A DNA stretch of 64,000 bases. Origin: a bacterium (GTDB taxonomy: Bacteria; Verrucomicrobiota; Verrucomicrobiia; Limisphaerales; UBA8199). The DNA is taken from assembly GCA_021784555.1 (NCBI GenBank), contig JAJYHY010000003.1:1-64000 (forward strand), given 5' to 3'. Below are positions 1 through 64,000 of the stretch, one piece after another (positions within the stretch are counted from its first letter, which is position 1; each line of letters begins with the position of its first letter). The notes beneath the pieces were generated by a model. It saw nothing but the letters and a program-made list of their open reading frames with translations, was not told the origin of the DNA and did not search any database. A program made the position numbers and the translations under genes.

Positions 1-148
1 GATTCTGACGTTTCTGGGTGAATGGCGCATTCTGAGGCTAACCTGACCGAAGGTGATGTTATCCTCAATGAGCAAAATGTGCGTGCTGAGCAATAAAATC
101 AAGGCAAGGGCCAATTTTGCGCTGCGCCTTCACGCCGGATATAGGTTA

Positions 149-246
149 CAGGGCCCGGCGGTGTTGAAAAAGCGTTTCATGCAACCGGGGCCTGCCCCCG
201 GCTCCTCGCCGGTGCAACGAACGATCCGCCGTTACGCTATGGACTT
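149..246 (-). pseudogene. Truncated 5' end of a second AAA-ATPase gene copy
   Basis: This stretch repeats the start region of the ATPase gene that begins at 1854. Positions 149-180 match 1823-1854 base for base, covering the start codon and the first ten or so codons (MKRFFNTAGPC). Weaker similarity continues through the upstream region (181-246 against 1855-1920). Left of 149 the match ends abruptly: on the minus strand the reading frame continues only as NLYPA and then hits a stop. It is therefore a gene start without a gene body, left by a duplication followed by deletion or recombination. Nothing recognisable lies in 1-148. Confidence 0.7.
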
Positions 247-273
247 TTGCGCCCTGCGCCCACCCGTGTTGTT

Positions 274-1854
274 TCACGCGTGGACAACCGTCACCGAGCG
301 GCCGGCGGGCGTCGTGGCCTGTTCGGCGCGCGTGCGCTGTTCAATCGGCGGTTGGCCGCTACGCTGGTCAAACAGGACCAGCCAGCCGGTGCTCAGGCCC
401 AGCCGCACCAGGTAACCATCCAATTGTTTCAACCCCTCCGCCAAGGGGTCGGGCCGCCCGTCGCGCCAGACTTTCAACTCCAAGGCCAGCGTCTCACCCG
501 CGTAACGGACGCATAGGTCCATCCGCCCCGCCCCCACCGCATACTCGCGTTCAATGGTGCCTTCACCATTGGTTATCCGTTGCAGAAAGGCCATCAGCAC
601 CAGGTGCGGCGCTATCTCCGGGTAATGCGACGTTTTCAAGAGCGGTTGGCCGTGCTGCCGCCAAAAAGCCAGAAATGCCTCCAAGAGCGCGTTTAAGTCC
701 AGCCGCCCATCCGGTTTGAGCCAACTCGGTTGCAGGGTGGGAATGAAGTCCTGCGTGGTTTGATTGAGCGCCCGCGGGACCACTTCTTTGTAAATGTCGT
801 TGGCCATGGCCGGAGCGCGGCCTCGTTCGCGTCGCAGCAGGCCCAGGTCAACCACGTATTGCACGTCGTCATCGGACACGTCCTGCGCGAGGACCTCGCC
901 GGCCAGAATCGGCTGGAGCACGCGGCGCACGCGCGGCTCGCGCAGCTTGTCCACCAATTGGTCCAGGTGCGTGTCGCGCCGCAGGATCAGGTTCTCGGCC
1001 GCCTGGCGCAACAGTTCCGCCGTCACCGGACGGGCGCGGTCCTTCCCCTCCGCCATGCGGAAACACGCTTCATAGGCCAGCGCATTGACCAGCCACGGCT
1101 GGCCGCGCGTCAGGCGCCAGGCCTCGGCCAGCGCCTCCGGCTCAAACGGCTGCCCGGTCTCGCGCGTGTGCAGGCCGTAAAGCTGGGCGACCTCGCTTTG
1201 GGAGAAATCACCCAGCCGCAGCGATTCCGCCTTGATGTTGAACGCGCTGCCGCCGGTGATGATCTCCTGCGTGCGGCTGGAGTGAATCCGGTAATCGCGC
1301 ACGTCCCGGACCCCGCAGAGAAGAATGCTTTGTGGAAAACCTTGCGGCCGGTTCGCGTAGCCGCTGCGAAGCTGGCGCAATGCCGAAATCAATGTGTCGC
1401 CCACGAGCGCGTCGATTTCGTCCACCAAAAGCACCAGCGGTTTGGCGTCTTGCTCGGCCCAGCGGCTCAGGGTAGTAGCCAAAGCCGCGCCCGCTCCCGC
1501 TTCTTCCAAAAGCCGGAGTTTGCGCTCCTCCACAAACCTGTCATTCAAGACGCGCCGGGCTGCGTCCCCCAGTTGCGACAACACCGTATGAATTCCGCTC
1601 CGCACATCGTCCCGCGCGGCTTGGGCAGGCTCGACGTTGAAATACAAACCGCGCCACACGCCGCTTTGATTCAGGTAATCCTGCAGGGCGAGCAGGCAGG
1701 TCGTTTTACCGGTTTGCCTCGGGGCGTGCAGGACGAAGTACTTTTGCGCGGCGATGAGCGATTCCAGTTCGGCCAAATCAAAGCGCGCCAACGGCGGCAG
1801 GACGTAATGAAGGTCCGGCTTGCAGGGCCCGGCGGTGTTGAAAAAGCGTTTCAT
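274..1854 (-). CDS. AAA ATPase with C-terminal nuclease-like domain
   Basis: A 526-residue protein of the AAA-ATPase-like group found widely in free-living bacteria. The Walker A motif is seen near residue 45 (HAPRQTGKTT) and a Walker B-type acidic stretch follows (LVLLVDEIDAL, near residue 140). The C-terminal part (GRMDLCVRY, then LALELKVWRDG) has the D...ExK pattern of the PD-(D/E)XK nuclease fold that closes many proteins of this group. The substrate is unknown; family members are often discussed as mobile or defence-related ATPases, but nothing here proves a role. The start at 1854 is supported because the same start codon and upstream region are repeated at 149-246. It stands alone on the minus strand. 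Confidence 0.75.
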   Translation of the reverse strand: MKRFFNTAGPCKPDLHYVLPPLARFDLAELESLIAAQKYFVLHAPRQTGKTTCLLALQDYLNQSGVWRGLYFNVEPAQAARDDVRSGIHTVLSQLGDAARRVLNDRFVEERKLRLLEEAGAGAALATTLSRWAEQDAKPLVLLVDEIDALVGDTLISALRQLRSGYANRPQGFPQSILLCGVRDVRDYRIHSSRTQEIITGGSAFNIKAESLRLGDFSQSEVAQLYGLHTRETGQPFEPEALAEAWRLTRGQPWLVNALAYEACFRMAEGKDRARPVTAELLRQAAENLILRRDTHLDQLVDKLREPRVRRVLQPILAGEVLAQDVSDDDVQYVVDLGLLRRERGRAPAMANDIYKEVVPRALNQTTQDFIPTLQPSWLKPDGRLDLNALLEAFLAFWRQHGQPLLKTSHYPEIAPHLVLMAFLQRITNGEGTIEREYAVGAGRMDLCVRYAGETLALELKVWRDGRPDPLAEGLKQLDGYLVRLGLSTGWLVLFDQRSGQPPIEQRTRAEQATTPAGRSVTVVHA

Positions 1855-2009
1855 GCAACCGGAGCCTACCCCCGACTTTTGGCTGGTGCAACGAGCGATC
1901 CGACGCGTGGCGTAATCCGGGCCCTGCGCCGAAACCCCGCTGAGCGGCGCCTACTGAACTGGTCGCGTCTGACTGCGGCGAGCCCTGCCCGCGTAATGAA
2001 AGGTTCGGG

Positions 2010-2220
2010 CTAGCGAGGGGGACCTCAGATCGCTCTTCCCGTCTCATTGAGCATTTCTCATTAGGCATTGGGCATTTCGCATTGCCAATGCCTAATGGTA
2101 AATGCCCAATGCCTAATGGGAAATGCCGCTCCGCGCGACTCAGGTGCAAATCGCTCCGCCCTCGCCGCAGACGCCGCAGAATCTGGCCCGTCCGCAACAC
2201 GTTTTGGAATTCAAGGACTC
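2010..2220 (-). repeat. Dispersed element A, copy 1
   Basis: Read on the minus strand, this 211-bp stretch aligns along its whole length with 20674-20884. Both run from GAGTCCTTGA to CGCTAG and I judge them about 80 percent identical by eye. Its core is a perfect 19-bp inverted repeat, cattaggcattgggcattt at 2059-2077 and its complement at 2100-2118, with a smaller palindrome in the loop. A short third copy of the core lies at 14405-14466. Similarity may extend to about 2262. I see no gene in the surrounding gap (1855-2397) apart from this element and the hairpin at 2314. Confidence 0.8.
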
Positions 2221-2313
2221 TAGACGATTATGCGGGTTTCACCCCATTGGACTCCTGCCGCCATCGAGTATAGGTTAGTCGCCGGTTCCTTGTAATGGTG
2301 GTTAGTTAGGTTC

Positions 2314-2344
2314 AAGGCGGCTCTGAGTGGGGCCGCCTTTTTTG
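2314..2344 (+). terminator. Terminator-like hairpin upstream of lolC
   Basis: The stem aaggcggc (2314-2321) pairs with gccgcctt (2332-2339), and the transcript would end in a run of six to seven U. It reads on the plus strand, but no plus-strand gene precedes it. It may be a leader attenuator for the lolCD operon that starts 54 bp later, the end of an unrecognised small RNA, or the remnant of a lost gene. Confidence 0.55.
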
Positions 2345-2397
2345 TTCCGCCGCCATCATCGTTGACAGGAAGGGCTGCCCCGTTTAGTTTTCCGCGC

Positions 2398-3715
2398 ATG
2401 TCTCGTCTGCCGTTTGAACTGCTGCTCGCATTGCGGTATCTGCGGCCCAAAAGGACCTTTGTCTCGGTCATCACGCTCATCTCGGTGCTCGGTGTCGCTT
2501 TGGGAGTCGCCGTGCTGATCATTGTCATGAGCGTGATGAGCGGCTTCGACCGCCAGTTGCGCGAAAAGATCCTCGGGTTCAATCCGCACCTCACCGTCTC
2601 CGAGCCTGGCCGCACCATGGACAATTATGCGCCGATTATGGCCATGATTTCCTCCAACAAGAACGTCCGCGCCGTCGCTCCGCTGGTTAGGGAACAGGTG
2701 CTGGTGGAAACCGAACCCCAAAACGGCCAAGGCCAGGTGGCCGCGCCCTGGCTCAGGGGGATTGTGCCCAGGCTGGAGAAGCGGATCAGCATTCTGCCCT
2801 CCAGCATCATCGCCGGCAAATTCGACGTTAAGGACCGCGGCCTGCTCATTGGCACCGAGTTTGCCCGGAACATGGAGCTGCACGTCGGCGACCGCGTCAT
2901 GGTTTACTCTCCAAACGACTTGAAAAAGATTCAGCAGCAATACCGCCAGCGACAGAAAGAGTTACGGCGCGCGCGCGAGCAAGGCCGCCCGCCCCCCCCG
3001 GAATCGGAATCCATCACGCCCATCGCCCCGGAGTTTGACGTCCGGGGCATCTTCGACGTGGGCTACTACGAGTACAACGCGTTGGTCATCATGACCTCGC
3101 TCGAGGATGCGCAGGATCTATACGACCTCGACAACAGTGTGCATGGCATCATTGTCATGCTTCACGACCCCTACAAAGCCCCCCAGGTCAAGAAGCAACT
3201 CATGGCCGAGCTCGGCCCGGACTATGAGGTGACAACTTGGATGCAGGAGAACAAGAGCCTTCTGGGCGCCTTGGTCGTGGAGAAGAATGTCATGTTTTAC
3301 CTGCTGTTCTTCATCATGATCGTGGCGGCGTTGTGCATCCTCAGCGCCTTGATTACCTTCGTCGTCCAGAAGACGCGGGAAATCGGCATGCTCAAGGCCC
3401 TGGGCGCGGCCGACCTTCAGGTGAGTCTGCTCTTTCTGAGCCAGAGCGCGCTGGTCGGCGTCATCGGCGTGCTGGCCGGCTATGGCCTGGGCATGCTGGC
3501 CTTGGCCTACCGCAATGAATTCCTGCACCTCATGGATCGCCTCACCGGGTTCCAGCTTTTCCCCGTCTCCATTTACGGTTTCTCCGAACTGCCGGCCATG
3601 ATTATCCCGCGCGATGTCATCCTCATCTGCGGCAGCGCGCTGATTATCTGCACGTTGGGCGGGGTCATTCCAGCCTGGCTGGCGGGCCGGCTCAAACCGG
3701 TGGAGGCCCTGCGCT

Positions 3716-3723
<8 letters not shown>
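2398..3723 (+). CDS. lolC: Lipoprotein-releasing ABC transporter permease (LolC/LolE family)
   Basis: Inner-membrane permease of the Lol system, which extracts outer-membrane lipoproteins from the inner membrane. The 441-residue protein has the family layout: a first membrane helix (VSVITLISVLGVALGVAVLIIVMSV, residues about 20-45) with SVLGVALGV, a large periplasmic domain, then three C-terminal helices of the FtsX type (from about residue 300, with the QKTREIGMLKALGA motif). A proline-rich charged stretch near residue 190 (REQGRPPPP) looks like an extra loop. I chose the ATG at 2398 (MSRLPFELLLALRYL) because this is where family similarity begins. The stop overlaps the start of lolD by 8 bp, so the two genes are co-translated. 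Confidence 0.9.
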
Positions 3724-4420
<697 letters not shown>

Positions 4421-4475
4421 TTTGGCACAAGCAGTGTGCTTTCTCTCCGCGGGTGGCTTTGCTAACTTGGGCGGG

Positions 4476-6623
4476 ATGAACGGTGATGCCACGCATGCTG
4501 ACCTGATTCGAGAAGCGGAGTCGCTGAAACTGTATCGTGGAGCCATCGAGGGCCTGGGTCCTCGGCTGCCAGAGAACGACGAGGATTTGCATCGCCTTCT
4601 CGCCAGGCTGGTTGCCACCAAAAACGAACTCGCGTTCCCACGAATTGTCCTGGCCGCCCTCTGCGCCGGGCGCCGGGTGGATGCCAGCCATCTGGTGGAA
4701 GGGGCCGCTCTGTTTCCGGAGCCCGAGTCCATGTCCAGTGCGGCCTGGCACTGTTCCGGAGAGGTTGGCGTCGCGCTGGTCGATGCCGTCAAGGCAGGCC
4801 TCATGGGCATTGAACGCGAGACAACCGCCCTGGCGGTGGCCGCGGCCTGGAGCAAAGGGCATCCGGAGTTTGCCTTCCCTTCGGAATTGATCCCCCAAGC
4901 ACGGTTGGTGGCCCGCGACGCGGCTTACAACTTCCTGGCCTGCAGCGCGCTCATGGTGGTGGCCAACCTCCTTGACGATGAGGGCTTGCGAGCCGTGCTT
5001 CGTGGCTACGGGGCTCCCGACCATCCGCTGCTGGAGGAAGGGTTTCTCGAGGAGTTCCTGGGCCGGGTCCGTCGGCCGCCGTTATCTCTGCTGCCGGAAA
5101 AACCTCCGCCCACCGAGGTGTCCGGCTTCACCGTGCGCCGCGCCGTCGAGCGGGTCGGGCGCAACGATCCCTGCCCGTGCGGCAGCGGCAAAAAGTACAA
5201 GAAGTGCTGCTACGACAAAGACCGCGAGCGATTGCTCCAGTCCTCAGCGGTGGCGGGCCTGACGCGCTCCGAGCTGCGGCAGCAGCCCGAGTTGGGCCTG
5301 ACGCTGGAGGGCATCCAGAACATGCGCTCCTACGAGGTCTGCAAGCTGGACCCCGGCAAGGTGCCCCCAAACCTGCGCATCCCGTTCGCCGACCGGCTCA
5401 TGCTGTTTGGTTTGCTGGACCAGGTCGTGGGGGCGCTGGAGGCCTGGCCCATGGAGCACGAGGCCCTGTGGGTCTGGGACCTGGCCCTGATGGAAGTGGT
5501 GCGCAAAGGCAGCAAGCCTTTGCTGGAACGGCTGCTTCGCCTCAAGCCGGGCGCGCTCGACGCGCTTACTTACAACCGGCTTACCATCGATCTGGTCCTG
5601 GCCGGCGACGATGGCCGGCGGCAGCTCGACCTGGTGGAAGCAGCCGCGCTCAAGGCCCTGCAGGCCGAAAGACCGGCGGCAGGCATGGTGGACCTCGCTT
5701 ACTGTCTGCTGAATACGCGTCCCGCCCTGGGCATCGTCGCCACCCGCGGCGCCATCCCGATGACCAATGAGATCGAGGCCGATACCCTGCTGGAGCAACT
5801 CCTCCGGGCCAGGGATAAGCTCAACTTGCCACCCGACGATCCCATGTGCGATGTCGTCGATGCGATGCTCTTCGCCCCGCGAAATGCCACGGCCGAGGAG
5901 CCGGAGGAATTGGTCAAGGCGCGGCAGGAGTTGCAGGCCAAGGCCCGCGAGACCCGCAAGCTTCAAAAGGAAATCGAGCAGCTTCACCGGAAACTGGGGG
6001 GTCGCGAGAGCCAGCCCCCTCCGCCACTCAGTGCCGCCCGCTACACCCCGCCGCAGCCGCCCTCCACCCCATTCACTCTTCCCGAACCGCCGTCCGCCTC
6101 TCTCCTGCCGCCCGCGCTCTCCGAGTCCGAGGCGAAGGCGCTCCGGGAACGCCTCGAGTCTCTCAAGGGCCTCCTGAAGGAGCGGCACAACGAGCGAAAC
6201 CAGCTTCGCCACGAGCTCAAGGCCGCACGCGCCAAAATTGAGAGCCTCCAGCGGAGGCCCGCCCCGCCACCCGCGGCCGCCACCGCTGACGACGCCGAGA
6301 TCGAGGAGCAACTGCTCGACTCGGAACAAGTCCAGTCCCGCCAGACCCTCCGCCTGCCCGAATTCCCCCGCCGCTTCCAGGAGCAGTTGACCGCTCTGCC
6401 CCAAGCCACAGCACGGGCATGCGTGGCGATGGCAGGGCGTCTGGCGGCGGGTGAGGTGTCCGCCTTTGTCGGAGTTAAGCGTCTCAAGGCGCTTCCGGAC
6501 GTGTACCGCCAGCGCATCGGCGAGGATTACCGCCTGCTCTTTCGCCTCTGGCCCGGCCGCCTCGAAATCGTGGACCTGGTTCATCGGCGCGACCTGGAGC
6601 GGAAGATCCGGGCCATGGGATAA
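4476..6623 (+). CDS. SEC-C zinc-motif protein with coiled coil and RelE/ParE-like C-terminus
   Basis: A 715-residue protein of unknown role and odd architecture. Residues 1 to about 220 form an unrecognised helical region. A textbook SEC-C motif ([17 protein letters not shown]) sits near residues 228-245; in SecA and other proteins this motif binds zinc. A middle helical region leads to a coiled coil (about 470-510 and 550-590) broken by a proline-rich linker. The last 90 residues (from about 627) look like a RelE/ParE-fold domain: [13 protein letters not shown], then [16 protein letters not shown] and a basic ending. The ATG at 4476 follows lolD by 55 bp and was preferred over the longer open frame, which overlaps lolD in another phase. 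Domain assignment of the C-terminus is inference. Confidence 0.7.
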
Positions 6624-6692
6624 GGGCCGCCAGCCGCGCCCCAATGTCAAAATATCCTGCCATGCAAGTCATTCAAACTTGATGGCACTGCC

Positions 6693-6720
6693 GCGCCGCA
6701 GGGGACTGCGCGCCCTACCA
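6693..6720 (+). repeat. Partial copy of a GC-rich inverted-repeat arm (element C)
   Basis: The string ggactgcgcgccctacc and its left flank match the right arm of the perfect inverted repeat at 50381-50464. Only one arm is present here, between two genes that converge. Confidence 0.5.
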
Positions 6721-6737
6721 CGTGCGGAATCTTCGGA

Positions 6738-7283
6738 TTACGGCCTGGGAGCCCGACGGGGCAGTGCCTCCAGAATGTCTCCCATGTCGGCGGTCAGCAT
6801 GTAATGGCAGTTCCCCTCACCCAGCCGGCGATGGAGGGTAGCCACTACGTGCCTGACGAACGCCCGAGAATCGTGCGGCCCTTGGATGTAGAAGGGCTTG
6901 CCATCGTCACCGAAGGTGAACACGGTCTGGCACTGAGTAGCATCGATTGGGTTGAGCAACCTGGCTGCTCGCGCGTAATCGGGATGGGGCTCCAACCCAA
7001 GACTCCGGGCATACGCCACCGCGTCCAGGACGAGCTTCTTGGCGCAGGCGGGACTCATCTCTGTTCTTCCCTCAATGGCAAAAATCTTGTCGAGCATTTC
7101 TCTCTTCTCCGACCGCATGAAGCGGCAGAGGAAGCAGTTCTTGACTCCCAGGCAATAGACGTCCACCAGGAAGACCGCCGCCATGGTCTCCCCGAACTCT
7201 TTTTGCCGGCAGACCGCCACATTGCCCATCCCACCCTCGAACACCTTTTTGCCACACCAGGCCTCATAAGAATGTTTTGCCAT
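6738..7283 (-). CDS. Conserved hypothetical protein with a VDVYCLGVKN motif
   Basis: A 181-residue soluble protein. The ATG at 7283 (MAKHSYEAW) was chosen because upstream sequence in this frame is arginine-rich and does not look coding. Distinct blocks are AAVFLVDVYCLGVKNCF (about residues 35-50), a C-terminal PACAKKLVLDAVAYARSLGLEPH, and FTFGDDGKPFYIQGPHD. I recall this block pattern from uncharacterised proteins often encoded near SEC-C motif proteins, and one is encoded immediately upstream in convergent orientation. That recollection could not be checked here. No catalytic motif is evident, so no function is proposed. Confidence 0.6.
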   Translation of the reverse strand: MAKHSYEAWCGKKVFEGGMGNVAVCRQKEFGETMAAVFLVDVYCLGVKNCFLCRFMRSEKREMLDKIFAIEGRTEMSPACAKKLVLDAVAYARSLGLEPHPDYARAARLLNPIDATQCQTVFTFGDDGKPFYIQGPHDSRAFVRHVVATLHRRLGEGNCHYMLTADMGDILEALPRRAPRP

Positions 7284-7493
7284 AGACACAGGCCTAAGGC
7301 TCCCTGAACAAAAAGGCACGCAAAATCTCGGGCGCGATTGAATTCGCCGGGCACGGAAGGCGCCGGGGTCAGTCCTGCGCCTGTGAGTCCTGCGCCTCTT
7401 TCCACCACTTCGCCTTCCCTTCCCGCGGAAAAAGTGAGGACCGACCCCGGCGCCGATTTGACATGCCAATCATGTATGCTACTGGTCTTGATT

Positions 7494-8039
7494 ATGAAAA
7501 CACTAGCTCTGTTCGCTGCGGTTCTGTGCCTCCAGGCCGCCACCGTCTGCGCCGGTTCAATGTACGACCTCGTCGTCAAGAACATCGATGGCCAGGACAC
7601 CCCGCTGAGCGCGTATCGGGGCAAGGTCCTCCTCATTGTTAACGTCGCCTCCAAGTGCGGCTTTACCCCGCAATACAAAGCCCTGGAAGCCCTTCAGAAG
7701 AAGTACGCCGGTAAAGGCTTCACCGTCCTGGGCTTCCCCTGCAATCAATTCGCCCACCAGGAGCCGGGCACGGACAGCGAAATCAAGCAGTTCTGCTCAA
7801 GCACCTACGGCGTGACCTTCCCCCTCTTCGACAAGCTCGAGGTCAATGGCCCCCACCGCGCCCCGCTCTATGTCCTGCTTGCCGGCGGCGATTCTCCCTT
7901 CCCCGGCAATATCCGCTGGAACTTCACCAAATTCCTCATCAGCCGGGACGGGAAGATTCTCAAGCGTTTCGAACCTCGAACGACCCCGGATTCGCCGCGG
8001 GTCATCCACGCCCTCGAGGAAGCCCTGGCGCAGAAGTGA
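7494..8039 (+). CDS. Secreted glutathione peroxidase-family protein
   Basis: Thioredoxin-fold peroxidase that reduces peroxides with thiols. The ATG at 7494 gives a clear signal peptide (MKTLALFAAVLCLQAATVCA), so the 181-residue precursor is probably periplasmic. The peroxidatic residue is Cys in NVASKCGFT, the signature FPCNQF is present, and the catalytic Trp-Asn pair is seen in WNFTKF near the C-terminus. The position often filled by selenocysteine in animals holds Cys, as in most bacteria. The gene is separate from its neighbours on both sides. Confidence 0.88.
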   Translation: MKTLALFAAVLCLQAATVCAGSMYDLVVKNIDGQDTPLSAYRGKVLLIVNVASKCGFTPQYKALEALQKKYAGKGFTVLGFPCNQFAHQEPGTDSEIKQFCSSTYGVTFPLFDKLEVNGPHRAPLYVLLAGGDSPFPGNIRWNFTKFLISRDGKILKRFEPRTTPDSPRVIHALEEALAQK

Positions 8040-8061
8040 GGGGCGGCCGAACCGCAGGCCC

Positions 8062-8100
8062 TGGAGCTGGAGTGATGGAGTGATGGAGTATTGGGTATTG
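8062..8100 (+). repeat. Short run of the GGAGTGAT-type repeat
   Basis: Contains tggagtgatggagtgatgg, the same 8-bp unit as the minisatellite at 43878-44123. The remainder of the gap (to 8524) contains a hairpin around 8160-8190 (gcctgggcg/gcccgggc) and a short duplication of aagtggccga, but no convincing gene. Confidence 0.6.
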
Positions 8101-8524
8101 GGGTCATGGGGTGGCGGTAAGGCAACGGGTGTGATCAACCCCGCCGCGCGTCACGCAGGTCTGCCTGGGCGAGACGCCCGGGCCACGCAGCTTGCCCGGC
8201 GAACCTGATCGCATCCGCTGAGAGCCCCAGCGGTTGACGAGTCCGGTTTTCCGAGGTCTGACGGGTCAGGGGAGACCTGCCAAGGGAACGAGCATGAGGT
8301 TATCCGAAAAGGGTCATTCCTCCGGTCCTTTATCGGCCACTGTGTCGAATCCTTCTTGTTTTTCGACAAAGTGGCCGACGAAGTGGCCGATGAAGTGAGC
8401 CCGACCGGGCCTTTTCGGAGAGGCTCGAGCTCCGCTCCGGCCTACAGAAGGAAACCGAGGCAACGAAGCCCGCCAGCCAACTGGTCGATCCCCGAGCCCA
8501 TCACTCCCATCAATCCCCGAGTGG

Positions 8525-8660
8525 CTATGCGGTCGGCTCGACTTTCGCCTCCTCCTTGGCCGCCGCCTCGGCGGCCTTTGATCTCGTAGCGGTTTTCCGG
8601 CGTTTGATAAAGCGCTGACGGCGCTGGCGTTTCTGTGCCTTGTTGTATTGCTTGCTCATA
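8525..8660 (-). pseudogene. Small basic protein gene interrupted by a one-base frameshift
   Basis: On the minus strand, ATG at 8660 opens MSKQYNK. One base later the other frame continues AQKRQRRQRFIKRRK, then an alanine/glutamate-rich tail and a TAG at 8527. Joined, the two parts make a roughly 44-residue, strongly basic protein with an acidic tail, closely resembling a short conserved protein I associate with Verrucomicrobiota. The break falls in a run of three A (AACAAAGGC), where two would restore the frame. It could be a sequencing or assembly error, a true mutation, or recoding. It was too short and broken to be found as a single open frame. Confidence 0.55.
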
Positions 8661-8703
8661 ACGGACTTTACTTTGTCGATTACTTACGATTTTTTGATGC
8701 ACT

Positions 8704-9240
8704 ATGATGATTCATCCGAACCGATTCAACCTCTATTTGCTGGTGGCGTGCTGTTTGGTCCTGATTTCCGGCTGCAAGACCACCGATAGCAAATCCCAGG
8801 AGGCTATCCTGCGCGTACACCTGGAGGTCAATCGGGACGGCAGCAACCGCTACCAGCCCGTGCCCATCGACCGCGATCAGCCTTTCATGGTCAACGTCGA
8901 GAATGAACCGTTCCTCACCGAGGCCAATGTCAAAGAGGCTCGGGTCATCGACGTCATCGGCGGGTTCGCCATCCGGATTCAGTTCGACCGCCGGGGAACC
9001 TGGCTGCTGGAGCAATACACGGCGGATAATCCCGGCAAGCACCTGGCCATCTTCAGCCAGTTCGTCAGCGGCCGGAACAAGAAGGTCACTACGGGGCGGT
9101 GGCTTGCCGCACCCTTGATAACCGGCCGCATCGCCAATGGCGTGCTCACGTTCACCCCCGATGCCTCTCGCGACGAGGCCTATCAGATCGTGCTCGGCCT
9201 TAATAACGTGGCCAGGAAAAACGGCCAGCAAAAAGGGTAG
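8704..9240 (+). CDS. Lipoprotein resembling the SecD P1-head subdomain
   Basis: A 178-residue predicted lipoprotein: the signal sequence ends in the lipobox LISGC (Cys near residue 24). From about residue 68 the pattern FLTEANVKEARV, then FDRRGTWLLEQYT, NPGKHLAIF, APLITGRIANGVLTFT and a final ASRDEAYQIVLGLNN matches the head subdomain of SecD P1, which normally sits inside the large SecD protein. No membrane-channel part is present. A free, lipid-anchored copy of this domain is the inference; its role is unknown. The start MMIHPNR is 43 bp from the divergent small basic gene. Confidence 0.6.
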   Translation: MMIHPNRFNLYLLVACCLVLISGCKTTDSKSQEAILRVHLEVNRDGSNRYQPVPIDRDQPFMVNVENEPFLTEANVKEARVIDVIGGFAIRIQFDRRGTWLLEQYTADNPGKHLAIFSQFVSGRNKKVTTGRWLAAPLITGRIANGVLTFTPDASRDEAYQIVLGLNNVARKNGQQKG

Positions 9241-9335
9241 GCGCCCGGGCGAGCAGCAGATCGACGCCCCAAATCGAAGCAGGCGAGGAGCGGAAGAGAC
9301 TTCACGGTTATTTCGCGGCGTGGTAGAGTTGGCGC

Positions 9336-11135
9336 ATGAATAATGGCGGGAGGCAGAGCGTCCTTGAGCGGTGGTGGGACAAGGGCTGGCTGCGCCTGGG
9401 TTTGCTGGGGCTTGCCATGTTCCTGGCCTATTGGCCCTGTCTTCGCGGAGGATTTGTCTGGGACGACGACGCCTGGACGCTCAAGCTGCAAGGGCTTTTC
9501 CAAAACGCCTCGGGTCTGGCCCGGATCTGGACCGACCTCACCGCCCTGCAGCAGTACTACCCTCTTACCGCAACCAGCTTTTGGCTCGACTACCATCTCT
9601 GGGGCTTTTGGACGCTGCCCTATCACGTTGAAAACGTCCTGCTCCATTTCCTGGCGGTCGTGTTGTTCTGGCGGCTTCTGAAACACCTGCAAGTTCCGGG
9701 CGCCATGCTCGCCTCGGCCGTGCTGGCTCTCCACCCGCTGATGGTCGAGTCGGTCGCCTGGATAACCGAACGCAAGAACGTCCTCTCGCTCGTGTTCTAC
9801 CTCGCCGCGCTGCTCTGCTACGGGCGCTTCGCCGGTTTTTGGCCCACGGAGGCGCCAGACGACCGCCAGCCCAAGGCGGCATCCGGGCGAGGATGGCAGA
9901 GTTGGCTTTTGGCCTGGCTGCTCTTCCTTTGCGCTTACCTGGCCAAGGCCACCGCCTTCTCGCTGCCGCCAGTCCTGTTGCTGATTTGCCGGTGGAAACG
10001 CGGGCGCCTGCGCTGGCGGAAGGACGTGCTGCCAACCCTCCCGTTCTGGATTGCCAGCATCGGGTTGGGCCTGCTCACCGCCTGGCTTGAACGAACGCAC
10101 GTCGGCGCCCGGGGGCCGGACTGGGATATTCCCTTCGCCCAAAGATGCCTCATCGCCGGGCGGGCGCTCTGGTTTTATACAGGCAAACTGCTTTGGCCGG
10201 CCAATCTCTGTTTCATCTACCCGCGCTGGCATCCGGATGCCACCGCGCTTGGGCAATGGTTCTGGCCGGCGGCGGGGCTCTTGGTCGTAGGCGCTCTCTA
10301 CCTGGCGCGGCGCAGAATCGGACGGGGGCCGCTCACGGCGGTTTTGTTCTTTGCCGGAACGCTCTTTCCGCTGCTCGGATTCTTCAACGGCTACTTCATG
10401 CGCTATTCCTTCGTGTCCGACCACTGGGCCTACGTTTCGAGTCTCGGACTCATCGCCCTGGGCGCCGCATTAGTGACACGGTTGGCGGGGCGGTTGCGCG
10501 CGCCGGCCCTGGTGTATGCTTGCGCCGCCATCCTGCTCCCGGTGCTCGGGACATTGACCTGGCGCCACAGCGCGCTCTTTTCCAATAGCGAGACGCTTTA
10601 TCGAACCACGCTCGCGCTGAATCCCAATGCCGACCTCGCTCAGAACAATCTCGGCCTCCTTCTCGCCAGGGCCGGGAAGCTCGCAGAGGCGATCCGGCAC
10701 CTCAAAAGAGCCGTGGCGCTCCGCCCCGGCTCCGCGCACGCCCACAACAACCTGGCCAACGCCTTTCGTCTCACCGGCCACCTGCGCCAGGCGGCCCGGC
10801 AGTATGAGTTGTCCCTCAAGCTGGAGCCACATGACCCAAGCACCTGCAACAACCTGGCCTTATTGCTGGCCGCCAGTTCGGATCCTGCCGTCCGCAACTC
10901 GCGCCGAGCGATTCAATTGGCGCGACGAGCCGAAGGTCTTACCCAAGGCCAAAACCCGGTCGTCCTCGCCACGCTCGCAACCGCTTTAGCCGCGGCAGGG
11001 CGCCCCGCCGAGGCCGTTGCCACTCTCCAGCGGGCCCTCCGGTTGGCACTGAAGGACCGCCAGCAACGCCTCGCGCAAGCTCTCCAGGCGCAACTCGAGT
11101 TCTATCAAAACGCCTCACCCCCGCCCGCACGCTGA
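9336..11135 (+). CDS. Polytopic membrane protein with C-terminal TPR repeats (TMTC/glycosyltransferase-C-like)
   Basis: A 599-residue protein with about ten membrane helices in the first 400 residues and TPR repeats after about residue 425 (NPNADLAQNNLGLLLARAGKLAEAI, then PGSAHAHNNLANAF). The first loop contains FVWDDDAWTL, the acidic loop usual in GT-C glycosyltransferases and TMTC-type proteins, and VESVAWITERKNVLS is a strong family block. Such proteins are predicted to use lipid-linked sugars, but no activity can be read from the sequence. It is followed by another TPR protein in the same direction. Confidence 0.8.
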   Translation: MNNGGRQSVLERWWDKGWLRLGLLGLAMFLAYWPCLRGGFVWDDDAWTLKLQGLFQNASGLARIWTDLTALQQYYPLTATSFWLDYHLWGFWTLPYHVENVLLHFLAVVLFWRLLKHLQVPGAMLASAVLALHPLMVESVAWITERKNVLSLVFYLAALLCYGRFAGFWPTEAPDDRQPKAASGRGWQSWLLAWLLFLCAYLAKATAFSLPPVLLLICRWKRGRLRWRKDVLPTLPFWIASIGLGLLTAWLERTHVGARGPDWDIPFAQRCLIAGRALWFYTGKLLWPANLCFIYPRWHPDATALGQWFWPAAGLLVVGALYLARRRIGRGPLTAVLFFAGTLFPLLGFFNGYFMRYSFVSDHWAYVSSLGLIALGAALVTRLAGRLRAPALVYACAAILLPVLGTLTWRHSALFSNSETLYRTTLALNPNADLAQNNLGLLLARAGKLAEAIRHLKRAVALRPGSAHAHNNLANAFRLTGHLRQAARQYELSLKLEPHDPSTCNNLALLLAASSDPAVRNSRRAIQLARRAEGLTQGQNPVVLATLATALAAAGRPAEAVATLQRALRLALKDRQQRLAQALQAQLEFYQNASPPPAR

Positions 11136-11294
11136 CCGGCGCCACTTTGGGCAGCATCGACAGCAACCCGTCCATGCCGCTGCTCATCGGCGCAGTGAAG
11201 CCGGGCGAGAGCAAGCAATGCATGCTCCAGTTCACCGGCATGCTGTCGGGAAGCCAGCCCCTTACGATCTTGGGCGCGTCCTCGCTCGGCGCGC

Positions 11295-11326
11295 CCCATC
11301 ACTCCACTACTCCAGCACTCCGCTCC
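11295..11326 (-). repeat. Short run of the GGAGTGAT-type repeat
   Basis: Reads ccatcactccactactcc on the plus strand, the complement of the unit that forms the minisatellite at 43878-44123. It lies between two TPR-protein genes. Confidence 0.5.
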
Positions 11327-11347
11327 CCACATCCACCCACTTGAGCG

Positions 11348-14146
11348 ATGGCGCAACGTGGATTAGACTGCGGGATTAGCTTGAGAAGTCCAGTTGTCAT
11401 TCAGCGCCGCGTCGCACGGACCTGGCGGCCACATATAGTGGGGCTGCTCGCGCTGGGTCTTGCCTGGGCCTGTCTCGGAGCGGACGAAGACCTGGCCAAG
11501 GCAAAACATCTGTTCCTCTCCGGCAACTACGAGGCCTGCGCCGCCCTGGCGCAACGCGAGGCCCCCTCGTCTTATCGCTCGGACGAATGGCGAGATTGGG
11601 AGAGCAAGGCCCTGATGGCCAGGGGACGCTATCCCCAAGCCCTTGCCGCCATCACCCACGCCTTGGCCGAAGATCGGTGGAGCGTGCGGTTGATGTGGCA
11701 GGCCCGCCGGGTCTTTCTGAGTAACGGCCGAACGGGGGAAGCCAGCCAAATGGTTCAAAGAATCATTCACGCCGTCAGCTCCAATCCGCGCGATTATCGT
11801 GACGCGGTAAGCTTGACGGTCTTTGGCGAGGCGGCTCTGCTTGCCGGGGCCGACCCAAAACGCGTCCTGGACACGGTCTATGCCGGCGCGAAGCAGGCGG
11901 ACCCCAAGGAACGGGCGGTTTACTTGGCCATTGGCGGACTGGCGCTCCAGGAGCATGATTATGCCCTGGCCTCCAAGACCTTTACCGAGGCACTGAAAGA
12001 ACTGCCGAACGACCCCGATTTAGAGTTGGGACTTGCCAAGGCATACGCGCCGAGCGACCCGGGACTGATGCTGGCTTCCCTGCAGGCAGCCCTGCAGACC
12101 AACAGCCACCACGTTGGGAGTCTCCTATTGTTGGTCGATCACAGCATCGATGCCGAAGACTATCCCCAGGCGCATAAGCTCCTGAAGCGCATTGACTCCG
12201 TTAATCCTTGGGACCCGGATGCCTGGGCTTACCGCGCCGTTCTGGACGAGTTGCAAAATCACCCCCGGCAGGAGCAGACCGCAACGGAGAACGCCTTCAA
12301 ATTCTGGCCGTCAAATCCGAGGGTGGATTACCTGATTGGCCTGAAATTGTCCCAGAACTATCGTTTTAGCGAAGGCTCACGCCACCAGCGGCTTGCCTTG
12401 GGCTTCGACCCCGATTATCTCCCGGCCAAGATACAACTTGCCCAGGACCTGCTCCGCCTGGGCCAGGAGACCGAGGGCTGGCGCCTGGCCGATGCGGTCC
12501 AAAAAGAGGATGGGTACGACGTCGAGGCATATAATCTTGCCACCCTGCACGATACAATGGCCAGTTTCGCGAGCCTGACCAACCAGGATTTCGTCCTCCG
12601 CATGTCGCCCCATGAAGCCGCCGTCTATGGCGCGGGCGCCCTGGCCCTGCTGGAACGGGCAAAAACAACCCTTTGCGCCAAATACGGCCTGGACCTCCGG
12701 CAGCGCACCACGGTGGAGATCTTTCCCGAACAGAAGGATTTTGCCGTCAGAACGTTTGGCATGCCCGGGGACCCGGGTTACCTGGGCGTCTGTTTCGGCA
12801 ACGTCATCACCGCCAACAGCCCCGTCGCCTTCCCCGGCAACCCCGTGAACTGGGAATCCATGCTCTGGCACGAGTTCTGCCACGTCGTCACGCTCCACTT
12901 GACTCGGAACAAGATGCCGCGCTGGCTCAGCGAGGGCATTTCAGTGTATGAGGAAAGCCAGGCCGATTCGGCTTGGGGCCAGCGGATGAACCCGCAGTAC
13001 CGCGAACTGATTCTGGGCGGGAAGCTTACCCCGGTCTCGAAGTTGAGCGCCGCCTTCCTGACCGCAAGGTCCAACCTGGATCTTCAATTCGCTTACTACG
13101 AATCCTCGCTTGTGGTTGACTATCTGGTGAAGCGGTTCGGCCTGGAATCACTCAAGGCAATCCTCCGCGACCTGGGCGACGGAACCGAGATCAATGAGGC
13201 CATCGCCAAGCACACCGTTCCGATGAAACGACTCGACAACGATTTCGCCACCTTTGCCCGCCAACAGGCCGAACAACTCGCCCCTGGCCTGGACTTCGAG
13301 AAACCGAGTCCAGGAGGACCCGGCCCAAACGATTCGGGACCGCTCTCTACCGGGGGCCGCCAAAGGGCGCCGATTTCGGTCAATCCGTTCTCGTCGCCGT
13401 CATCGGGTCCTGTCTCGCGGGAGGACTGGGCCAAAGACCACCCGACAAATTATTGGGTCATGACCCACCAGGCGGCGCAGCTTGCGGAGGCAAAGAAGTG
13501 GCGGCAAGCCGCGCCAATCCTGCGGCGGCTCATCGATTTATATCCCAGCCAGACCGGCTCCGATAGCGCCTACATGCTTCTGGCCGGGGTCGAGCGCGGG
13601 ATGGGCAATATGAATGAAGAACGCCGCATCCTGCGAACTTTCGTCCAACAGGATGACCAAGCGCCGGACGCTTGCCTGCGCTTGATGCAACTTGATGCCG
13701 CGGCGCAAGACTGGTCCGGCGTCATCACCAATGCCCAGAGATATCTTGCCGTCAATCCTCTCGTCGCGCCACCCTACCAATTCCTGGGGCGAGCAGCCGA
13801 GCACACTGGCCAAACCGGCCTGGCCATCAGTTCCTACCGCGCCCTGCTCCAACTGGATCCGCCCGACCCGGCCGAGACGCATTTCCTCCTGGCCAAGGCG
13901 CTCTATCACCAAAGCCAACCGGAGGCGCGCCGGCAGGTCCTCGAAGTACACCGCGCCCTGGCGCAACGGGAACCCGCACAACGAAGAAGCCAACCGGAGG
14001 CGCGCCGGCAGGTCCTCGAAGCCCTTGAATATGCGCCTCGATTCCGAGCCGCGCTTCACCTGCTCCTGGAAATAGATGGCGGATTGCCACCGCAGGCGGA
14101 GACGAGCTTCGTTCCGGTTAATCAACAGAAGGGTTCTAAACCATGA
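11348..14146 (+). CDS. TPR protein with a gluzincin-type metallopeptidase domain
   Basis: A 932-residue exported protein. After a hydrophobic segment (IVGLLALGLAWACLG, about residues 30-45) come TPR-like helical repeats. A peptidase domain follows with the zinc motif HEFCH near residues 508-512 and a downstream LSEGISVYEE that supplies the third ligand of gluzincins (peptidase MA-like family). More TPRs fill the C-terminal third. Secretion and the domain set suggest a periplasmic or surface peptidase with protein-binding repeats. Near the C-terminus an 11-residue block, SQPEARRQVLE, occurs twice 25 residues apart because of a direct DNA repeat. The ATG at 11348 is the first in frame. Confidence 0.75.
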   Translation: MAQRGLDCGISLRSPVVIQRRVARTWRPHIVGLLALGLAWACLGADEDLAKAKHLFLSGNYEACAALAQREAPSSYRSDEWRDWESKALMARGRYPQALAAITHALAEDRWSVRLMWQARRVFLSNGRTGEASQMVQRIIHAVSSNPRDYRDAVSLTVFGEAALLAGADPKRVLDTVYAGAKQADPKERAVYLAIGGLALQEHDYALASKTFTEALKELPNDPDLELGLAKAYAPSDPGLMLASLQAALQTNSHHVGSLLLLVDHSIDAEDYPQAHKLLKRIDSVNPWDPDAWAYRAVLDELQNHPRQEQTATENAFKFWPSNPRVDYLIGLKLSQNYRFSEGSRHQRLALGFDPDYLPAKIQLAQDLLRLGQETEGWRLADAVQKEDGYDVEAYNLATLHDTMASFASLTNQDFVLRMSPHEAAVYGAGALALLERAKTTLCAKYGLDLRQRTTVEIFPEQKDFAVRTFGMPGDPGYLGVCFGNVITANSPVAFPGNPVNWESMLWHEFCHVVTLHLTRNKMPRWLSEGISVYEESQADSAWGQRMNPQYRELILGGKLTPVSKLSAAFLTARSNLDLQFAYYESSLVVDYLVKRFGLESLKAILRDLGDGTEINEAIAKHTVPMKRLDNDFATFARQQAEQLAPGLDFEKPSPGGPGPNDSGPLSTGGRQRAPISVNPFSSPSSGPVSREDWAKDHPTNYWVMTHQAAQLAEAKKWRQAAPILRRLIDLYPSQTGSDSAYMLLAGVERGMGNMNEERRILRTFVQQDDQAPDACLRLMQLDAAAQDWSGVITNAQRYLAVNPLVAPPYQFLGRAAEHTGQTGLAISSYRALLQLDPPDPAETHFLLAKALYHQSQPEARRQVLEVHRALAQREPAQRRSQPEARRQVLEALEYAPRFRAALHLLLEIDGGLPPQAETSFVPVNQQKGSKP
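13912..14021 (+). repeat. Direct repeat of 35 bp inside the TPR/peptidase gene
   Basis: Positions 13912-13946 are repeated exactly at 13987-14021 (aagccaaccggaggcgcgcc is the first part). The 75-bp period equals 25 codons, so the frame is kept. The 40 bp in between have no repeat partner. Confidence 0.85.
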
Positions 14147-14272
14147 GGCAGACCGGACCCATTTACAAAACCGTAGCGCAGGTCTCCGAACCCGATGCCA
14201 CTAGCCTTTGGCACGGGCGAGTCATTGTGAGGACCGGGCCTGCCCTTGTGCCGGAGGCACTTCCGAGAATAG

Positions 14273-14388
14273 CCCAACGTCTTGAACGTTGGGTGCGCGC
14301 GGGAGATGGAGTAAGTCCCGGCAGGGACGGCCGACCCCGTGCCCAACGTCTTTGCTCGCGGCCGCCTCAGCCGTCCCTGTCGGGACTT
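14273..14388. repeat. Two inverted repeats, the larger with 19-bp arms
   Basis: A small hairpin (cccaacgt, loop of 5, acgttggg) at 14273-14293 is followed by a larger inverted repeat. Its left arm aagtcccggcagggacggc at 14313-14331 pairs with 14370-14388 with one mismatch. Both lie in the 620-bp gap after the TPR/peptidase gene. I see no gene in this gap; the open frame crossing it is built from repeats. Confidence 0.7.
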
Positions 14389-14404
14389 GTGGCTTTTCGG
14401 CATG

Positions 14405-14466
14405 CCTCATTAAGCATTGGGCATTTCGCATTATTCATTGGCAATGCCCAATGCCTAATGCCCAAT
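14405..14466 (+). repeat. Dispersed element A, short copy of the palindromic core
   Basis: Contains gcattgggcattt and its complement around a small loop, as in the cores of the copies at 2010-2220 and 20674-20884. The flanking parts of the long element are missing. Confidence 0.7.
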
Positions 14467-14501
14467 CAAAGCCCAAGTGCGCGCCTCTCCGGGGCCTTCG
14501 G

Positions 14502-14612
14502 CTCTCCGCGTGTTTCGCGTCTCTGCGGTTTGATTGCGTTCCCTTTGCTAGCCGTGGCCCCGCGGGTCTCGGAGCGCCAACTCAACCGCGGAGACGCGAG
14601 GCACGCAGAGAG
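14502..14612. repeat. Imperfect inverted repeat, about 31-bp arms
   Basis: Left arm 14502-14533 (starts ctctccgcgtgtttcgcgtc) pairs with 14582-14612 with about five mismatches. A related string, gtgtttcgcgtgtctcgcgg, occurs at 25657-25676 inside a gene, so this is a dispersed family. Confidence 0.65.
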
Positions 14613-14767
14613 GAGAACGTTGAGTATTGTCGCGTGGCCCTCCGGGAGAAAGGCATGGCTCTGGTTCGAGCCAGCGAGACCTCAATCGTAAATCGTAAGT
14701 TAATCAATGACCTCAATCGCAAATCGCAAATTAGTCGATGCCTGACCATTTCCAAACCGAGACCCAA

Positions 14768-15811
14768 ATGAACACTCCCAACACTCTTATCGGACCCCAA
14801 CCTCAGTCGGATGCCACCTCTGCCATCGCGGTGGAACGCCAGGTCGTCGAACGTCTCACCGCGGGCCGCGCGCAGATTGAGGCCGAATTGGCCAAGGTCA
14901 TCGTGGGCCAGAGAGATGTCATTGAGCAGATTCTTATTGCCCTCTTTGCGGGGGGCCATTGCCTGATTACCGGCGCGCCGGGTTTGGCCAAGACCCTGCT
15001 GGTGAAGTCCATCGCGCAGATCTTTCACCTGAAGTTCCAGCGCATCCAGTTTACTCCCGACCTCATGCCGGCGGACATCACTGGAACCGAGATCCTGCAG
15101 GAGAGTCCCGAAGGCCGGAAGCTGACCTTCGTGCGCGGCCCCATTTTCGCCAACATGATTCTGGCCGATGAAATCAACCGCACTCCGCCCAAAACCCAGG
15201 CGGCCCTGCTGGAGGCAATGCAGGAGCACCAGGTGACCGCCGCCGGAATTCGCCATGCGCTGGAGGAGCCGTTTTTTGTTTTGGCGACGCAAAACCCCAT
15301 CGAGATGGAGGGAACCTATCCCTTGCCGGAGGCGCAATTGGACCGGTTTATGTTCAATGTGGTGATGGACTACTTGCCCGAGGAGGAGGAGGTGGCCGTC
15401 GTCACTCGCACGACTTCCTCAAAGCCCGCGGCGATTGAACCGCTATTCACAGGCCAGGACGTGCTGGGGTTCCATGAAATGGTCCGGAAGGTCCCCATCG
15501 CCGACGAGATCGCCCGCTACGCCGTCAGGTTGGCGGCCGCTTCGCGCCCCCACCAACCGGCCGCGCCTGATTTCATCAGCGAATGGGCCAGTTGGGGCGC
15601 CGGGACCAGGGCCGGCCAGTTCCTGGTATTGGGGGCCAAGGCGCGCGCACTGTTCAAAGGGCGGGCGCATGTCACCATCGAGGACATCCAGACCCTGGCT
15701 TATCCAACCTTGCGCCATCGCATCCTGCTCAACTACCGGGCGGAGGCCGAAGGCGTCAAAGTCGAGCACATCACCAAGCGACTGCTCGAAACCCTCAAGC
15801 CCCCCATCTAA
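14768..15811 (+). CDS. MoxR-family AAA ATPase
   Basis: A 347-residue AAA ATPase thought to act as a chaperone for assembly of complexes, working with the vWA proteins encoded after it. Seen motifs: Walker A GAPGLAKT, Walker B ADEINRTPPKTQAALLEAMQE, sensor ATQNPIEMEGTYPLPEAQLDRF, all in normal MoxR order. The ATG at 14768 is used; an in-frame ATG at 14738 would add ten residues and neither has a clear ribosome site. It heads a six-gene operon running to 26660. Confidence 0.9.
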   Translation: MNTPNTLIGPQPQSDATSAIAVERQVVERLTAGRAQIEAELAKVIVGQRDVIEQILIALFAGGHCLITGAPGLAKTLLVKSIAQIFHLKFQRIQFTPDLMPADITGTEILQESPEGRKLTFVRGPIFANMILADEINRTPPKTQAALLEAMQEHQVTAAGIRHALEEPFFVLATQNPIEMEGTYPLPEAQLDRFMFNVVMDYLPEEEEVAVVTRTTSSKPAAIEPLFTGQDVLGFHEMVRKVPIADEIARYAVRLAAASRPHQPAAPDFISEWASWGAGTRAGQFLVLGAKARALFKGRAHVTIEDIQTLAYPTLRHRILLNYRAEAEGVKVEHITKRLLETLKPPI

Positions 15812-15822
15812 CCGCATCTCCT

Positions 15823-16791
15823 ATGACGGAAATCCGGCTTTCTCCAATTCCAGCGGCATCGCTCATCGACCCACAGACCCTGATGAGTATTCGCAATCTC
15901 GAGTTGCGGGCGCGTACGGTTGTCGAGGGCTTCTGGAGCGGCATCCATCGCAGCCCGCATCACGGCTTCTCAGTCGAGTTCAGTGAATACCGCCAATACA
16001 TGCCGGATGATGATCCGCGATACCTGGATTGGCGCGTGTTCGCCCGGACGGACCGCTACTTCATCAAGAAGTTCCAGGAGGAGACAAACCTGCGTTGCCT
16101 CCTGCTCGCGGACCAGAGCCGCTCCATGACTTTTGGCTCGCTTGCCCATTCCAAGGCCGACTACTCCGCCACGCTGGCCGCCACGCTGGCTTATTTCCTC
16201 TATCTCCAGGGCGATGCCGTCGGCCTGCTCACCTTCGACCAAGAAATCCGCGAATACCTTCCCGCGCGCCACCGCACCGGCCATCTCCGTCAACTGATGT
16301 TCGCCCTGGAGAAGCCGGGCGGCGGGCAGAGGACGGACCTCAGCGCGCCCCTGAAGCGCATCGCCGAGGTCGCCCATAAACGCGGCATGATGGTTCTCAT
16401 CTCCGATTTCCTGGCCCCGCTTGAACGTCTTGCTCCGGATCTGGCCGCCCTGGCCGCCAGCGGCCACGACCTAGTGGTGTTTCAAATCCTCGACCCCGCC
16501 GAGTGGACATTCGGCTTCGACACCCCTTCTATGTTTCAAGACGCTGAGTCGGGCCGCACACTATTCATCGACCCCGGCAGCGCGAGGAAGGCCTATCAGA
16601 GCAAACTTAAGTCTCATTGCGCCCATCTTCGCCGCACCTGCCAACAGTTGGGCGCCGCCTACCAGAGGCTCTCCACGGACCAGCCTCTGGAACTGGCCTT
16701 GTTCGATTTCCTAGCCCGGCGAATGCAGCATCGGCGGACAATAACCCGGTCCTCGGCCCACCACCGGCCAGGGGGCGCTTCGGCGAAATGA
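15823..16791 (+). CDS. DUF58 domain protein
   Basis: A 322-residue soluble protein with the DUF58 signature near residue 47 (HGFSVEFSEYRQYMPDDDPRYLDWRVFART) and a vWA-like half with DQSRSM (MIDAS, near residue 98). DUF58 proteins are regular partners of MoxR ATPases. It starts 11 bp after moxR and ends 4 bp before the next gene, consistent with one transcript. Confidence 0.9.
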   Translation: MTEIRLSPIPAASLIDPQTLMSIRNLELRARTVVEGFWSGIHRSPHHGFSVEFSEYRQYMPDDDPRYLDWRVFARTDRYFIKKFQEETNLRCLLLADQSRSMTFGSLAHSKADYSATLAATLAYFLYLQGDAVGLLTFDQEIREYLPARHRTGHLRQLMFALEKPGGGQRTDLSAPLKRIAEVAHKRGMMVLISDFLAPLERLAPDLAALAASGHDLVVFQILDPAEWTFGFDTPSMFQDAESGRTLFIDPGSARKAYQSKLKSHCAHLRRTCQQLGAAYQRLSTDQPLELALFDFLARRMQHRRTITRSSAHHRPGGASAK

Positions 16792-16795
16792 TCCT

Positions 16796-18886
16796 ATGAG
16801 CTTCCTGGCGCCACTTTTCTTGCTCGGTGGATTGGCGGTGGCCCTGCCGATCCTCTTTCACCTCATCCGCCGCACCACACGCCGCCGGACGGTGTTCAGT
16901 TCTTTGATGTTCCTGATGCCGTCCCCTCCGAGGCTCACGCGGCGGTCGCGGCTGGAGCACCTGTTGCTGCTGGCCCTCCGATGCCTGATTCTCTGTCTGT
17001 TGGCCCTGGGCTTTGCCCGTCCATTCATCAAGCGTGCCATTTCCAATTCCGCTGGCCCGGGAGCGAAGCGCACGGTTATCCTGGTCGATACCAGCGCCAG
17101 CATGCGCCGGCCCAATCTTTGGCGGGACGCCCTCGCCAAGGCCAAGGCCGCTTTAGAGAAAAGCTCACCCGAAGACCAGGTTGCGCTTTGCACCTTTGAC
17201 CGGCAGACGCACTGGTTGGTGACCCTCGACCAGTGGAACCGGACTCCGGTTGGCGAGCGCACACAATTGGCCATCGGCAAGCTGGCTGCGGTTCACCCGG
17301 GCTGGTCGGCCACACACCTGGGCGACGCCCTTATAGACGCAGCCGAACGCCTGGCTGACAGCCACACCAAACAGGTGCCCAGCCCGGGACAAATTGTGCT
17401 CATAACCGATCTCCAGGAGGGCAGCCGCCTCGGCGCCCTGCAAGGCTACGAGTGGCCGAAACATGTGAATTTATCCGTTGAACGGCTGAAGCCTCTGCCA
17501 GCCAGTGATGCCTCCATCCAATGGGTCCCCGCGTCCGGGGATTTCGCCCTCAAGTCAAGCACGAGCGTTCGTCTGCGGATTGCCAACGCCGCCGATTCCC
17601 GCCGGGAGCAGTTCAGAGTGGGTTGGGCGCCAGAGAGCGGCAGTGGATTCACAGGCAACCCGCTGGAGTTGTACGTCCCCGCGGGCCAGAGCCGTATTGT
17701 GCTTTTGCCGACCCCGACCGCGGCGCCGGTCCCGGATCGCGTCCTGCTCCAAGGCGACGACCAGGACTTCAACAACACGGTGTTCGCACTCGCGCCGGAG
17801 CGGCTAAAGCTGACTGTGCTCTATCTGGGAACGGAAGCGGCCAACGACCCGAAGCAGCCCCTGTTCTTCCTCGAACGGGCCTTTCAAGAGACGCGCCGGG
17901 AGGAAGTCAGCGTTCTGCCCCACGTTCCCTCTACGCCGCTCTCCCCAGCCCAGGTTCAGTCCGCGGACCTTATTGTGGTTACCTCGTCGCTGCCAAATAG
18001 CCTGGCCGGCGTATTGCGGCAGGAAATCATGGCGGGCAAGACCGTCCTGTTCGCTCTCCGCTCGGCATCCGATGCCCCCACTTTAGGTCAACTTCTGCAC
18101 GTGGGTGACCTCCAAATCGAAGAGGCGCATCCAAGCAACTACGCGATGTTGGCCCAAATTGATTTCCGTCATCCGCTCTTCGCGCCTTTTGCCGACCCGC
18201 CCTACAATGATTTTACCAAGATTCACTTCTGGAAATACCGGCGTATGGAGGCTTCGGCTATTCCTGGCGCCCGCGTGCTGGCCGCCTTCGATGATGGCGA
18301 CCCGGCTCTGCTCGAGGTCCCTCTCGGCAAGGGCCGGGTGCTCATTCTCACCTCGGGCTGGCAGCCGGAGGAGAGCCAGTTGGCCTTATCTTCGAAGTTC
18401 GTGCCGCTTATGTATTCGTTGCTGGAGGAAAGCGGGGCGCCACCGCCTCCGCCGCCCCAATACTTTGTCGGCGATACAATCCCTTTGAACCGGAACGGGA
18501 ACGATTCGATCGACCTTCGGACACCCGATGGCGCCCGGATATCGCTTAGTCAAAAAACGAATTTCACTGTCCTTTTACCTGGTGTCTATACCCTGAGCAC
18601 CGGCAATGCCAGGCATCACTTCGTGGTCAACCTCGACCCCGCCGAAAGCCGCCTAACCCCCATGCCGGTCGATGATTTGGAGAAACTGGGCGCACCGGTT
18701 GCGACTCAGGCGCCCTCCGTGGCCCGTGAGAAAGCGCGGAAGCTCCATCTGGAGAATGCCGAGTTGGAGGCTCGCGAGAAGTTATGGCGATGGTTTCTCA
18801 TAGCGACGATCGCCGTGCTGTTGGCTGAAACGTGGTTGGGCGGGCGGACAGCCCGAATGACGGCAAAGGAAAACGCCCCCGCTTAA
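16796..18886 (+). CDS. BatA/vWA-domain membrane protein
   Basis: A 696-residue protein. The N-terminus (LAPLFLLGGLAVALPILFHLIRR, then a second helix about residues 58-75) is the BatA N-terminal membrane domain. A vWA domain follows with a MIDAS motif DTSASM near residue 100. A later part looks like the glutamine-amidotransferase-type domain often joined to these proteins. A last helix (WFLIATIAVLLAETWLGG) anchors the C-terminus. The fourth-step partner in the operon is DUF4175. Confidence 0.8.
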   Translation: MSFLAPLFLLGGLAVALPILFHLIRRTTRRRTVFSSLMFLMPSPPRLTRRSRLEHLLLLALRCLILCLLALGFARPFIKRAISNSAGPGAKRTVILVDTSASMRRPNLWRDALAKAKAALEKSSPEDQVALCTFDRQTHWLVTLDQWNRTPVGERTQLAIGKLAAVHPGWSATHLGDALIDAAERLADSHTKQVPSPGQIVLITDLQEGSRLGALQGYEWPKHVNLSVERLKPLPASDASIQWVPASGDFALKSSTSVRLRIANAADSRREQFRVGWAPESGSGFTGNPLELYVPAGQSRIVLLPTPTAAPVPDRVLLQGDDQDFNNTVFALAPERLKLTVLYLGTEAANDPKQPLFFLERAFQETRREEVSVLPHVPSTPLSPAQVQSADLIVVTSSLPNSLAGVLRQEIMAGKTVLFALRSASDAPTLGQLLHVGDLQIEEAHPSNYAMLAQIDFRHPLFAPFADPPYNDFTKIHFWKYRRMEASAIPGARVLAAFDDGDPALLEVPLGKGRVLILTSGWQPEESQLALSSKFVPLMYSLLEESGAPPPPPPQYFVGDTIPLNRNGNDSIDLRTPDGARISLSQKTNFTVLLPGVYTLSTGNARHHFVVNLDPAESRLTPMPVDDLEKLGAPVATQAPSVAREKARKLHLENAELEAREKLWRWFLIATIAVLLAETWLGGRTARMTAKENAPA

Positions 18887-18892
18887 AACAAC

Positions 18893-18900
18893 AAAGGAGA
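18893..18900 (+). promoter_or_regulatory. Shine-Dalgarno site for the DUF4175 gene
   Basis: AAAGGAGA ends 8 bp before the ATG at 18909. It is one of the few clear ribosome sites in the window and fixes this start. Confidence 0.7.
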
Positions 18901-18908
18901 CCTGGCTT

Positions 18909-21900
18909 ATGCCTATTGATCCTCATCTCAAAGCGCAGCTCGACGAGGTCGCAGCCTGCCGGAGCCGGCTTCAGTTTTGGTGCAAACTAGCCGTTGGCTG
19001 GGCGGCGGCCGCGGCGGTTGGACTCGCCCTGCTCGAGATTGAGCGAGCAAGCGGCTTGGCTTCCTCACTCTCATTGCCCGTCATCGCGGCTCTGGGTATT
19101 GGAACCATTGCGGTCTTGATTATTCGGCATCATTCGAGGCAGCCCGATGCGGCATCGCTCATCATCGAGTTGGAACGGCGCTTTCCCCAGCTCGATGGGC
19201 GGCTTCTTACCGCCGCTCAGCAAAGCCGCACCGAGGGCGCCGAACTGGGATTCCTCCAGGAGCGGTTGCTCAAAGAAACCCTGGAGCACAGCCGTCGATA
19301 CGACTGGGCGGGCCTGATTCCGGAATCGCGCGTAGCCTTCGGGCGGATGGCGCATTGGGCAGCTTTGTGCCTGTTTGGTCTCGTCCTGTGGGGCCTGCGC
19401 ACGCCCGGCACACGTGCCCTGCTGATCCGCAACTTTGTGTCGGGCGTCACCGTCACGCCTGGCGATGCCAACCTGGAGCGCGGGGACACGTTGGTTGTGC
19501 TCGCCCGGTTCAAGGGCCCGCTGCCGGCGACGGTGAACCTGGTTATCGACTCGGCCACCGGCGGACCGGGGCATCCGCGCTCCAATGCGCGTATCCCCTT
19601 GGTCAAGAGCCTGGCGGACCCCATGTTCGGCGGCAGCGTCCCGGAAGTGACGACTAATTTCGAGTATTACATCGCTTATGCCGGCGGGCGCACCCGCGAC
19701 TTCAAAGTCACTGTCTTCGAGTATCCGCGTTTGGAGCGGGCCGATGCCAGCCTCCTCTTCCCAGCCTACACCCGTGAAAAGCCAAAACACATTGAGGATA
19801 CGCTCCGCGTGACGGCAGTGGAAGGTTCGCGGCTGGACCTGGCGCTTCACCTCAACAAGCCCGTTCGCACCGCGAACCTCCTGAGCACCGACAAGCAGGC
19901 CGAAACCATTCCTCTCAAGGTCGAGCCGAATCGGCCTGAGGCTTCACTCGGCGGCTTTGTCCTCGGCCACAGTGCCACCTATAACCTGGAACTCGTAGAT
20001 GCCAAGGGCCGGACCAACAAGGTCCCTTCCCAGTTCGTTTTCAGTGTCCTCACCAATCGCACACCGGAACTGGTCCTAACTGCTCCGCGAGGTGACATGC
20101 GTCCCTCTCCTCTCCAGGAGATCACGTTTCGAGGAACCGTCTGGGACGATTTTGGGGTATTGGCCTACGGGCTGGGCTATTGCCAGGCAGGCAAAGACCC
20201 GGTGCTGGTGACCTTGGGCAAGAATGTCCCCGCCAAACAAAAGCGCAACTTCCATTACCTCTTACGTCTCGAACAGCTCCATGTCCAGCCCGACCAGCTT
20301 GTCTCCTGGTTTGCCTGGGCCGACGACCTTGGACCGGATGGCCGGCCACGCCATACCACCGGTGACCTGTTCTTTGGAGAGATCCGCCCCTTCGATGAAG
20401 TGTTCCGTGAGGGACAAGGGATGGCCGGAGGCTCGCAGCAGGGCGCGGGTGGGCAGCGGAGTGGCGGCCCCGCTCAAAGATTGGCGGAGCTGCAAAAGCA
20501 GATTATCAACGCGACCTGGAATATCCAGCGCGCCGCGAATGGGATACGTTCCTCTACGCCAGGAGGCGGTTCGCGGTCCGAGCAACCAACTCCGAAGCCG
20601 GGGAAGGAACAGAGTTCTCACCAAGGAGAATCCAGTGTGTGGAAACCGGGACCGATGCCGGTCGGGGGGTCTGGAGTCCTTGAGTCGCAAAACATGTTGC
20701 AGGCGAGCCAGGCTTTGCTGCGTGTGCGGCGAGGGCGAAGCGCTATGCATCTGAGGCGCGCACAGCGGCATTTCTCATTAAGCATTGGGCATTTACCATT
20801 ATTCATTGGCAATGCCAAATGCACAATGCCTAATGCCCAATGCTCAATGAGATGGGAGAACCGGTCAGAGGTCCGCCTCGCTAGGACAGGATTCCGCGGG
20901 TGGCTCGTACACCACGCAAACGAAGGAAACGAAGAGTCGTCGCGCGCGCCCCAGGCTGGCTTCTGGGCGTCGGCCGTCTTTGGCCAAATTGGGCCGCAGT
21001 CCTCCGGCCCTGAGCCTCACCCACAGCCCGCCCCCCCTTCGCACCCGCACGTCGCCGTCACTGGCGCGCCTGCCAACTATCTCAGTGATTTGGCAGTCGT
21101 GCGCCAGGCCCTGGAGCAAGCGATCCAGCAAGCCCAGGCGGCCTCCGCTCGCCAACAGGACCCTAGGACCTCACCGATTTGGAGCCAGACCCTCAAGGAC
21201 ATGCGCTCGGCTCTGGAGCGGATGAAAGAGGCCTCGCAATCTTCCGCCCCGCTCTCCGAGGCCCTGGATGCCGAACAGGCCGCCTACCAATGCCTGCTGA
21301 TGCTTCAGCAGCATGAATACCAGGTGTCGCTGGGCCGGCGGCAATCGGGAGGCCAGGGCAGCGGTGGCCGGAGTCGGCAGATGCAGCTTGAACTGGATCA
21401 GATGGACCTGACCCAATCCCAGAACCGATACGAGACCCAGAGCCAGGCGCAGGCGCCGGTCTCCTCCCAGGGTCGGGAGCAGTTGGAGATCAGCGCCCGG
21501 CTTCAGGAATTGGCCCGCCGCCAGCAGGACCTCAATGACCGGCTCAAAGAATTGCAGAGCGCGCTGGAGCAGGCCCGCACCGAGGAAGAGCGGGCTGAAA
21601 TCCGGCGCCGTCTCAAACGGCTCGAAGAGGACGAACAGAAGATGCTGTCGAGTGTCGATGCCCTGCGCCAGCGAATGGACAGCCCCCAAAACCAGTCAAG
21701 CATGACCCAGGAGCGCCTTCAACTGGATCAGACCCGCCAGGATGTTCTGCGCGCCTCCCAAGCCGCGGCCCAGGGAGAGGTATCTCAGGCCCTGGCCTCC
21801 GGCACCCGTGCCCAACGTCAGTTGCGGCAAGTCCAGGACGAGATGCGGCGAAAGAGCTCCAGCCAATTTGCTCAGGATTTGCGCCAGATGCGGGAGCAGG

Positions 21901-23171
21901 CCCGCGAACTTGCCAGTCGCCAAAACGAAATCCTCAAGGATATGACCGACAATTCCGATACCGGGCGTAAGAGCCTTTCGGAATCGCCCGAGCGCCAAAG
22001 AGCGAGTGAATTGCTCGCCGGCCAAAACCATCTCATGACCAATCTAATCGAGCGCGCCAGTCGGGTTTCCGAGCAGGCCGAGGCCACGGAACCCCTCCTC
22101 TCGCGCCAACTCTACGATACAGTTCGCAAATTCAGCCAGGGCAGCGCCCAGAATGTCCAGGACATCCAAAATCAACTGCTCAGCCAAGGGATGATGACTC
22201 GCGGCCTCTACGACAAGCTAAGAGACAAGTCCGAGCAGCCTGCCCCAAAAGTCATGGACCTGACCTCCGAGCTCTTGCGCCTGGGTTTTGTGCCCCAGGC
22301 GACCGATGCGGCTCAGCGTGCCCGTGACAACCTCAACCGGTTGAAACAAGGTGTCGAACAGGCCGCATCGAGCGTTCTGGGCAACGATTCAGACGCTCTC
22401 CGCCTGGCTCAACAGGAGCTTAACGATCTTGCCAGCCAGGTGCAGCGCGAAATCGCCCAGGGCCAGGGCGGAGCCGCCCAAACCAACCGGCAGGCCTCCC
22501 CTTCGGGCGAGGAGGGAACCGCTCAGAACCCTGGCGGGATATCCACTAACAGCCCGCAGGCACAGCTTGCCCGTTCCTCCCGGCAAGCCGCCCAATCGCC
22601 CCGAGGCCCACGGCAAAGCTCGGCAAGCAGCCGTTCAGGCGATCAGAACGCGGACCAACTCGCTTCATCCAATCGCAACAATCAGCCCAACGGCGGCGCG
22701 CGCCGTGCCGGCGGACAGGGCGCCAGGCGGCTCAGTTCGCTGACGGCGGGCGGCGCCGCCGGAGGCGGGGAGGGCGGCAACCTGACGCGCGAGGTGGAGA
22801 CCTTGTTGAACCGGGGCGGAGAATGGCTTTCCGGCCCGATTACGGGCAATGATTTCGTCCCGTGGTCGGAGCGCCTGCGTGACGTGGAGGACATGGTCGA
22901 TGACCCCGCCTTGCGAAACGAACTGGCCGCGGTGCGCCAACGGGCGTTGGTTTTGCGCCGCGAGTATCAGAAGGCGGCCAGGAAGCCGGATTGGGCAGTG
23001 GTGCGCTTGCGGGTCCTGAATCCACTGGTCGAAGTGCAAGAGCGCATTCGGGAGGAATTGGCGCGCCGGGCGTCCCATGAAGCGCTGGTACCCATCGACC
23101 GCGACCCGGTTCCCAGCCGTTACGCCGAGTTGGTCCAGCATTATTACGAAGAACTCGGGAAAGATAAGTGA
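18909..23171 (+). CDS. DUF4175-family protein carrying an inserted repeat element
   Basis: A 1420-residue membrane-anchored protein, long for its family. It begins with two helices (about 25-45 and 55-70), then an extracytoplasmic domain, and from about residue 700 a very long glutamine/arginine-rich coiled coil (for example RQQDLNDRLKELQSALEQAR). The conserved stretch LQKQIINATWNIQR near residue 530 is separated from the expected continuation YLSDLAVVRQALEQA by about 180 residues. Part of that spacer, residues about 589-658, is dispersed element A translated in frame. The gene therefore tolerated an insertion without a stop. The start is set by the ribosome site at 18893, and the stop overlaps the next GTG start by 4 bp. 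Confidence 0.8.
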   Translation: MPIDPHLKAQLDEVAACRSRLQFWCKLAVGWAAAAAVGLALLEIERASGLASSLSLPVIAALGIGTIAVLIIRHHSRQPDAASLIIELERRFPQLDGRLLTAAQQSRTEGAELGFLQERLLKETLEHSRRYDWAGLIPESRVAFGRMAHWAALCLFGLVLWGLRTPGTRALLIRNFVSGVTVTPGDANLERGDTLVVLARFKGPLPATVNLVIDSATGGPGHPRSNARIPLVKSLADPMFGGSVPEVTTNFEYYIAYAGGRTRDFKVTVFEYPRLERADASLLFPAYTREKPKHIEDTLRVTAVEGSRLDLALHLNKPVRTANLLSTDKQAETIPLKVEPNRPEASLGGFVLGHSATYNLELVDAKGRTNKVPSQFVFSVLTNRTPELVLTAPRGDMRPSPLQEITFRGTVWDDFGVLAYGLGYCQAGKDPVLVTLGKNVPAKQKRNFHYLLRLEQLHVQPDQLVSWFAWADDLGPDGRPRHTTGDLFFGEIRPFDEVFREGQGMAGGSQQGAGGQRSGGPAQRLAELQKQIINATWNIQRAANGIRSSTPGGGSRSEQPTPKPGKEQSSHQGESSVWKPGPMPVGGSGVLESQNMLQASQALLRVRRGRSAMHLRRAQRHFSLSIGHLPLFIGNAKCTMPNAQCSMRWENRSEVRLARTGFRGWLVHHANEGNEESSRAPQAGFWASAVFGQIGPQSSGPEPHPQPAPPSHPHVAVTGAPANYLSDLAVVRQALEQAIQQAQAASARQQDPRTSPIWSQTLKDMRSALERMKEASQSSAPLSEALDAEQAAYQCLLMLQQHEYQVSLGRRQSGGQGSGGRSRQMQLELDQMDLTQSQNRYETQSQAQAPVSSQGREQLEISARLQELARRQQDLNDRLKELQSALEQARTEEERAEIRRRLKRLEEDEQKMLSSVDALRQRMDSPQNQSSMTQERLQLDQTRQDVLRASQAAAQGEVSQALASGTRAQRQLRQVQDEMRRKSSSQFAQDLRQMREQARELASRQNEILKDMTDNSDTGRKSLSESPERQRASELLAGQNHLMTNLIERASRVSEQAEATEPLLSRQLYDTVRKFSQGSAQNVQDIQNQLLSQGMMTRGLYDKLRDKSEQPAPKVMDLTSELLRLGFVPQATDAAQRARDNLNRLKQGVEQAASSVLGNDSDALRLAQQELNDLASQVQREIAQGQGGAAQTNRQASPSGEEGTAQNPGGISTNSPQAQLARSSRQAAQSPRGPRQSSASSRSGDQNADQLASSNRNNQPNGGARRAGGQGARRLSSLTAGGAAGGGEGGNLTREVETLLNRGGEWLSGPITGNDFVPWSERLRDVEDMVDDPALRNELAAVRQRALVLRREYQKAARKPDWAVVRLRVLNPLVEVQERIREELARRASHEALVPIDRDPVPSRYAELVQHYYEELGKDK
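20674..20884 (+). repeat. Dispersed element A, copy 2, inside the DUF4175 gene
   Basis: Aligns end to end with the complement of 2010-2220. The palindromic core (cattgggcatt ... aatgcccaatg) lies around 20778-20852. In this copy the reading frame is open through the element and gives the peptide block RRAQRHFSLSIGHLPLFIGN. Similarity may begin earlier, near 20628. Confidence 0.8.
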
Positions 23172-25540
23172 CCATTTCAACCATCATTTTTGCCGGGTTG
23201 AGCTGGCTTTGGCCGCTGGTGGGGGCCCTGGCGGTTGGCGCGGGGCTTGTCGCCTGGAATTATCGGGCTGGCGCTGGCGGGCCGCTCCGATGGCTCTGCG
23301 CCCTTCTGAAAATGCTGGGGCTGGGCGCCCTGTGTCTGTGCCTGCTCCGGCCACTCTGGTCAACACAGCGGGCGCGCCCGGGCTCCAACCTTTTTGCCAT
23401 TGTCGCCGACAACAGCCAGGGCATGCGCATCAAGGACCGCGGCGCATCCATCAGCCGCGGAGAATCGCTTCGCCGGCTTCTTGACCCCGAACGCGGCGCC
23501 TGGCAATCAACGCTCGAGGACAATTTCGACGTCCGCCGCTATTACTTCGATGCCCGGCTCCAATCCACCAGGGACTTTAGTGACCTCGATTTCAACGGAC
23601 GGGCCTCGGCCATTGGCTTTACCCTCCGTACCCTGGCCGAGCGGTACAAAGGCCGCCCCCTGGCCGGCATCCTGCTCCTGACCGACGGCAATGCGACCGA
23701 CCTTCAAGGGGTGCCCGATCTCCAAGGTTCGCCTCCCATTTACCCCGTAGTCAGTGGCAGCCAGGACCCGGTCAAGGACATCGCTATCCAGCAAGTCGTG
23801 ACCGAGCAGACTGAGTTCGAGGATGCGCCCGTCTCGGTTCAGGTAAATGTCTCCGCCTCCGGGTACAGGGGACAAACGATTGTGGCGCGGCTGCTTGAAA
23901 CGGACGGCAAACAGGTCGGCGAACAGCGGCTTAGAGCACGAAAAACCAATGACCAACTCGCCTTCCGTTTCCGGTTCCGGCCCGAAGCGCCCGGCCTGGT
24001 CTTCTACCGGGTGAAGGTCCGCGCTCGGAATGAGTTGGAAGCATCGAGCCGCCCGGCGGACACCCAGGAGGCAACGCTCGAAAACAATCAGGCCGTGGCC
24101 GTCATCAATCGCGGACATGGCCCCTACCGGATTCTCTATGTCTCGGGCCGGCCAAATTGGGAATTCAAGTTTCTCAACCGCGCGGCGCAGGATGACCCGC
24201 AAGTCCAGTTAGTCGCCCTGCTCCGGGTTGCCAAACGCGAGCCGAGATTCCATTTCCTCGGACGGCCGGGAGAAACGAGCAACCCGCTCTTCCGAGGGTT
24301 CGGCAATCAATCCCCTGAGGACGTCGAGCAATACGACCAGCCCGTCCTGGTCCGGCTTAACACGCGCGACCAATTTGAACTGCGCGGCGGCTTCCCGCGT
24401 ACTGCGGAAGACCTCTATCAATACAAAGCGGTTATCGTTGGCGATCTCGAGGAAGCCTTTTTTACTCCCGACCAGGCCAATCTGCTCCAGAAATATGTCT
24501 CCGAACGCGGGGGCGGATTCCTCATGCTCGGGGGCATGGAATCCTTCGAGCAAGGCAAGTACCGGAACACGCCCATTGGAGACATGCTGCCGGTCTATCT
24601 GGATCACCCTGCTCCGGTCAAATACACCGGCCCCTACCATTTCGACCTGACCCGCGAAGGACTGCTCCAGCCCTGGGCGCGGCTCAGGGACAACGAAAAG
24701 AGTGAAGAATCCCGGCTGAGTGAGATGACCCCATTCGAGGTTTTCAATCCGGTGGGCGAGCCCAGGCCCGGCGCCAGTGTCATTGGCACGGTCACCGATG
24801 CCAGCGGCCAGAAGTCGCCCGCATTGGTCGTCCAACGCTTCGGACGGGGCCGAACCGCCGCGATGATGATCGGCGATGTGTGGCGCTGGGGCTTTCACGA
24901 TGCCGCGGCGCATCGCGACATGAACAAGGCCTGGAGGCAACTGTTGCGCTGGCTGGTCACCGACGTGCCGAATCGCGTTCAACTCACGGCTCGACCTGAA
25001 CCGCGGAACCCCAACGGCGCGGTAGTCCTTCAAGTCCGCGTCATGGACCCGAAATTCCAACCGCTGGACAATGCCAATGTGCGCATCCAGGTCCAGCCGG
25101 TCCTCTCCGACGCAACCGCAGGCGTCTTGACCAACGCCATTGACCTCCGCGCCGAGGCTTCCCCCGATGAACCGGGTCTCTACACCGCAACCTATGTCCC
25201 GCGCATCGCCGGCGGCTACTGTGCCACGGCCTGGGCCACGAATTCAGCCGGCACCCCGGTCGGCAGCGCCGAGGCAGGCTGGGCAACCGATCTCGCCGCC
25301 GCGGAATTCCAGTCTCTGACACCGAACGTCGCGCTGCTGGAGGCCATCGCGCGCAAGACCGGCGGCGAAATCGTTCCCGCCACTAGGCTGAATGCCTTTG
25401 CGCGCAATCTGCCCCGGCGCCATGCCCCGGTCATGGAGGCCTGGAGCTATCCGCTTTGGCACACACCGCTCATGTTCAGTTTCGCCCTGGTTTGCTTTGT
25501 CTCCGAATGGGGCCTGCGCCGCTGGAAAGGAATGCCATGA
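23168..25540 (+). CDS. vWA/glutamine-amidotransferase-like membrane protein
   Basis: A 790-residue protein. The GTG start overlaps the preceding stop (GTGA). Two N-terminal helices (about 5-25 and 35-57) are followed by a vWA-type domain whose MIDAS-like motif reads DNSQGM rather than DxSxS. A domain of the glutamine-amidotransferase fold comes next (AVIVGDLEEAFF, then YVSERGGGFLMLGGMESF, about residues 430-460) without an evident catalytic Cys. A last helix (PLMFSFALVCFVSEWGLRR) closes it. Such proteins belong with MoxR/DUF58/BatA clusters; the function is not known. Confidence 0.8.
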   Translation: MTISTIIFAGLSWLWPLVGALAVGAGLVAWNYRAGAGGPLRWLCALLKMLGLGALCLCLLRPLWSTQRARPGSNLFAIVADNSQGMRIKDRGASISRGESLRRLLDPERGAWQSTLEDNFDVRRYYFDARLQSTRDFSDLDFNGRASAIGFTLRTLAERYKGRPLAGILLLTDGNATDLQGVPDLQGSPPIYPVVSGSQDPVKDIAIQQVVTEQTEFEDAPVSVQVNVSASGYRGQTIVARLLETDGKQVGEQRLRARKTNDQLAFRFRFRPEAPGLVFYRVKVRARNELEASSRPADTQEATLENNQAVAVINRGHGPYRILYVSGRPNWEFKFLNRAAQDDPQVQLVALLRVAKREPRFHFLGRPGETSNPLFRGFGNQSPEDVEQYDQPVLVRLNTRDQFELRGGFPRTAEDLYQYKAVIVGDLEEAFFTPDQANLLQKYVSERGGGFLMLGGMESFEQGKYRNTPIGDMLPVYLDHPAPVKYTGPYHFDLTREGLLQPWARLRDNEKSEESRLSEMTPFEVFNPVGEPRPGASVIGTVTDASGQKSPALVVQRFGRGRTAAMMIGDVWRWGFHDAAAHRDMNKAWRQLLRWLVTDVPNRVQLTARPEPRNPNGAVVLQVRVMDPKFQPLDNANVRIQVQPVLSDATAGVLTNAIDLRAEASPDEPGLYTATYVPRIAGGYCATAWATNSAGTPVGSAEAGWATDLAAAEFQSLTPNVALLEAIARKTGGEIVPATRLNAFARNLPRRHAPVMEAWSYPLWHTPLMFSFALVCFVSEWGLRRWKGMP

Positions 25541-25559
25541 CTCGCGAGGAAAAGCAGAA

Positions 25560-26660
25560 ATGAGAAAACAGAGAGCTCAAAACCTTCCAACCAAGGGCAT
25601 ATTCCGGCGGTTCCGTGTATTCCGTGTATTCCGTGGTTCCCCTCTCTTTTCTCCCCGTGTTTCGCGTGTCTCGCGGTCCCCAACTCGGTTTTGGTCATTA
25701 TGGCTTTTGGGTGTCGGATTTGTTTTGACTTTCAGTGCCATTGCGTCGCCCGCCGCGCCTGCCGGCCAGACGACCGTCATCACCGTGGTGGGCGCGGCGG
25801 GCGAGCCTGAATACGCGGCTATCTTCAGGCAGGAGGCGGCCTTATGGAAGAAGGCCTGCGCCAAAGGGGGCGCCCGGCTTATCAGCCTCGGTCTTGGCGC
25901 AGAGGGCGCTACCAACGATTTCGATCTGCTCAAACAGACTCTCGCGTCTCAACCCACCGACGGCCTGGCCCAACTCTGGATTGTGCTCATCGGCCACGGC
26001 ACCTTCGACGGCCAGGCCGCCAAATTCAATCTCCGCGGACCGGATGTCACCGCCGCCGAAATGGCCGGCTGGCTTCGCCCCTTCACGCGCCCGCTGGCGT
26101 TCATTGATACCAGCGCCTCCAGCGCGCCCTTCCTCAATCAATTGTCCAGGTCCAACCGCGTCGTCATCACCGCCACACGCAGCGGCAACGAAATCAATTT
26201 CACCCGCTTCGGACAGTTCTTCGCACAAGCGATTTCAGACCCGCGGGCCGATCTCGACAAGGACGGCGAGGTTTCGCTCCTGGAGGCTTTCCTGAGCGCC
26301 TCCCGGCAGACCGCTGAGTTCTATAAACTCCAGGGGCGCATTATCACCGAGCACGCCCTCCTGGATGATAACGGCGACAAATTGGGCACGCCCGCCGATT
26401 GGTTTCAAGGCCTGCGTCCCGCAAAGAAGCCCAGGTCAAACACCGCCGTCGATGGACTTCTGGCCGGACAGTTTTGCTTGATTCCGAGCCAGAGCGAGCG
26501 CAAACTGACTACTCAAGAGCGCGCCCAGCGGGATGCGCTGGAACGGGCGGTCTTCCGTATCCGGGCAGAAAAGGGGACACTGCCGAAGGACGAATACTAC
26601 CGGAAATTGGAGAAACCGCTGTTGGAATTGGCGCGTTTTTACGAGTCGAAATCGCTTTGA
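25560..26660 (+). CDS. C13 peptidase-like (caspase-fold) protein without catalytic Cys
   Basis: A 366-residue exported protein ending the MoxR operon. After a hydrophobic segment (LWLLGVGFVLTFSAIASPAAPA) the domain shows the legumain/caspase-like order: strand VITVVGAAGE, strand plus histidine LWIVLIGHGTFDG, and the place of the catalytic Cys in LAFIDTSASSAPFL, where only Ser/Ala occur. Further blocks are VVITATRSGNEINFTRFGQFF and DLDKDGEVSLLEAFLSASR. It is therefore probably an inactive relative. Residues about 17-40 (FRRFRVFRVFRG) are encoded by a dispersed repeat (25611-25677), so the true start may lie downstream. The preceding gene ends 19 bp upstream. Confidence 0.7.
   Translation: MRKQRAQNLPTKGIFRRFRVFRVFRGSPLFSPRVSRVSRSPTRFWSLWLLGVGFVLTFSAIASPAAPAGQTTVITVVGAAGEPEYAAIFRQEAALWKKACAKGGARLISLGLGAEGATNDFDLLKQTLASQPTDGLAQLWIVLIGHGTFDGQAAKFNLRGPDVTAAEMAGWLRPFTRPLAFIDTSASSAPFLNQLSRSNRVVITATRSGNEINFTRFGQFFAQAISDPRADLDKDGEVSLLEAFLSASRQTAEFYKLQGRIITEHALLDDNGDKLGTPADWFQGLRPAKKPRSNTAVDGLLAGQFCLIPSQSERKLTTQERAQRDALERAVFRIRAEKGTLPKDEYYRKLEKPLLELARFYESKSL
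25611..25677 (+). repeat. Dispersed repeat forming the gene's N-terminus
   Basis: Three tandem copies of a tccgtgtat-like unit (25611-25636) and then gtgtttcgcgtgtctcgcgg, which also occurs in the inverted repeat at 14502-14612. Confidence 0.6.
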
Positions 26661-26880
26661 AATGCTGCAAGAGTGGGACCGGCCCAGTCCCGGGGCCACG
26701 CGCTGATGGCCCTCGCCGAAAGACCATGGATGAGGTGATCGGGGCTGGCAAAGCCCGGTGAAGACTTGCGCAAAGCTTGACTTGGCTCAAGGCGGGAGCG
26801 CGGCTTATGAGGCAATTTAAGAGCGTAGTTCGGCAAAATATGTGTGGCGCCTGCGGGTGGCGGGTGGAAAATAAAAAACC

Positions 26881-27180
26881 GTGAACAAGAACTGGACTGA
26901 GAGCTTTGAGACCAGATGCCGGGAGGATGCCCGGTGTGAGATTTGCCCCCTGAATCGGGTCAGGGCCGGCGTAGCGGTGCGCATCAAGCAACTCTGCGCC
27001 GCGCCCGAGATTCAGAACCGCCTGCGCGAAATCGGCTTCTGTGAAGACCAGATTATCCGCCTGCTGACAAGCCAGACGAATTTTATCTGCCAGATCTGCA
27101 ATGCCAGGCTTGCCATCAGCGAACGGTTGGCCCGGCTCATCATGGTCGAGCCCGTCCGGCGGGAGATGCCCGGCCGCTAA
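26881..27180 (+). CDS. FeoA-domain protein
   Basis: A 99-residue protein. Residues about 22-92 fit the FeoA SH3-like domain: CPLNRVRAGVAVRIKQL, NRLREIGFCEDQIIRLL, and the closing NARLAISERLARLIMVEP. FeoA normally helps the ferrous iron transporter FeoB. No feoB is nearby. A cysteine-rich start (CREDARCEICPL) and a further Cys-x2-Cys (ICQICN) are unusual and could bind metal. It opens with GTG at 26881, and the 220 bp before it hold no clear signal. Confidence 0.75.
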   Translation: MNKNWTESFETRCREDARCEICPLNRVRAGVAVRIKQLCAAPEIQNRLREIGFCEDQIIRLLTSQTNFICQICNARLAISERLARLIMVEPVRREMPGR

Positions 27181-27357
27181 GAGCGGGCCGACCGCGGATT
27201 ACACGGAAGGGGAAGCAGCAGCAGCGAGGAACCACTCGCACGCGGGATCCGCACCGCCGCCCCTGCGCAATCCGGGGAACTCTCGAACGGCAATTTGCGG
27301 AATCGGCGAGGCTGGACGGGGCTATCCTTAGGAATCTTGAAATGTTGAAATGACGCC

Positions 27358-27762
27358 ATGAGCAAGGAACGATTCGCCGAGCGAAAAGCCGAATTGGAAA
27401 ACGCCCTCCAGCGACTCCAGGAAGCTGTTGCGCAACCCGAAAGCGCCCTTGTGCGTGACGCCGTAATCCAGCGTTTCGAGTTTACCTTTGAACTCGTTTG
27501 GAAAAGCCTCAAGCTCTATCTTGATCGGCAGGGACTGGATTGTGGCGGCCCGCGCTCTACTCTCAAAAAAGCCTTTACTGAAGGACTGATTGCCTCCGCG
27601 GATGAAGCGGACGTTTGGCTGCGTCTCCTCGAAGATCGCAACCTTACCAGCCACGCGTATGATGAGGCTCTGGCTACGCGTATCTACCGGCACATTGTGA
27701 AGGATTACGCTGTAATCCTCGCTGAGATGGGGAAAAAGATCCAAACGCTCACCTGGGAGTGA
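27358..27762 (+). CDS. HEPN-type (HI0074 family) protein, toxin partner
   Basis: A 134-residue helical protein of the nucleotidyltransferase substrate-binding (HI0074) family. It has the family stretch FEFTFELVWKSLKLYL near residue 43 and an RNLTSH motif near residue 98, which fits the Rx4-6H motif of HEPN RNases. In characterised HEPN/MNT pairs the HEPN protein is an RNase toxin that its partner nucleotidyltransferase silences. The partner gene follows at once, with stop and start regions overlapping or 2 bp apart. Confidence 0.85.
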   Translation: MSKERFAERKAELENALQRLQEAVAQPESALVRDAVIQRFEFTFELVWKSLKLYLDRQGLDCGGPRSTLKKAFTEGLIASADEADVWLRLLEDRNLTSHAYDEALATRIYRHIVKDYAVILAEMGKKIQTLTWE

Positions 27763-27764
27763 AT

Positions 27765-28082
27765 ATGAAGTCGCTTGCTCTTCGCGAAAAAGATTTGGCC
27801 GTCTTGCGCGGAGCGTTCCGACGTTTTCCCGCAGTTCGCGAAGTGCGCGTCTTTGGCTCGCGCGCCGCGGGCCACGCCCGACGTGCTTCCGATCTCGATC
27901 TTGCCATTTCCGCGCCGGAAGCCACTCCTGCGGAATGGAGCAACCTTTGCGATGCGCTTGAAAACGCGCCGCTCATTTACGAACTCGACCTTGTGCGCCC
28001 GGAGCAAACCACTAGCCAACGGCTGAAGGACAAAATTGAGCGGGAGGGGATTACAATTTTTCCGGGGGAAGACCGGGTGTGA
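27765..28082 (+). CDS. MNT-type nucleotidyltransferase, antitoxin partner
   Basis: A 105-residue minimal nucleotidyltransferase with the GSx10DxD motif (GSRAAGHARRASDLD near residue 32) and a later aspartate in YELDLV. It pairs with the upstream HEPN protein as a type VII toxin-antitoxin system. The ATG at 27765 was used; a GTG at 27759 overlaps the upstream stop and is also possible. Confidence 0.85.
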   Translation: MKSLALREKDLAVLRGAFRRFPAVREVRVFGSRAAGHARRASDLDLAISAPEATPAEWSNLCDALENAPLIYELDLVRPEQTTSQRLKDKIEREGITIFPGEDRV

Positions 28083-28167
28083 AGGATGCCTGGGTTGCAG
28101 CGGCCGGATTTGGTGGTGACTCATCAAGGGCGCTTCATCTGCTCGTTGCCGCTCAGCTCGATCACGC

Positions 28168-30915
28168 TCACGCGATTGCCACCACGAAATACGGCTGGTT
28201 GTTCAGCGTGGCGTTGAGGCCGGGGTAAAGCCAGGCCAGGCCTCCTCGCTGAAACCCGAAATAGTATTGGATGGAGAAAGGCGAATCGGTGTAGTCGGAC
28301 GAGATGACGGCTCGGAAACTGCCATCCCGGAAGCGCATCGGTTCAACGCGAAAGTGTTCGGCTTGATTGACGCGCCGGTAGAGCAGGCGGACCGAGAGCC
28401 CCGCCAACCCAGCCGAGGCAAGCGGAATGGCCAGGCTCAGGGGCAGCGGATGAGCGCGCTGAAACGTCCGCGGCGGGAGATGGTCCACGGGCAATTCCGG
28501 GCGCTTCGGCGTGTTGAAGACGACTTGAATGGACCTGGAAATGGCCTCTGGCTCACGGGATTGAACCTCCCGACCGGATGCTTCCTCCAGGATTCGTTGC
28601 ATATCGCCAATGTCCAAATCCATGGCGGCCAGGCGGTCCTGCCAGTGGCCCCTAAGTTGCGGCTCCAGGCCGAAGGTAATGTCGGCGACGTAAACACCCT
28701 GAGCGCCTGAGGCGAGTTGCGCCCAGGCTTCTCGTGCCCGGTGATAGGCGCTAAGTGCCTGTTGCAGAGCCTGGCGATCCCCCGTTTGCTTGTGCAAGGC
28801 ATAGAGAACCGCGGCCTGGAATTTGCGAGCGAAGAACCGGCCCAGCCCGCTCTGAACGGCTACATCCGCGGCGAGGCGCCGGAAGGGGGCGGTCCGCGGA
28901 TTCGGCACGAGGCTTCGCGCGCGAGCCAACTCACGAGAGGCGGTCTCGGCCAAGTTGCTCAACCAACGCGCCACTTCCAAAGGCGAGTACTTTCCACTCG
29001 GCTTGGCGGCGAGCAGTTCACCAGCGCAATCATCGACGCGGGAGAAGAGCTGCGGGTCGAGTGGGCTGACGGTTCCAAACCGCTTCGGGCTGGGGGTATC
29101 GCCATAAGTATGATTCCGGCGCGGATCGACTATAGGCATGTTGGTGTAAAGCTCCGGCCAATAACTATTGTTGGCCGCCGAAGGCATGTGCGCGGTCGTA
29201 ACCAACGGCAGGATGCGACTGGCGGAGGCAAGGGCCGATTCGACCGCTGGCGCGCCCGCCCCGAACTGACGGTTCAGATGCCGGCGCCAGGTCTCCGGGC
29301 GGGCATCTGGATTGTAGAGCAGGCGTCCCCAAAGCCGGTACGTGTAGCGGTACTTTTCAAACGGGCCGCCAGCCGGTTTCAGGGAGTTGTCCGCATAAGC
29401 GTCGCGTCCGCCGGGCCGGCCCGAGCCCTTGCGGCCTTTGAAGGAAAGCGGTTCGATGAACTCCATTCCGGCGCTGCCACAGAAGCCGGCCGCGCGCCCA
29501 TAACCGGTAGCCAGGGCGGGGTCGGCCCAAAGCAAAAGGCGCTGCGTGCCCGGCCAGACCCGATGCACCACCTCGTAGCGGCGTCCCTCGACCAGCAAGT
29601 CTCCATAACCGTAGCGGAGGAAACTGCGCGAGCCCGAACTCCTGGAAAAAAAGCCGTGGTCTATCTCGCCCGGGCGTGGCATTTCGGTGGGGCGGATCGA
29701 GGCCTGGTGATAGCCTAAGCCCAGGTGCTCGGCCCAAAATTTCGGCGAAACGCTCACCGGCAGCCCGGTGTCAAGCGCCACCTTTATCATGTGCGCATCC
29801 ATGCCCTTGGCATGCATGTCGAGCCGGACCGTGCGCCCGCAACGGACCAGCCCGTCGAAGACCGTTTTCCAGAATCCGTAGCTCCCCTCCGGAACGCCGC
29901 TCTCGCCGTGAATTCGGAAGGTGACACCACTAACCGCCGGGCAGGCGGTCAACAACGTTCGCAAGGCGTCGCGGCAATAGGCGGCATGGTTGGAAGGGGC
30001 CAGGCCTTCGATCCTATGGTTGACATGGGGACTGTGCGTCCAGAGGTAAGCATGTGTCCAGATGCCGAGCTGAAATTCCAGGCCGCGCGCCTCCGCCTCG
30101 CTGCTAATAAACCGCAGCATCTCGAGATTCCGTTCCCGCTCGGCGTTGGGGAGTCCCGTGACACGCACGTCATAGCCCGGAACCTCCACCAGAAAAGGAT
30201 AAGCAAAATAGAAATAGGCGTCGCGGATGCCCGAGGGAAAGTCGTAGCCAAGTCCGAAGGCAAGATTGAAGCGGTTGAACCGCTCCGTGGCGAGCATTGA
30301 GAGGTAACGTCGCCAGAATGCCCGATCCCAGTACCAGGGCTTGTCCTCCAGGTCGCTGGCAAACAGGCGCATGATGCCGCGGACCCGATTTGCCGGCGCT
30401 TCGACTAGCGGCCGCCCCAAGGTCAGGGCGCGGCGCGGCTCGGCTGCCGTGGCTGCCCGGTCCGCTAATTCCAGCAGGGCGTAAGTCAGGCCTCGATCAT
30501 CCGCTCCGCAAGCCAGCAGCACAGGGTGGTTGCCGAGAGAGGTCTGCGCCAAACAGAAGGCCTCCGGCCTTTGGGGCATCCGGAGCGGCGTCTTGGCAAG
30601 CAGGCCGCGCGCAACGGGGTGCCGGTGCCCCGCGGCGATAACGCACAGCGCCTCGGCCGGCGCGTCGGTGACGCGGGATAAGCGAATTGGGGAAAGTCGG
30701 TTGCGAGCCAGCGCGTTCTGGAGTTCCTTGGCTCCCCAGAGGGGCGCCGGAGCGTCGGCGACGGGATCGTCGGGATCGATGACGATGGCGACTCTGTTGA
30801 ACGGCGGCAGGGCATTCGCCGCCTGGCATGGCGTTGCCGGCGCAGCAAAACCGGCGCCTGCGGATGCGCCGGCAATGGCGACGCCAGCCTTTCTCAAGAA
30901 TTCTCTTCGGTTCAT
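28168..30915 (-). CDS. Tat-exported protein, possible glycoside hydrolase-like
   Basis: A 915-residue protein. The ATG at 30915 gives a twin-arginine signal (MNRREFLRKAGVAIAGASAG), so it is exported folded. Upstream residues in the longer frame look non-coding. After the signal, residues 35-170 (WGAKELQNALAR, then LLACGADDRGLTYALLELADRA) resemble the small N-terminal domain that precedes the barrel of alpha-glucuronidase and hexosaminidase-type enzymes. Next comes a segment rich in aromatic residues (RFNRFNLAFGLGYDFPSG, then LEFQLGIWTHAYLW) compatible with a TIM barrel. No family-specific catalytic pair could be named, so sugar cleavage is only an inference. It is preceded on the same strand by the formylglycine-enzyme-like gene. 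Confidence 0.6.
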   Translation of the reverse strand: MNRREFLRKAGVAIAGASAGAGFAAPATPCQAANALPPFNRVAIVIDPDDPVADAPAPLWGAKELQNALARNRLSPIRLSRVTDAPAEALCVIAAGHRHPVARGLLAKTPLRMPQRPEAFCLAQTSLGNHPVLLACGADDRGLTYALLELADRAATAAEPRRALTLGRPLVEAPANRVRGIMRLFASDLEDKPWYWDRAFWRRYLSMLATERFNRFNLAFGLGYDFPSGIRDAYFYFAYPFLVEVPGYDVRVTGLPNAERERNLEMLRFISSEAEARGLEFQLGIWTHAYLWTHSPHVNHRIEGLAPSNHAAYCRDALRTLLTACPAVSGVTFRIHGESGVPEGSYGFWKTVFDGLVRCGRTVRLDMHAKGMDAHMIKVALDTGLPVSVSPKFWAEHLGLGYHQASIRPTEMPRPGEIDHGFFSRSSGSRSFLRYGYGDLLVEGRRYEVVHRVWPGTQRLLLWADPALATGYGRAAGFCGSAGMEFIEPLSFKGRKGSGRPGGRDAYADNSLKPAGGPFEKYRYTYRLWGRLLYNPDARPETWRRHLNRQFGAGAPAVESALASASRILPLVTTAHMPSAANNSYWPELYTNMPIVDPRRNHTYGDTPSPKRFGTVSPLDPQLFSRVDDCAGELLAAKPSGKYSPLEVARWLSNLAETASRELARARSLVPNPRTAPFRRLAADVAVQSGLGRFFARKFQAAVLYALHKQTGDRQALQQALSAYHRAREAWAQLASGAQGVYVADITFGLEPQLRGHWQDRLAAMDLDIGDMQRILEEASGREVQSREPEAISRSIQVVFNTPKRPELPVDHLPPRTFQRAHPLPLSLAIPLASAGLAGLSVRLLYRRVNQAEHFRVEPMRFRDGSFRAVISSDYTDSPFSIQYYFGFQRGGLAWLYPGLNATLNNQPYFVVAIA

Positions 30916-31040
30916 CTGAGCTCTTGGGCCATCGCGGTCTGAGCAGACTACGCCGTCGCGGAGAGACGTCAATCGCTTAATAAGCAGGCCAAGTCCTATC
31001 GCACGTGGAAAGGCCGATGAACGAAACTCCCCGACGGGTG

Positions 31041-31070
31041 GTAGTCCCATAGTCCTATAGTCCCATAGTC
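31041..31070. repeat. Three tandem copies of a tagtcccata-like unit
   Basis: Reads tagtcccatagtcctatagt and continues with a third copy. It sits in the 168-bp space upstream of the Tat-exported gene. Confidence 0.7.
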
Positions 31071-31083
31071 GAGGCGCCACCGA

Positions 31084-32349
<1,266 letters not shown>

Positions 32350-32550
32350 AATCGTTAATGAACGGCGGAGCCTACAAGATCCAGGGAGGAGCTTCGACGG
32401 GGCGTTGACCCCAGGTGTTTGAGCCCGGCGGGACCCCAGGGGCGGGTTTTTCCCTACTCGCGGATGCCTTTACGGCACGGTAAAGGTTGTCCATTCCTGG
32501 GCGCGAGGGCGCAAACAAGGATCGGGCTGGGCATAATCAACTTGGGTCTC

Positions 32551-34224
32551 ATGCGTACAAATTTGAGTAAGAGCCTCTGCGTCGTGCAACTCCTGCTGGC
32601 CGGGAGTCTGATCTTGCGCGCGCAACAAGTCGCGTCCACTTTCCAAGTGGGACAGAGCTTCACCGCGAGCACTTACGGCATCGACTCCTCGGCCACGCCG
32701 CCTGACACTGACGGCGCGGCCGGCCCGAACGATTTTGTCGAGTTCGTCAACGGGCGTTACGCCGTCTTTCGCAAGAGCGACGGCACAACTCGCCAGAGCG
32801 TCACCGACGTGGAGTTCTGGAATCGAGCCGGAATCACCATCCCCAGCGGCTGGGAGGTCACCGATCCGCGCATCATCTTCGACATCCCGACGCAACACTG
32901 GTTTGCCCTCCAGGTCGATTTCGACCCCAGCGGCGTGAGCAATACAAACGTCTTTCTCCTGGCGGTTTCCTCCGGGCCGGACCCGGCTGCCCCTTGGAGC
33001 GCGGTGGCCATTCCCAGCGACCCTAGCGGCGCGGACTTCGCCGACTTTCCCACGATGGGCCTGGACTCCCAGGCCGTTTATATCTCCGGCGACATGTTCG
33101 ACGTCAATGGCAGCCCGGCGGGCCCGAGCCTTTTCTCAATTCCAAAGGCCGGACTGCTGGCCTCGCCTCCAAGCGCTTCCGGACGCGCCTGGTTTGGCGT
33201 GATGAGTTACACCACTCGCGGCCATATCCTCCAACCGGCCGTCTCTGTGGACGGTTCATCGGGAGGCAGTGTGCTCGGGTTGGGCGGACTAGGGGTCAAC
33301 GACTTCACGGGCCAGCTTGAAACGAACACAACGCTCATCGCCTGGAATGTCTTGAACGCCGGCAGCGCCGCCAATGCCTCCTTGAGTAACCCCGATTCGC
33401 TCTCAGTGCCCGACTACACCGCCCCCATCGATCCCACCCAGCCGGACTCCTCACACAACCTGGATGACGGCGACGCGCGGATGGGCGCCGCCGCTTATCG
33501 TGTCGGGGGCGTCTTATATGCGGTGCATGCGACCGAGGTGAACAACCTCGCCGCCATCCAATGGTTTCGCGTCCGAGCCGCTGACAATGTGCTGCTCGAA
33601 GCCGGCATCATCACCGATCCTACCCTCGACCTGTTCTATCCCGCCATCGCGGCCAACACCAACGGCGCGGTGGTCATCGCCTGCAACGGCTCCGGCATCA
33701 ACACCTATGTGAGTTGCTACGCCGCCCTGGGACAGACCGTCAACGGCATAACTACTTTCGGCTCACTGATTCTCTTGAAGGCGGGCGCCGCCAGCTACCA
33801 CGCCCCCGGTTCGACTCGCACCAGCCGATGGGGCGATTACAGCGCCGTTTCCGTCGATCCGGTGAACCCGACCCAATTTTGGACCATCCAGGCATACCCC
33901 TCCAGCCGCAGCGCCTGGTCCACCCAGGTCATTGAATTGCTCACTGCTCCGGCCCCGTCCGTCCCCGCCCTCTCTATCGCGCGCACGGACGGCAACTTGC
34001 TCCTCTCCTGGCCTGCCGCCTCTGCGGCATTCCAGCTCCAATCTACTACCAACCTTAACCCCGGCAATGCCTGGTCCACCCTTACTGAACCGGTCTCCAC
34101 CAATGGCAACGTGCTCTCTGTGGTGCTGCCCCTTTCCGCTAGCCAGCAGTTCTTCCGTCTCCAACAACCTCCGGGATTAGTGCTCTCCAAGAATGATCTC
34201 CAGACCTGGATATGGAGCCAATGA
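32551..34224 (+). CDS. Secreted protein of unknown function with C-terminal beta module
   Basis: A 557-residue exported protein. The ATG at 32551 starts a signal peptide (MRTNLSKSLCVVQLLLAGSL); the longer upstream frame is not convincing. The body is rich in Gly, Asp and Thr, with DPRIIFDIPTQHWFALQVDF and FADFPTMGLDSQAVYISGDMF, which suggest a beta-propeller or sandwich, but I cannot name a family. The last 90 residues carry the module FQLQSTTNLNPGNAWSTL ... QQFFRLQQP shared with two other proteins here. The gene ends 10 bp before the convergent coxB. Confidence 0.65.
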   Translation: MRTNLSKSLCVVQLLLAGSLILRAQQVASTFQVGQSFTASTYGIDSSATPPDTDGAAGPNDFVEFVNGRYAVFRKSDGTTRQSVTDVEFWNRAGITIPSGWEVTDPRIIFDIPTQHWFALQVDFDPSGVSNTNVFLLAVSSGPDPAAPWSAVAIPSDPSGADFADFPTMGLDSQAVYISGDMFDVNGSPAGPSLFSIPKAGLLASPPSASGRAWFGVMSYTTRGHILQPAVSVDGSSGGSVLGLGGLGVNDFTGQLETNTTLIAWNVLNAGSAANASLSNPDSLSVPDYTAPIDPTQPDSSHNLDDGDARMGAAAYRVGGVLYAVHATEVNNLAAIQWFRVRAADNVLLEAGIITDPTLDLFYPAIAANTNGAVVIACNGSGINTYVSCYAALGQTVNGITTFGSLILLKAGAASYHAPGSTRTSRWGDYSAVSVDPVNPTQFWTIQAYPSSRSAWSTQVIELLTAPAPSVPALSIARTDGNLLLSWPAASAAFQLQSTTNLNPGNAWSTLTEPVSTNGNVLSVVLPLSASQQFFRLQQPPGLVLSKNDLQTWIWSQ

Positions 34225-34234
34225 GTGGCATCGA

Positions 34235-35017
34235 TTATTCAAAGCTGCTCGCCGAGGGGGCGGCGGATTTCGAGGCGAGCCATTTTTGATAATCCGCCTC
34301 GCTTTCGACCACCAGGCGGCCTTGGGACATGCCGAAATGGCCGTTGCCGCAGAGTTGGGCGCAGTTGATTTGGAACACGCCTTCGCGGGTTGGGCGGAAC
34401 CAGATGGGGATGCGCATACCGGGGATGGCGTCCTGGGTGACGCGCATGGCAAGGACCTTGAAGGAGTGGATGACGTCCTTGGATGAGATATAAACAATCA
34501 CGGGCCGGTATTGGCCATCGGGGTTCTTGACCAAGGGGACGTGCATTTCGTTGATCGTCTGGATGTCGTCCTTGCCGTGGGGATCGCTCGGGTCCACTCC
34601 AAACACGTTGTCCGCCGTGACATATTTCATATCCTGCTTGCCAAAAATGCCGTCCGGGCCCGGATAGCGGAAGTTCCAGGCAAATTGCTGTGCCACGACT
34701 TGGACCACGGTGGAGTCGCTGGCCTTGGGAAACTTATCGACGGCCTTGGCCCAAAGTGGCACCGCCAGCCCAAAGAGGAGGAAGGCCTCCACGAGCGCCA
34801 CGGCCACCTCGATATAACTGGAGGCATGACTCTTGACCCCATAGTAATTGGCCCTTGGGTTGCGCGAGCGCCTGAAGCGGACCAGGGCATAGATGAAGTA
34901 GGCCAGCCAGCCCACGAACAGCGCCCCCATGAGGAAATGCATGTAGATGATCAGCTTGTCCACGCTTACCCCTTGCTGGGAGGCAACAACCGGCAAACCG
35001 AGAAGTTTGGCCATCAT
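34235..35017 (-). CDS. coxB: Cytochrome c oxidase subunit II
   Basis: CuA-bearing subunit that takes electrons from cytochrome c. Two N-terminal helices (about 22-45 and 70-92) precede the cupredoxin domain. The CuA ligands are visible: His in VIHSFKV and the CxxxCxxxHxxM set in CAQLCGNGHFGM near residue 225. No cytochrome c domain is fused at the C-terminus, so a separate donor is required. It is the last gene of the oxidase cluster, an unusual place for coxB, and overlaps the preceding gene by 4 bp. Confidence 0.93.
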   Translation of the reverse strand: MMAKLLGLPVVASQQGVSVDKLIIYMHFLMGALFVGWLAYFIYALVRFRRSRNPRANYYGVKSHASSYIEVAVALVEAFLLFGLAVPLWAKAVDKFPKASDSTVVQVVAQQFAWNFRYPGPDGIFGKQDMKYVTADNVFGVDPSDPHGKDDIQTINEMHVPLVKNPDGQYRPVIVYISSKDVIHSFKVLAMRVTQDAIPGMRIPIWFRPTREGVFQINCAQLCGNGHFGMSQGRLVVESEADYQKWLASKSAAPSASSFE

Positions 35018-35418
35018 ATCAGTAACTCCCTGGCGCTTAACGCATTATTGGCAAAGGCAGTTTCAGGTTCGACCGCCGCCGGCTTGGCTTCCGGACGCAC
35101 TCGCGCAACGGCGGCGGAAGGGGCGGCGGCTCCAGCCTTTGAACGTCTCGATAGATAGATGAAAAAGCTGGCGAATCCAATCAGCACGGTGACAATCACC
35201 CCCATCAGACTGAAAATGCCCCAGTTCATCCCCTTGGCCATCGGCGCATCCGACGCCCCGTAGCAGGCAGCGCACGCCAGCAACCGAGCCGGCTGGGCCG
35301 CGCAGAGAAGGCTCAGCGTGGCGATGATTGTCTTGGGCCTAGGCAGGAAAAGTGAGGATCTCACCTGGACTGCTTTCCGGGCGGCCATGTTCATGAATGC
35401 TGAAGCAATGGATTTCAC
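35014..35418 (-). CDS. Small membrane protein of the oxidase operon
   Basis: A 134-residue protein with one or two helices (TIIATLSLLCAAQPARLLACA, which may be a signal segment, and GIFSLMGVIVTVLIGFASFFIYLS). The motif ACAACYGASDAPMAKGMNWG before the second helix is distinctive. The C-terminal tail is alanine/proline-rich and probably cytoplasmic. It overlaps both neighbours by 4 bp, so it is co-translated with oxidase subunits. Its function is unknown. Confidence 0.7.
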   Translation of the reverse strand: MKSIASAFMNMAARKAVQVRSSLFLPRPKTIIATLSLLCAAQPARLLACAACYGASDAPMAKGMNWGIFSLMGVIVTVLIGFASFFIYLSRRSKAGAAAPSAAVARVRPEAKPAAVEPETAFANNALSARELLI

Positions 35419-35624
35419 AGGTAACTCTCGTTTTTTAGTTTCTTCAAAAAGTAACGTTCATAAATAATGAGGCCGACGCCCGCGGCAATTGAGCCCAAGC
35501 CGAAAAGCAGGTCCCAGCCCCGGCCGTCAGGCGACCAGAAATCCCACAAACCCCATATCCCGCAGCCAAAGGCCAGGGTGATGGCCGCCGTAATGAAGAT
35601 GAGATGAAACGCCTTGAGTGACAT
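35415..35624 (-). CDS. Two-helix membrane protein of the oxidase operon
   Basis: A 69-residue protein with two predicted helices (FHLIFITAAITLAFGCGIWGLW and LLFGLGSIAAGVGLIIYERYF) and a basic C-terminus. Its place between subunit IV and the next membrane protein, with 4-bp overlap, suggests an accessory or assembly role. Confidence 0.7.
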   Translation of the reverse strand: MSLKAFHLIFITAAITLAFGCGIWGLWDFWSPDGRGWDLLFGLGSIAAGVGLIIYERYFLKKLKNESYL

Positions 35625-35631
35625 AGGAACC

Positions 35632-36003
35632 TCAGTGGCCGTACGGAGTAACCGTGTCGAGAGGGAAATTCAAGTAGGCGCTCAGTGTCAAAAACATCAG
35701 GCCCAGAAAGAAGAACGCGGTGAACATCAAGATGCCGTAGATCAGCCTGCGCTCGGAAATGAGATGCATGAAATAGCACGCCACCAGCGAGCCCTTGCAC
35801 ACGGCGATGAACAGGGCCACGCCGATGTTGATTTCATGGTTGCCCCACGGGATATAGGAGGCCCCAACCGTAGCCAGTGTCCCGAACAGCAAGGCGTAGA
35901 AGACGAAGAGATAGCGGTGGACGTGCTGTTTGAATTCCGTGAAGTCCTCGTGCGAGGCCTCCGCGACGGCCGAACCGGTTTGGGCAGGCGATTTGATTTC
36001 CAT
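35632..36003 (-). CDS. Cytochrome c oxidase subunit IV (caa3 type)
   Basis: A 123-residue protein with three helices (VHRYLFVFYALLFGTLATVG, INIGVALFIAVCKGSLVACYFMHL, GILMFTAFFFLGLMFLTLSAYLN). The helix with VACYFMHL is typical of the prokaryotic subunit IV that stabilises caa3-type oxidases. It lies 45 bp downstream of coxC. Confidence 0.85.
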   Translation of the reverse strand: MEIKSPAQTGSAVAEASHEDFTEFKQHVHRYLFVFYALLFGTLATVGASYIPWGNHEINIGVALFIAVCKGSLVACYFMHLISERRLIYGILMFTAFFFLGLMFLTLSAYLNFPLDTVTPYGH

Positions 36004-36048
36004 AAACGTGAACTGTCGTTTGAGTTTAGCGATGCATTGAGAAACAAC

Positions 36049-36819
36049 TTATAGCAAATATAAGACAGGAAAGAGGAAAATCCAGACCAGATCGACGAAG
36101 TGCCAGAACAGCCCCGAGACCTCCACCCGGTTGGTAAAGCGTTCGGGATCGGTCTCCCAGAGCTTGCTGCCGGGGCCCCAAAGAAATCCGATGACGATGG
36201 CCCCGCCAATGACGTGGAGGGCGTGCAGGCCGGTGAGCGTGAAATAGAGGGCGCAGTAGGTGTTGTGCCATGGGCCGTAACGTTCCATGCTCTTGATCTG
36301 GCTGCGCTGGATGGTGACCTCCTTGAGCTGAATGTGTTTCTCGTGGAGGTTGTAGAGGGCCTTCTCATCATTCACGATCCGGCCATGGATGACGATGTGG
36401 TCCGGGGCGCGCTCGATGATATGGCCGTCGGCGAAGCGTCCGTCCTTGAGGAGGATTTCGAAGTGGGTGAACTTGTCATGGTATTCGTAGGACTTGATCG
36501 AGAGGAAGGTCAGCGCCATGAGCAGGGTAATGGCATGAAACAGCTTGAAGCGCCCGAATTGATGCATCTTGAGGGAGGCCCAGGCCATGACGGTGGTGAT
36601 GCTCGAGGTGATGAGGACCATCGTGTTGAGCGTGCCCAGAGGGACGTTGAGCCAGCCCTCCGGCCAGTAACCGGCCGGGGCGCCGACCCGGAGCAGGATA
36701 TAAGCGGAAAACAAGGCGCCAAAGAGCATCACTTCGGACGCCAGGAACAGCCAGATGCCAACCTTGGCGTTGTAAAGGCCGGTGTCGGGGCGGGCTTCAA
36801 CCGTGTAAGGGATATCCAT
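36049..36819 (-). CDS. coxC: Cytochrome c oxidase subunit III
   Basis: A 256-residue polytopic subunit of the haem-copper oxidase. Family blocks: KVGIWLFLASEVMLFGALFSAYI near residue 20 and the closing GLFWHFVDLVWIFLFPVLYL. A soluble insert of about 65 residues (roughly 118-183, DGRFADGHIIERAPDHIVIH onward) interrupts the usual helix order. It starts 21 bp after coxA. Confidence 0.92.
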   Translation of the reverse strand: MDIPYTVEARPDTGLYNAKVGIWLFLASEVMLFGALFSAYILLRVGAPAGYWPEGWLNVPLGTLNTMVLITSSITTVMAWASLKMHQFGRFKLFHAITLLMALTFLSIKSYEYHDKFTHFEILLKDGRFADGHIIERAPDHIVIHGRIVNDEKALYNLHEKHIQLKEVTIQRSQIKSMERYGPWHNTYCALYFTLTGLHALHVIGGAIVIGFLWGPGSKLWETDPERFTNRVEVSGLFWHFVDLVWIFLFPVLYLL

Positions 36820-36840
36820 AGGAAAGGTTAATGACGTGGT

Positions 36841-38673
36841 TCAGGCCGGGCTAGGTTCACAGGCGGGGTCGGGTTCATTTTGAGGCGTGAAGTCCCGCTC
36901 ATGGCCGGGCACACTGTATTCGTAAGGGCCGCGATAAACCAGAGGCGCGGTGGCGAAGTTGCCGTGTGGCGGCGGAGTCGGGGTCTGCCATTCGAGGGTG
37001 GTCGAGTCCCAAGGGTTGTCCGAATGGGTTTCAGGGCCGTGCTTGATGCTCCAGAATAGGTTGATGACGAACGGGATTTGGACCAATGCCAGTCCCACGG
37101 CGGCCCAGAGAATCCAGGTGTGCAGTCCCATGATGAACGGGCTTAACCCCCCAACGGTGTCCGGCGTTTTGGCGCCGGAGTAGTTGGCGCCGCCATCCGC
37201 CATGCGGCGGAGCATGCCGGCCATGCCCTGCGCGAACATCGGCTGGAAAATCAGGTTCATAAATATAAGCGACCCCCAAAAGTGGATCTTGCCCCAGAAC
37301 TCGTTCATGAATCGTCCGGTAATCTTCGGGAACCAATAATAGATGCCGGCAAAGATGGCGAAGATGGTGCCCGGCGCCACGATGTAATGGAAATGCGCGA
37401 TGACGTAATAGGTGTCGTGCAGGTAGATGTCGCTATAGCTTAAGCCCAGCGGCAAACCGGTCAGGCCGCCAATGCCAAACATCGGCAGGAAGGCCATGAC
37501 AAAGAGCATCGGCGTGTTGAAGCGGATCGAGCCGCCCCATAGGGAGATGAACATGCAGGTCAGAATGATGACCGAGGGGATGGAGATAAGCATCGTGGTA
37601 GTCTGGAAGAAGGTGGCGATTTTCGTGCCCATGCCGGTCAGATACATGTGGTGCGCCCAGACGATGAAGGAGAGAAAACCGATGGTCAGCACGGAATAGA
37701 CCAGGGACTTGTAGCCCCATATCGGCTTGCGAGTATTGTTGGCGATGATCTCCGCCACAATCCCCATCGCCGGAAGGATGAGCACATAGACCTCCGGATG
37801 CGCCAAAAACCAGAACAGGTGCTGCCACAACAGCGGGCTGCCTCCCCCGCTGATATGCGCCAGTTTGCCTCCCACCGCCAGGCCCGTCGGCAGGAAGAAA
37901 CTCGTGCCCGCGACTTTGTCCATCAGTTGCAGGATGCCGGCCGCTTCAAGCGGGGGGAAGGCCAGCAGCAAGAGGAAGGCCGTCACGAATTGGGCCCAGA
38001 CAAAGAACGGCAGTCGCATCCAGGTCATTCCCGGCGCTCGCAACTGGATGACAGTGGCGATGAAATTGACCGCCCCCAGCAGGGATGAGGATATGAGAAA
38101 AATCATCCCGATCAGCCAAAAGGTCTGCCCATTCGTCTGAACCACTTCGGCCAAAGGCGGGTAGGAGGTCCAACCGGCTTGCGCCGCTCCTCCGGGGATG
38201 AAGAAGCTGAAAAACATGACCGTGCCGCCCAAGACATAAAACTGGTAGCTGGCCATGTTCACGCGGGGAAAGGCCATGTCCGGCGCCCCAATTTGAAGCG
38301 GCACGAGGTAATTCCCAAACGCGGCAAAGGCCAGCGGAACAATGGCCAGGAAGACCATGATCGTCCCATGCATGGCGCCGAAGGAGTTGTAGAGGTCGGG
38401 GGAGATGATGCCGTTGGCGGCCACGTTGCCCAGGAGGGAGGCCAACATGGGCCCCATGATGGGCACCGGTTTGCCCGGATGCGCGATCTGCCAGCGCATC
38501 ATCAACATCAGGAAGAAACCGAACAACAGAAAGCACAGCGCGGTAAAACCGTACTGCAGCCCGATCATCTTGTGGTCCGTCGAGAAGACGTAGGTTCTGA
38601 GAAAACCCGCCTCTTGGTGATGCGCCGCGTGGGCGCCGGAATGAGGGAATGCTTCAGTAGCGGTGGCCTGCAT
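36841..38673 (-). CDS. coxA: Cytochrome c oxidase subunit I
   Basis: A 610-residue catalytic subunit with twelve or more helices. CuB and haem ligands are visible in WQHLFWFLAHPEVYVLILPA, VWAHHMYLTGMG and HDTYYVIAHFHYIVAPG. HPEVY carries the His-Tyr pair of A-type oxidases. The N-terminal histidine-rich start (HSGAHAAHHQEAGFL) is common in this group. It leads the oxidase operon coxA-coxC-IV-orf-orf-coxB. Confidence 0.95.
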   Translation of the reverse strand: MQATATEAFPHSGAHAAHHQEAGFLRTYVFSTDHKMIGLQYGFTALCFLLFGFFLMLMMRWQIAHPGKPVPIMGPMLASLLGNVAANGIISPDLYNSFGAMHGTIMVFLAIVPLAFAAFGNYLVPLQIGAPDMAFPRVNMASYQFYVLGGTVMFFSFFIPGGAAQAGWTSYPPLAEVVQTNGQTFWLIGMIFLISSSLLGAVNFIATVIQLRAPGMTWMRLPFFVWAQFVTAFLLLLAFPPLEAAGILQLMDKVAGTSFFLPTGLAVGGKLAHISGGGSPLLWQHLFWFLAHPEVYVLILPAMGIVAEIIANNTRKPIWGYKSLVYSVLTIGFLSFIVWAHHMYLTGMGTKIATFFQTTTMLISIPSVIILTCMFISLWGGSIRFNTPMLFVMAFLPMFGIGGLTGLPLGLSYSDIYLHDTYYVIAHFHYIVAPGTIFAIFAGIYYWFPKITGRFMNEFWGKIHFWGSLIFMNLIFQPMFAQGMAGMLRRMADGGANYSGAKTPDTVGGLSPFIMGLHTWILWAAVGLALVQIPFVINLFWSIKHGPETHSDNPWDSTTLEWQTPTPPPHGNFATAPLVYRGPYEYSVPGHERDFTPQNEPDPACEPSPA

Positions 38674-38898
38674 GGGTCAAGAAACAAGAGTTACTGGAGA
38701 GACACGGGGATCTTGGTGACGGCTGCGCTTCGCGCGGGGTTGGTGGGCGGCGGCACAGCGCAATGGCGACGGGAACGCGCCCCGGTCCCATCGGCCCCGC
38801 CGTTTCAGACTAACCATATTTTGTCTTTGTAATGACAATCTCATAATTGCGCCTGGAATTTCACTTCATGTCAACTCCGGAAAATCATTTCAACCCAC

Positions 38899-39825
38899 TC
38901 ACACCTTGTTCAGCACCATTGTCCCCAGCAGCAGCGGCAGATAGACAATCGAGAGCAAGAACAATCGCCGGGCGTGGGCAATTGTCAAATGCCGGACGAA
39001 CTGCACCGCCATCCCGAGAAACGCCAGGCTCAGAACCAAAGCGGCCGCCAAGTACGCGGCGCCCGCCACGTGGAGCAGGAAGGGGCAGAGGCTGACGGGC
39101 AACAGGGCCAGGGCGTGCAAGAGGGTCTGGCGGCTGGTGCGGCGCCCTTCTGGGTCAAGAACCGGAAGCATCTTGAACCCGGCCTTGGCGTATTCGTCAC
39201 GATAGATCCAGGCGATAGCCATGAAATGTGGAACCTGCCAAAGCCCCTGGATGGCAAACAGTGCGAATGCCCCAAGGCTAAGCTCCCCGCGCGCTGCGGC
39301 CCAGCCAATCAATGGAGGAAGGGCGCCGGGAATGGCGCCGACAGCCGTGTTGAGCCAGGTCACGCGCTTGAGCGGCGTATAAACAAAGACGTAGGTCACA
39401 AGGGTAAGCGCGCCCAGACCGGCCGCGAGCGCATTGACCGCCAGCGCCAGATAGAGCATCCCCGCGACGGCGGCCCCCACTCCCACCGCCAGCACGGTCC
39501 GCGGCTGAAGGCGTCCGGAAGGCAGCGGACGATCCTGAGTGCGGCGCATCTTGGCGTCGTAATCACGTTCCAGCAGTTCGTTGAGCGCCGCGCCTCCGCC
39601 GGCCAGCAACCCGGTCGCCAGGATGGTGTGCAGCATCCGCAGGCCGTCCACGCCGCCACGGCTGCCGAGGTAAAAACCGATGAGCGTGGTAAGCAAGACG
39701 AGTAGTGTCAGCCGAGCCTTGAAGAGGTCGGCATAGACCGCCACCCACCCCTTGGCGGCCGCGATGCCGCGCGCCCTTACGCGAAGGGCTTGGAGCTTGC
39801 CAGGGGCAGTATTAATGAGTTCCAT
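38899..39825 (-). CDS. ctaB: Protohaem IX farnesyltransferase (haem O synthase)
   Basis: A 308-residue prenyltransferase with about nine helices that adds the farnesyl tail to haem b, giving haem O. The aspartate motif is seen as NELLERDYDAKMRRTQDRPL near residue 80, and the second block reads AIAWIYRDEYAKAGFKMLPV. The ATG at 39825 (MELINTAPGK) was chosen; the longer frame upstream overlaps ctaA in another phase. It lies 11 bp after ctaA. Confidence 0.92.
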   Translation of the reverse strand: MELINTAPGKLQALRVRARGIAAAKGWVAVYADLFKARLTLLVLLTTLIGFYLGSRGGVDGLRMLHTILATGLLAGGGAALNELLERDYDAKMRRTQDRPLPSGRLQPRTVLAVGVGAAVAGMLYLALAVNALAAGLGALTLVTYVFVYTPLKRVTWLNTAVGAIPGALPPLIGWAAARGELSLGAFALFAIQGLWQVPHFMAIAWIYRDEYAKAGFKMLPVLDPEGRRTSRQTLLHALALLPVSLCPFLLHVAGAAYLAAALVLSLAFLGMAVQFVRHLTIAHARRLFLLSIVYLPLLLGTMVLNKV

Positions 39826-39836
39826 TCGGTTTCCGT

Positions 39837-41072
39837 TCAATGAAGCCCTGAGGTTGCCGCTCGCGCTCCCATAGGCGGATGAATGGGGACGGCGTCGCGG
39901 GTGCCCGCGCGGACCCAGCTTTGCACCAATGTCAAGTTTCGATAAGAGATGATGCAGAGAATCGTTCCCAAGGCTAATGAGAGAGCGCCACCTACCACGT
40001 GCGCGGTGGCGATATCCGCCGCCTTGTTGGACCAGATGGTTGCCGCCCCCAGAAAGGCCTGGACGAAAATCAAGCCCAGCCAAACCAAGGTGAGCTTGCT
40101 CAACGAATGGCCGGCACCGAGCCGGCGACGGACCGAGAAGGCCGAAACGCCCACGGCAATCAGAATCAGCAGGGCCATGAACCGGTGCGCCATCTGCATG
40201 AGAATCTGGGCCGCCGTGATTGGGTTGACGGCGAAGATCTCCATTCGGTGCTGATTGTAAGAGGCCACCGAGGCGGGGTCCGTCGCCGGCCAGAACCTTC
40301 CGTAGGCCAGGGGAAAATCGGGGATAGCCAGCCCGGCGTGCTGCTGACGCATCGTTGCGCCCAGGGCAAGCTGGCAGAGAATCAGGACGGTCGCCCCCAG
40401 AACAAAGCCAAATTCCCGTCGCCTCAGGTCGGATGGAGCCGGGCCGGCGGAGCTCATGCCCCGCAATCGCGCGCCGGAGCTCTCCCACCAGGGGCTGGCG
40501 AACAGGGCAATGGAGCAGACCAGGGCAAAGAAAAGCTGCGCGAGCGTGGCATGGAAAATTCCCAATTGCTGCATTTTCTCGGTCACCCGCAGACCGCCCA
40601 GGATTCCCTGCGTAACAACGGCGAAAAACGCGATGAGCCCCAGCCGCCGCAGCCATTTGGGGCTTGCTTCACACCGCGGCCAGAAGAAGCTCGCACCGGA
40701 AAGCGCCGCCCCCGTCAGGCCGAGGACCAGGGCATTGCTCCAACCTTTTGGGTCCGCCGCCAGGGCCGCGCCGCCCAGGCAGAGCAACGCCACTCCCATC
40801 CAGCGCATAAAGGGCCGGGACTTCTTGCCATAGAGCCAAAGCGCCAGCACCGAAGTTAGCATGCCGACACCCGAGGCCACCAGCCGGTGCGTATGTTCGT
40901 AGAAGATGCCCCCAACCCACTTGGAGATCGGGAAGAAAAACATGTTGTAGCCGTACGTATTTGGCCAGTCCGGCACGGACATTCCCGCGCCATGGCTCGT
41001 CACCAGGCCCCCCATGCCAATCAGCCCCAGCGTCGCAATCGCGGTCAGCAGGGCAAAGCGGCTAAGTCTCAT
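39837..41072 (-). CDS. ctaA: Haem A synthase (COX15/CtaA family)
   Basis: A 411-residue membrane protein converting haem O to haem A for the adjacent oxidase. The start GGLVTSHGAGMSVPDWPNTYG and EHTHRLVASGVG hold the family motif and a haem-ligand His. A second half (MRQQHAGLAIPDFPLAYG, QMAHRFMALL, TAHVVGGALSLALG) supplies the matching histidines. Length suits the two-half form. Confidence 0.92.
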   Translation of the reverse strand: MRLSRFALLTAIATLGLIGMGGLVTSHGAGMSVPDWPNTYGYNMFFFPISKWVGGIFYEHTHRLVASGVGMLTSVLALWLYGKKSRPFMRWMGVALLCLGGAALAADPKGWSNALVLGLTGAALSGASFFWPRCEASPKWLRRLGLIAFFAVVTQGILGGLRVTEKMQQLGIFHATLAQLFFALVCSIALFASPWWESSGARLRGMSSAGPAPSDLRRREFGFVLGATVLILCQLALGATMRQQHAGLAIPDFPLAYGRFWPATDPASVASYNQHRMEIFAVNPITAAQILMQMAHRFMALLILIAVGVSAFSVRRRLGAGHSLSKLTLVWLGLIFVQAFLGAATIWSNKAADIATAHVVGGALSLALGTILCIISYRNLTLVQSWVRAGTRDAVPIHPPMGARAATSGLH

Positions 41073-41149
41073 TCGCTATTTTAACTCAAAACTGCGGTTG
41101 TGTCCCGAACTCCGATTCCGGAAGAGTTCCCCTATGCGCTGCTGAAGGC

Positions 41150-41860
41150 TCATGGCGCCTTGAGCACGAAATTGACCTCCGTCGGCGCGCCCTCCTTGAC
41201 CTGGATGGTTTTTGTCTCCTTGCCCGCCTTCCGGTGGATGGCCTCAATGGTGTAAGTACCCGGTTTGACGTTCTCGATCTTGAAGTGGCCGTCCTTGTCC
41301 GTGACGGCAAAGTAAGGATGGTCGAAGACGCTGATCCAGGCGAACATCCACGGATGCACGTCGCACTTGACTTTGATGAACATCTCCGGCTTGGAAAAGC
41401 TGACGGTCAGCGGAGGGGTGCCCGGCATCTGGGCCAGATTGAACGGCTGGTTGCCCGAACTCGCGCTGGGCTGGATGTCAATGTTGTGGATGACCGGGTC
41501 GGAGTTCTTCACCAGGATCTTTTGCCCGGTCTGCACCGCCAGGATCTGCGGATGGTAGAGACAGCCCTTTTGATCCAACTCGGCTGGCTTGGCCGAGGCG
41601 CCGGTGGATTGACCGCTGATTCCCTGCAAGCTCACCACCACGTCGCCCAGGCCGGAGTTGGCCCCAACGACGTAAAAATGAGTGGTCGGCATCGTCTTGT
41701 GGAGCTTGCCGCAGGTCGGATCGGCCATGAGCGGAGTGTACTTGACTTCCGGCGGAGGCGTGCCGGAGAGGGTGACGGCGCCAATAATCTCCGCGGCGCC
41801 CGCCGTCTGGAGGGCCGCCGCCACTGCAATCATACCGAGGAAGGTGGAACATTTCATCAT
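41150..41860 (-). CDS. Secreted cupredoxin-like protein with carboxypeptidase-regulatory-type tail
   Basis: A 236-residue exported protein (signal MMKCSTFLGMIAVAAALQTAGA). The middle (ILVKNSDPVIHNIDIQ, then VKCDVHPWMFAWISVFDHPYF) resembles the plastocyanin/azurin fold with His, Cys and His plus Met in the usual order of a type 1 copper site. The C-terminal 50 residues (FAVTDKDGHFKIENVKPGTYTIE) are a carboxypeptidase regulatory-like beta domain. It lies upstream of ctaA on the same strand, 77 bp away, so it may serve copper delivery or electron transfer. Copper binding is inference. Confidence 0.75.
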   Translation of the reverse strand: MMKCSTFLGMIAVAAALQTAGAAEIIGAVTLSGTPPPEVKYTPLMADPTCGKLHKTMPTTHFYVVGANSGLGDVVVSLQGISGQSTGASAKPAELDQKGCLYHPQILAVQTGQKILVKNSDPVIHNIDIQPSASSGNQPFNLAQMPGTPPLTVSFSKPEMFIKVKCDVHPWMFAWISVFDHPYFAVTDKDGHFKIENVKPGTYTIEAIHRKAGKETKTIQVKEGAPTEVNFVLKAP

Positions 41861-42052
41861 AATATTCGAGATAAGGAAACCGATAGCACCGAACTAATGA
41901 AGGCGCAAGCGGTTTGTAGGTCTATTAACTATGCTAATTAGCGTGGATTATCCTTGCCGCAACCCCCGAACCACTCGGCTCCACGACTTCGGGCGGGTAC
42001 AGCGCCAGACTCGGCGCCTTCTCGATCGGCCAATCCCAACGTCCAGTGGCCT

Positions 42053-42240
42053 GAGCAACCAATCAGCGTTTCGCGAGTTTCGAGAAGAGTTCTTGTCGAT
42101 TCACTATCGGGTGTGGCAGCGGATCGGGGATTGGCTGGCCGAGAAAAGGCGCGAACTGCGGAGAAGCATACGTGGGGCCGGATCGGGACGTTCAAACCAG
42201 CCTCACAAGAAATGTCCCACCTGGGACATTAGATTAGCCA
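42053..42240 (+). repeat. Element B copy 1 (palindrome aatgtcccacctgggacatt)
   Basis: A 188-bp unit that aligns along its whole length with 54187-54373. The perfect 20-bp palindrome is at 42211-42230. The open frame crossing it (KKCPTWDI) is a product of the repeat. The preceding 41861-42052 shows no gene. Confidence 0.85.
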
Positions 42241-42337
42241 ACCGAGAAAGTGCGAATTCCGAGGATGCATCCGCTGGAGTCGGTCGGGACGTTCGAACCA
42301 GCTTCACAAAAAATGTCCCACCTGGGACATTTTTTCG
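42241..42337 (+). repeat. Element B, partial tandem copy
   Basis: Repeats the second half of copy 1: gccgagaaa-like start, then gtcggtcgggacgttcgaac and the palindrome at 42312-42331. It ends exactly at the stop codon of the PaaX-like gene. Confidence 0.8.
42308..42336 (-). terminator. Palindrome acting as terminator of the PaaX-like gene
   Basis: The 20-bp palindrome is flanked by A on one side and T on the other, so it forms a stem with a U run in either direction. It begins 1-2 bp after the TGA of the PaaX-like gene. Confidence 0.6.
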
Positions 42338-43123
42338 TCAGGCCGATTTAGGGGCTCCGAATTGCTTGCTGAGTGCTGCCATCACCTCTGTCCGACGGCG
42401 CCAGGCCTCTCGTCCCAGGTAGCCCGGCGGCAGAATCCGTTCGGGCAAGAGCGGGTCCCGGTCCATGGCTGCCAGCCAACCGGCTCGCTCGGTGGCCACC
42501 CAGAACTGGAGCGCCTGCGCGTGCGTCTTGCTCTGCGGAGACTTGGCGGGCATTTCCCGTAGTATGCGCGCATGCTCCGTATAGCAAGCGCTGATCATCT
42601 CCCAATTCCAGGCACTAGACACAATTTGGGCGTCGGATTCATCGCCGCATGGCCGCCCGTCAAACAGAAGAAGTGACTGCACGTTGGTCCGTCCCTCCGC
42701 AAGGATCTGCCGCTGCTCGGTGACCGGGTCGGGCGTGATCCACACGCTGCCCTGCAGGCATCCGAAGTGTCTGTTCCGCAAGTATCGGCGCAACCACTTG
42801 CGCTCGGTATTCCGGGACATCGGAATGTCGAACAGAACCAACCGCCACCGCCCGTCCCAAGCGCGTGACCACCAGGTTTGCGGATCTCGCCCGCCTAAGG
42901 CATGCAACCGACCTGCTTCGGTAAGCCGATAGAGCCGGTCCTTCGCCGCCTCGGGCGATCTCTCTACCAAGCTCTGCCGTTCGAGCTTGGCCAACTCGTC
43001 CCCAAAGCCATTGCGGTAAGCCCAGCTCTCGAAGGAATCCGTCAGGTTTCTGAACGTGGGATGCATAAACGGATCCGCCGCCCAGAGGAGGAAGTAGAGA
43101 AACTCTTCGGTTCTGGCTCTCAT
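42338..43123 (-). CDS. PaaX-family regulator-like protein with Cas2-like core
   Basis: A 261-residue protein from ATG 43123 (a TTG at 43159 would add 12 residues). Three parts follow the PaaX order. A winged-helix-like N-terminus covers residues 1-78 (EEFLYFLLWAADPF ... YRLTEAGRLHALGG). A Cas2-like ferredoxin-fold core starts near residue 87 (WDGRWRLVLFDIPMSRNTER, then YLRNRHFGCLQGSVWITPDP). A PaaX C-terminal domain closes it (RAGWLAAMDRDPLLPERILP ... GYLGREAW). PaaX represses phenylacetate genes by binding a palindrome, but no such pathway is here. Element B copies lie directly downstream (42053-42337) and upstream (43165-43200). Autoregulation or a link with spread of the repeat are hypotheses. 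Confidence 0.75.
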   Translation of the reverse strand: MRARTEEFLYFLLWAADPFMHPTFRNLTDSFESWAYRNGFGDELAKLERQSLVERSPEAAKDRLYRLTEAGRLHALGGRDPQTWWSRAWDGRWRLVLFDIPMSRNTERKWLRRYLRNRHFGCLQGSVWITPDPVTEQRQILAEGRTNVQSLLLFDGRPCGDESDAQIVSSAWNWEMISACYTEHARILREMPAKSPQSKTHAQALQFWVATERAGWLAAMDRDPLLPERILPPGYLGREAWRRRTEVMAALSKQFGAPKSA

Positions 43124-43164
43124 GACAGTGAAACTGACAAGAACTCGGAGAAAAGACAAGGCCA

Positions 43165-43200
43165 GACTTATGCCCCACCTGGGACATCGGATTGGTCAGG
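43165..43200 (-). promoter_or_regulatory. Element B short copy upstream of the PaaX-like gene (possible operator)
   Basis: The sequence tgccccacctgggaca (43171-43186) is the palindrome with one base changed, followed by cggattggtc as in other copies. It lies 48 bp upstream of the ATG, where an operator is expected. Confidence 0.5.
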
Positions 43201-43284
43201 CTCCCAGATTCTCAGGGGTGCTCAACGAGTGCCTGCACTTACTATTGCCGAACCCCGGACCTCATCTCGAATTCCAGACTTCAA

Positions 43285-43878
43285 TCACGGCGGTTCCGAA
43301 ACCGGTCGCGAGACATGCGGCGTGTTAGGTCCGGACCTCCGCGGCGACCGGATTCTCGGCATGAGCCGCGCCATGGCCAGGGCGGTGCGGGCCGCTTCGG
43401 CGCCGCGGTTGTGAGTCTTGCCGAGGCAGCGGGCGCGGGCCTGCTCCTCGTTTTCGAGCAGGAGGACTTCATGGATGACGGGTACCTCGTAGCGGAGTTG
43501 GATCTCCATCAGGGCGCGGCTGACCGCCTCGCCGATGTGCGCGGCGTGAACGGTCTCGCCCCGCAGAATGACGCCCAGGCAGATGATGGCGCCGAGATTC
43601 GGCATGGAGGGCGGGGGTGAGCGGCGGCGGGTGTGGTTGTGCGGCGCGGAATGACCTGCCGGTTCCGAGGCTTCTCGAGCCAGGCACGCTGCCACCAACG
43701 GAATCTCATAGGCGCCAGGCACCTTAACGACGCGAATCCTGCGGGCGCCGGCGCGCTTCAGCTCGGCCCTGGCCGCGCGCACCATGGCCTCCACGTAGCG
43801 CGCATTGTATTCCGAGGCGACGACGGCAAAGGACTCAGCACCGGCCTGGAGGACGGTCTTGGCGATGGGTGTCAACAT
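43285..43878 (-). CDS. ribH: 6,7-dimethyl-8-ribityllumazine synthase with a loop insert
   Basis: Joins a ribityl-aminopyrimidine and dihydroxybutanone phosphate to form lumazine, the riboflavin precursor. Family motifs: ASEYNARYVEAMVRAA, VKVPGAYEIPLVAACLA, and GVILRGETVHAAHIGEAVSRAL with the catalytic His. The 197-residue protein is longer than usual (about 155) because of a charged insert EASEPAGHSAPHNHTRRRSP (about residues 71-95) before the substrate strand and a C-terminal tail. The ATG at 43878 was chosen because the frame before it encodes only a minisatellite. ribBA follows on the same strand, upstream. Confidence 0.85.
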   Translation of the reverse strand: MLTPIAKTVLQAGAESFAVVASEYNARYVEAMVRAARAELKRAGARRIRVVKVPGAYEIPLVAACLAREASEPAGHSAPHNHTRRRSPPPSMPNLGAIICLGVILRGETVHAAHIGEAVSRALMEIQLRYEVPVIHEVLLLENEEQARARCLGKTHNRGAEAARTALAMARLMPRIRSPRRSGPNTPHVSRPVSEPP

Positions 43879-44123
43879 ACTGGAGTGATGAAGTAATGGA
43901 GTGATGGAGTAATGAAGTAATGGAGTAATGAAGTAATGGAGTGATGGAGTAATGGAGTGATGGAGTAATGGAGTGATGGAGTAATGGAGTGATGGAGTAA
44001 TGGAGTGATGGAGTGATGGAGTAATGGAGTGATGAAGTAATGGAGTGATAGAACGGTGGAGCGACGGGGTGCGTGGTGTGTTGGCATAGCAATCCATCAC
44101 TCCACCGCTCCACCACTCCAGTA
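43878..44123. repeat. 8-bp minisatellite between ribBA and ribH
   Basis: About twenty units of the form gtratgra (for example gtgatggagtaatgga) fill 43884-44055. Ten-base ends, tactggagtg at 43878-43887 and cactccagta at 44114-44123, are inverted copies, so the block looks like a small element. The first base of the left end is part of the ribH start codon. Confidence 0.85.
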
Positions 44124-44174
44124 CCCCCAGAGAATTACATCGCTGTGTATAGGTCTCATTGGGCGTGGTTGGCA

Positions 44175-45374
44175 TCACAGGAGGTGGCCCAGTTTTTCGC
44201 GCTTGGTCTTCAGGTAATTGGCGTTGTGAGGATTGGGATGGATGCGGATGGGGACCTGCTCGACGATCTTCAGGCCGTAGCCGTCCAGGCCCACGACCTT
44301 CCGTGGATTGTTGGTCAGCAACCGGATCGTCCTCAGGCCGAGGTCAGCCAAAATCTGCGCGCCAAGGCCGTACTCGCGCAGGTCCATGTCGAAGCCGAGC
44401 TTTTGGTTGGCCTCGACGGTGTCGTAGCCTTGTTCCTGGAGTTTATAGGCCTTGATCTTCGGGGCCAGCCCGATACCGCGCCCTTCCTGGCGCATATAGA
44501 CGATGACGCCGCACCCGGCGGCGGCGACCTGGCGCATGGCCTCGCGCAATTGCGGCCCGCAATCGCACCGGTAGGAGCCGAAAACGTCGCCGGTGAGGCA
44601 TTCGCTGTGGACGCGGACCAGAACGTTGGATTGCGATGAGGGGTCGCCGCAGACCAAGGCCAGGTGGTGCTGCGAATCGAGCTTGGAGCGGTAAAGGTAC
44701 AGGTTGAAATCCCCATACTCGGTTGGCAGCTTCACAATTTCAACGCGCTCAATGAGCTTTTCCCGCGTCCGACGGAACTGGATGAGATCGGCGATGGTGC
44801 AAATCTTCAGACCGTGACGGACGGCGAACTGGAACAACTCCGGCAGCCGGGCCATCGAGCCGTCGTCGCTCATGATCTCGCAAATGACGCCGATGGGACG
44901 GCAACCGCCCAGCCGCACCAAATCGAGCGCCGCTTCCGTGTGGCCCGCGCGCTGCAGAACCCCACCAGGTCGCGCCCGGAGGGGAAAGACATGGCCGGGC
45001 TGGACGAGGCTCTCGGGCACCGCGGTTGGGTCCGCCATGACGCGGATGGTCTCGGCCCGGTCCGCCGCGCTGATACCAGTCGTAATGCCGTGGGCGGCAT
45101 CGACGCTGACCTGGAAATCGGTCTTGAAGGTCTCGCGGTTTTGGCGGACCATGCGCTCGATGCCAAGTTGCTGGAGCCGCTCGGAGGTCGTTGGGACGCA
45201 CACCAGGCCGCGCCCGTGCTTGGTCATGAAATTAATCGCCTCCGCCGTGACGTGCTGGCCGGCGAGGATCAGGTCCCCCTCATTCTCGCGGTCGGCATCA
45301 TCCACGACGATCACCATCTTGCCTTTCTGCAAATCCAACACGACAGACTCGATGGAATTGAACTGCTCAGTCAT
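44175..45374 (-). CDS. ribBA: Bifunctional dihydroxybutanone-phosphate synthase / GTP cyclohydrolase II
   Basis: A 399-residue enzyme making two riboflavin precursors. The N-terminal RibB half has VVDDADRENEGDLI and THGI-type AAHGITTGIS, plus RAGHTEAALDLVRL. The C-terminal RibA half has the zinc motif CLTGDVFGSYRCDCG and the block RQEGRGIGLAPKIKAY. The C-terminal RibA cysteines are present, so both activities are expected. The ATG at 45374 starts MTEQFNS. No FMN riboswitch pattern was seen upstream. ribH lies 296 bp downstream across the minisatellite. Confidence 0.93.
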   Translation of the reverse strand: MTEQFNSIESVVLDLQKGKMVIVVDDADRENEGDLILAGQHVTAEAINFMTKHGRGLVCVPTTSERLQQLGIERMVRQNRETFKTDFQVSVDAAHGITTGISAADRAETIRVMADPTAVPESLVQPGHVFPLRARPGGVLQRAGHTEAALDLVRLGGCRPIGVICEIMSDDGSMARLPELFQFAVRHGLKICTIADLIQFRRTREKLIERVEIVKLPTEYGDFNLYLYRSKLDSQHHLALVCGDPSSQSNVLVRVHSECLTGDVFGSYRCDCGPQLREAMRQVAAAGCGVIVYMRQEGRGIGLAPKIKAYKLQEQGYDTVEANQKLGFDMDLREYGLGAQILADLGLRTIRLLTNNPRKVVGLDGYGLKIVEQVPIRIHPNPHNANYLKTKREKLGHLL

Positions 45375-45438
45375 AAGCTGTTCACAGCGTAGCCGTTCGC
45401 GGGCCAAAACGCAGCTTAAGAAGGGAGATTTTTTTCAA

Positions 45439-45557
45439 GCAGTTCTCAGTTTGCGGAATCCGCGCGGTTTGGTGTCCACCCTTTAGGGTGCAAGAGCCCG
45501 CAGACACGCTAAAGCGTGGACAGCAAACGTGAGCGACGTGCGAGAATGAGAACTGCT
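45439..45557. repeat. Element with 11-bp inverted ends
   Basis: agcagttctca at 45439-45449 is complemented by tgagaactgct at 45547-45557. Inside are two small hairpins (caccctttagggtg and cacgctaaagcgtg) bounded by gtccac and gtggac. It looks like a non-autonomous mobile or folded element. The gap 45375-45749 otherwise holds no gene. Confidence 0.6.
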
Positions 45558-45586
45558 GATTCTTTTTCGACTCGGCTGGACTTGTT

Positions 45587-45612
45587 TGAGCACACCTTGC
45601 AAGGTGTGCTCA
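45587..45612. repeat. Perfect 26-bp palindrome
   Basis: The 26 bases read the same on both strands; the half is tgagcacaccttg. It lies in the space before the prolyl oligopeptidase gene. There is no T run, so it is not a classical terminator. Confidence 0.75.
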
Positions 45613-45749
45613 TGGCTCCTGGCGCTCCTCGTTAAGCCACCCTCTGGCGCATGTCCCGTGTCATGGCCAGCCGCACCCGCCTGCGCCCGCTCTGGGGGAT
45701 GACCCCCGGCCTTGATATTTCCCTGCTTTGGCGGCAGCATTTGCTCCTG

Positions 45750-47954
45750 ATGAACTTCACAGAGCATGTTCGTATCCCGGCTATCATCCTCGCCGCGCTT
45801 GTAGGAACCGCGCTGCGGGCCGAGTCCCAATCCAGTGACACCCACCCGCCATTGAACCTGACCTATCCCCCAGCCCACCGAGATGCAACGGTCGATACCT
45901 ATTTCGGCGTCAAGGTCCCCGCCCCCTATCAGTGGATGGAAGATCTCGACAGTCCGGCGGTCAAAGAGTGGGTTGAGCAAGAGAACGACCTGACGTTTTC
46001 TTGTCTGGATAAAATCCCGATCCGGGGCTGGATAAAGGAGCGGCTGACACGCCTGTGGAATTACGCGCGGGAGAGCACGCCGGACCAGGTTGAGGGCGGG
46101 CGGATTTTCTTCAGCAAGAACTCCGGCCTTCAGAACCAGTCGGTGGTTTATGTCCAGAACTCCCCGGAGGCGGCTGCGCGCGAGTTGCTGGACCCCAACG
46201 CCCTGTCTCCCAACGGCTCCATTGCGTTGCTTGGGTACGAGCCTTCTCCTCATGGCGTGTACCTCGCTTACAACCTCTCCCAAGGCGGTTCGGACTGGCT
46301 GACCATCCATGTCCGGGACGTAGCCACCGGCAAGGACCTGCCTGACACGATCCGCTGGGTGAAGTTCTCCGGGGTAGCCTGGACCGAGGATGGGAAGGGC
46401 TTCTTCTATTCACGCTATCCGGCGCCTCCGCCCGGCAAGGCTATCAGCGAACAGGTCATCCACCAGAAACTCTATTACCACCGGCTTGGAACCGAGCAGA
46501 GCTCCGACACCCTCATTTACCAGCGACCGGACCTGCCTGAGTGGATCGTTGGCGGGAGTGTCAGTGAGGATGGCCGCTACCTGTTCATCTACCTGGAGAA
46601 TGGGACGGCGCCGCAGAACGAACTCTTCTACGTGGACCTGGGCGACCCGCAACACCCCTCGGTCTCCAATGCCGTGAGGCCGCTCTATACGAAAAACGAC
46701 GCCCAATACAGCGTTGTGGGCCATGAAGGCGGCACGCTCTTCATCCAGACCACGCTCGACGCGCCCAAGGGCCGGATCGTGGCGGCGAGCTTCGAGGAGC
46801 CCGCCCCCGCGCACTGGCGCGTTCTCGTGCCCGAAGGCGAGGGCGTGATTCAGGGCGCGGCGATGGCCGGCGGGCGGATCCTGGTTGATTACGAGGTGAT
46901 TGCCAAGAGCCGGCTCTCGCTCTTTTCGACCAATGGGAATTCGGAAGGCAGGATCGCCTTGCCAACCCTCGGCTCGGTCGCCGGCATCTCCGCTCGCAAT
47001 GATTCCCAAACGGTCTATTACGGATTCACCTCTTTCCTGTACCCAGCCTCGGTGTACCGGCGCAACCTCCAGGACGGCCAGACCAGCGTGTTCTTTGAAC
47101 CAAGGCTCGATTTCGACCCATCGCCTTATGAGGTCAAACAGGTCTTTTACCCATCGAAGGACGGGACCATGATCCCGATGTTCCTCGTGGCCAGGAAACA
47201 CCTTGAGCGCGATGGCAACAATCCGACCATCCTCTACGGCTATGGTGGTTTCGACATCACGATTACCCCAGGCTTCAACCCCATGCTGCCCGTTTGGCTG
47301 GAGTCGGGCGGTGTCTATGCCGTCGCCAACCTGCGCGGGGGCGGCACTTATGGGGAAGAATGGCACCAGGCGGGCATGCTGGGAAACAAACAGAATGTCT
47401 TTGACGATTTCGCCTGGGCGGCCAAATACCTGATCGCCCAAAAATTCACCTCTTCGCGCCGGCTGGGAATCCAGGGTTATTCCAACGGCGGATTGCTCAT
47501 CGGGGCGAGCATCACGCAGCATCCGGAGTTGTTCGGGGCGGCTTACGCCGGCGCCGGCGTCCTGGATATGCTCCGCTACCAGCGGTTCTCCGGCGGGGCG
47601 CTCTGGGCGCCGGAGTACGGCGCCTCGAACAACGAAAAGGCCTTCCACTGGCTCTACGCCTACTCGCCTCTGGCCAATCTCAAGAAGGGCACTTGCTACC
47701 CTCCCACCATCATCACTACCGCCGACCACGATGACCGGGTTGTGCCCAGCCATTCGTACAAGTTCACCGCCGCGCTGCAGCACGACCAGGGATGCGACAA
47801 TCCAGTCATCATCCGCGTGGAGACCAAGACCAGCCACGGCTATATGCCGACCGATAAGCGCATTGCCCAGACCGCCGACGTTTTGGCCTTTGAGGCCTAC
47901 AATCTTGGAGTCAACGAGCCACCGGAGGCACACAGGGCGGGTGCGCCACGCTAG
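45750..47954 (+). CDS. Prolyl oligopeptidase family serine peptidase (S9A), exported
   Basis: A 734-residue peptidase that cuts after proline in short peptides. The ATG at 45750 opens a signal sequence (MNFTEHVRIPAIILAALVGT). The N-terminal block PYQWMEDLDSPAVKEWVEQEN precedes a seven-bladed propeller (about 80-420). The alpha/beta hydrolase domain carries the catalytic Ser in GYSNGGLLIG, Asp in TTADHDDRVVPSHS and His in KTSHGYMP. These are the expected triad for family S9A. Confidence 0.9.
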   Translation: MNFTEHVRIPAIILAALVGTALRAESQSSDTHPPLNLTYPPAHRDATVDTYFGVKVPAPYQWMEDLDSPAVKEWVEQENDLTFSCLDKIPIRGWIKERLTRLWNYARESTPDQVEGGRIFFSKNSGLQNQSVVYVQNSPEAAARELLDPNALSPNGSIALLGYEPSPHGVYLAYNLSQGGSDWLTIHVRDVATGKDLPDTIRWVKFSGVAWTEDGKGFFYSRYPAPPPGKAISEQVIHQKLYYHRLGTEQSSDTLIYQRPDLPEWIVGGSVSEDGRYLFIYLENGTAPQNELFYVDLGDPQHPSVSNAVRPLYTKNDAQYSVVGHEGGTLFIQTTLDAPKGRIVAASFEEPAPAHWRVLVPEGEGVIQGAAMAGGRILVDYEVIAKSRLSLFSTNGNSEGRIALPTLGSVAGISARNDSQTVYYGFTSFLYPASVYRRNLQDGQTSVFFEPRLDFDPSPYEVKQVFYPSKDGTMIPMFLVARKHLERDGNNPTILYGYGGFDITITPGFNPMLPVWLESGGVYAVANLRGGGTYGEEWHQAGMLGNKQNVFDDFAWAAKYLIAQKFTSSRRLGIQGYSNGGLLIGASITQHPELFGAAYAGAGVLDMLRYQRFSGGALWAPEYGASNNEKAFHWLYAYSPLANLKKGTCYPPTIITTADHDDRVVPSHSYKFTAALQHDQGCDNPVIIRVETKTSHGYMPTDKRIAQTADVLAFEAYNLGVNEPPEAHRAGAPR

Positions 47955-47984
47955 ATCGCTTGGTCATTGCTTTGCATTGTTGGC

Positions 47985-50234
47985 CTAATGTGTCAGCCGC
48001 GTAACCATCGCGTAGAGGATCAGCACCAGCAAGGCAACTCCCAAACCGAAAAAGGTGTAGCCAAACGTGCGAGCAATACTCTTCCAGCGCAGCCACTCGT
48101 CTTGAATCCGGACGTTGTCGAGCCGTCTTTCCTTGATCAGGCGCTCGTACCAGCGGCGGCGTTCGTGCAGCATCTCGTTCTTGGAGATTCGGCCCGAGAA
48201 GATGACGGTATCCATGGGGAACTTCTCAATACGGAAGTGTGTATTGAAGAAGTGGATGGAGAAGATGAAACCGGCGGCCAGGAGCGCCTCGTCGGAATGA
48301 ACGACCAGGGCGATGTTGATGAACCAGCCGGGCAGGAAGCGGGTAAAGAACGTGGGGAACCACATGATCAACCCGGAGGCGCCAATGATAAACACGCCCC
48401 AAAACACGGCAAAGTAGTCGAACTTTTCCCAATAGGTCCAACGTCCGAATTGGGGTCTGGGGCCCTTGCCGAAGAACCACTTGTTGTGGGCGACAAAGTC
48501 GCGCCAGTCCTGGAGGGTGGGCAGCATGGAATCCGGGCCGAAAAGGGCGTTCCAGAGGCGCTGGAGTTGGAAGCGACCCGTCTCGGGGTCGCGTAGCTTC
48601 AACCGCCCACGCCAGGCCTTGCCGGCCAGGGAAGCCAGGTGAAGGCCGAAATAGAGAAAGGTGACGATGGCCCCGAGCCGGTGCAGCGCGCGGGCGGTAT
48701 CCGGGCCGCCAATGAGATGGAACATCACGTGCGCCCAGCGCGTATAGTAGAACTTGAGGGGCATGCCGGTGGCGACCAGGAGCAGGAAACTGGTCACTAC
48801 CAGGAAATGAAGGAATCGCTCGAAGGGAGCGAAACGGGTAAACCATTCGTCGCCCGTTTGCACGCTGGTCTTCGCCTCGCGGAACTGCTTGGAGTCAGTC
48901 CAGTAAAGATAACCCGTGCGGAAGAGCCAGGAGAGGGTATGTCCGCCGAAGAAAGCGAAGACGCCGACCAGCAGGCTGGTCATGAAAATGAACGTCCAGT
49001 GCAGCGCCGGATAGTTCTTGGCATCCAGCGGATCGGCATGGGGTTCGTAGGACGTGAAACCGATCGTGGCGCCGGGATGGCATTTCTGGCAGGTCTCCAG
49101 GATATGCGCCTTGGACAGGCGAGACCGAGGGTCGGAAGGAGGCAGGACATCGTGGTAGCCATGGCAGTCGTAACAGGCGGCGACCTCGGGCGCGACATTG
49201 GGTTTGCCCAAGGCCATGGCCTTGCCGTGGTAGGTCTCGTCGTAGTGCTTCAACCGGTCCTGGTGGCATTTGCCGCAACGCTGGTCGCTGAGCCTCTTGA
49301 AGTTGCCGCCCACCGGTTCCACGATGTTATGGGCGGTGTGGCAATCGATGCAGACCGGGGCGCGAGCGTCGCCTTTGGCCAGGAGCTGGCCGTGGATGCT
49401 CTGGTCATAGGTTTGCGCAACCTTAAGGTGGCACTTGCCGCAGGTCTTGGCGATGTTGAGATGGTTGATGGGCGAATCAGGGTCCACCGGCCGCTTGATG
49501 TTATGAACGCCGTGGCAGTCGTTGCACGAAGGCGCCACAATCAGCCCCATCTGCAATAGCGCCCGCCCGTGAATGCTGTCCATGAACTGCTTGGCCGCGT
49601 TGGGATACTTGATCTCGTATTCCTTGGTCAGCCCCGGATTGCTGTGGCACTTGGCACAGGTGTATGGCAGGTTCAGCTTGAAGACGGGCGATTGTGGGTT
49701 GGTGACCGGGATGATGCCGTGCGAGCCGTGGCAATCGACGCACGTGGCGGCGGCAGAGGCGCCGCCCCCCAGCTCGTGGCTCACGCCGTGGATGCTGGTG
49801 GCATACTGTTGGCCCTCGCTCTGGTGGCATTTGGCGCAATTGACCGGCTTGGGCTTTACACCGTTGTCCGGATGGTCGCTGGTGATGTCCGAATGGCAGC
49901 TCACGCACAAATTGGTTCGGTGCATCGAGGCGGCCAGTGTGGCGGCATCCACATAGAGCGACACGGCCTTGCCCGCCGAGTTGGTTATGATGAGGGTCTT
50001 GTCCGAGTGGCATTGCAGGCAATCGCTGTTGGAAATGGTGGCCGCGCGCGAGGCGGGGAGCGCCGCCAAAAACAGGCAAACCGCAAAAGCCACTTGCCGC
50101 CAGCGCCTCCCGAAGGTCAGACCCCGGTTAAACCTCGGCCCGAGGCAAATCCCGCCGGAACCGGCGGTCCGGGAATTGAGAGAGATTTCGTTTCGTTCAA
50201 AATTGGGCATTGTGACAGTCATTGCATACATCAT
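47985..50234 (-). CDS. Eleven-haem cytochrome c fused to a membrane cytochrome b
   Basis: A 749-residue protein. After a signal-like segment (AFAVCLFLAALPASRA, about 49-64) eleven CxxCH motifs lie between residues 72 and 385 (DCLQCH, LCVSCH, NCAKCH, TCVDCH, TCAKCH, SCNDCH, TCGKCH, VCIDCH, RCGKCH, ACYDCH, TCQKCH). The last 330 residues contain at least four helices with paired histidines (FLHFLVVTSFLLLVATGMPL, GAIVTFLYFGLHLASL, VVHSDEALLAAGFIFSIHFF), like the cytochrome b of thiosulfate reductase or formate dehydrogenase. Such a fusion can carry electrons between quinone and periplasmic haems, as in the CbcL type of quinone oxidoreductase. Whether it reduces or oxidises the pool cannot be read. 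The start is uncertain among several ATGs to 50210. Confidence 0.85.
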   Translation of the reverse strand: MMYAMTVTMPNFERNEISLNSRTAGSGGICLGPRFNRGLTFGRRWRQVAFAVCLFLAALPASRAATISNSDCLQCHSDKTLIITNSAGKAVSLYVDAATLAASMHRTNLCVSCHSDITSDHPDNGVKPKPVNCAKCHQSEGQQYATSIHGVSHELGGGASAAATCVDCHGSHGIIPVTNPQSPVFKLNLPYTCAKCHSNPGLTKEYEIKYPNAAKQFMDSIHGRALLQMGLIVAPSCNDCHGVHNIKRPVDPDSPINHLNIAKTCGKCHLKVAQTYDQSIHGQLLAKGDARAPVCIDCHTAHNIVEPVGGNFKRLSDQRCGKCHQDRLKHYDETYHGKAMALGKPNVAPEVAACYDCHGYHDVLPPSDPRSRLSKAHILETCQKCHPGATIGFTSYEPHADPLDAKNYPALHWTFIFMTSLLVGVFAFFGGHTLSWLFRTGYLYWTDSKQFREAKTSVQTGDEWFTRFAPFERFLHFLVVTSFLLLVATGMPLKFYYTRWAHVMFHLIGGPDTARALHRLGAIVTFLYFGLHLASLAGKAWRGRLKLRDPETGRFQLQRLWNALFGPDSMLPTLQDWRDFVAHNKWFFGKGPRPQFGRWTYWEKFDYFAVFWGVFIIGASGLIMWFPTFFTRFLPGWFINIALVVHSDEALLAAGFIFSIHFFNTHFRIEKFPMDTVIFSGRISKNEMLHERRRWYERLIKERRLDNVRIQDEWLRWKSIARTFGYTFFGLGVALLVLILYAMVTRLTH

Positions 50235-50380
50235 CTATATCGCCGCTTGGGCGCCTAACCTGAATATTTCCCAGCGCGGCAACGCCGCAACCAAACATCG
50301 AGAAGCTCCCTGGCAAAAAAATTGGGGCAAAAAAATGTTTCAAAAAGAAAAGAAATTGAGAGAGAGTGATACGCGCGGGT

Positions 50381-50464
50381 AGGGCGCGCAGTCCTCTGCG
50401 CGCCGCAATACCGCAGGCTGCTGCCGATTGTGCGGACGCCGGCGCGCAGAGGACTGCGCGCCCT
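50381..50464. repeat. Perfect 25-bp inverted repeat (element C)
   Basis: Left arm 50381-50405 (starts agggcgcgcagtcctctgcg) and right arm 50440-50464 are exact complements, with a loop of 34 bp. One arm recurs at 6693-6720. The gap 50235-50554 holds no other recognisable feature. Confidence 0.85.
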
Positions 50465-50554
50465 GCCTACAGACCGGCGCCGTTTTGTTCGTGACATGAA
50501 ATATTCGGGCTAAGAGGCGGTCCGGTCAGCCTTGGCTGGGCGCCGTCCTCGGGG

Positions 50555-51331
50555 TCAGGGGTGTGCTGCGGAAGGGGCGTGATGACACCGGGCGCAGTTC
50601 GCTCTATCGGAAAGGCTGAATGCTTTTTCTCCGTTGTGGCACGCGCCGCAATACTTTCCCTTTTCAACCATCATAGTGTAGGCAGCCCCGCTTTTCTCCC
50701 CAAAATTCTTGACGATGTTCATGTTGAAGACGCCTGGGTGGCATTCCGTACATCTTAGATGTTCTCTTTCCAGATGGGTTCGGTGACTGAAGACGACCGG
50801 AGACACGCCCTTGGGCGTGAACGAAATGGCACCCGGAAAGTAGCCCTCCTGGATCATCTGCTTCAGCGCCTTTGTCTCGGGCCCCGCCGGGGCAGATTCG
50901 GGCAGATGCTCGTGCCACACCAGCTTTGGTTCGCGCGCGATAGCGGCCGCTTTCGGGGTCGGCACGCTCCTTTCCTCCGGCTTGACCTTTCCCAGCCGCA
51001 CCAGTTGGTCGTACACCTTCTTGCCGATATGGCACCTGGCGCACTGGGTGGTGGTCGAAAAGGCGATGTCGCCGTTATGGCAGACCCCGCAATATTTCTC
51101 ATTGCACAAGCTCTGCATATTGAAGTCGGGCTGTCCCTGCACTTTGAGCGCCTCCACGTCAAAGGTCTTTTCGTGACACCATTCGCACTGCAGGCCGATG
51201 TTCTCGGTATGCGCCTTGTGGCTGAAGAGCACGGCCTTGACCGGTTTCGTATAGTAGATGTCGCCCTGGCCGCTGGCCAGCAAGGGGGCGGTGAGCCAGA
51301 CCATCGCCGCAAACAAGATTTTGTTCTTCAT
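50555..51331 (-). CDS. Six-haem periplasmic cytochrome c
   Basis: A 258-residue cytochrome. The ATG at 51331 starts a signal peptide (MKNKILFAAMVWLTAPLLASG). Six CxxCH motifs are seen: QCEWCH, YCGVCH, QCARCH, RCTECH, YCGACH, NCARCH. They fall in two sets of three, with VLFSHKAHTE and VVFSHRTHLE before each set, giving a tandem c7/c3-like module. It follows the ferredoxin-type gene by 23 bp. Confidence 0.88.
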   Translation of the reverse strand: MKNKILFAAMVWLTAPLLASGQGDIYYTKPVKAVLFSHKAHTENIGLQCEWCHEKTFDVEALKVQGQPDFNMQSLCNEKYCGVCHNGDIAFSTTTQCARCHIGKKVYDQLVRLGKVKPEERSVPTPKAAAIAREPKLVWHEHLPESAPAGPETKALKQMIQEGYFPGAISFTPKGVSPVVFSHRTHLEREHLRCTECHPGVFNMNIVKNFGEKSGAAYTMMVEKGKYCGACHNGEKAFSLSDRANCARCHHAPSAAHP

Positions 51332-51354
51332 CTCAATCGTTCTCATTGGTGCGA

Positions 51355-52182
51355 TCATTGCTTTCCAGCGGCGCGCACGCCTCCTCCGGGCTCCGCTTGC
51401 CGCTGCAGCCGCCAGGGCGAGGCGTGCGAAGCCTTCATATAGAAAACGTTGGGTCTGGTGCCGCACTCGGGCCGCAGCACCCACACGACCTTCTCGATCT
51501 GGTGGACCATCTTATACACGACGTTGTCCGGGTCTGAGATATCTCCGAAAATCCGGGCGCCGGTCGGACACGCGGCGGCGCAGGCGGTGAGCTTCTGGCC
51601 CTTGGAGAGGCGCGTGTCCCAGCAGAAGTTGCATTTGTCCACGGCGTGCTTTTGGTCATTGAAATACCTCGCGTCATAGGGGCAGGCCAACATGCACGTC
51701 TTGCAACCGACGCATTTCTCGGCGTTCATCCGCACGATGCCGTCGCGCGGGTCCTTGTAGGTCGCCCCGACCGGGCAGGCGCGGCAACAGGGCGGATCGT
51801 TACACTGGTTGCAGAGGATCGGAATGAACTCGCGCTGCCTGCCGATGGCGTCGCTGGTAATTTTCGTCAGGACCCGCGTCCGGTATCCGTAGTCAGGCAC
51901 GTGGTTGGTTTCTCGGCAGGCCTTGGCACACAACTCGCAGTCGATGCAAAGGCCCTCGCGTATCACCATGGCGTAATGCGGCTTGTAGGGGTAGGTTTCG
52001 GTGAATGTCCGGGGCGTAGTAAACGCTTTGTTCACGATGGAAGCCACCGAGAGGAGCGTTCCCCCGCCGAGCAGCCCGGTGATGGAAAGACCGATCTTCA
52101 GAAACGTCCGCCTTTCCAGAGGGGTCACCTCGCTCCAGCGGTCGCTTCGCGGACCGGCGCCTTGGTCTAGTTGTGGATTCAT
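51355..52182 (-). CDS. HybA/NrfC-type ferredoxin with four 4Fe-4S clusters, Tat-type start
   Basis: A 275-residue iron-sulfur protein. The N-terminus has ERRTFLKIGLSITGLLGGGTLL, a Tat signal that may also anchor it. Cysteine groups fit four clusters: CIDCELCAKAC, CNQCNDPPCCRACP, CVGCKTCMLACP and CNFCW ... CAAACP. Such subunits pass electrons between a quinone-binding NrfD-type protein and periplasmic partners. The gene lies between the NrfD-like gene (13 bp) and the six-haem cytochrome. Confidence 0.9.
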   Translation of the reverse strand: MNPQLDQGAGPRSDRWSEVTPLERRTFLKIGLSITGLLGGGTLLSVASIVNKAFTTPRTFTETYPYKPHYAMVIREGLCIDCELCAKACRETNHVPDYGYRTRVLTKITSDAIGRQREFIPILCNQCNDPPCCRACPVGATYKDPRDGIVRMNAEKCVGCKTCMLACPYDARYFNDQKHAVDKCNFCWDTRLSKGQKLTACAAACPTGARIFGDISDPDNVVYKMVHQIEKVVWVLRPECGTRPNVFYMKASHASPWRLQRQAEPGGGVRAAGKQ

Positions 52183-52195
52183 AAGTCTTGCGTCT

Positions 52196-53542
52196 TCATC
52201 GGCGTGCGGTTTCTCGTTCCGCGTTGGGTGGGGCCGCCGCGCGGAACCCGTGATAGCGGCGGAGGGATTGCTCTTCGGACTCGCCCTCCTGGCGATAATG
52301 GATGGCGCCGCACCCCGGGCAGATGAAACCTCCGGGAGGAACGATTTCGTGTTTCTGCAGCCGGTGTCCGCCGAGGACCCGTTCTCCGCTTAGAAACAGG
52401 AACGCAACCAGGCAGAGGCCTCCCGCGACCACGGCTATCTCGTGGAAAGACGGCCGGTAGGTTAGAAGCGAGCGGTACTCTTCCACGCCCAGGGAGTGGA
52501 AAACGGGTACGATCTGACCCGCGATAACAAAGTCGTAGCGCATGAAGAAGATGCCCGCCAGCATCATGCCGCCGGCGATGAGCATCAGCCTCAGGTCAGT
52601 GCCCTTTGAGCGCACCAGAAGCACCAACGGCAAAACGAGGCCGCAGAGGATCTCGCCAATCCAGTAGTTGTAGGCATAAGGACCGGTGAGAAAGACGCTG
52701 AGCGTCAGGTATTTCTCCGGGGAAACGAAGCCGCAGATGGTTTCCCAGATGGTGAAGAACATCACCACGGAGATCATGGTGATGGTCAGCTTGCAGACGG
52801 CCTTCATTGCCCGCTCCATCCGCTCGTTCATGATCTCCGGCTCGACCCGCGAGGCGACACAGGTGAAGAAAAGGATGGCCCCGCCGCCGGACATGATGGC
52901 CGAAAAAACGAAATAAATCGGGAAGTACGGGCCGTACCAGTAATCCCGGCCACTCAGCATTCCAAATATCGCCCCGAGATTGCTGTGAGCGGCGACACCG
53001 CATAGGACGGCCATGAAGCCGGCGAGCCTGGACATCCGGTGGTTCTGTGCCAGCAAGAATAAATACTCGACGGACAAGGCGCAAAGATACAATCCGTAAA
53101 GAAGGCCCATCCACCACATGTTCGATCGCAAATTCGGCGACAGCATGAACCATATCATGTGCAGCGGATTCTCCAGGTCGAACAGAAGAATGCTGAAGCC
53201 GCCGACCAGGAAGATGAGCGCGAGGAACACCGCCCGTTTGGCAATGGGCATGAACGGTTCGTGGCCGAAAACGTGACCGACCGAAGAAACGATGCACAGA
53301 CCCGTCGAAGTCACCACGCAGAAGACGTAGCCGGAGATGAGCACCCCCCAAGGTATCTCACGCGTCACGCCATAGAGGTTTCGGTATCCGCTCGCCATGC
53401 CGTGCAGTCCGACCGCATAGCAAAAAAGGATCGCCGCGGCCAAAACGACGAAAACCGCGCGGAATGCTTTGCCTGGAATGAAAAAATCGCTGAACCCTGA
53501 ATAACCCCACCGTTCCGCGGTCTCTTTAGGTATGGTGATCAA
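52196..53542 (-). CDS. NrfD/HybB-type quinone-binding membrane protein
   Basis: A 448-residue protein with about ten helices (for example AVFVVLAAAILFCYAVGLHG, GVLISGYVFCVVTSTGLCIV, IYFVFSAIMSGGGAILFFT). Sequence order fits the HybB/DmsC/NrfD family, which holds the quinone site of many respiratory complexes. The last 60 residues add FICPGCGAIHY, one half of a rubredoxin or zinc-ribbon-like motif, on a hydrophilic tail that is not usual for the family. It is the first gene of the ferredoxin/multihaem operon. Confidence 0.85.
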   Translation of the reverse strand: MITIPKETAERWGYSGFSDFFIPGKAFRAVFVVLAAAILFCYAVGLHGMASGYRNLYGVTREIPWGVLISGYVFCVVTSTGLCIVSSVGHVFGHEPFMPIAKRAVFLALIFLVGGFSILLFDLENPLHMIWFMLSPNLRSNMWWMGLLYGLYLCALSVEYLFLLAQNHRMSRLAGFMAVLCGVAAHSNLGAIFGMLSGRDYWYGPYFPIYFVFSAIMSGGGAILFFTCVASRVEPEIMNERMERAMKAVCKLTITMISVVMFFTIWETICGFVSPEKYLTLSVFLTGPYAYNYWIGEILCGLVLPLVLLVRSKGTDLRLMLIAGGMMLAGIFFMRYDFVIAGQIVPVFHSLGVEEYRSLLTYRPSFHEIAVVAGGLCLVAFLFLSGERVLGGHRLQKHEIVPPGGFICPGCGAIHYRQEGESEEQSLRRYHGFRAAAPPNAERETARR

Positions 53543-53655
53543 AAGCCATCTCCTTTCATCTCATGTCCGAAATCAACGTGCGCTTTGCGGCTGGCGAGCC
53601 CCGATGACCAGCTCCGCAGCCGGGTCTTCAGGGCTCGCGGCCTTAAGACCTGTAA

Positions 53656-53988
53656 TCACTTCTTGACAAACGACCGCATGTACTGAACCAGGCCCTTGAT
53701 GTCACTGTCGGAGAGGCCCTTCGTCGGCCACATCACCTCTCTGCCACTCTTCTCTTTGAAACCTTCCTTGATGGCCTTCACGATGGCTTCATCCTTGAGT
53801 TCCTTCTGGGCGGCGGGATTGGTGTAATCCTTCGCGTGGAATCTCTTGCCCATGAACGTGTGGCCCTTGCCGTCTTTGCCATGGCATTTGGCGCAGTGCT
53901 TCTCGAAGAGCGCCTTGCCGTTGGCCGCCGAGACGGAGAGCGCGGGTATCGCCAAAACAGCGATGATTAGAGGAATAATTTTTTTCAT
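53656..53988 (-). CDS. Small secreted cytochrome c (copy 1)
   Basis: A 110-residue monohaem cytochrome c. Signal peptide MKKIIPLIIAVLAIPALSVS, haem site CAKCHGKDGKG, axial Met in EVMWPTKGL. It is similar to the second copy at 54576 (KDGKGHTFMGKRFHAKDYTN against KDGKGQTFMGKRFHIKDYTN). It can carry electrons to the oxidase or among the multihaem proteins. An ATG at 53994 is an alternative start. Confidence 0.88.
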   Translation of the reverse strand: MKKIIPLIIAVLAIPALSVSAANGKALFEKHCAKCHGKDGKGHTFMGKRFHAKDYTNPAAQKELKDEAIVKAIKEGFKEKSGREVMWPTKGLSDSDIKGLVQYMRSFVKK

Positions 53989-54186
53989 AACCATTTCATT
54001 AGTTGTTAGAGCAGGCTTATCAGTTCCTGCCTGATACTGGAGAAAGCATGAAACATTTGGCGCGCCTGCGCTTTCCTTCCTTTGCCCATTTATTCTCCTT
54101 TTTTGTCATTTAAATCCAATTAACGTCCCTTTTATAGCAGAGAAGCCCGATTCATATCGGCCTGACAACGCGTGGGTCAGAGGTCC

Positions 54187-54373
54187 GAGCAAGCAATCAG
54201 CTTCTTGCGAGTTTTAAGAAAATTTCTCGTGGATTCACTGTTGGACGTGGCAGCGGTTCGGGGATTGGCCGGCCAAGAAGAGGTGCGAACGGCGGAGGCG
54301 CATCCGGGGAGTCGGTCGGAGCGTTCAAGCCTGCCTCACAAAAAATGTCCCACCTGGGACATTGGATTGGCCC
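54187..54373 (+). repeat. Element B copy 2, between two cytochrome c genes
   Basis: Aligns with 42053-42240 over its whole length; the palindrome aatgtcccacctgggacatt is at 54344-54363. Ends match as gagcaa...atcag and ggattggcc. The rest of the gap (53995-54186 and 54374-54522) shows only AT-rich sequence and no gene. Confidence 0.85.
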
Positions 54374-54522
54374 GATCTGAGCAACCTCGTACCACAAGGG
54401 GGGCCCGGCGAAAGACGCACAAGAAATTATTTCAAACTGGTCACTTTGTAACACGCTGCGAACAGGGCACTTACAAGAACACGATTTTCCGCCTGATGGT
54501 TTGCTCAGACCTCTGTGGGTAC

Positions 54523-54548
54523 AAAAAAAGGGAGCCTTGGTGGCTCCC
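54523..54548 (-). terminator. Intrinsic terminator of the second cytochrome c gene
   Basis: On the minus strand the stem gggagcc, loop of 5, ggctccc is followed by seven U (acaaaaaaag on the plus strand). It lies 27 bp beyond the stop at 54576. Confidence 0.85.
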
Positions 54549-54575
54549 CGGCTCTTGTGCGTCTATGGGACGGCG

Positions 54576-54899
54576 CTACTTCTTGGCAAAATGTCGTATG
54601 TAGGCGACCAGGTCCTTAATCTGGGTGTCGTTGAGCTTGCCGCCGAAGGCCGGCATGTGCTTGCTCTTCACCCCATCCTTGATGGCCTTGACCAGGGCCT
54701 CATCCTTGAACTCTTTCTGCACCTTTGGATTGGTATAATCCTTGATATGGAACCTCTTGCCCATGAACGTTTGGCCCTTGCCGTCTTTACCATGGCATTT
54801 GGCGCAATCATGGTCGTATGTTTCCTTTGCCGTTGCGGCATGAAGTGACATGGCGCCCGCAAAGAGCAGGGTCAGGCACGAGACGAGTAACTTTTTCAT
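54576..54899 (-). CDS. Small secreted cytochrome c (copy 2)
   Basis: A 107-residue monohaem cytochrome c, paralogue of the gene at 53656. Signal MKKLLVSCLTLLFAGAMSLHA, haem motif CAKCHGKDGKG, axial Met in KHMPAFGGKL. It has its own terminator, so it is probably a separate transcript. The 588 bp between the two copies contain element B. Confidence 0.9.
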   Translation of the reverse strand: MKKLLVSCLTLLFAGAMSLHAATAKETYDHDCAKCHGKDGKGQTFMGKRFHIKDYTNPKVQKEFKDEALVKAIKDGVKSKHMPAFGGKLNDTQIKDLVAYIRHFAKK

Positions 54900-55318
54900 A
54901 ATTTGCTTTCTCTGATTCTGTTGCGTTTTATTGGTTAGATGGAAATCTCTGGCATTCTGTTCACGGCGCGCCGTTTCCCCACGAGCCGGGCGGCTCCGAG
55001 ACGAGCTACGCCCAACTCCGACCGCCACTCAATAAGAGGCGGCCTCCCCGCGCGCGGCGCTCTTGTCACTCACTTTCATCGATCGGAATATAGTAGCCCC
55101 CTGGCGCGTCAGCTTCGCCTATTTTGGCATTCTACTACCCTTTTTTGCACCCGCCCATGGGGAGCCGCCCCTATCCGCGAGCGACGGTTTTTCCCCATTT
55201 CCGCCCCCGTTCGAGAGGTCTAGAGTATTGGCGTAACGAGGGTTGAGGGCTGCTGACGCCCAAGCGGCGTTGGCGCTTCACCAGAGAGCGACCCCCAAAT
55301 CGCAAAGGAAAGAGAGCT
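54900..55318. other. Intergenic region without recognisable gene
   Basis: Between divergent genes; promoters for both should lie here. A weak stem (tagtag/ctacta) followed by a T run occurs around 55094-55146. A purine-rich ribosome site (aaaggaaagagag) lies just before the ATG at 55319. Nothing else was recognised. Confidence 0.5.
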
Positions 55319-56083
55319 ATGAAAAAAAGTCTATTGAGTATCGCAGTCGCATGCGCCGCGTGCCTGGCCTTCCAGGCTCAGGCGCAAAGCACTCCGGGTC
55401 AGACCTACCAAAACCTGCAGCAGAACCAGAAGCAATCCTGGCAGCACGGTCGCATGAGCGCCACGGGGCGTATGCACCAGGAACTGAGGGTCAGCAAGAT
55501 CAAGGGTTGCGAGGTCAAGAGCCAGTCCGGCCAGCAACTGGGCACCATCCGGGATGTCCTCATTAATCCCGCCTCGGGTCGGATTGACTTTGCTTTGATC
55601 AGCCTGAACCAGGCGGCAATGCTGACCCCGGGAGCGCAACAGAACCAGACGGCGCCGAGAACCTCGGCGTCCGGCGCCCAGACACATGCCAACGCCAACA
55701 CCACCTGGGGAACTTCTCTGCTCGGCGGCAGTGCCGGCAAGGAAGTTGCCGTGCCGTGGATCCTCCTTCGTCCTTCGCGAATGGCCGGGCAGATGGGGAG
55801 GACCTACGCCTACAACACCCACAGGGAGTCCTTCACCTTCAGGGGGAACCAGAGCAAGCTCCAAACCGCCCCGCTGTTCAATGCCAAGACGGACCTTTCG
55901 CGGCCCGGCTGGCGCCACAGCGTGTTTGCCTATTATGGCGTGACGGGTGAGCGGTACCAGGGCGGAGCCTTTGCTCCTGGCGGCGCCACTTCAGGAGCCC
56001 AACAGGGCCATCCAGGCCAGCCCGGAGAGCAGGGCCGGCAAAATCAACAACAACAAAAACCCGGCCAGCAGAAGCCGTATTGA
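55319..56083 (+). CDS. Secreted PRC-barrel domain protein
   Basis: A 254-residue protein with signal MKKSLLSIAVACAACLAFQAQA. A PRC-barrel domain follows from about residue 57 (VSKIKGCEVKSQSGQQLGTIRDVLINPASGRIDFALISL). A low-complexity C-terminus is rich in Gln, Gly and Pro (QNQQQQKPGQQKPY). PRC-barrel proteins bind partners or RNA; nothing more specific can be read. The start is backed by a purine-rich site. Confidence 0.8.
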   Translation: MKKSLLSIAVACAACLAFQAQAQSTPGQTYQNLQQNQKQSWQHGRMSATGRMHQELRVSKIKGCEVKSQSGQQLGTIRDVLINPASGRIDFALISLNQAAMLTPGAQQNQTAPRTSASGAQTHANANTTWGTSLLGGSAGKEVAVPWILLRPSRMAGQMGRTYAYNTHRESFTFRGNQSKLQTAPLFNAKTDLSRPGWRHSVFAYYGVTGERYQGGAFAPGGATSGAQQGHPGQPGEQGRQNQQQQKPGQQKPY

Positions 56084-56163
56084 CGGCCGCGGCGCTTCAT
56101 CAGCGGGAAAATCCTCGAGGCTTTATCAATACTTGGAAGGCGTTGCCTTATAGAGGCCTAGGA

Positions 56164-56213
56164 AACGGAGTTCGGGGAAGGGAAAATGGGTGACCCCGAC
56201 TCCGTTGCCTTTT
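56164..56213 (+). terminator. Terminator-like hairpin after the PRC-barrel gene
   Basis: aacggagttcgggg pairs with ccccgactccgtt (one bulge), followed by gccttttg. Position after 56083 and before the convergent trpE suits a plus-strand terminator. Confidence 0.6.
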
Positions 56214-56257
56214 GCCCTAAAGTGCCGCGTGTAATGCGGAATGCCATTGCGCGCGCC

Positions 56258-57805
56258 TCAGCCGCAAACCACTTCAGACGCGACGAAACTCTCCGCCAGT
56301 GCAACCGCCTTGAGCATGGCTTTGGCCTTGTTAAGCGTCTCCTGGTATTCGTTTTCTGGAATGGAATCGTTGACCCAGCCGCCGCCAGCCTGGATATAGG
56401 CACGGCCATCCTTAATGAGGGCGGTGCGAATGGCGATGCAGCAGTCAAGGTTGCCGTTGAAGGAGAAATAGCCGACGCAACCGCCGTAAGGGCCTCGAGC
56501 GGTCTGTTCAAGCTCAGCAATGATTTGCATCGCCCGAATTTTTGGCGCCCCACTGAGCGTCCCGGCTGGGAAGGTAGCGCGCATCAGGTCGTAGGGAGTC
56601 TTCTCGGAAGAGAGCCAGCCCTCCACTTGGGAGACGATATGCATCACGTGACTGTAGCGCTCGATGACCATCAGGTCGTTAACCTTCACGGAACCGAAGT
56701 CGCAAACGCGGCCCAGGTCGTTGCGGGCAAGGTCCACGAGCATGACGTGCTCGGCGCGTTCTTTGGGGTCTGCCAGGAGTTCCTTTTCCAGCGCCTGGTC
56801 TTCCTCGGCGGTGGCCCCGCGGCGGCGTGTGCCGGCAATGGGCCGGATTTCAACCCGCCGGTCCTCGCAGCGCACATGAATCTCCGGAGAGGCGCCCACG
56901 AGCGAGAAACCCTCCAACTCAAGCAGGAACATGTAAGGGGAGGGGTTCACGGAACGCGCGGCGCGGTAGATGTCCAGCGGCGAGGCCTTGACCTCGGTCG
57001 AGAATCGCTGAGAGCCAACGACCTGGATGATGTCCCCGGCGGTGATGTATTGCTTGGCCTTGAGGACATTGTCGGCAAACCGCTCTCTGGCGACATTGGA
57101 CTGGAAATCGAGAGGTGGGACCTCCGCAGGCACCGTGACCGGGTGATGTTCGATGGGCTGTTCGAGAAGCGCAACCAGCCGTTCGATTTCGGCGAGGGCG
57201 TCCTCGTAGGCCTCTTCCGGGCTGGTTGCGTCATCCAGGACGGCGTTGACCAGGACGGTCAACGTCTGGGCGACGCGGTCGAAGATCAGCAGTTGATCAG
57301 CGATGAGGAAACATAAGGTGGGCGTGCGCAGGTCGTCGCTGGGCGGACGCGGGACAACCGGCTCGACATCATGGATGAATTCATAACCGATGAACCCGAC
57401 CGCTCCCCCCGTAAATCGTGGCAGGCCCGGGACGGCCACCGGTCGAAACTTCTCCATCACGCGCTCAACGACTCTCAGGCCGTCTTCCACACAGCTCCCG
57501 CCATCCAGCGGAGCTTCTCTGGAAACTCGGTAACTTGCCGTGATTCTTCCGTTTTCAACCACTTCCGCCAAATCGCCGACCTGCCTGACCACCGCGCGGG
57601 GATTGCACCCCACGAAAGAATATCGCCCCAGGTGCTCCCCCCCTTCCACCGATTCGAACAGGAAGGATTCGCCTTCCCCCCGAATTTTCCGGTAGGCCGA
57701 TAATGGAGTTTCAATATCGGCCAGGAGCTTGCGGCTGACCGGCACCAGGTTGCCCTGCTTCGCCAGTTCCTCGAATTGCTGGAGATTGGGTGAATACAGT
57801 TCCAC
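56258..57805 (-). CDS. trpE: Anthranilate synthase component I
   Basis: Makes anthranilate from chorismate for tryptophan synthesis with TrpG. The 515-residue protein has normal length. The feedback-site region is PLSAYRKIRGEGESFLFES; chorismate-enzyme blocks are IAGTRRRGATAEED, LVDLARNDLGRV, ATFPAGTLSGAPKIRAM and IQAGGGWVNDSIPENEYQET. No trpG is nearby. It is last in an operon with hisI and an unknown membrane protein, 16 bp after the latter. Confidence 0.92.
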   Translation of the reverse strand: MELYSPNLQQFEELAKQGNLVPVSRKLLADIETPLSAYRKIRGEGESFLFESVEGGEHLGRYSFVGCNPRAVVRQVGDLAEVVENGRITASYRVSREAPLDGGSCVEDGLRVVERVMEKFRPVAVPGLPRFTGGAVGFIGYEFIHDVEPVVPRPPSDDLRTPTLCFLIADQLLIFDRVAQTLTVLVNAVLDDATSPEEAYEDALAEIERLVALLEQPIEHHPVTVPAEVPPLDFQSNVARERFADNVLKAKQYITAGDIIQVVGSQRFSTEVKASPLDIYRAARSVNPSPYMFLLELEGFSLVGASPEIHVRCEDRRVEIRPIAGTRRRGATAEEDQALEKELLADPKERAEHVMLVDLARNDLGRVCDFGSVKVNDLMVIERYSHVMHIVSQVEGWLSSEKTPYDLMRATFPAGTLSGAPKIRAMQIIAELEQTARGPYGGCVGYFSFNGNLDCCIAIRTALIKDGRAYIQAGGGWVNDSIPENEYQETLNKAKAMLKAVALAESFVASEVVCG

Positions 57806-57821
57806 TTAGCGCCCTTTTAAC

Positions 57822-58472
57822 TCACTGCTCCGAGGGTTGAGCCCCCTCCGGGCGGCAGATGTTCGTGAGGCGGACGTCCTCCGGGCAAATGGGGGCCGGC
57901 CTTGAGGGCAGGTCGCTGCGCTCCGGAGGCGCCTTGCGCAGCGAGGCGCGGCGCAGCCGCCAGACACCGAGCGAGGTAAAAAGGGCAACGGCCACGGCGT
58001 AAGCGATGATACCCAGGCCAATGCCCAGCAGGACGGGGTTGGCTCCTCGATCTGTGTCGCTGAAATAGATCACGGCGGCGCCGATGGCGGCCGTGAGAGC
58101 GGTCTGGGCAAAGAGACACGAAAGGTACAGACTGGCGCTGGTTTCCTGAATCCGCTCGACGTGCCACTCACGGTAAAGGTGCTCGCCCAAAGAACGCATC
58201 AGCCAGGCCGATTGGAAATTCCGGGCGGCCACCAACACGCTGGTGGTGCTGATGACAATCGCCGGCAAAGGCCAGAATGCGAAGCCGAAGCAGAAGGCCA
58301 GGTTGACCGGAATGCCCCAACGCCAGCCGAGCTTCTTGGCAATGGGATTGCCCTCCAGAACCATGTTGGGCGTGGCAACCCACGTGCTCAGAAAATCCAT
58401 GCCACGCGCCACCACCAGCAGCAGGAAGACCTGGGCGTAAATCCGGCTGCCGAATGGGACGATGTCATCCAT
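57822..58472 (-). CDS. Hypothetical membrane protein in the hisI-trpE operon
   Basis: A 216-residue protein with about four helices (YAQVFLLLVVARGMDFLSTW, IPVNLAFCFGFAFWPLPAIVI, SLYLSCLFAQTALTAAIGAAVIYF, GIGLGIIAYAVAVALFTSLG). A Asp-FLSTW ... LEGNPIAKKLGW arrangement recalls DUF5658-type proteins, but this is weak. Its start ATG overlaps the hisI stop by 1 bp (TAATG), so it is translationally linked. Confidence 0.7.
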   Translation of the reverse strand: MDDIVPFGSRIYAQVFLLLVVARGMDFLSTWVATPNMVLEGNPIAKKLGWRWGIPVNLAFCFGFAFWPLPAIVISTTSVLVAARNFQSAWLMRSLGEHLYREWHVERIQETSASLYLSCLFAQTALTAAIGAAVIYFSDTDRGANPVLLGIGLGIIAYAVAVALFTSLGVWRLRRASLRKAPPERSDLPSRPAPICPEDVRLTNICRPEGAQPSEQ

Positions 58473-58861
58473 TATTTCTTGCCGTAGATCTGTTCGGGCG
58501 TCAGCAATTGCGCCTCCGTTGTCTTAAAGGCCGCGCCGTCCGGCTCGAGCGAGCGAAAGAAGCAGGATTGGTAGCCCTCATGACAGGCCGCCCCGACCTG
58601 TTCCACCTGGATGAGCAGGGTGTCGCCGTCGCAATCAAACGCAATATTCTTAACCGCCTGGGTATGGCCGCTGGACTCGCCTTTCATCCAAAACTTCTGC
58701 CTCGAACGGCTCCAAAAATGGGTCTTGCCGGTCCGAATCGTCGTCTCCAGCGACTCCCGATTCATCCAGGCCATCATCAACACCCGCCCGCTCTTCTGCT
58801 CCTGGATAATGGCGGGAATCAGGCCCTGCCCGTCAAATTTCAACTGTTCAAAAAAACTCAT
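58472..58861 (-). CDS. hisI: Phosphoribosyl-AMP cyclohydrolase
   Basis: Opens the ring of phosphoribosyl-AMP in histidine synthesis. The 129-residue protein carries the Zn/Mg set [20 protein letters not shown] ... SCFFR and [11 protein letters not shown], as expected for the stand-alone form without HisE. Other his genes are not in the window. Confidence 0.93.
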
Positions 58862-59122
58862 GGATTATCTCAGACCCCAACACCTTACCAGATTTCGCCG
58901 CCGGAACCACGAAAAAATCGCGCAATTCCAATCCGGCCCTCGTTGGCGAATGAGGGCAGCCCGGGACGCGGCTCATTCCGCCAGGTTTTAGAGTGCGGCT
59001 GTCCCCTGCCGCTTTGACCCCGATAAGCGAGTGACCGACAGACTTAATCGCACCCGATTCGTCGCCTCAATTTGCAATTCTTAATTCTCAATTCTCAATT
59101 GACGGCCGCTAATGCAACCCTT

Positions 59123-59286
59123 AGAGCCTGTTTTAAAATTCGCAGGAAAGGGTTGCGGCGAGGGATTTTGGCCGTGGCCGAGGCGGCGCGCTCCGAGCAT
59201 CCCCTCGCGGGCTGTAAGGAGCGAGCTAACGAAGGCCACGGGCAAAAGAGCCGCCGCAAGCCCCGGCCAATTTTAAAACAGGCTCT
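59123..59286. repeat. Long-hairpin MITE-like element (element D)
   Basis: Perfect 18-bp ends, agagcctgttttaaaatt at 59123-59140 and its complement at 59269-59286. Inner parts also pair imperfectly (ttgcggcg ... cgccgcaa, gccgtggcc ... ggccacgg), so almost the whole 164 bp can fold back. There is no open frame inside. The rest of the gap 58862-59336 shows nothing else. Confidence 0.8.
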
Positions 59287-59336
59287 TAGGAAATTTGGAC
59301 TGTTTACAACGGGCTTTGAGATTCTACAACTCTAGT

Positions 59337-59807
59337 ATGACAAAGCGATCGAAGAAGAGCGCGGGCCTGCTCCCGTTCAGGCGGAGAGGCTCCTTACTCC
59401 AGGTGTTTTTGGTCCACATGGGCGGGCCGTTTTGGCGGCACAAGGAGGAGGGCGCCTGGTCCCTGGCCAAGGGCGAGTTTGAGGATGAGGCGCCCTTGGA
59501 GGCCGCTCTGCGCGAATTTGAGGAGGAGACCGGCATGAGGCCCGCCGGCGAATTCATCGAGTTGGCGCCCGTCAAGCAGCCTGGCGGCAAAACGGTTTTC
59601 GCCTGGGCGGTCGAGTGGAACTGCGACCCTGAGAAGATAAGGAGCAACTCCTTCAGCATGGAGTGGCCAAAAGGTTCCGGCATCATGCGAAGGTTTCCCG
59701 AAGTGGATCGTGCCTCGTGGTTTTCCCTGGAAGAAGCCCGCGGGAGGATCCTCAAGGGCCAAATCCCGTTGCTCGACCAATTGCCGGGGCTTTTCGGAGG
59801 ATCATAG
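59337..59807 (+). CDS. NUDIX hydrolase
   Basis: A 156-residue NUDIX protein. The NUDIX box is GEFEDEAPLEAALREFEEETGM near residue 47, one residue shorter between Gly and the first Glu than the consensus. Blocks KKSAGLLPFRR and FLVHMGGPFWRHKEEGAWSL resemble NUDIX proteins annotated as NTP pyrophosphohydrolases including oxidative damage repair enzymes. The ATG at 59337 was chosen; the longer frame extends into the hairpin element. Confidence 0.88.
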   Translation: MTKRSKKSAGLLPFRRRGSLLQVFLVHMGGPFWRHKEEGAWSLAKGEFEDEAPLEAALREFEEETGMRPAGEFIELAPVKQPGGKTVFAWAVEWNCDPEKIRSNSFSMEWPKGSGIMRRFPEVDRASWFSLEEARGRILKGQIPLLDQLPGLFGGS

Positions 59808-60020
59808 ACGGTTTGGTGACGCGAACCTGGTCGAAGAGCCGTATCAGCCTATCCAACTCCGGATTCATTCCGGGAAGACTTCACAAAGGATCCGGGCAGC
59901 CTCTTCATCCGAGGTTTCCGCATCGTGGAAGGCATCGTAGGCGTCCTGGAGCCGCTGGTTTATAAAGGTGAGCCTGCACCCATTGACCCCGATTGGTTTG
60001 CGATCTGACCAAAGTGCATT
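59752..60020 (-). pseudogene. Fragment of a small helical protein, frameshifted
   Basis: On the minus strand two overlapping frames look coding. The first, TFINQRLQDAYDAFHDAETS onward, ends at a TGA at 59867. One base shifted, MNPELDRLIRLFDQVRVTKP continues to 59754, inside the 3' end of the NUDIX gene. Together they suggest a short protein broken by a one-base loss near 59870. No start codon is seen. I do not recognise the family. Confidence 0.35.
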
Positions 60021-60058
60021 TCAGCCTGATTCATGCGGTTTGCCTGAGGTCTTCCGGT

Positions 60059-60134
60059 TGGTACCCCCACCCCGAATTGAACGGGGATCAACGGTTTAGG
60101 AAACCGTCGCTCTATCCATTTGAGCTATGGGGGC
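60059..60134 (-). tRNA. tRNA-Arg (anticodon CCU)
   Basis: The minus strand folds as a normal tRNA: acceptor GCCCCCA with TGGGGGT, D arm GCTC...GAGC, anticodon stem ACGGT/ACCGT with loop TTCCTAA (anticodon CCT), T stem CCCCG/CGGGG. CCA is encoded at the 3' end. Confidence 0.95.
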
Positions 60135-60540
60135 AACCGCCTGAAATTCGCGCGCTCGCAGCTCAGATCTCTGCGGCTTCATTTTCGTGGGTTCACCCTG
60201 TGGTTGCCGCCATGAATGGCATACATCCAAAAGCCCTCGAAAGCAAACGCTAGTCACCATTCCGCAAGTCGCGGGAGAACCCCTGCCCCCGCAAATCCAC
60301 AGGCCTTTATTATGCCCGGCTCAAAAGCGGTGGCAAATAATTTCGCCGTTCCACTACGCCACCGGGCGCATCTCGCGGCCATTTGCCCCTTGATCGCCGC
60401 TTGGCCCTGCGCCGCCTTCCAATGCTTCTTTTGGACGACATTGAGGTTTACCGTTGCGATGCGGGTTTGGCCCGAAGCGGCTGCGCAGCAGAACAGGGTC
60501 AGGGCCCGCTGTCAACGACAAAACTGGCGGCACGCCGGTT
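60135..60540. other. Intergenic region with one hairpin
   Basis: No gene was recognised. An interrupted stem at 60314-60367 pairs gcccgg with ccgggc and cggtggc with gccaccg. It resembles a decayed tRNA-like fold but has no tRNA arms. Confidence 0.4.
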
Positions 60541-61728
60541 TCATTCAGGGGCTCCCGCGACCTCGTGAATAATGCCGAGAAATGTTTCCGCCGTCTTGCG
60601 CCAAGTGAATCGCGCGAGGGTCTCGCACGCCCGCTGGCCGAGCGCACGCAGTTTATCGCGGTGTTGGTAGGCCCACTCCAGCTTGTCGATGACGTCGTCC
60701 AGATCAGGCTCAGGCCACCTCGCGACCAGCACGCCGCTTTCGTCCTTGACCTCCGCCTCACCTTTGGTCGCAATCACCTGTGCGTTAGCGTGGGTTACGA
60801 TTTCCGCATGCCCGGTGGTATTAGTGGCGATCACCAGCTTGGCGCAGGCCATGTACTCCATGAGTACGAGGTTCGTCCCGCCCTCGCAGCGGTTGGGAAA
60901 AAGGCCGACGTCCGTGTTGCGGTAGATCCTGGCCATCGCCGAGTTCAACTGCCGGGGACACGTAATCACACGTTCGAGATCGATGCCGTTTTCGGCAAGG
61001 GTGCCACTTATCACATCTTGAGGCCTCCCCCTCGGCGGAGCGAAGCGGATAAGAGGCGAACTCCGCATGGAATCAAAAATAGCGGGCCAGGGATTCCACC
61101 AGGCGTTGACCAGAAGGACGTCGGCGTGCCGGTCTTGCAGCGTCTTGTAAGCGCGAATGACGACATCCTGCCCTTTCCGGTACTCAAACTTCCCGCCGGA
61201 GAAGACCACGAATTTGTCTTGGAGGAACTGCCTTTCCCCGCCGGCGCTCCCCGGCGGGTGGAAGGCGGTGTGGTCAACGCCCTGAATGGCGACCTTTGCG
61301 TCAACCAGCCCCGCCTCCCAGAGCACGCTTGCGCACCAGCTTGAGCCGGCGACAACGCTGCCAAAATAGCGGCGTCCATTCTCCACCCAAGCTGGCTGGA
61401 GCAGATTGCGCTCAAAAAAGGTGTATCCAATTGTCTTCGAGCCGCGCACGGCCATGTCCCTGGGCAGAAGTCTCTCGTCGCCGATGCCTTGCAGAAGTGC
61501 CCCGTCAAGAACCAACGGACTCTGTCGCGTCGTTCCGAGGGCCGACTGGCCGCGGCGCAGCACCAGGGCGTCCAGTGCGTGGAACTCCAGGGCATCGCCG
61601 ACGGTCGCCAGATCGAACGATTCGCCGACGATGCGGAGCGGCCCCAGCGTCGCCAACTCAAGCGCCAAGTGCTTGCCGCACACGCCCCAGCCGTGGGCGG
61701 AGCCGATGGTCATATTTAGGTAAAGCAT
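60541..61728 (-). CDS. Glycosyltransferase, GT4-like (GT-B fold)
   Basis: A 395-residue sugar transferase. The nucleotide-sugar motif E-x7-E is visible in FPNRCEGGTNLVLMEYMACA near residue 300. The centre DKFVVFSGGKFEYRKGQDVVIRAY matches the family. Acceptor and donor cannot be told. A second GT-like gene ends the window on the same strand, so this may be part of an envelope-sugar locus. Confidence 0.85.
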   Translation of the reverse strand: MLYLNMTIGSAHGWGVCGKHLALELATLGPLRIVGESFDLATVGDALEFHALDALVLRRGQSALGTTRQSPLVLDGALLQGIGDERLLPRDMAVRGSKTIGYTFFERNLLQPAWVENGRRYFGSVVAGSSWCASVLWEAGLVDAKVAIQGVDHTAFHPPGSAGGERQFLQDKFVVFSGGKFEYRKGQDVVIRAYKTLQDRHADVLLVNAWWNPWPAIFDSMRSSPLIRFAPPRGRPQDVISGTLAENGIDLERVITCPRQLNSAMARIYRNTDVGLFPNRCEGGTNLVLMEYMACAKLVIATNTTGHAEIVTHANAQVIATKGEAEVKDESGVLVARWPEPDLDDVIDKLEWAYQHRDKLRALGQRACETLARFTWRKTAETFLGIIHEVAGAPE

Positions 61729-61777
61729 ACCTGTTCAGCACGCAGGCCGCGGCGCGGAAGCGCGCGGGGGCGAGCGA

Positions 61778-63784
61778 TTACCACGCCCACCCCCGATAGA
61801 ACCGCTGACGGTAGTTCGGGGCGTCACTGTCGAGGATCTGCACCGCGGTGTTAGTGCCTGGCGCCTCGGCCAGGAATGTCCAGTTCGCCAGATCGCTTGA
61901 GGCCTGAATCGTCCAGGTCTCATTCGCCGGCCCAGCGGCGTCAAAGCTGGCCGTGCCGTCCGCGCCGACGGTCAGCGGCCCCAGGCTTACCCCCGCCAAC
62001 GGGAATTGCCCGGACTGAAGGATGGTTCCCGTATCGCCGACCGCGACGAATGTCCCCTGGCCATAGGCAGCCCCCAGCAGCTTGTTCATTGTTCCGGATT
62101 CGCGGGCAGCCCAGTCCTGTCCGTTGGTGGAGGTGAGGACCGCTCCGGGGGCGCCGACTGCCACGAAGGTCCCGTGGCCGAAGGCGATTCCGTACAGGAT
62201 GGCCTTGGTCGTCGCTCTGGCGGGTGCCCAACCTACGCCATCGGAAGAGGTAAGGATGGCGCCATACCCGACGGCGACGAATTGGCCGTCCCCATAGGCA
62301 ACGCCCTTGAGGGTGGCGTCCGTGCCGGAGTTCCGGAATGTCCAGCCCATGGCGTCGGGCGAGCTCAGCACCGTACCGTAATCGCCCACCGCCACAAACG
62401 TGCCGGCACCGTAGGCGATGTCAGAGAGTTGGTTGCCGTACCCGGGGTCCTCGCTCCTCCAACTCACACCGTTCGGTGAGGTGAGAACCGTTCCAGAACT
62501 CGTCACCGCGACGAACTGACCGGCCGCGTAGGTCACGGCGTTGGGGACTGGTGGCACGGAAGCGCGGCGCGTCCACTGGACCCCATCGGGCGAGGAGAGG
62601 AGATAGCCACCCTCGTCGGCCGCCACGAACAGGCCCGAGCCGTACGCCAAAGACTTGACGATGCTGATGTTCGCGGATGGCTGCCCGGTCCAGTTCGTTC
62701 CGTCTGGCGAAGTCAGGACTTCTTGCAGCCCGCCCGCGACAAAGCGGCCATCGCCATAGGCCAAACCGGCAATGCCCCGGCTCGTCAGGGTCGAATCCGC
62801 GTCCTGAAACGAGGTCAGGTTCGTCGTCGCGAGCATGGTCCCATCACCGAGCATGACCCATGTCCCATTCCCATAGGCCAGGGCCCGGAGGTCAGTCGCG
62901 GCGCCGGAGGCTCGCTTGACCCAGTTCGAGCCGTCGGAAGAGACGACCACCAGCCCGCTTGGGCCGACAGCGACAAACTGGCTGTCGCCAAAGGCGACCG
63001 ACCAGAGCAGGATTTCGCGGGCGAAGGGCGGCCAGTTGGTCCAGGTGCATCCGTCGGGGGAGACGATCGGGCTCCTCGGGTCCATGCCGACCGCGACGAA
63101 CCGGCCCGCGCCGTAAGCGACACTCAGGAGATGCGGGTAAGCGCCCGGCAGCCCGTCCCAACCAACCACCTCCCAGCCCGCCGCCGGCTGGGTTGAGCAG
63201 TAAAACCCCGCGAAATCTGTGACCGCGACGTAGGTCCCATCGCCATACGCCAAGCCCTTGACCTCCGACCAGCCCGCCGGCTCCTGCTCTGACCAGGCGA
63301 CGCCGTCGGGCGAGATCAGGATAGCGCCGGCGTGACCGCCAACCCGCCCGCCTGCCACGAAGCCGCCGCCGCCGTACACGACCGTGTTGAGGTGGACAAT
63401 GTCGGAAGGGCAGGCCTGTGGCGTCCACTGGACCCCGTCGGTCGAGGTCAGGATGACGCCGAAACCGCCTTGCAGGCTGAAGCCATAGCCCACGGCAACG
63501 AGACGTCCGTTTCCGTACGCGAGGCCGTACAGCACGTACCCCGCGTCGGCGCCATAAATCGGGCCGATGCTGTGATACTTCCAGTTAAAGCCATCCGGCG
63601 ACGTGGCCACGGTCCCGCCATTGCCCACGGCGACGAACTGGCCGCCGGCGAAAACAGCGGCGTGGAGGACGTTGCCATTGGGCAAGGGGTCCCGCCATTG
63701 CCATTGATCAAGCGGGTCGGTGGCGAGACAGGCGGCGCTGGCAAGTGCCGCAAACAATACGGTGGAGCAGAGTTTCTGGTTCAT
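61778..63784 (-). CDS. Secreted repeat protein (BNR/WD-like propeller) with C-terminal beta module
   Basis: A 668-residue exported protein (signal MNQKLCSTVLFAALASAACLA). Roughly 13 repeats of about 40-45 residues follow, each of the type YGxGxFVAVGxxGxxxTSxDGxxW (for example YGDGQFVAVGYGAILTSSDG). This pattern suits a beta-propeller. The last 70 residues (WTIQASSDLANWTFLAEAPG ... RFYRGWAW) match the module also present in the proteins at 31084 and 32551. The ATG at 63784 overlaps the stop of the preceding gene (ATGA). Confidence 0.8.
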   Translation of the reverse strand: MNQKLCSTVLFAALASAACLATDPLDQWQWRDPLPNGNVLHAAVFAGGQFVAVGNGGTVATSPDGFNWKYHSIGPIYGADAGYVLYGLAYGNGRLVAVGYGFSLQGGFGVILTSTDGVQWTPQACPSDIVHLNTVVYGGGGFVAGGRVGGHAGAILISPDGVAWSEQEPAGWSEVKGLAYGDGTYVAVTDFAGFYCSTQPAAGWEVVGWDGLPGAYPHLLSVAYGAGRFVAVGMDPRSPIVSPDGCTWTNWPPFAREILLWSVAFGDSQFVAVGPSGLVVVSSDGSNWVKRASGAATDLRALAYGNGTWVMLGDGTMLATTNLTSFQDADSTLTSRGIAGLAYGDGRFVAGGLQEVLTSPDGTNWTGQPSANISIVKSLAYGSGLFVAADEGGYLLSSPDGVQWTRRASVPPVPNAVTYAAGQFVAVTSSGTVLTSPNGVSWRSEDPGYGNQLSDIAYGAGTFVAVGDYGTVLSSPDAMGWTFRNSGTDATLKGVAYGDGQFVAVGYGAILTSSDGVGWAPARATTKAILYGIAFGHGTFVAVGAPGAVLTSTNGQDWAARESGTMNKLLGAAYGQGTFVAVGDTGTILQSGQFPLAGVSLGPLTVGADGTASFDAAGPANETWTIQASSDLANWTFLAEAPGTNTAVQILDSDAPNYRQRFYRGWAW

Positions 63785-64000
63785 AAGATGTGAGCGGACT
63801 GTGCGCTGGCGCCCTCCGGCAGGTGGCGCCGAGGTGCCAGCCCATTGGATGCGGGCCACAGCCCGAATGTGGCGGTGAGCTTCTCCGCGGCATGGCGCCA
63901 GGTCCAGTCACGCCGCGCGGTTTCGGAGGCGGTTGATCCCAGGGCTTTGGCCTCGTCTCGATTCCTGTACGCATGGCGCATCAGGTGAACGAGGTGATCC
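63781..64000 (-). CDS. Glycosyltransferase C-terminus (partial, runs out of the window)
   Basis: Only the last 72 residues are present (DHLVHLMRHAYRNRDEAKAL ... RRDWTWRHAAEKLTATF). The RRDWTWRHAAE ending is typical of GT4 glycosyltransferases. It overlaps the next gene by 4 bp (ATGA). Confidence 0.6.
   Translation of the reverse strand, partial: DHLVHLMRHAYRNRDEAKALGSTASETARRDWTWRHAAEKLTATFGLWPASNGLAPRRHLPEGASAQSAHIL

Follow-up and report, generated by a model that had tools for sequence, protein, structure and literature searches.

How does a dispersed, palindromic repeat come to lie in the middle of a long bacterial gene and be read straight through, and does its presence there reflect a family adapted to life inside proteins or a single insertion that was tolerated? 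We addressed this question for an ORF of 1420 aa (18909-23171, + strand) within a window of 64,000 nucleotides, the whole stretch of DNA that was analysed, by searching the genome that is the source of the window (8.8 Mb in 658 contigs) and by comparing homologues from other genomes of the order. We propose that the repeat copy in this gene is very probably a non-autonomous, CTAG-ended, palindrome-cored dispersed repeat that inserted in frame at a CTAG and has been tolerated in a variable linker.

An in-frame repeat copy in an operon gene

The host ORF follows genes for a MoxR-type AAA ATPase (14738-15811), a DUF58 protein (15583-16791 as the longest ORF, the true start probably lying downstream) and a BatA/VWA protein (16796-18886), and precedes a gene for a GATase1_like protein (23168-25540), all on the + strand. 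A sequence-only reading of the window had labelled the host gene DUF4175. Although the gene does sit in a MoxR-DUF58-BatA operon, the ORF returned nothing above cut-off from Pfam or NCBIfam, with DUF4175 absent up to E=1, so the label is unsupported.

The full-length copy spans 20671-20884 (+ strand), 214 nt including both terminal tetranucleotides; the 211-bp element that the sequence-only reading had placed at 20674-20884 is thus a genuine one with a different start. Its left tetranucleotide (20671-20674, + strand) reads CTGG here and CTAG in most copies, while the right one (20881-20884, + strand) is CTAG and lies in the same codon phase. Because the two are 210 nt apart in equal phase, the net insertion is 210 nt, or exactly 70 codons, and the ORF is open throughout the copy, as had been noted. 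The palindromic core (20773-20852, + strand) is built of two 35-nt arms, 20773-20807 and 20818-20852, that are 83% complementary with a longest perfect run of 13 bp; a 19-bp perfect inverted core, previously ascribed to the element, belongs to the intergenic full-length copy only (2010-2223, - strand; inverted repeat 2059-2077/2100-2118). These two copies do align end to end as claimed, in opposite orientation, over 216 bp without gaps and at 83% identity. The window holds, in addition, a core-only fragment of the same family (14394-14475, + strand) between a TPR/peptidase gene and the MoxR gene, with flanks that score non-coding.

Just one of the six frames of the element consensus is free of stops, and it is this frame that the gene copy uses. 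Compared with a leave-one-out consensus, the gene copy shows 28 differences, and other ungapped copies 22-35; with a divergence so similar to theirs there is no clear sign of a more recent insertion, and the reading frame of the host gene has remained open.

The family, its ends and its probable target

The element recurs in its own genome far beyond chance, with 79 matches at E<=0.01 (best match elsewhere, 1.5e-64). Pattern searches found the left arm at 38 sites, the core at 76 and the right arm at 40, and the reversed control patterns of all three found 0 sites in the genome. An iterated profile run on 80 fetched regions collected about 98 family pieces, about 30 of them full length, with lengths mostly of 200-260 nt, which bears out the earlier description of a dispersed repeat of non-coding type. 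Scans of the GTDB genome_contigs with the DNA pattern of the left arm and with the host protein gave no matches. Full copies start with CTAGAGTCCTTGA and finish with CCTCGCTAG, sharing the ends CTAGAGTCC...CCTCGCTAG and, at their centre, a palindrome built of CATTNGGCATT-type phrases. When the left end (CTAGAGTCCTTGA) is set against the reverse-complemented right end (CTAGCGAGG), the part in common is the palindromic CTAG only. CTAG stands at both ends of most copies, which is compatible either with a 4-bp target duplication or with sequence that is the element's own, and at two loci (L162 and L176) elements neighbouring head to tail have one CTAG in common. Double changes occur in 3 of 29 consensus pairs of the palindrome, too few to support selection on its structure.

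Two further observations concern the family's architecture and setting. Pieces in L172, L173 and L203, together with a second piece in L158, carry the same two ends around other palindromic cores, with phrases of the ACGAATT/AATTCGT type in the first three and ATTAGCG-type phrases also among the variant cores; with such siblings, identical at their ends and different in their cores, the core looks exchangeable within constant ends. At another locus (L130; G000:C370:11700-19353), three copies, all oriented alike, occupy the spaces between consecutive type II secretion pseudopilin-like genes in a single operon.

To place copies relative to genes, we used a codon-usage gene caller trained on the long ORFs of the window, which identified the correct frame for 96% of test pieces 240 bases long. 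The search for further copies inside and outside genes that the sequence-only reading had proposed proved productive: among the 64 best-scored copies, 62 are intergenic, and one clear and one ambiguous copy span an ORF. In nine genes the stop codon coincides precisely with the TAG at an element's end (four lie upstream of the element, five downstream on the opposite strand), and since the terminal (C)TAG furnishes their stop, insertion apparently occurs at CTAG. In the same regions, the CTAG sites that lie outside elements comprise 62 in genes, 57 between genes and 12 at gene stops. Were sites chosen at random, 47% of insertions would be expected in genes, as against at most 2 of 56 observed (P=3e-13); in numbers of gene insertions, about 48 are expected under random CTAG targeting and one or two are seen. 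The ratio in which insertions use stop-codon and intergenic CTAG sites is not different from background. From these counts we infer CTAG to be the element's target and insertions into genes to be purged.

Could the family instead be a protein-friendly one, comparable to the Rickettsia palindromic elements, with insertion into genes as a normal step in its life cycle and selection therefore preserving its one open frame? None of the 13 ungapped copies has a stop in frame 0, where unique changes that create a stop number 0 against an expectation of 5.0 (P=0.003, a value that includes the gene copy among the 13 and counts each change once, ignoring any further shared ancestry), and the other five frames show no such deficit; furthermore, the 210-nt net insertion is divisible by three. 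A second, partial copy lies between genes for an ABC-transporter permease and an NHL-repeat lipoprotein (L153:1713-4553; G000:C399), with no stop between the two, so that permease, element and lipoprotein form one continuous frame of 947 aa, an apparent fusion through the element. Against this, substitutions are spread evenly over the codon positions (122, 108 and 113), a lack of bias on which amino-acid-level selection on the element was rejected, and many, perhaps most, indel-bearing copies have frameshifts or stops. The intergenic position of nearly all copies counts against it too, as does the tally of gene insertions in an open configuration, of which about 9 would be expected from random CTAG choice and one is clear, with one or two at most. 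We therefore regard a protein-friendly family as unlikely. The weak depletion of stop codons leaves room for selection for translatability as a hint only; the earlier suggestion that the element's sequence tolerates translation is true of the gene copy, and the evidence that the family is selected for it is weak, given its even codon positions and its broken indel copies.

A linker of variable length between two modules

Of 58 relatives, 33 yielded a homologue of the host gene, as did 54 of 116 genomes of the order. Identity to the closest relatives is 49-56% on either side of the insert, and similarity to the host protein breaks at about residues 545 and 720. These breaks delimit a linker of variable length (20556-21068, + strand; about residues 550-720) that holds the element, is nearly absent in many homologues and forms a gene boundary in others; its length variation suggests that it may be disordered. 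The closest homologues (G036, G001, G003, G018, G058, G075 and G105) have a long linker without this element, and relatives in other genera likewise lack the insert residues, an outcome that favours the earlier reading in the homologue comparison it had put forward. At least nine relatives encode the halves as two ORFs, divided at the linker. Eleven loci with the homologue as two ORFs, split or overlapping there, are L237-L246 and L249 (from G037, G025, G054, G109, G116, G071, G120, G059, G090, G087 and G041). As relatives encode the halves separately, the insert sits at a module junction; insertion between conserved blocks, as originally described, is correct but understates the case.

That arrangement raises the possibility that the host gene, too, works as two genes, with the element at the boundary and the halves made separately. 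The relatives with two ORFs speak for it, as do G041 and G087, in which the second ORF opens with a signal-peptide-like stretch (judged by eye), and the L153 element that fuses two neighbouring genes into one frame. However, no stop interrupts the 1420 codons of the host ORF, and all seven of the close relatives named above have a single long ORF that is free of the element, which makes a split gene very unlikely. It is scarcely credible that the repeat was misplaced inside the gene during assembly: the assembly is fragmented and several copies lie at contig ends, but the gene copy, with its 28 differences from consensus, duplicates no other copy, phase is kept on both sides and the host contig is 68.7 kb long.

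A second lineage has filled the same linker. In G036, from another family of the order, the homologue is open over 1422 codons and its linker (G036:C53:158354-158766; L250/L032) contains two distinct families of dispersed palindromic repeats, unrelated to the element and translated in frame, pieces of which turn up throughout the G036 genome (80 matches, 227 first-look candidates). Further repeat insertions were rejected for G001, G003 and G018, whose linkers are single-copy DNA, and the linkers of G058, G075 and G105 showed no multi-copy repeat, just weak short matches; dispersed repeats are thus present in two of eight long linkers. The G075 linker does encode RSEVRL, a stretch also present at the element copy's right end, in single-copy DNA at a similar position (L248:1864-1888; nhmmer E=2.1), which could be a remnant of a shared insertion or chance. 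A variable linker at a module junction, filled in G036 by unrelated repeats, points to a tolerated landing rather than to an essential domain.

We thus favour a tolerated insertion, for which the following course may be envisaged. An enzyme supplied in trans would mobilise the family, inserting it at CTAG and leaving CTAG at each end, whereby genes whose stop is (C)TAG would stay intact. Y1 transposases were rejected as this mobiliser, as none of the 18 Y1-transposase loci checked carried the element ends. The copy studied here would have landed at a CTAG in the NCT-AGN phase and in the single orientation with a stop-free reading frame, so adding exactly 70 codons, and would have persisted because it fell in a variable linker between modules that relatives also encode separately. 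Most likely, the extra residues act as a passive spacer. In two lineages, this one linker has received unrelated repeat families; a broader proposition, rather improbable in our view, is that a CTAG-targeting family is kept stop-free in one frame, such that gene insertions in NCT-AGN phase are translated and inter-module linkers serve as recurrent landing zones.

Relation to known repeat families

The element is short, non-coding, multi-copy and without a transposase of its own, with about 98 pieces and 30 full-length copies, and in these respects resembles a MITE, to which it had been likened. Its left and right ends, however, are not inverted repeats of each other, sharing the palindromic CTAG alone, so that the strict definition does not apply. 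GTAG-tagged REPs are palindromic, tetranucleotide-tagged repeats of 20-40 bp that lie near gene ends and are moved by RAYT transposases; their termini often give flanking ORFs their TAG stop, and some lie within ORFs (PMC3733652). The present family likewise combines a palindrome with tetranucleotide ends and supplies TAG stops to neighbouring genes, but it is 210 bp long, has CTAG rather than a GTAG tag at both ends, and shows no element end near the 18 Y1 transposase loci, in place of a RAYT association.

Rickettsia palindromic elements (RPEs) are short palindromic dispersed repeats that occur within genes, where they are read in frame and lengthen the product by tens of residues, and in R. 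conorii nearly half of them are in ORFs (PMC10969869). The likeness lies in a palindromic repeat, here with 35-nt arms and one open frame of six, that is read in frame without a stop. The differences are sequence, ends and frequency: frequent in-frame residence in protein genes was not found among our 64 copies, of which one or two span an ORF. Enterobacterial ERIC and RU-1, RU-2 and RU-3 repeats are intergenic, MITE-like elements 103-168 bp long; they contain ORFs, and now and then one is joined in frame to a gene at a position outside its conserved domains, the RU fusions being mainly C-terminal (PMC2759123). Our family is similarly a mostly intergenic repeat with an occasional in-frame fusion, but differs in sequence and in that the fusion lies in an internal linker.

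In-frame repeat insertion is therefore an already known kind of event, with RPEs, ERIC and GTAG-REPs as direct precedents, and the insertion described here is an ordinary tolerated one in a permissive linker. What is new is a family that differs from these precedents in sequence, ends and rarity in genes. It is a clean example of mobile repeats lengthening bacterial proteins, with a target rule, CTAG, under which genes that stop at (C)TAG are left unharmed, and with a measure of how efficiently insertions into genes are lost. One copy has survived, in a linker that different repeats occupy in a second lineage, and the case provides a testable account of the places in which such insertions can persist.
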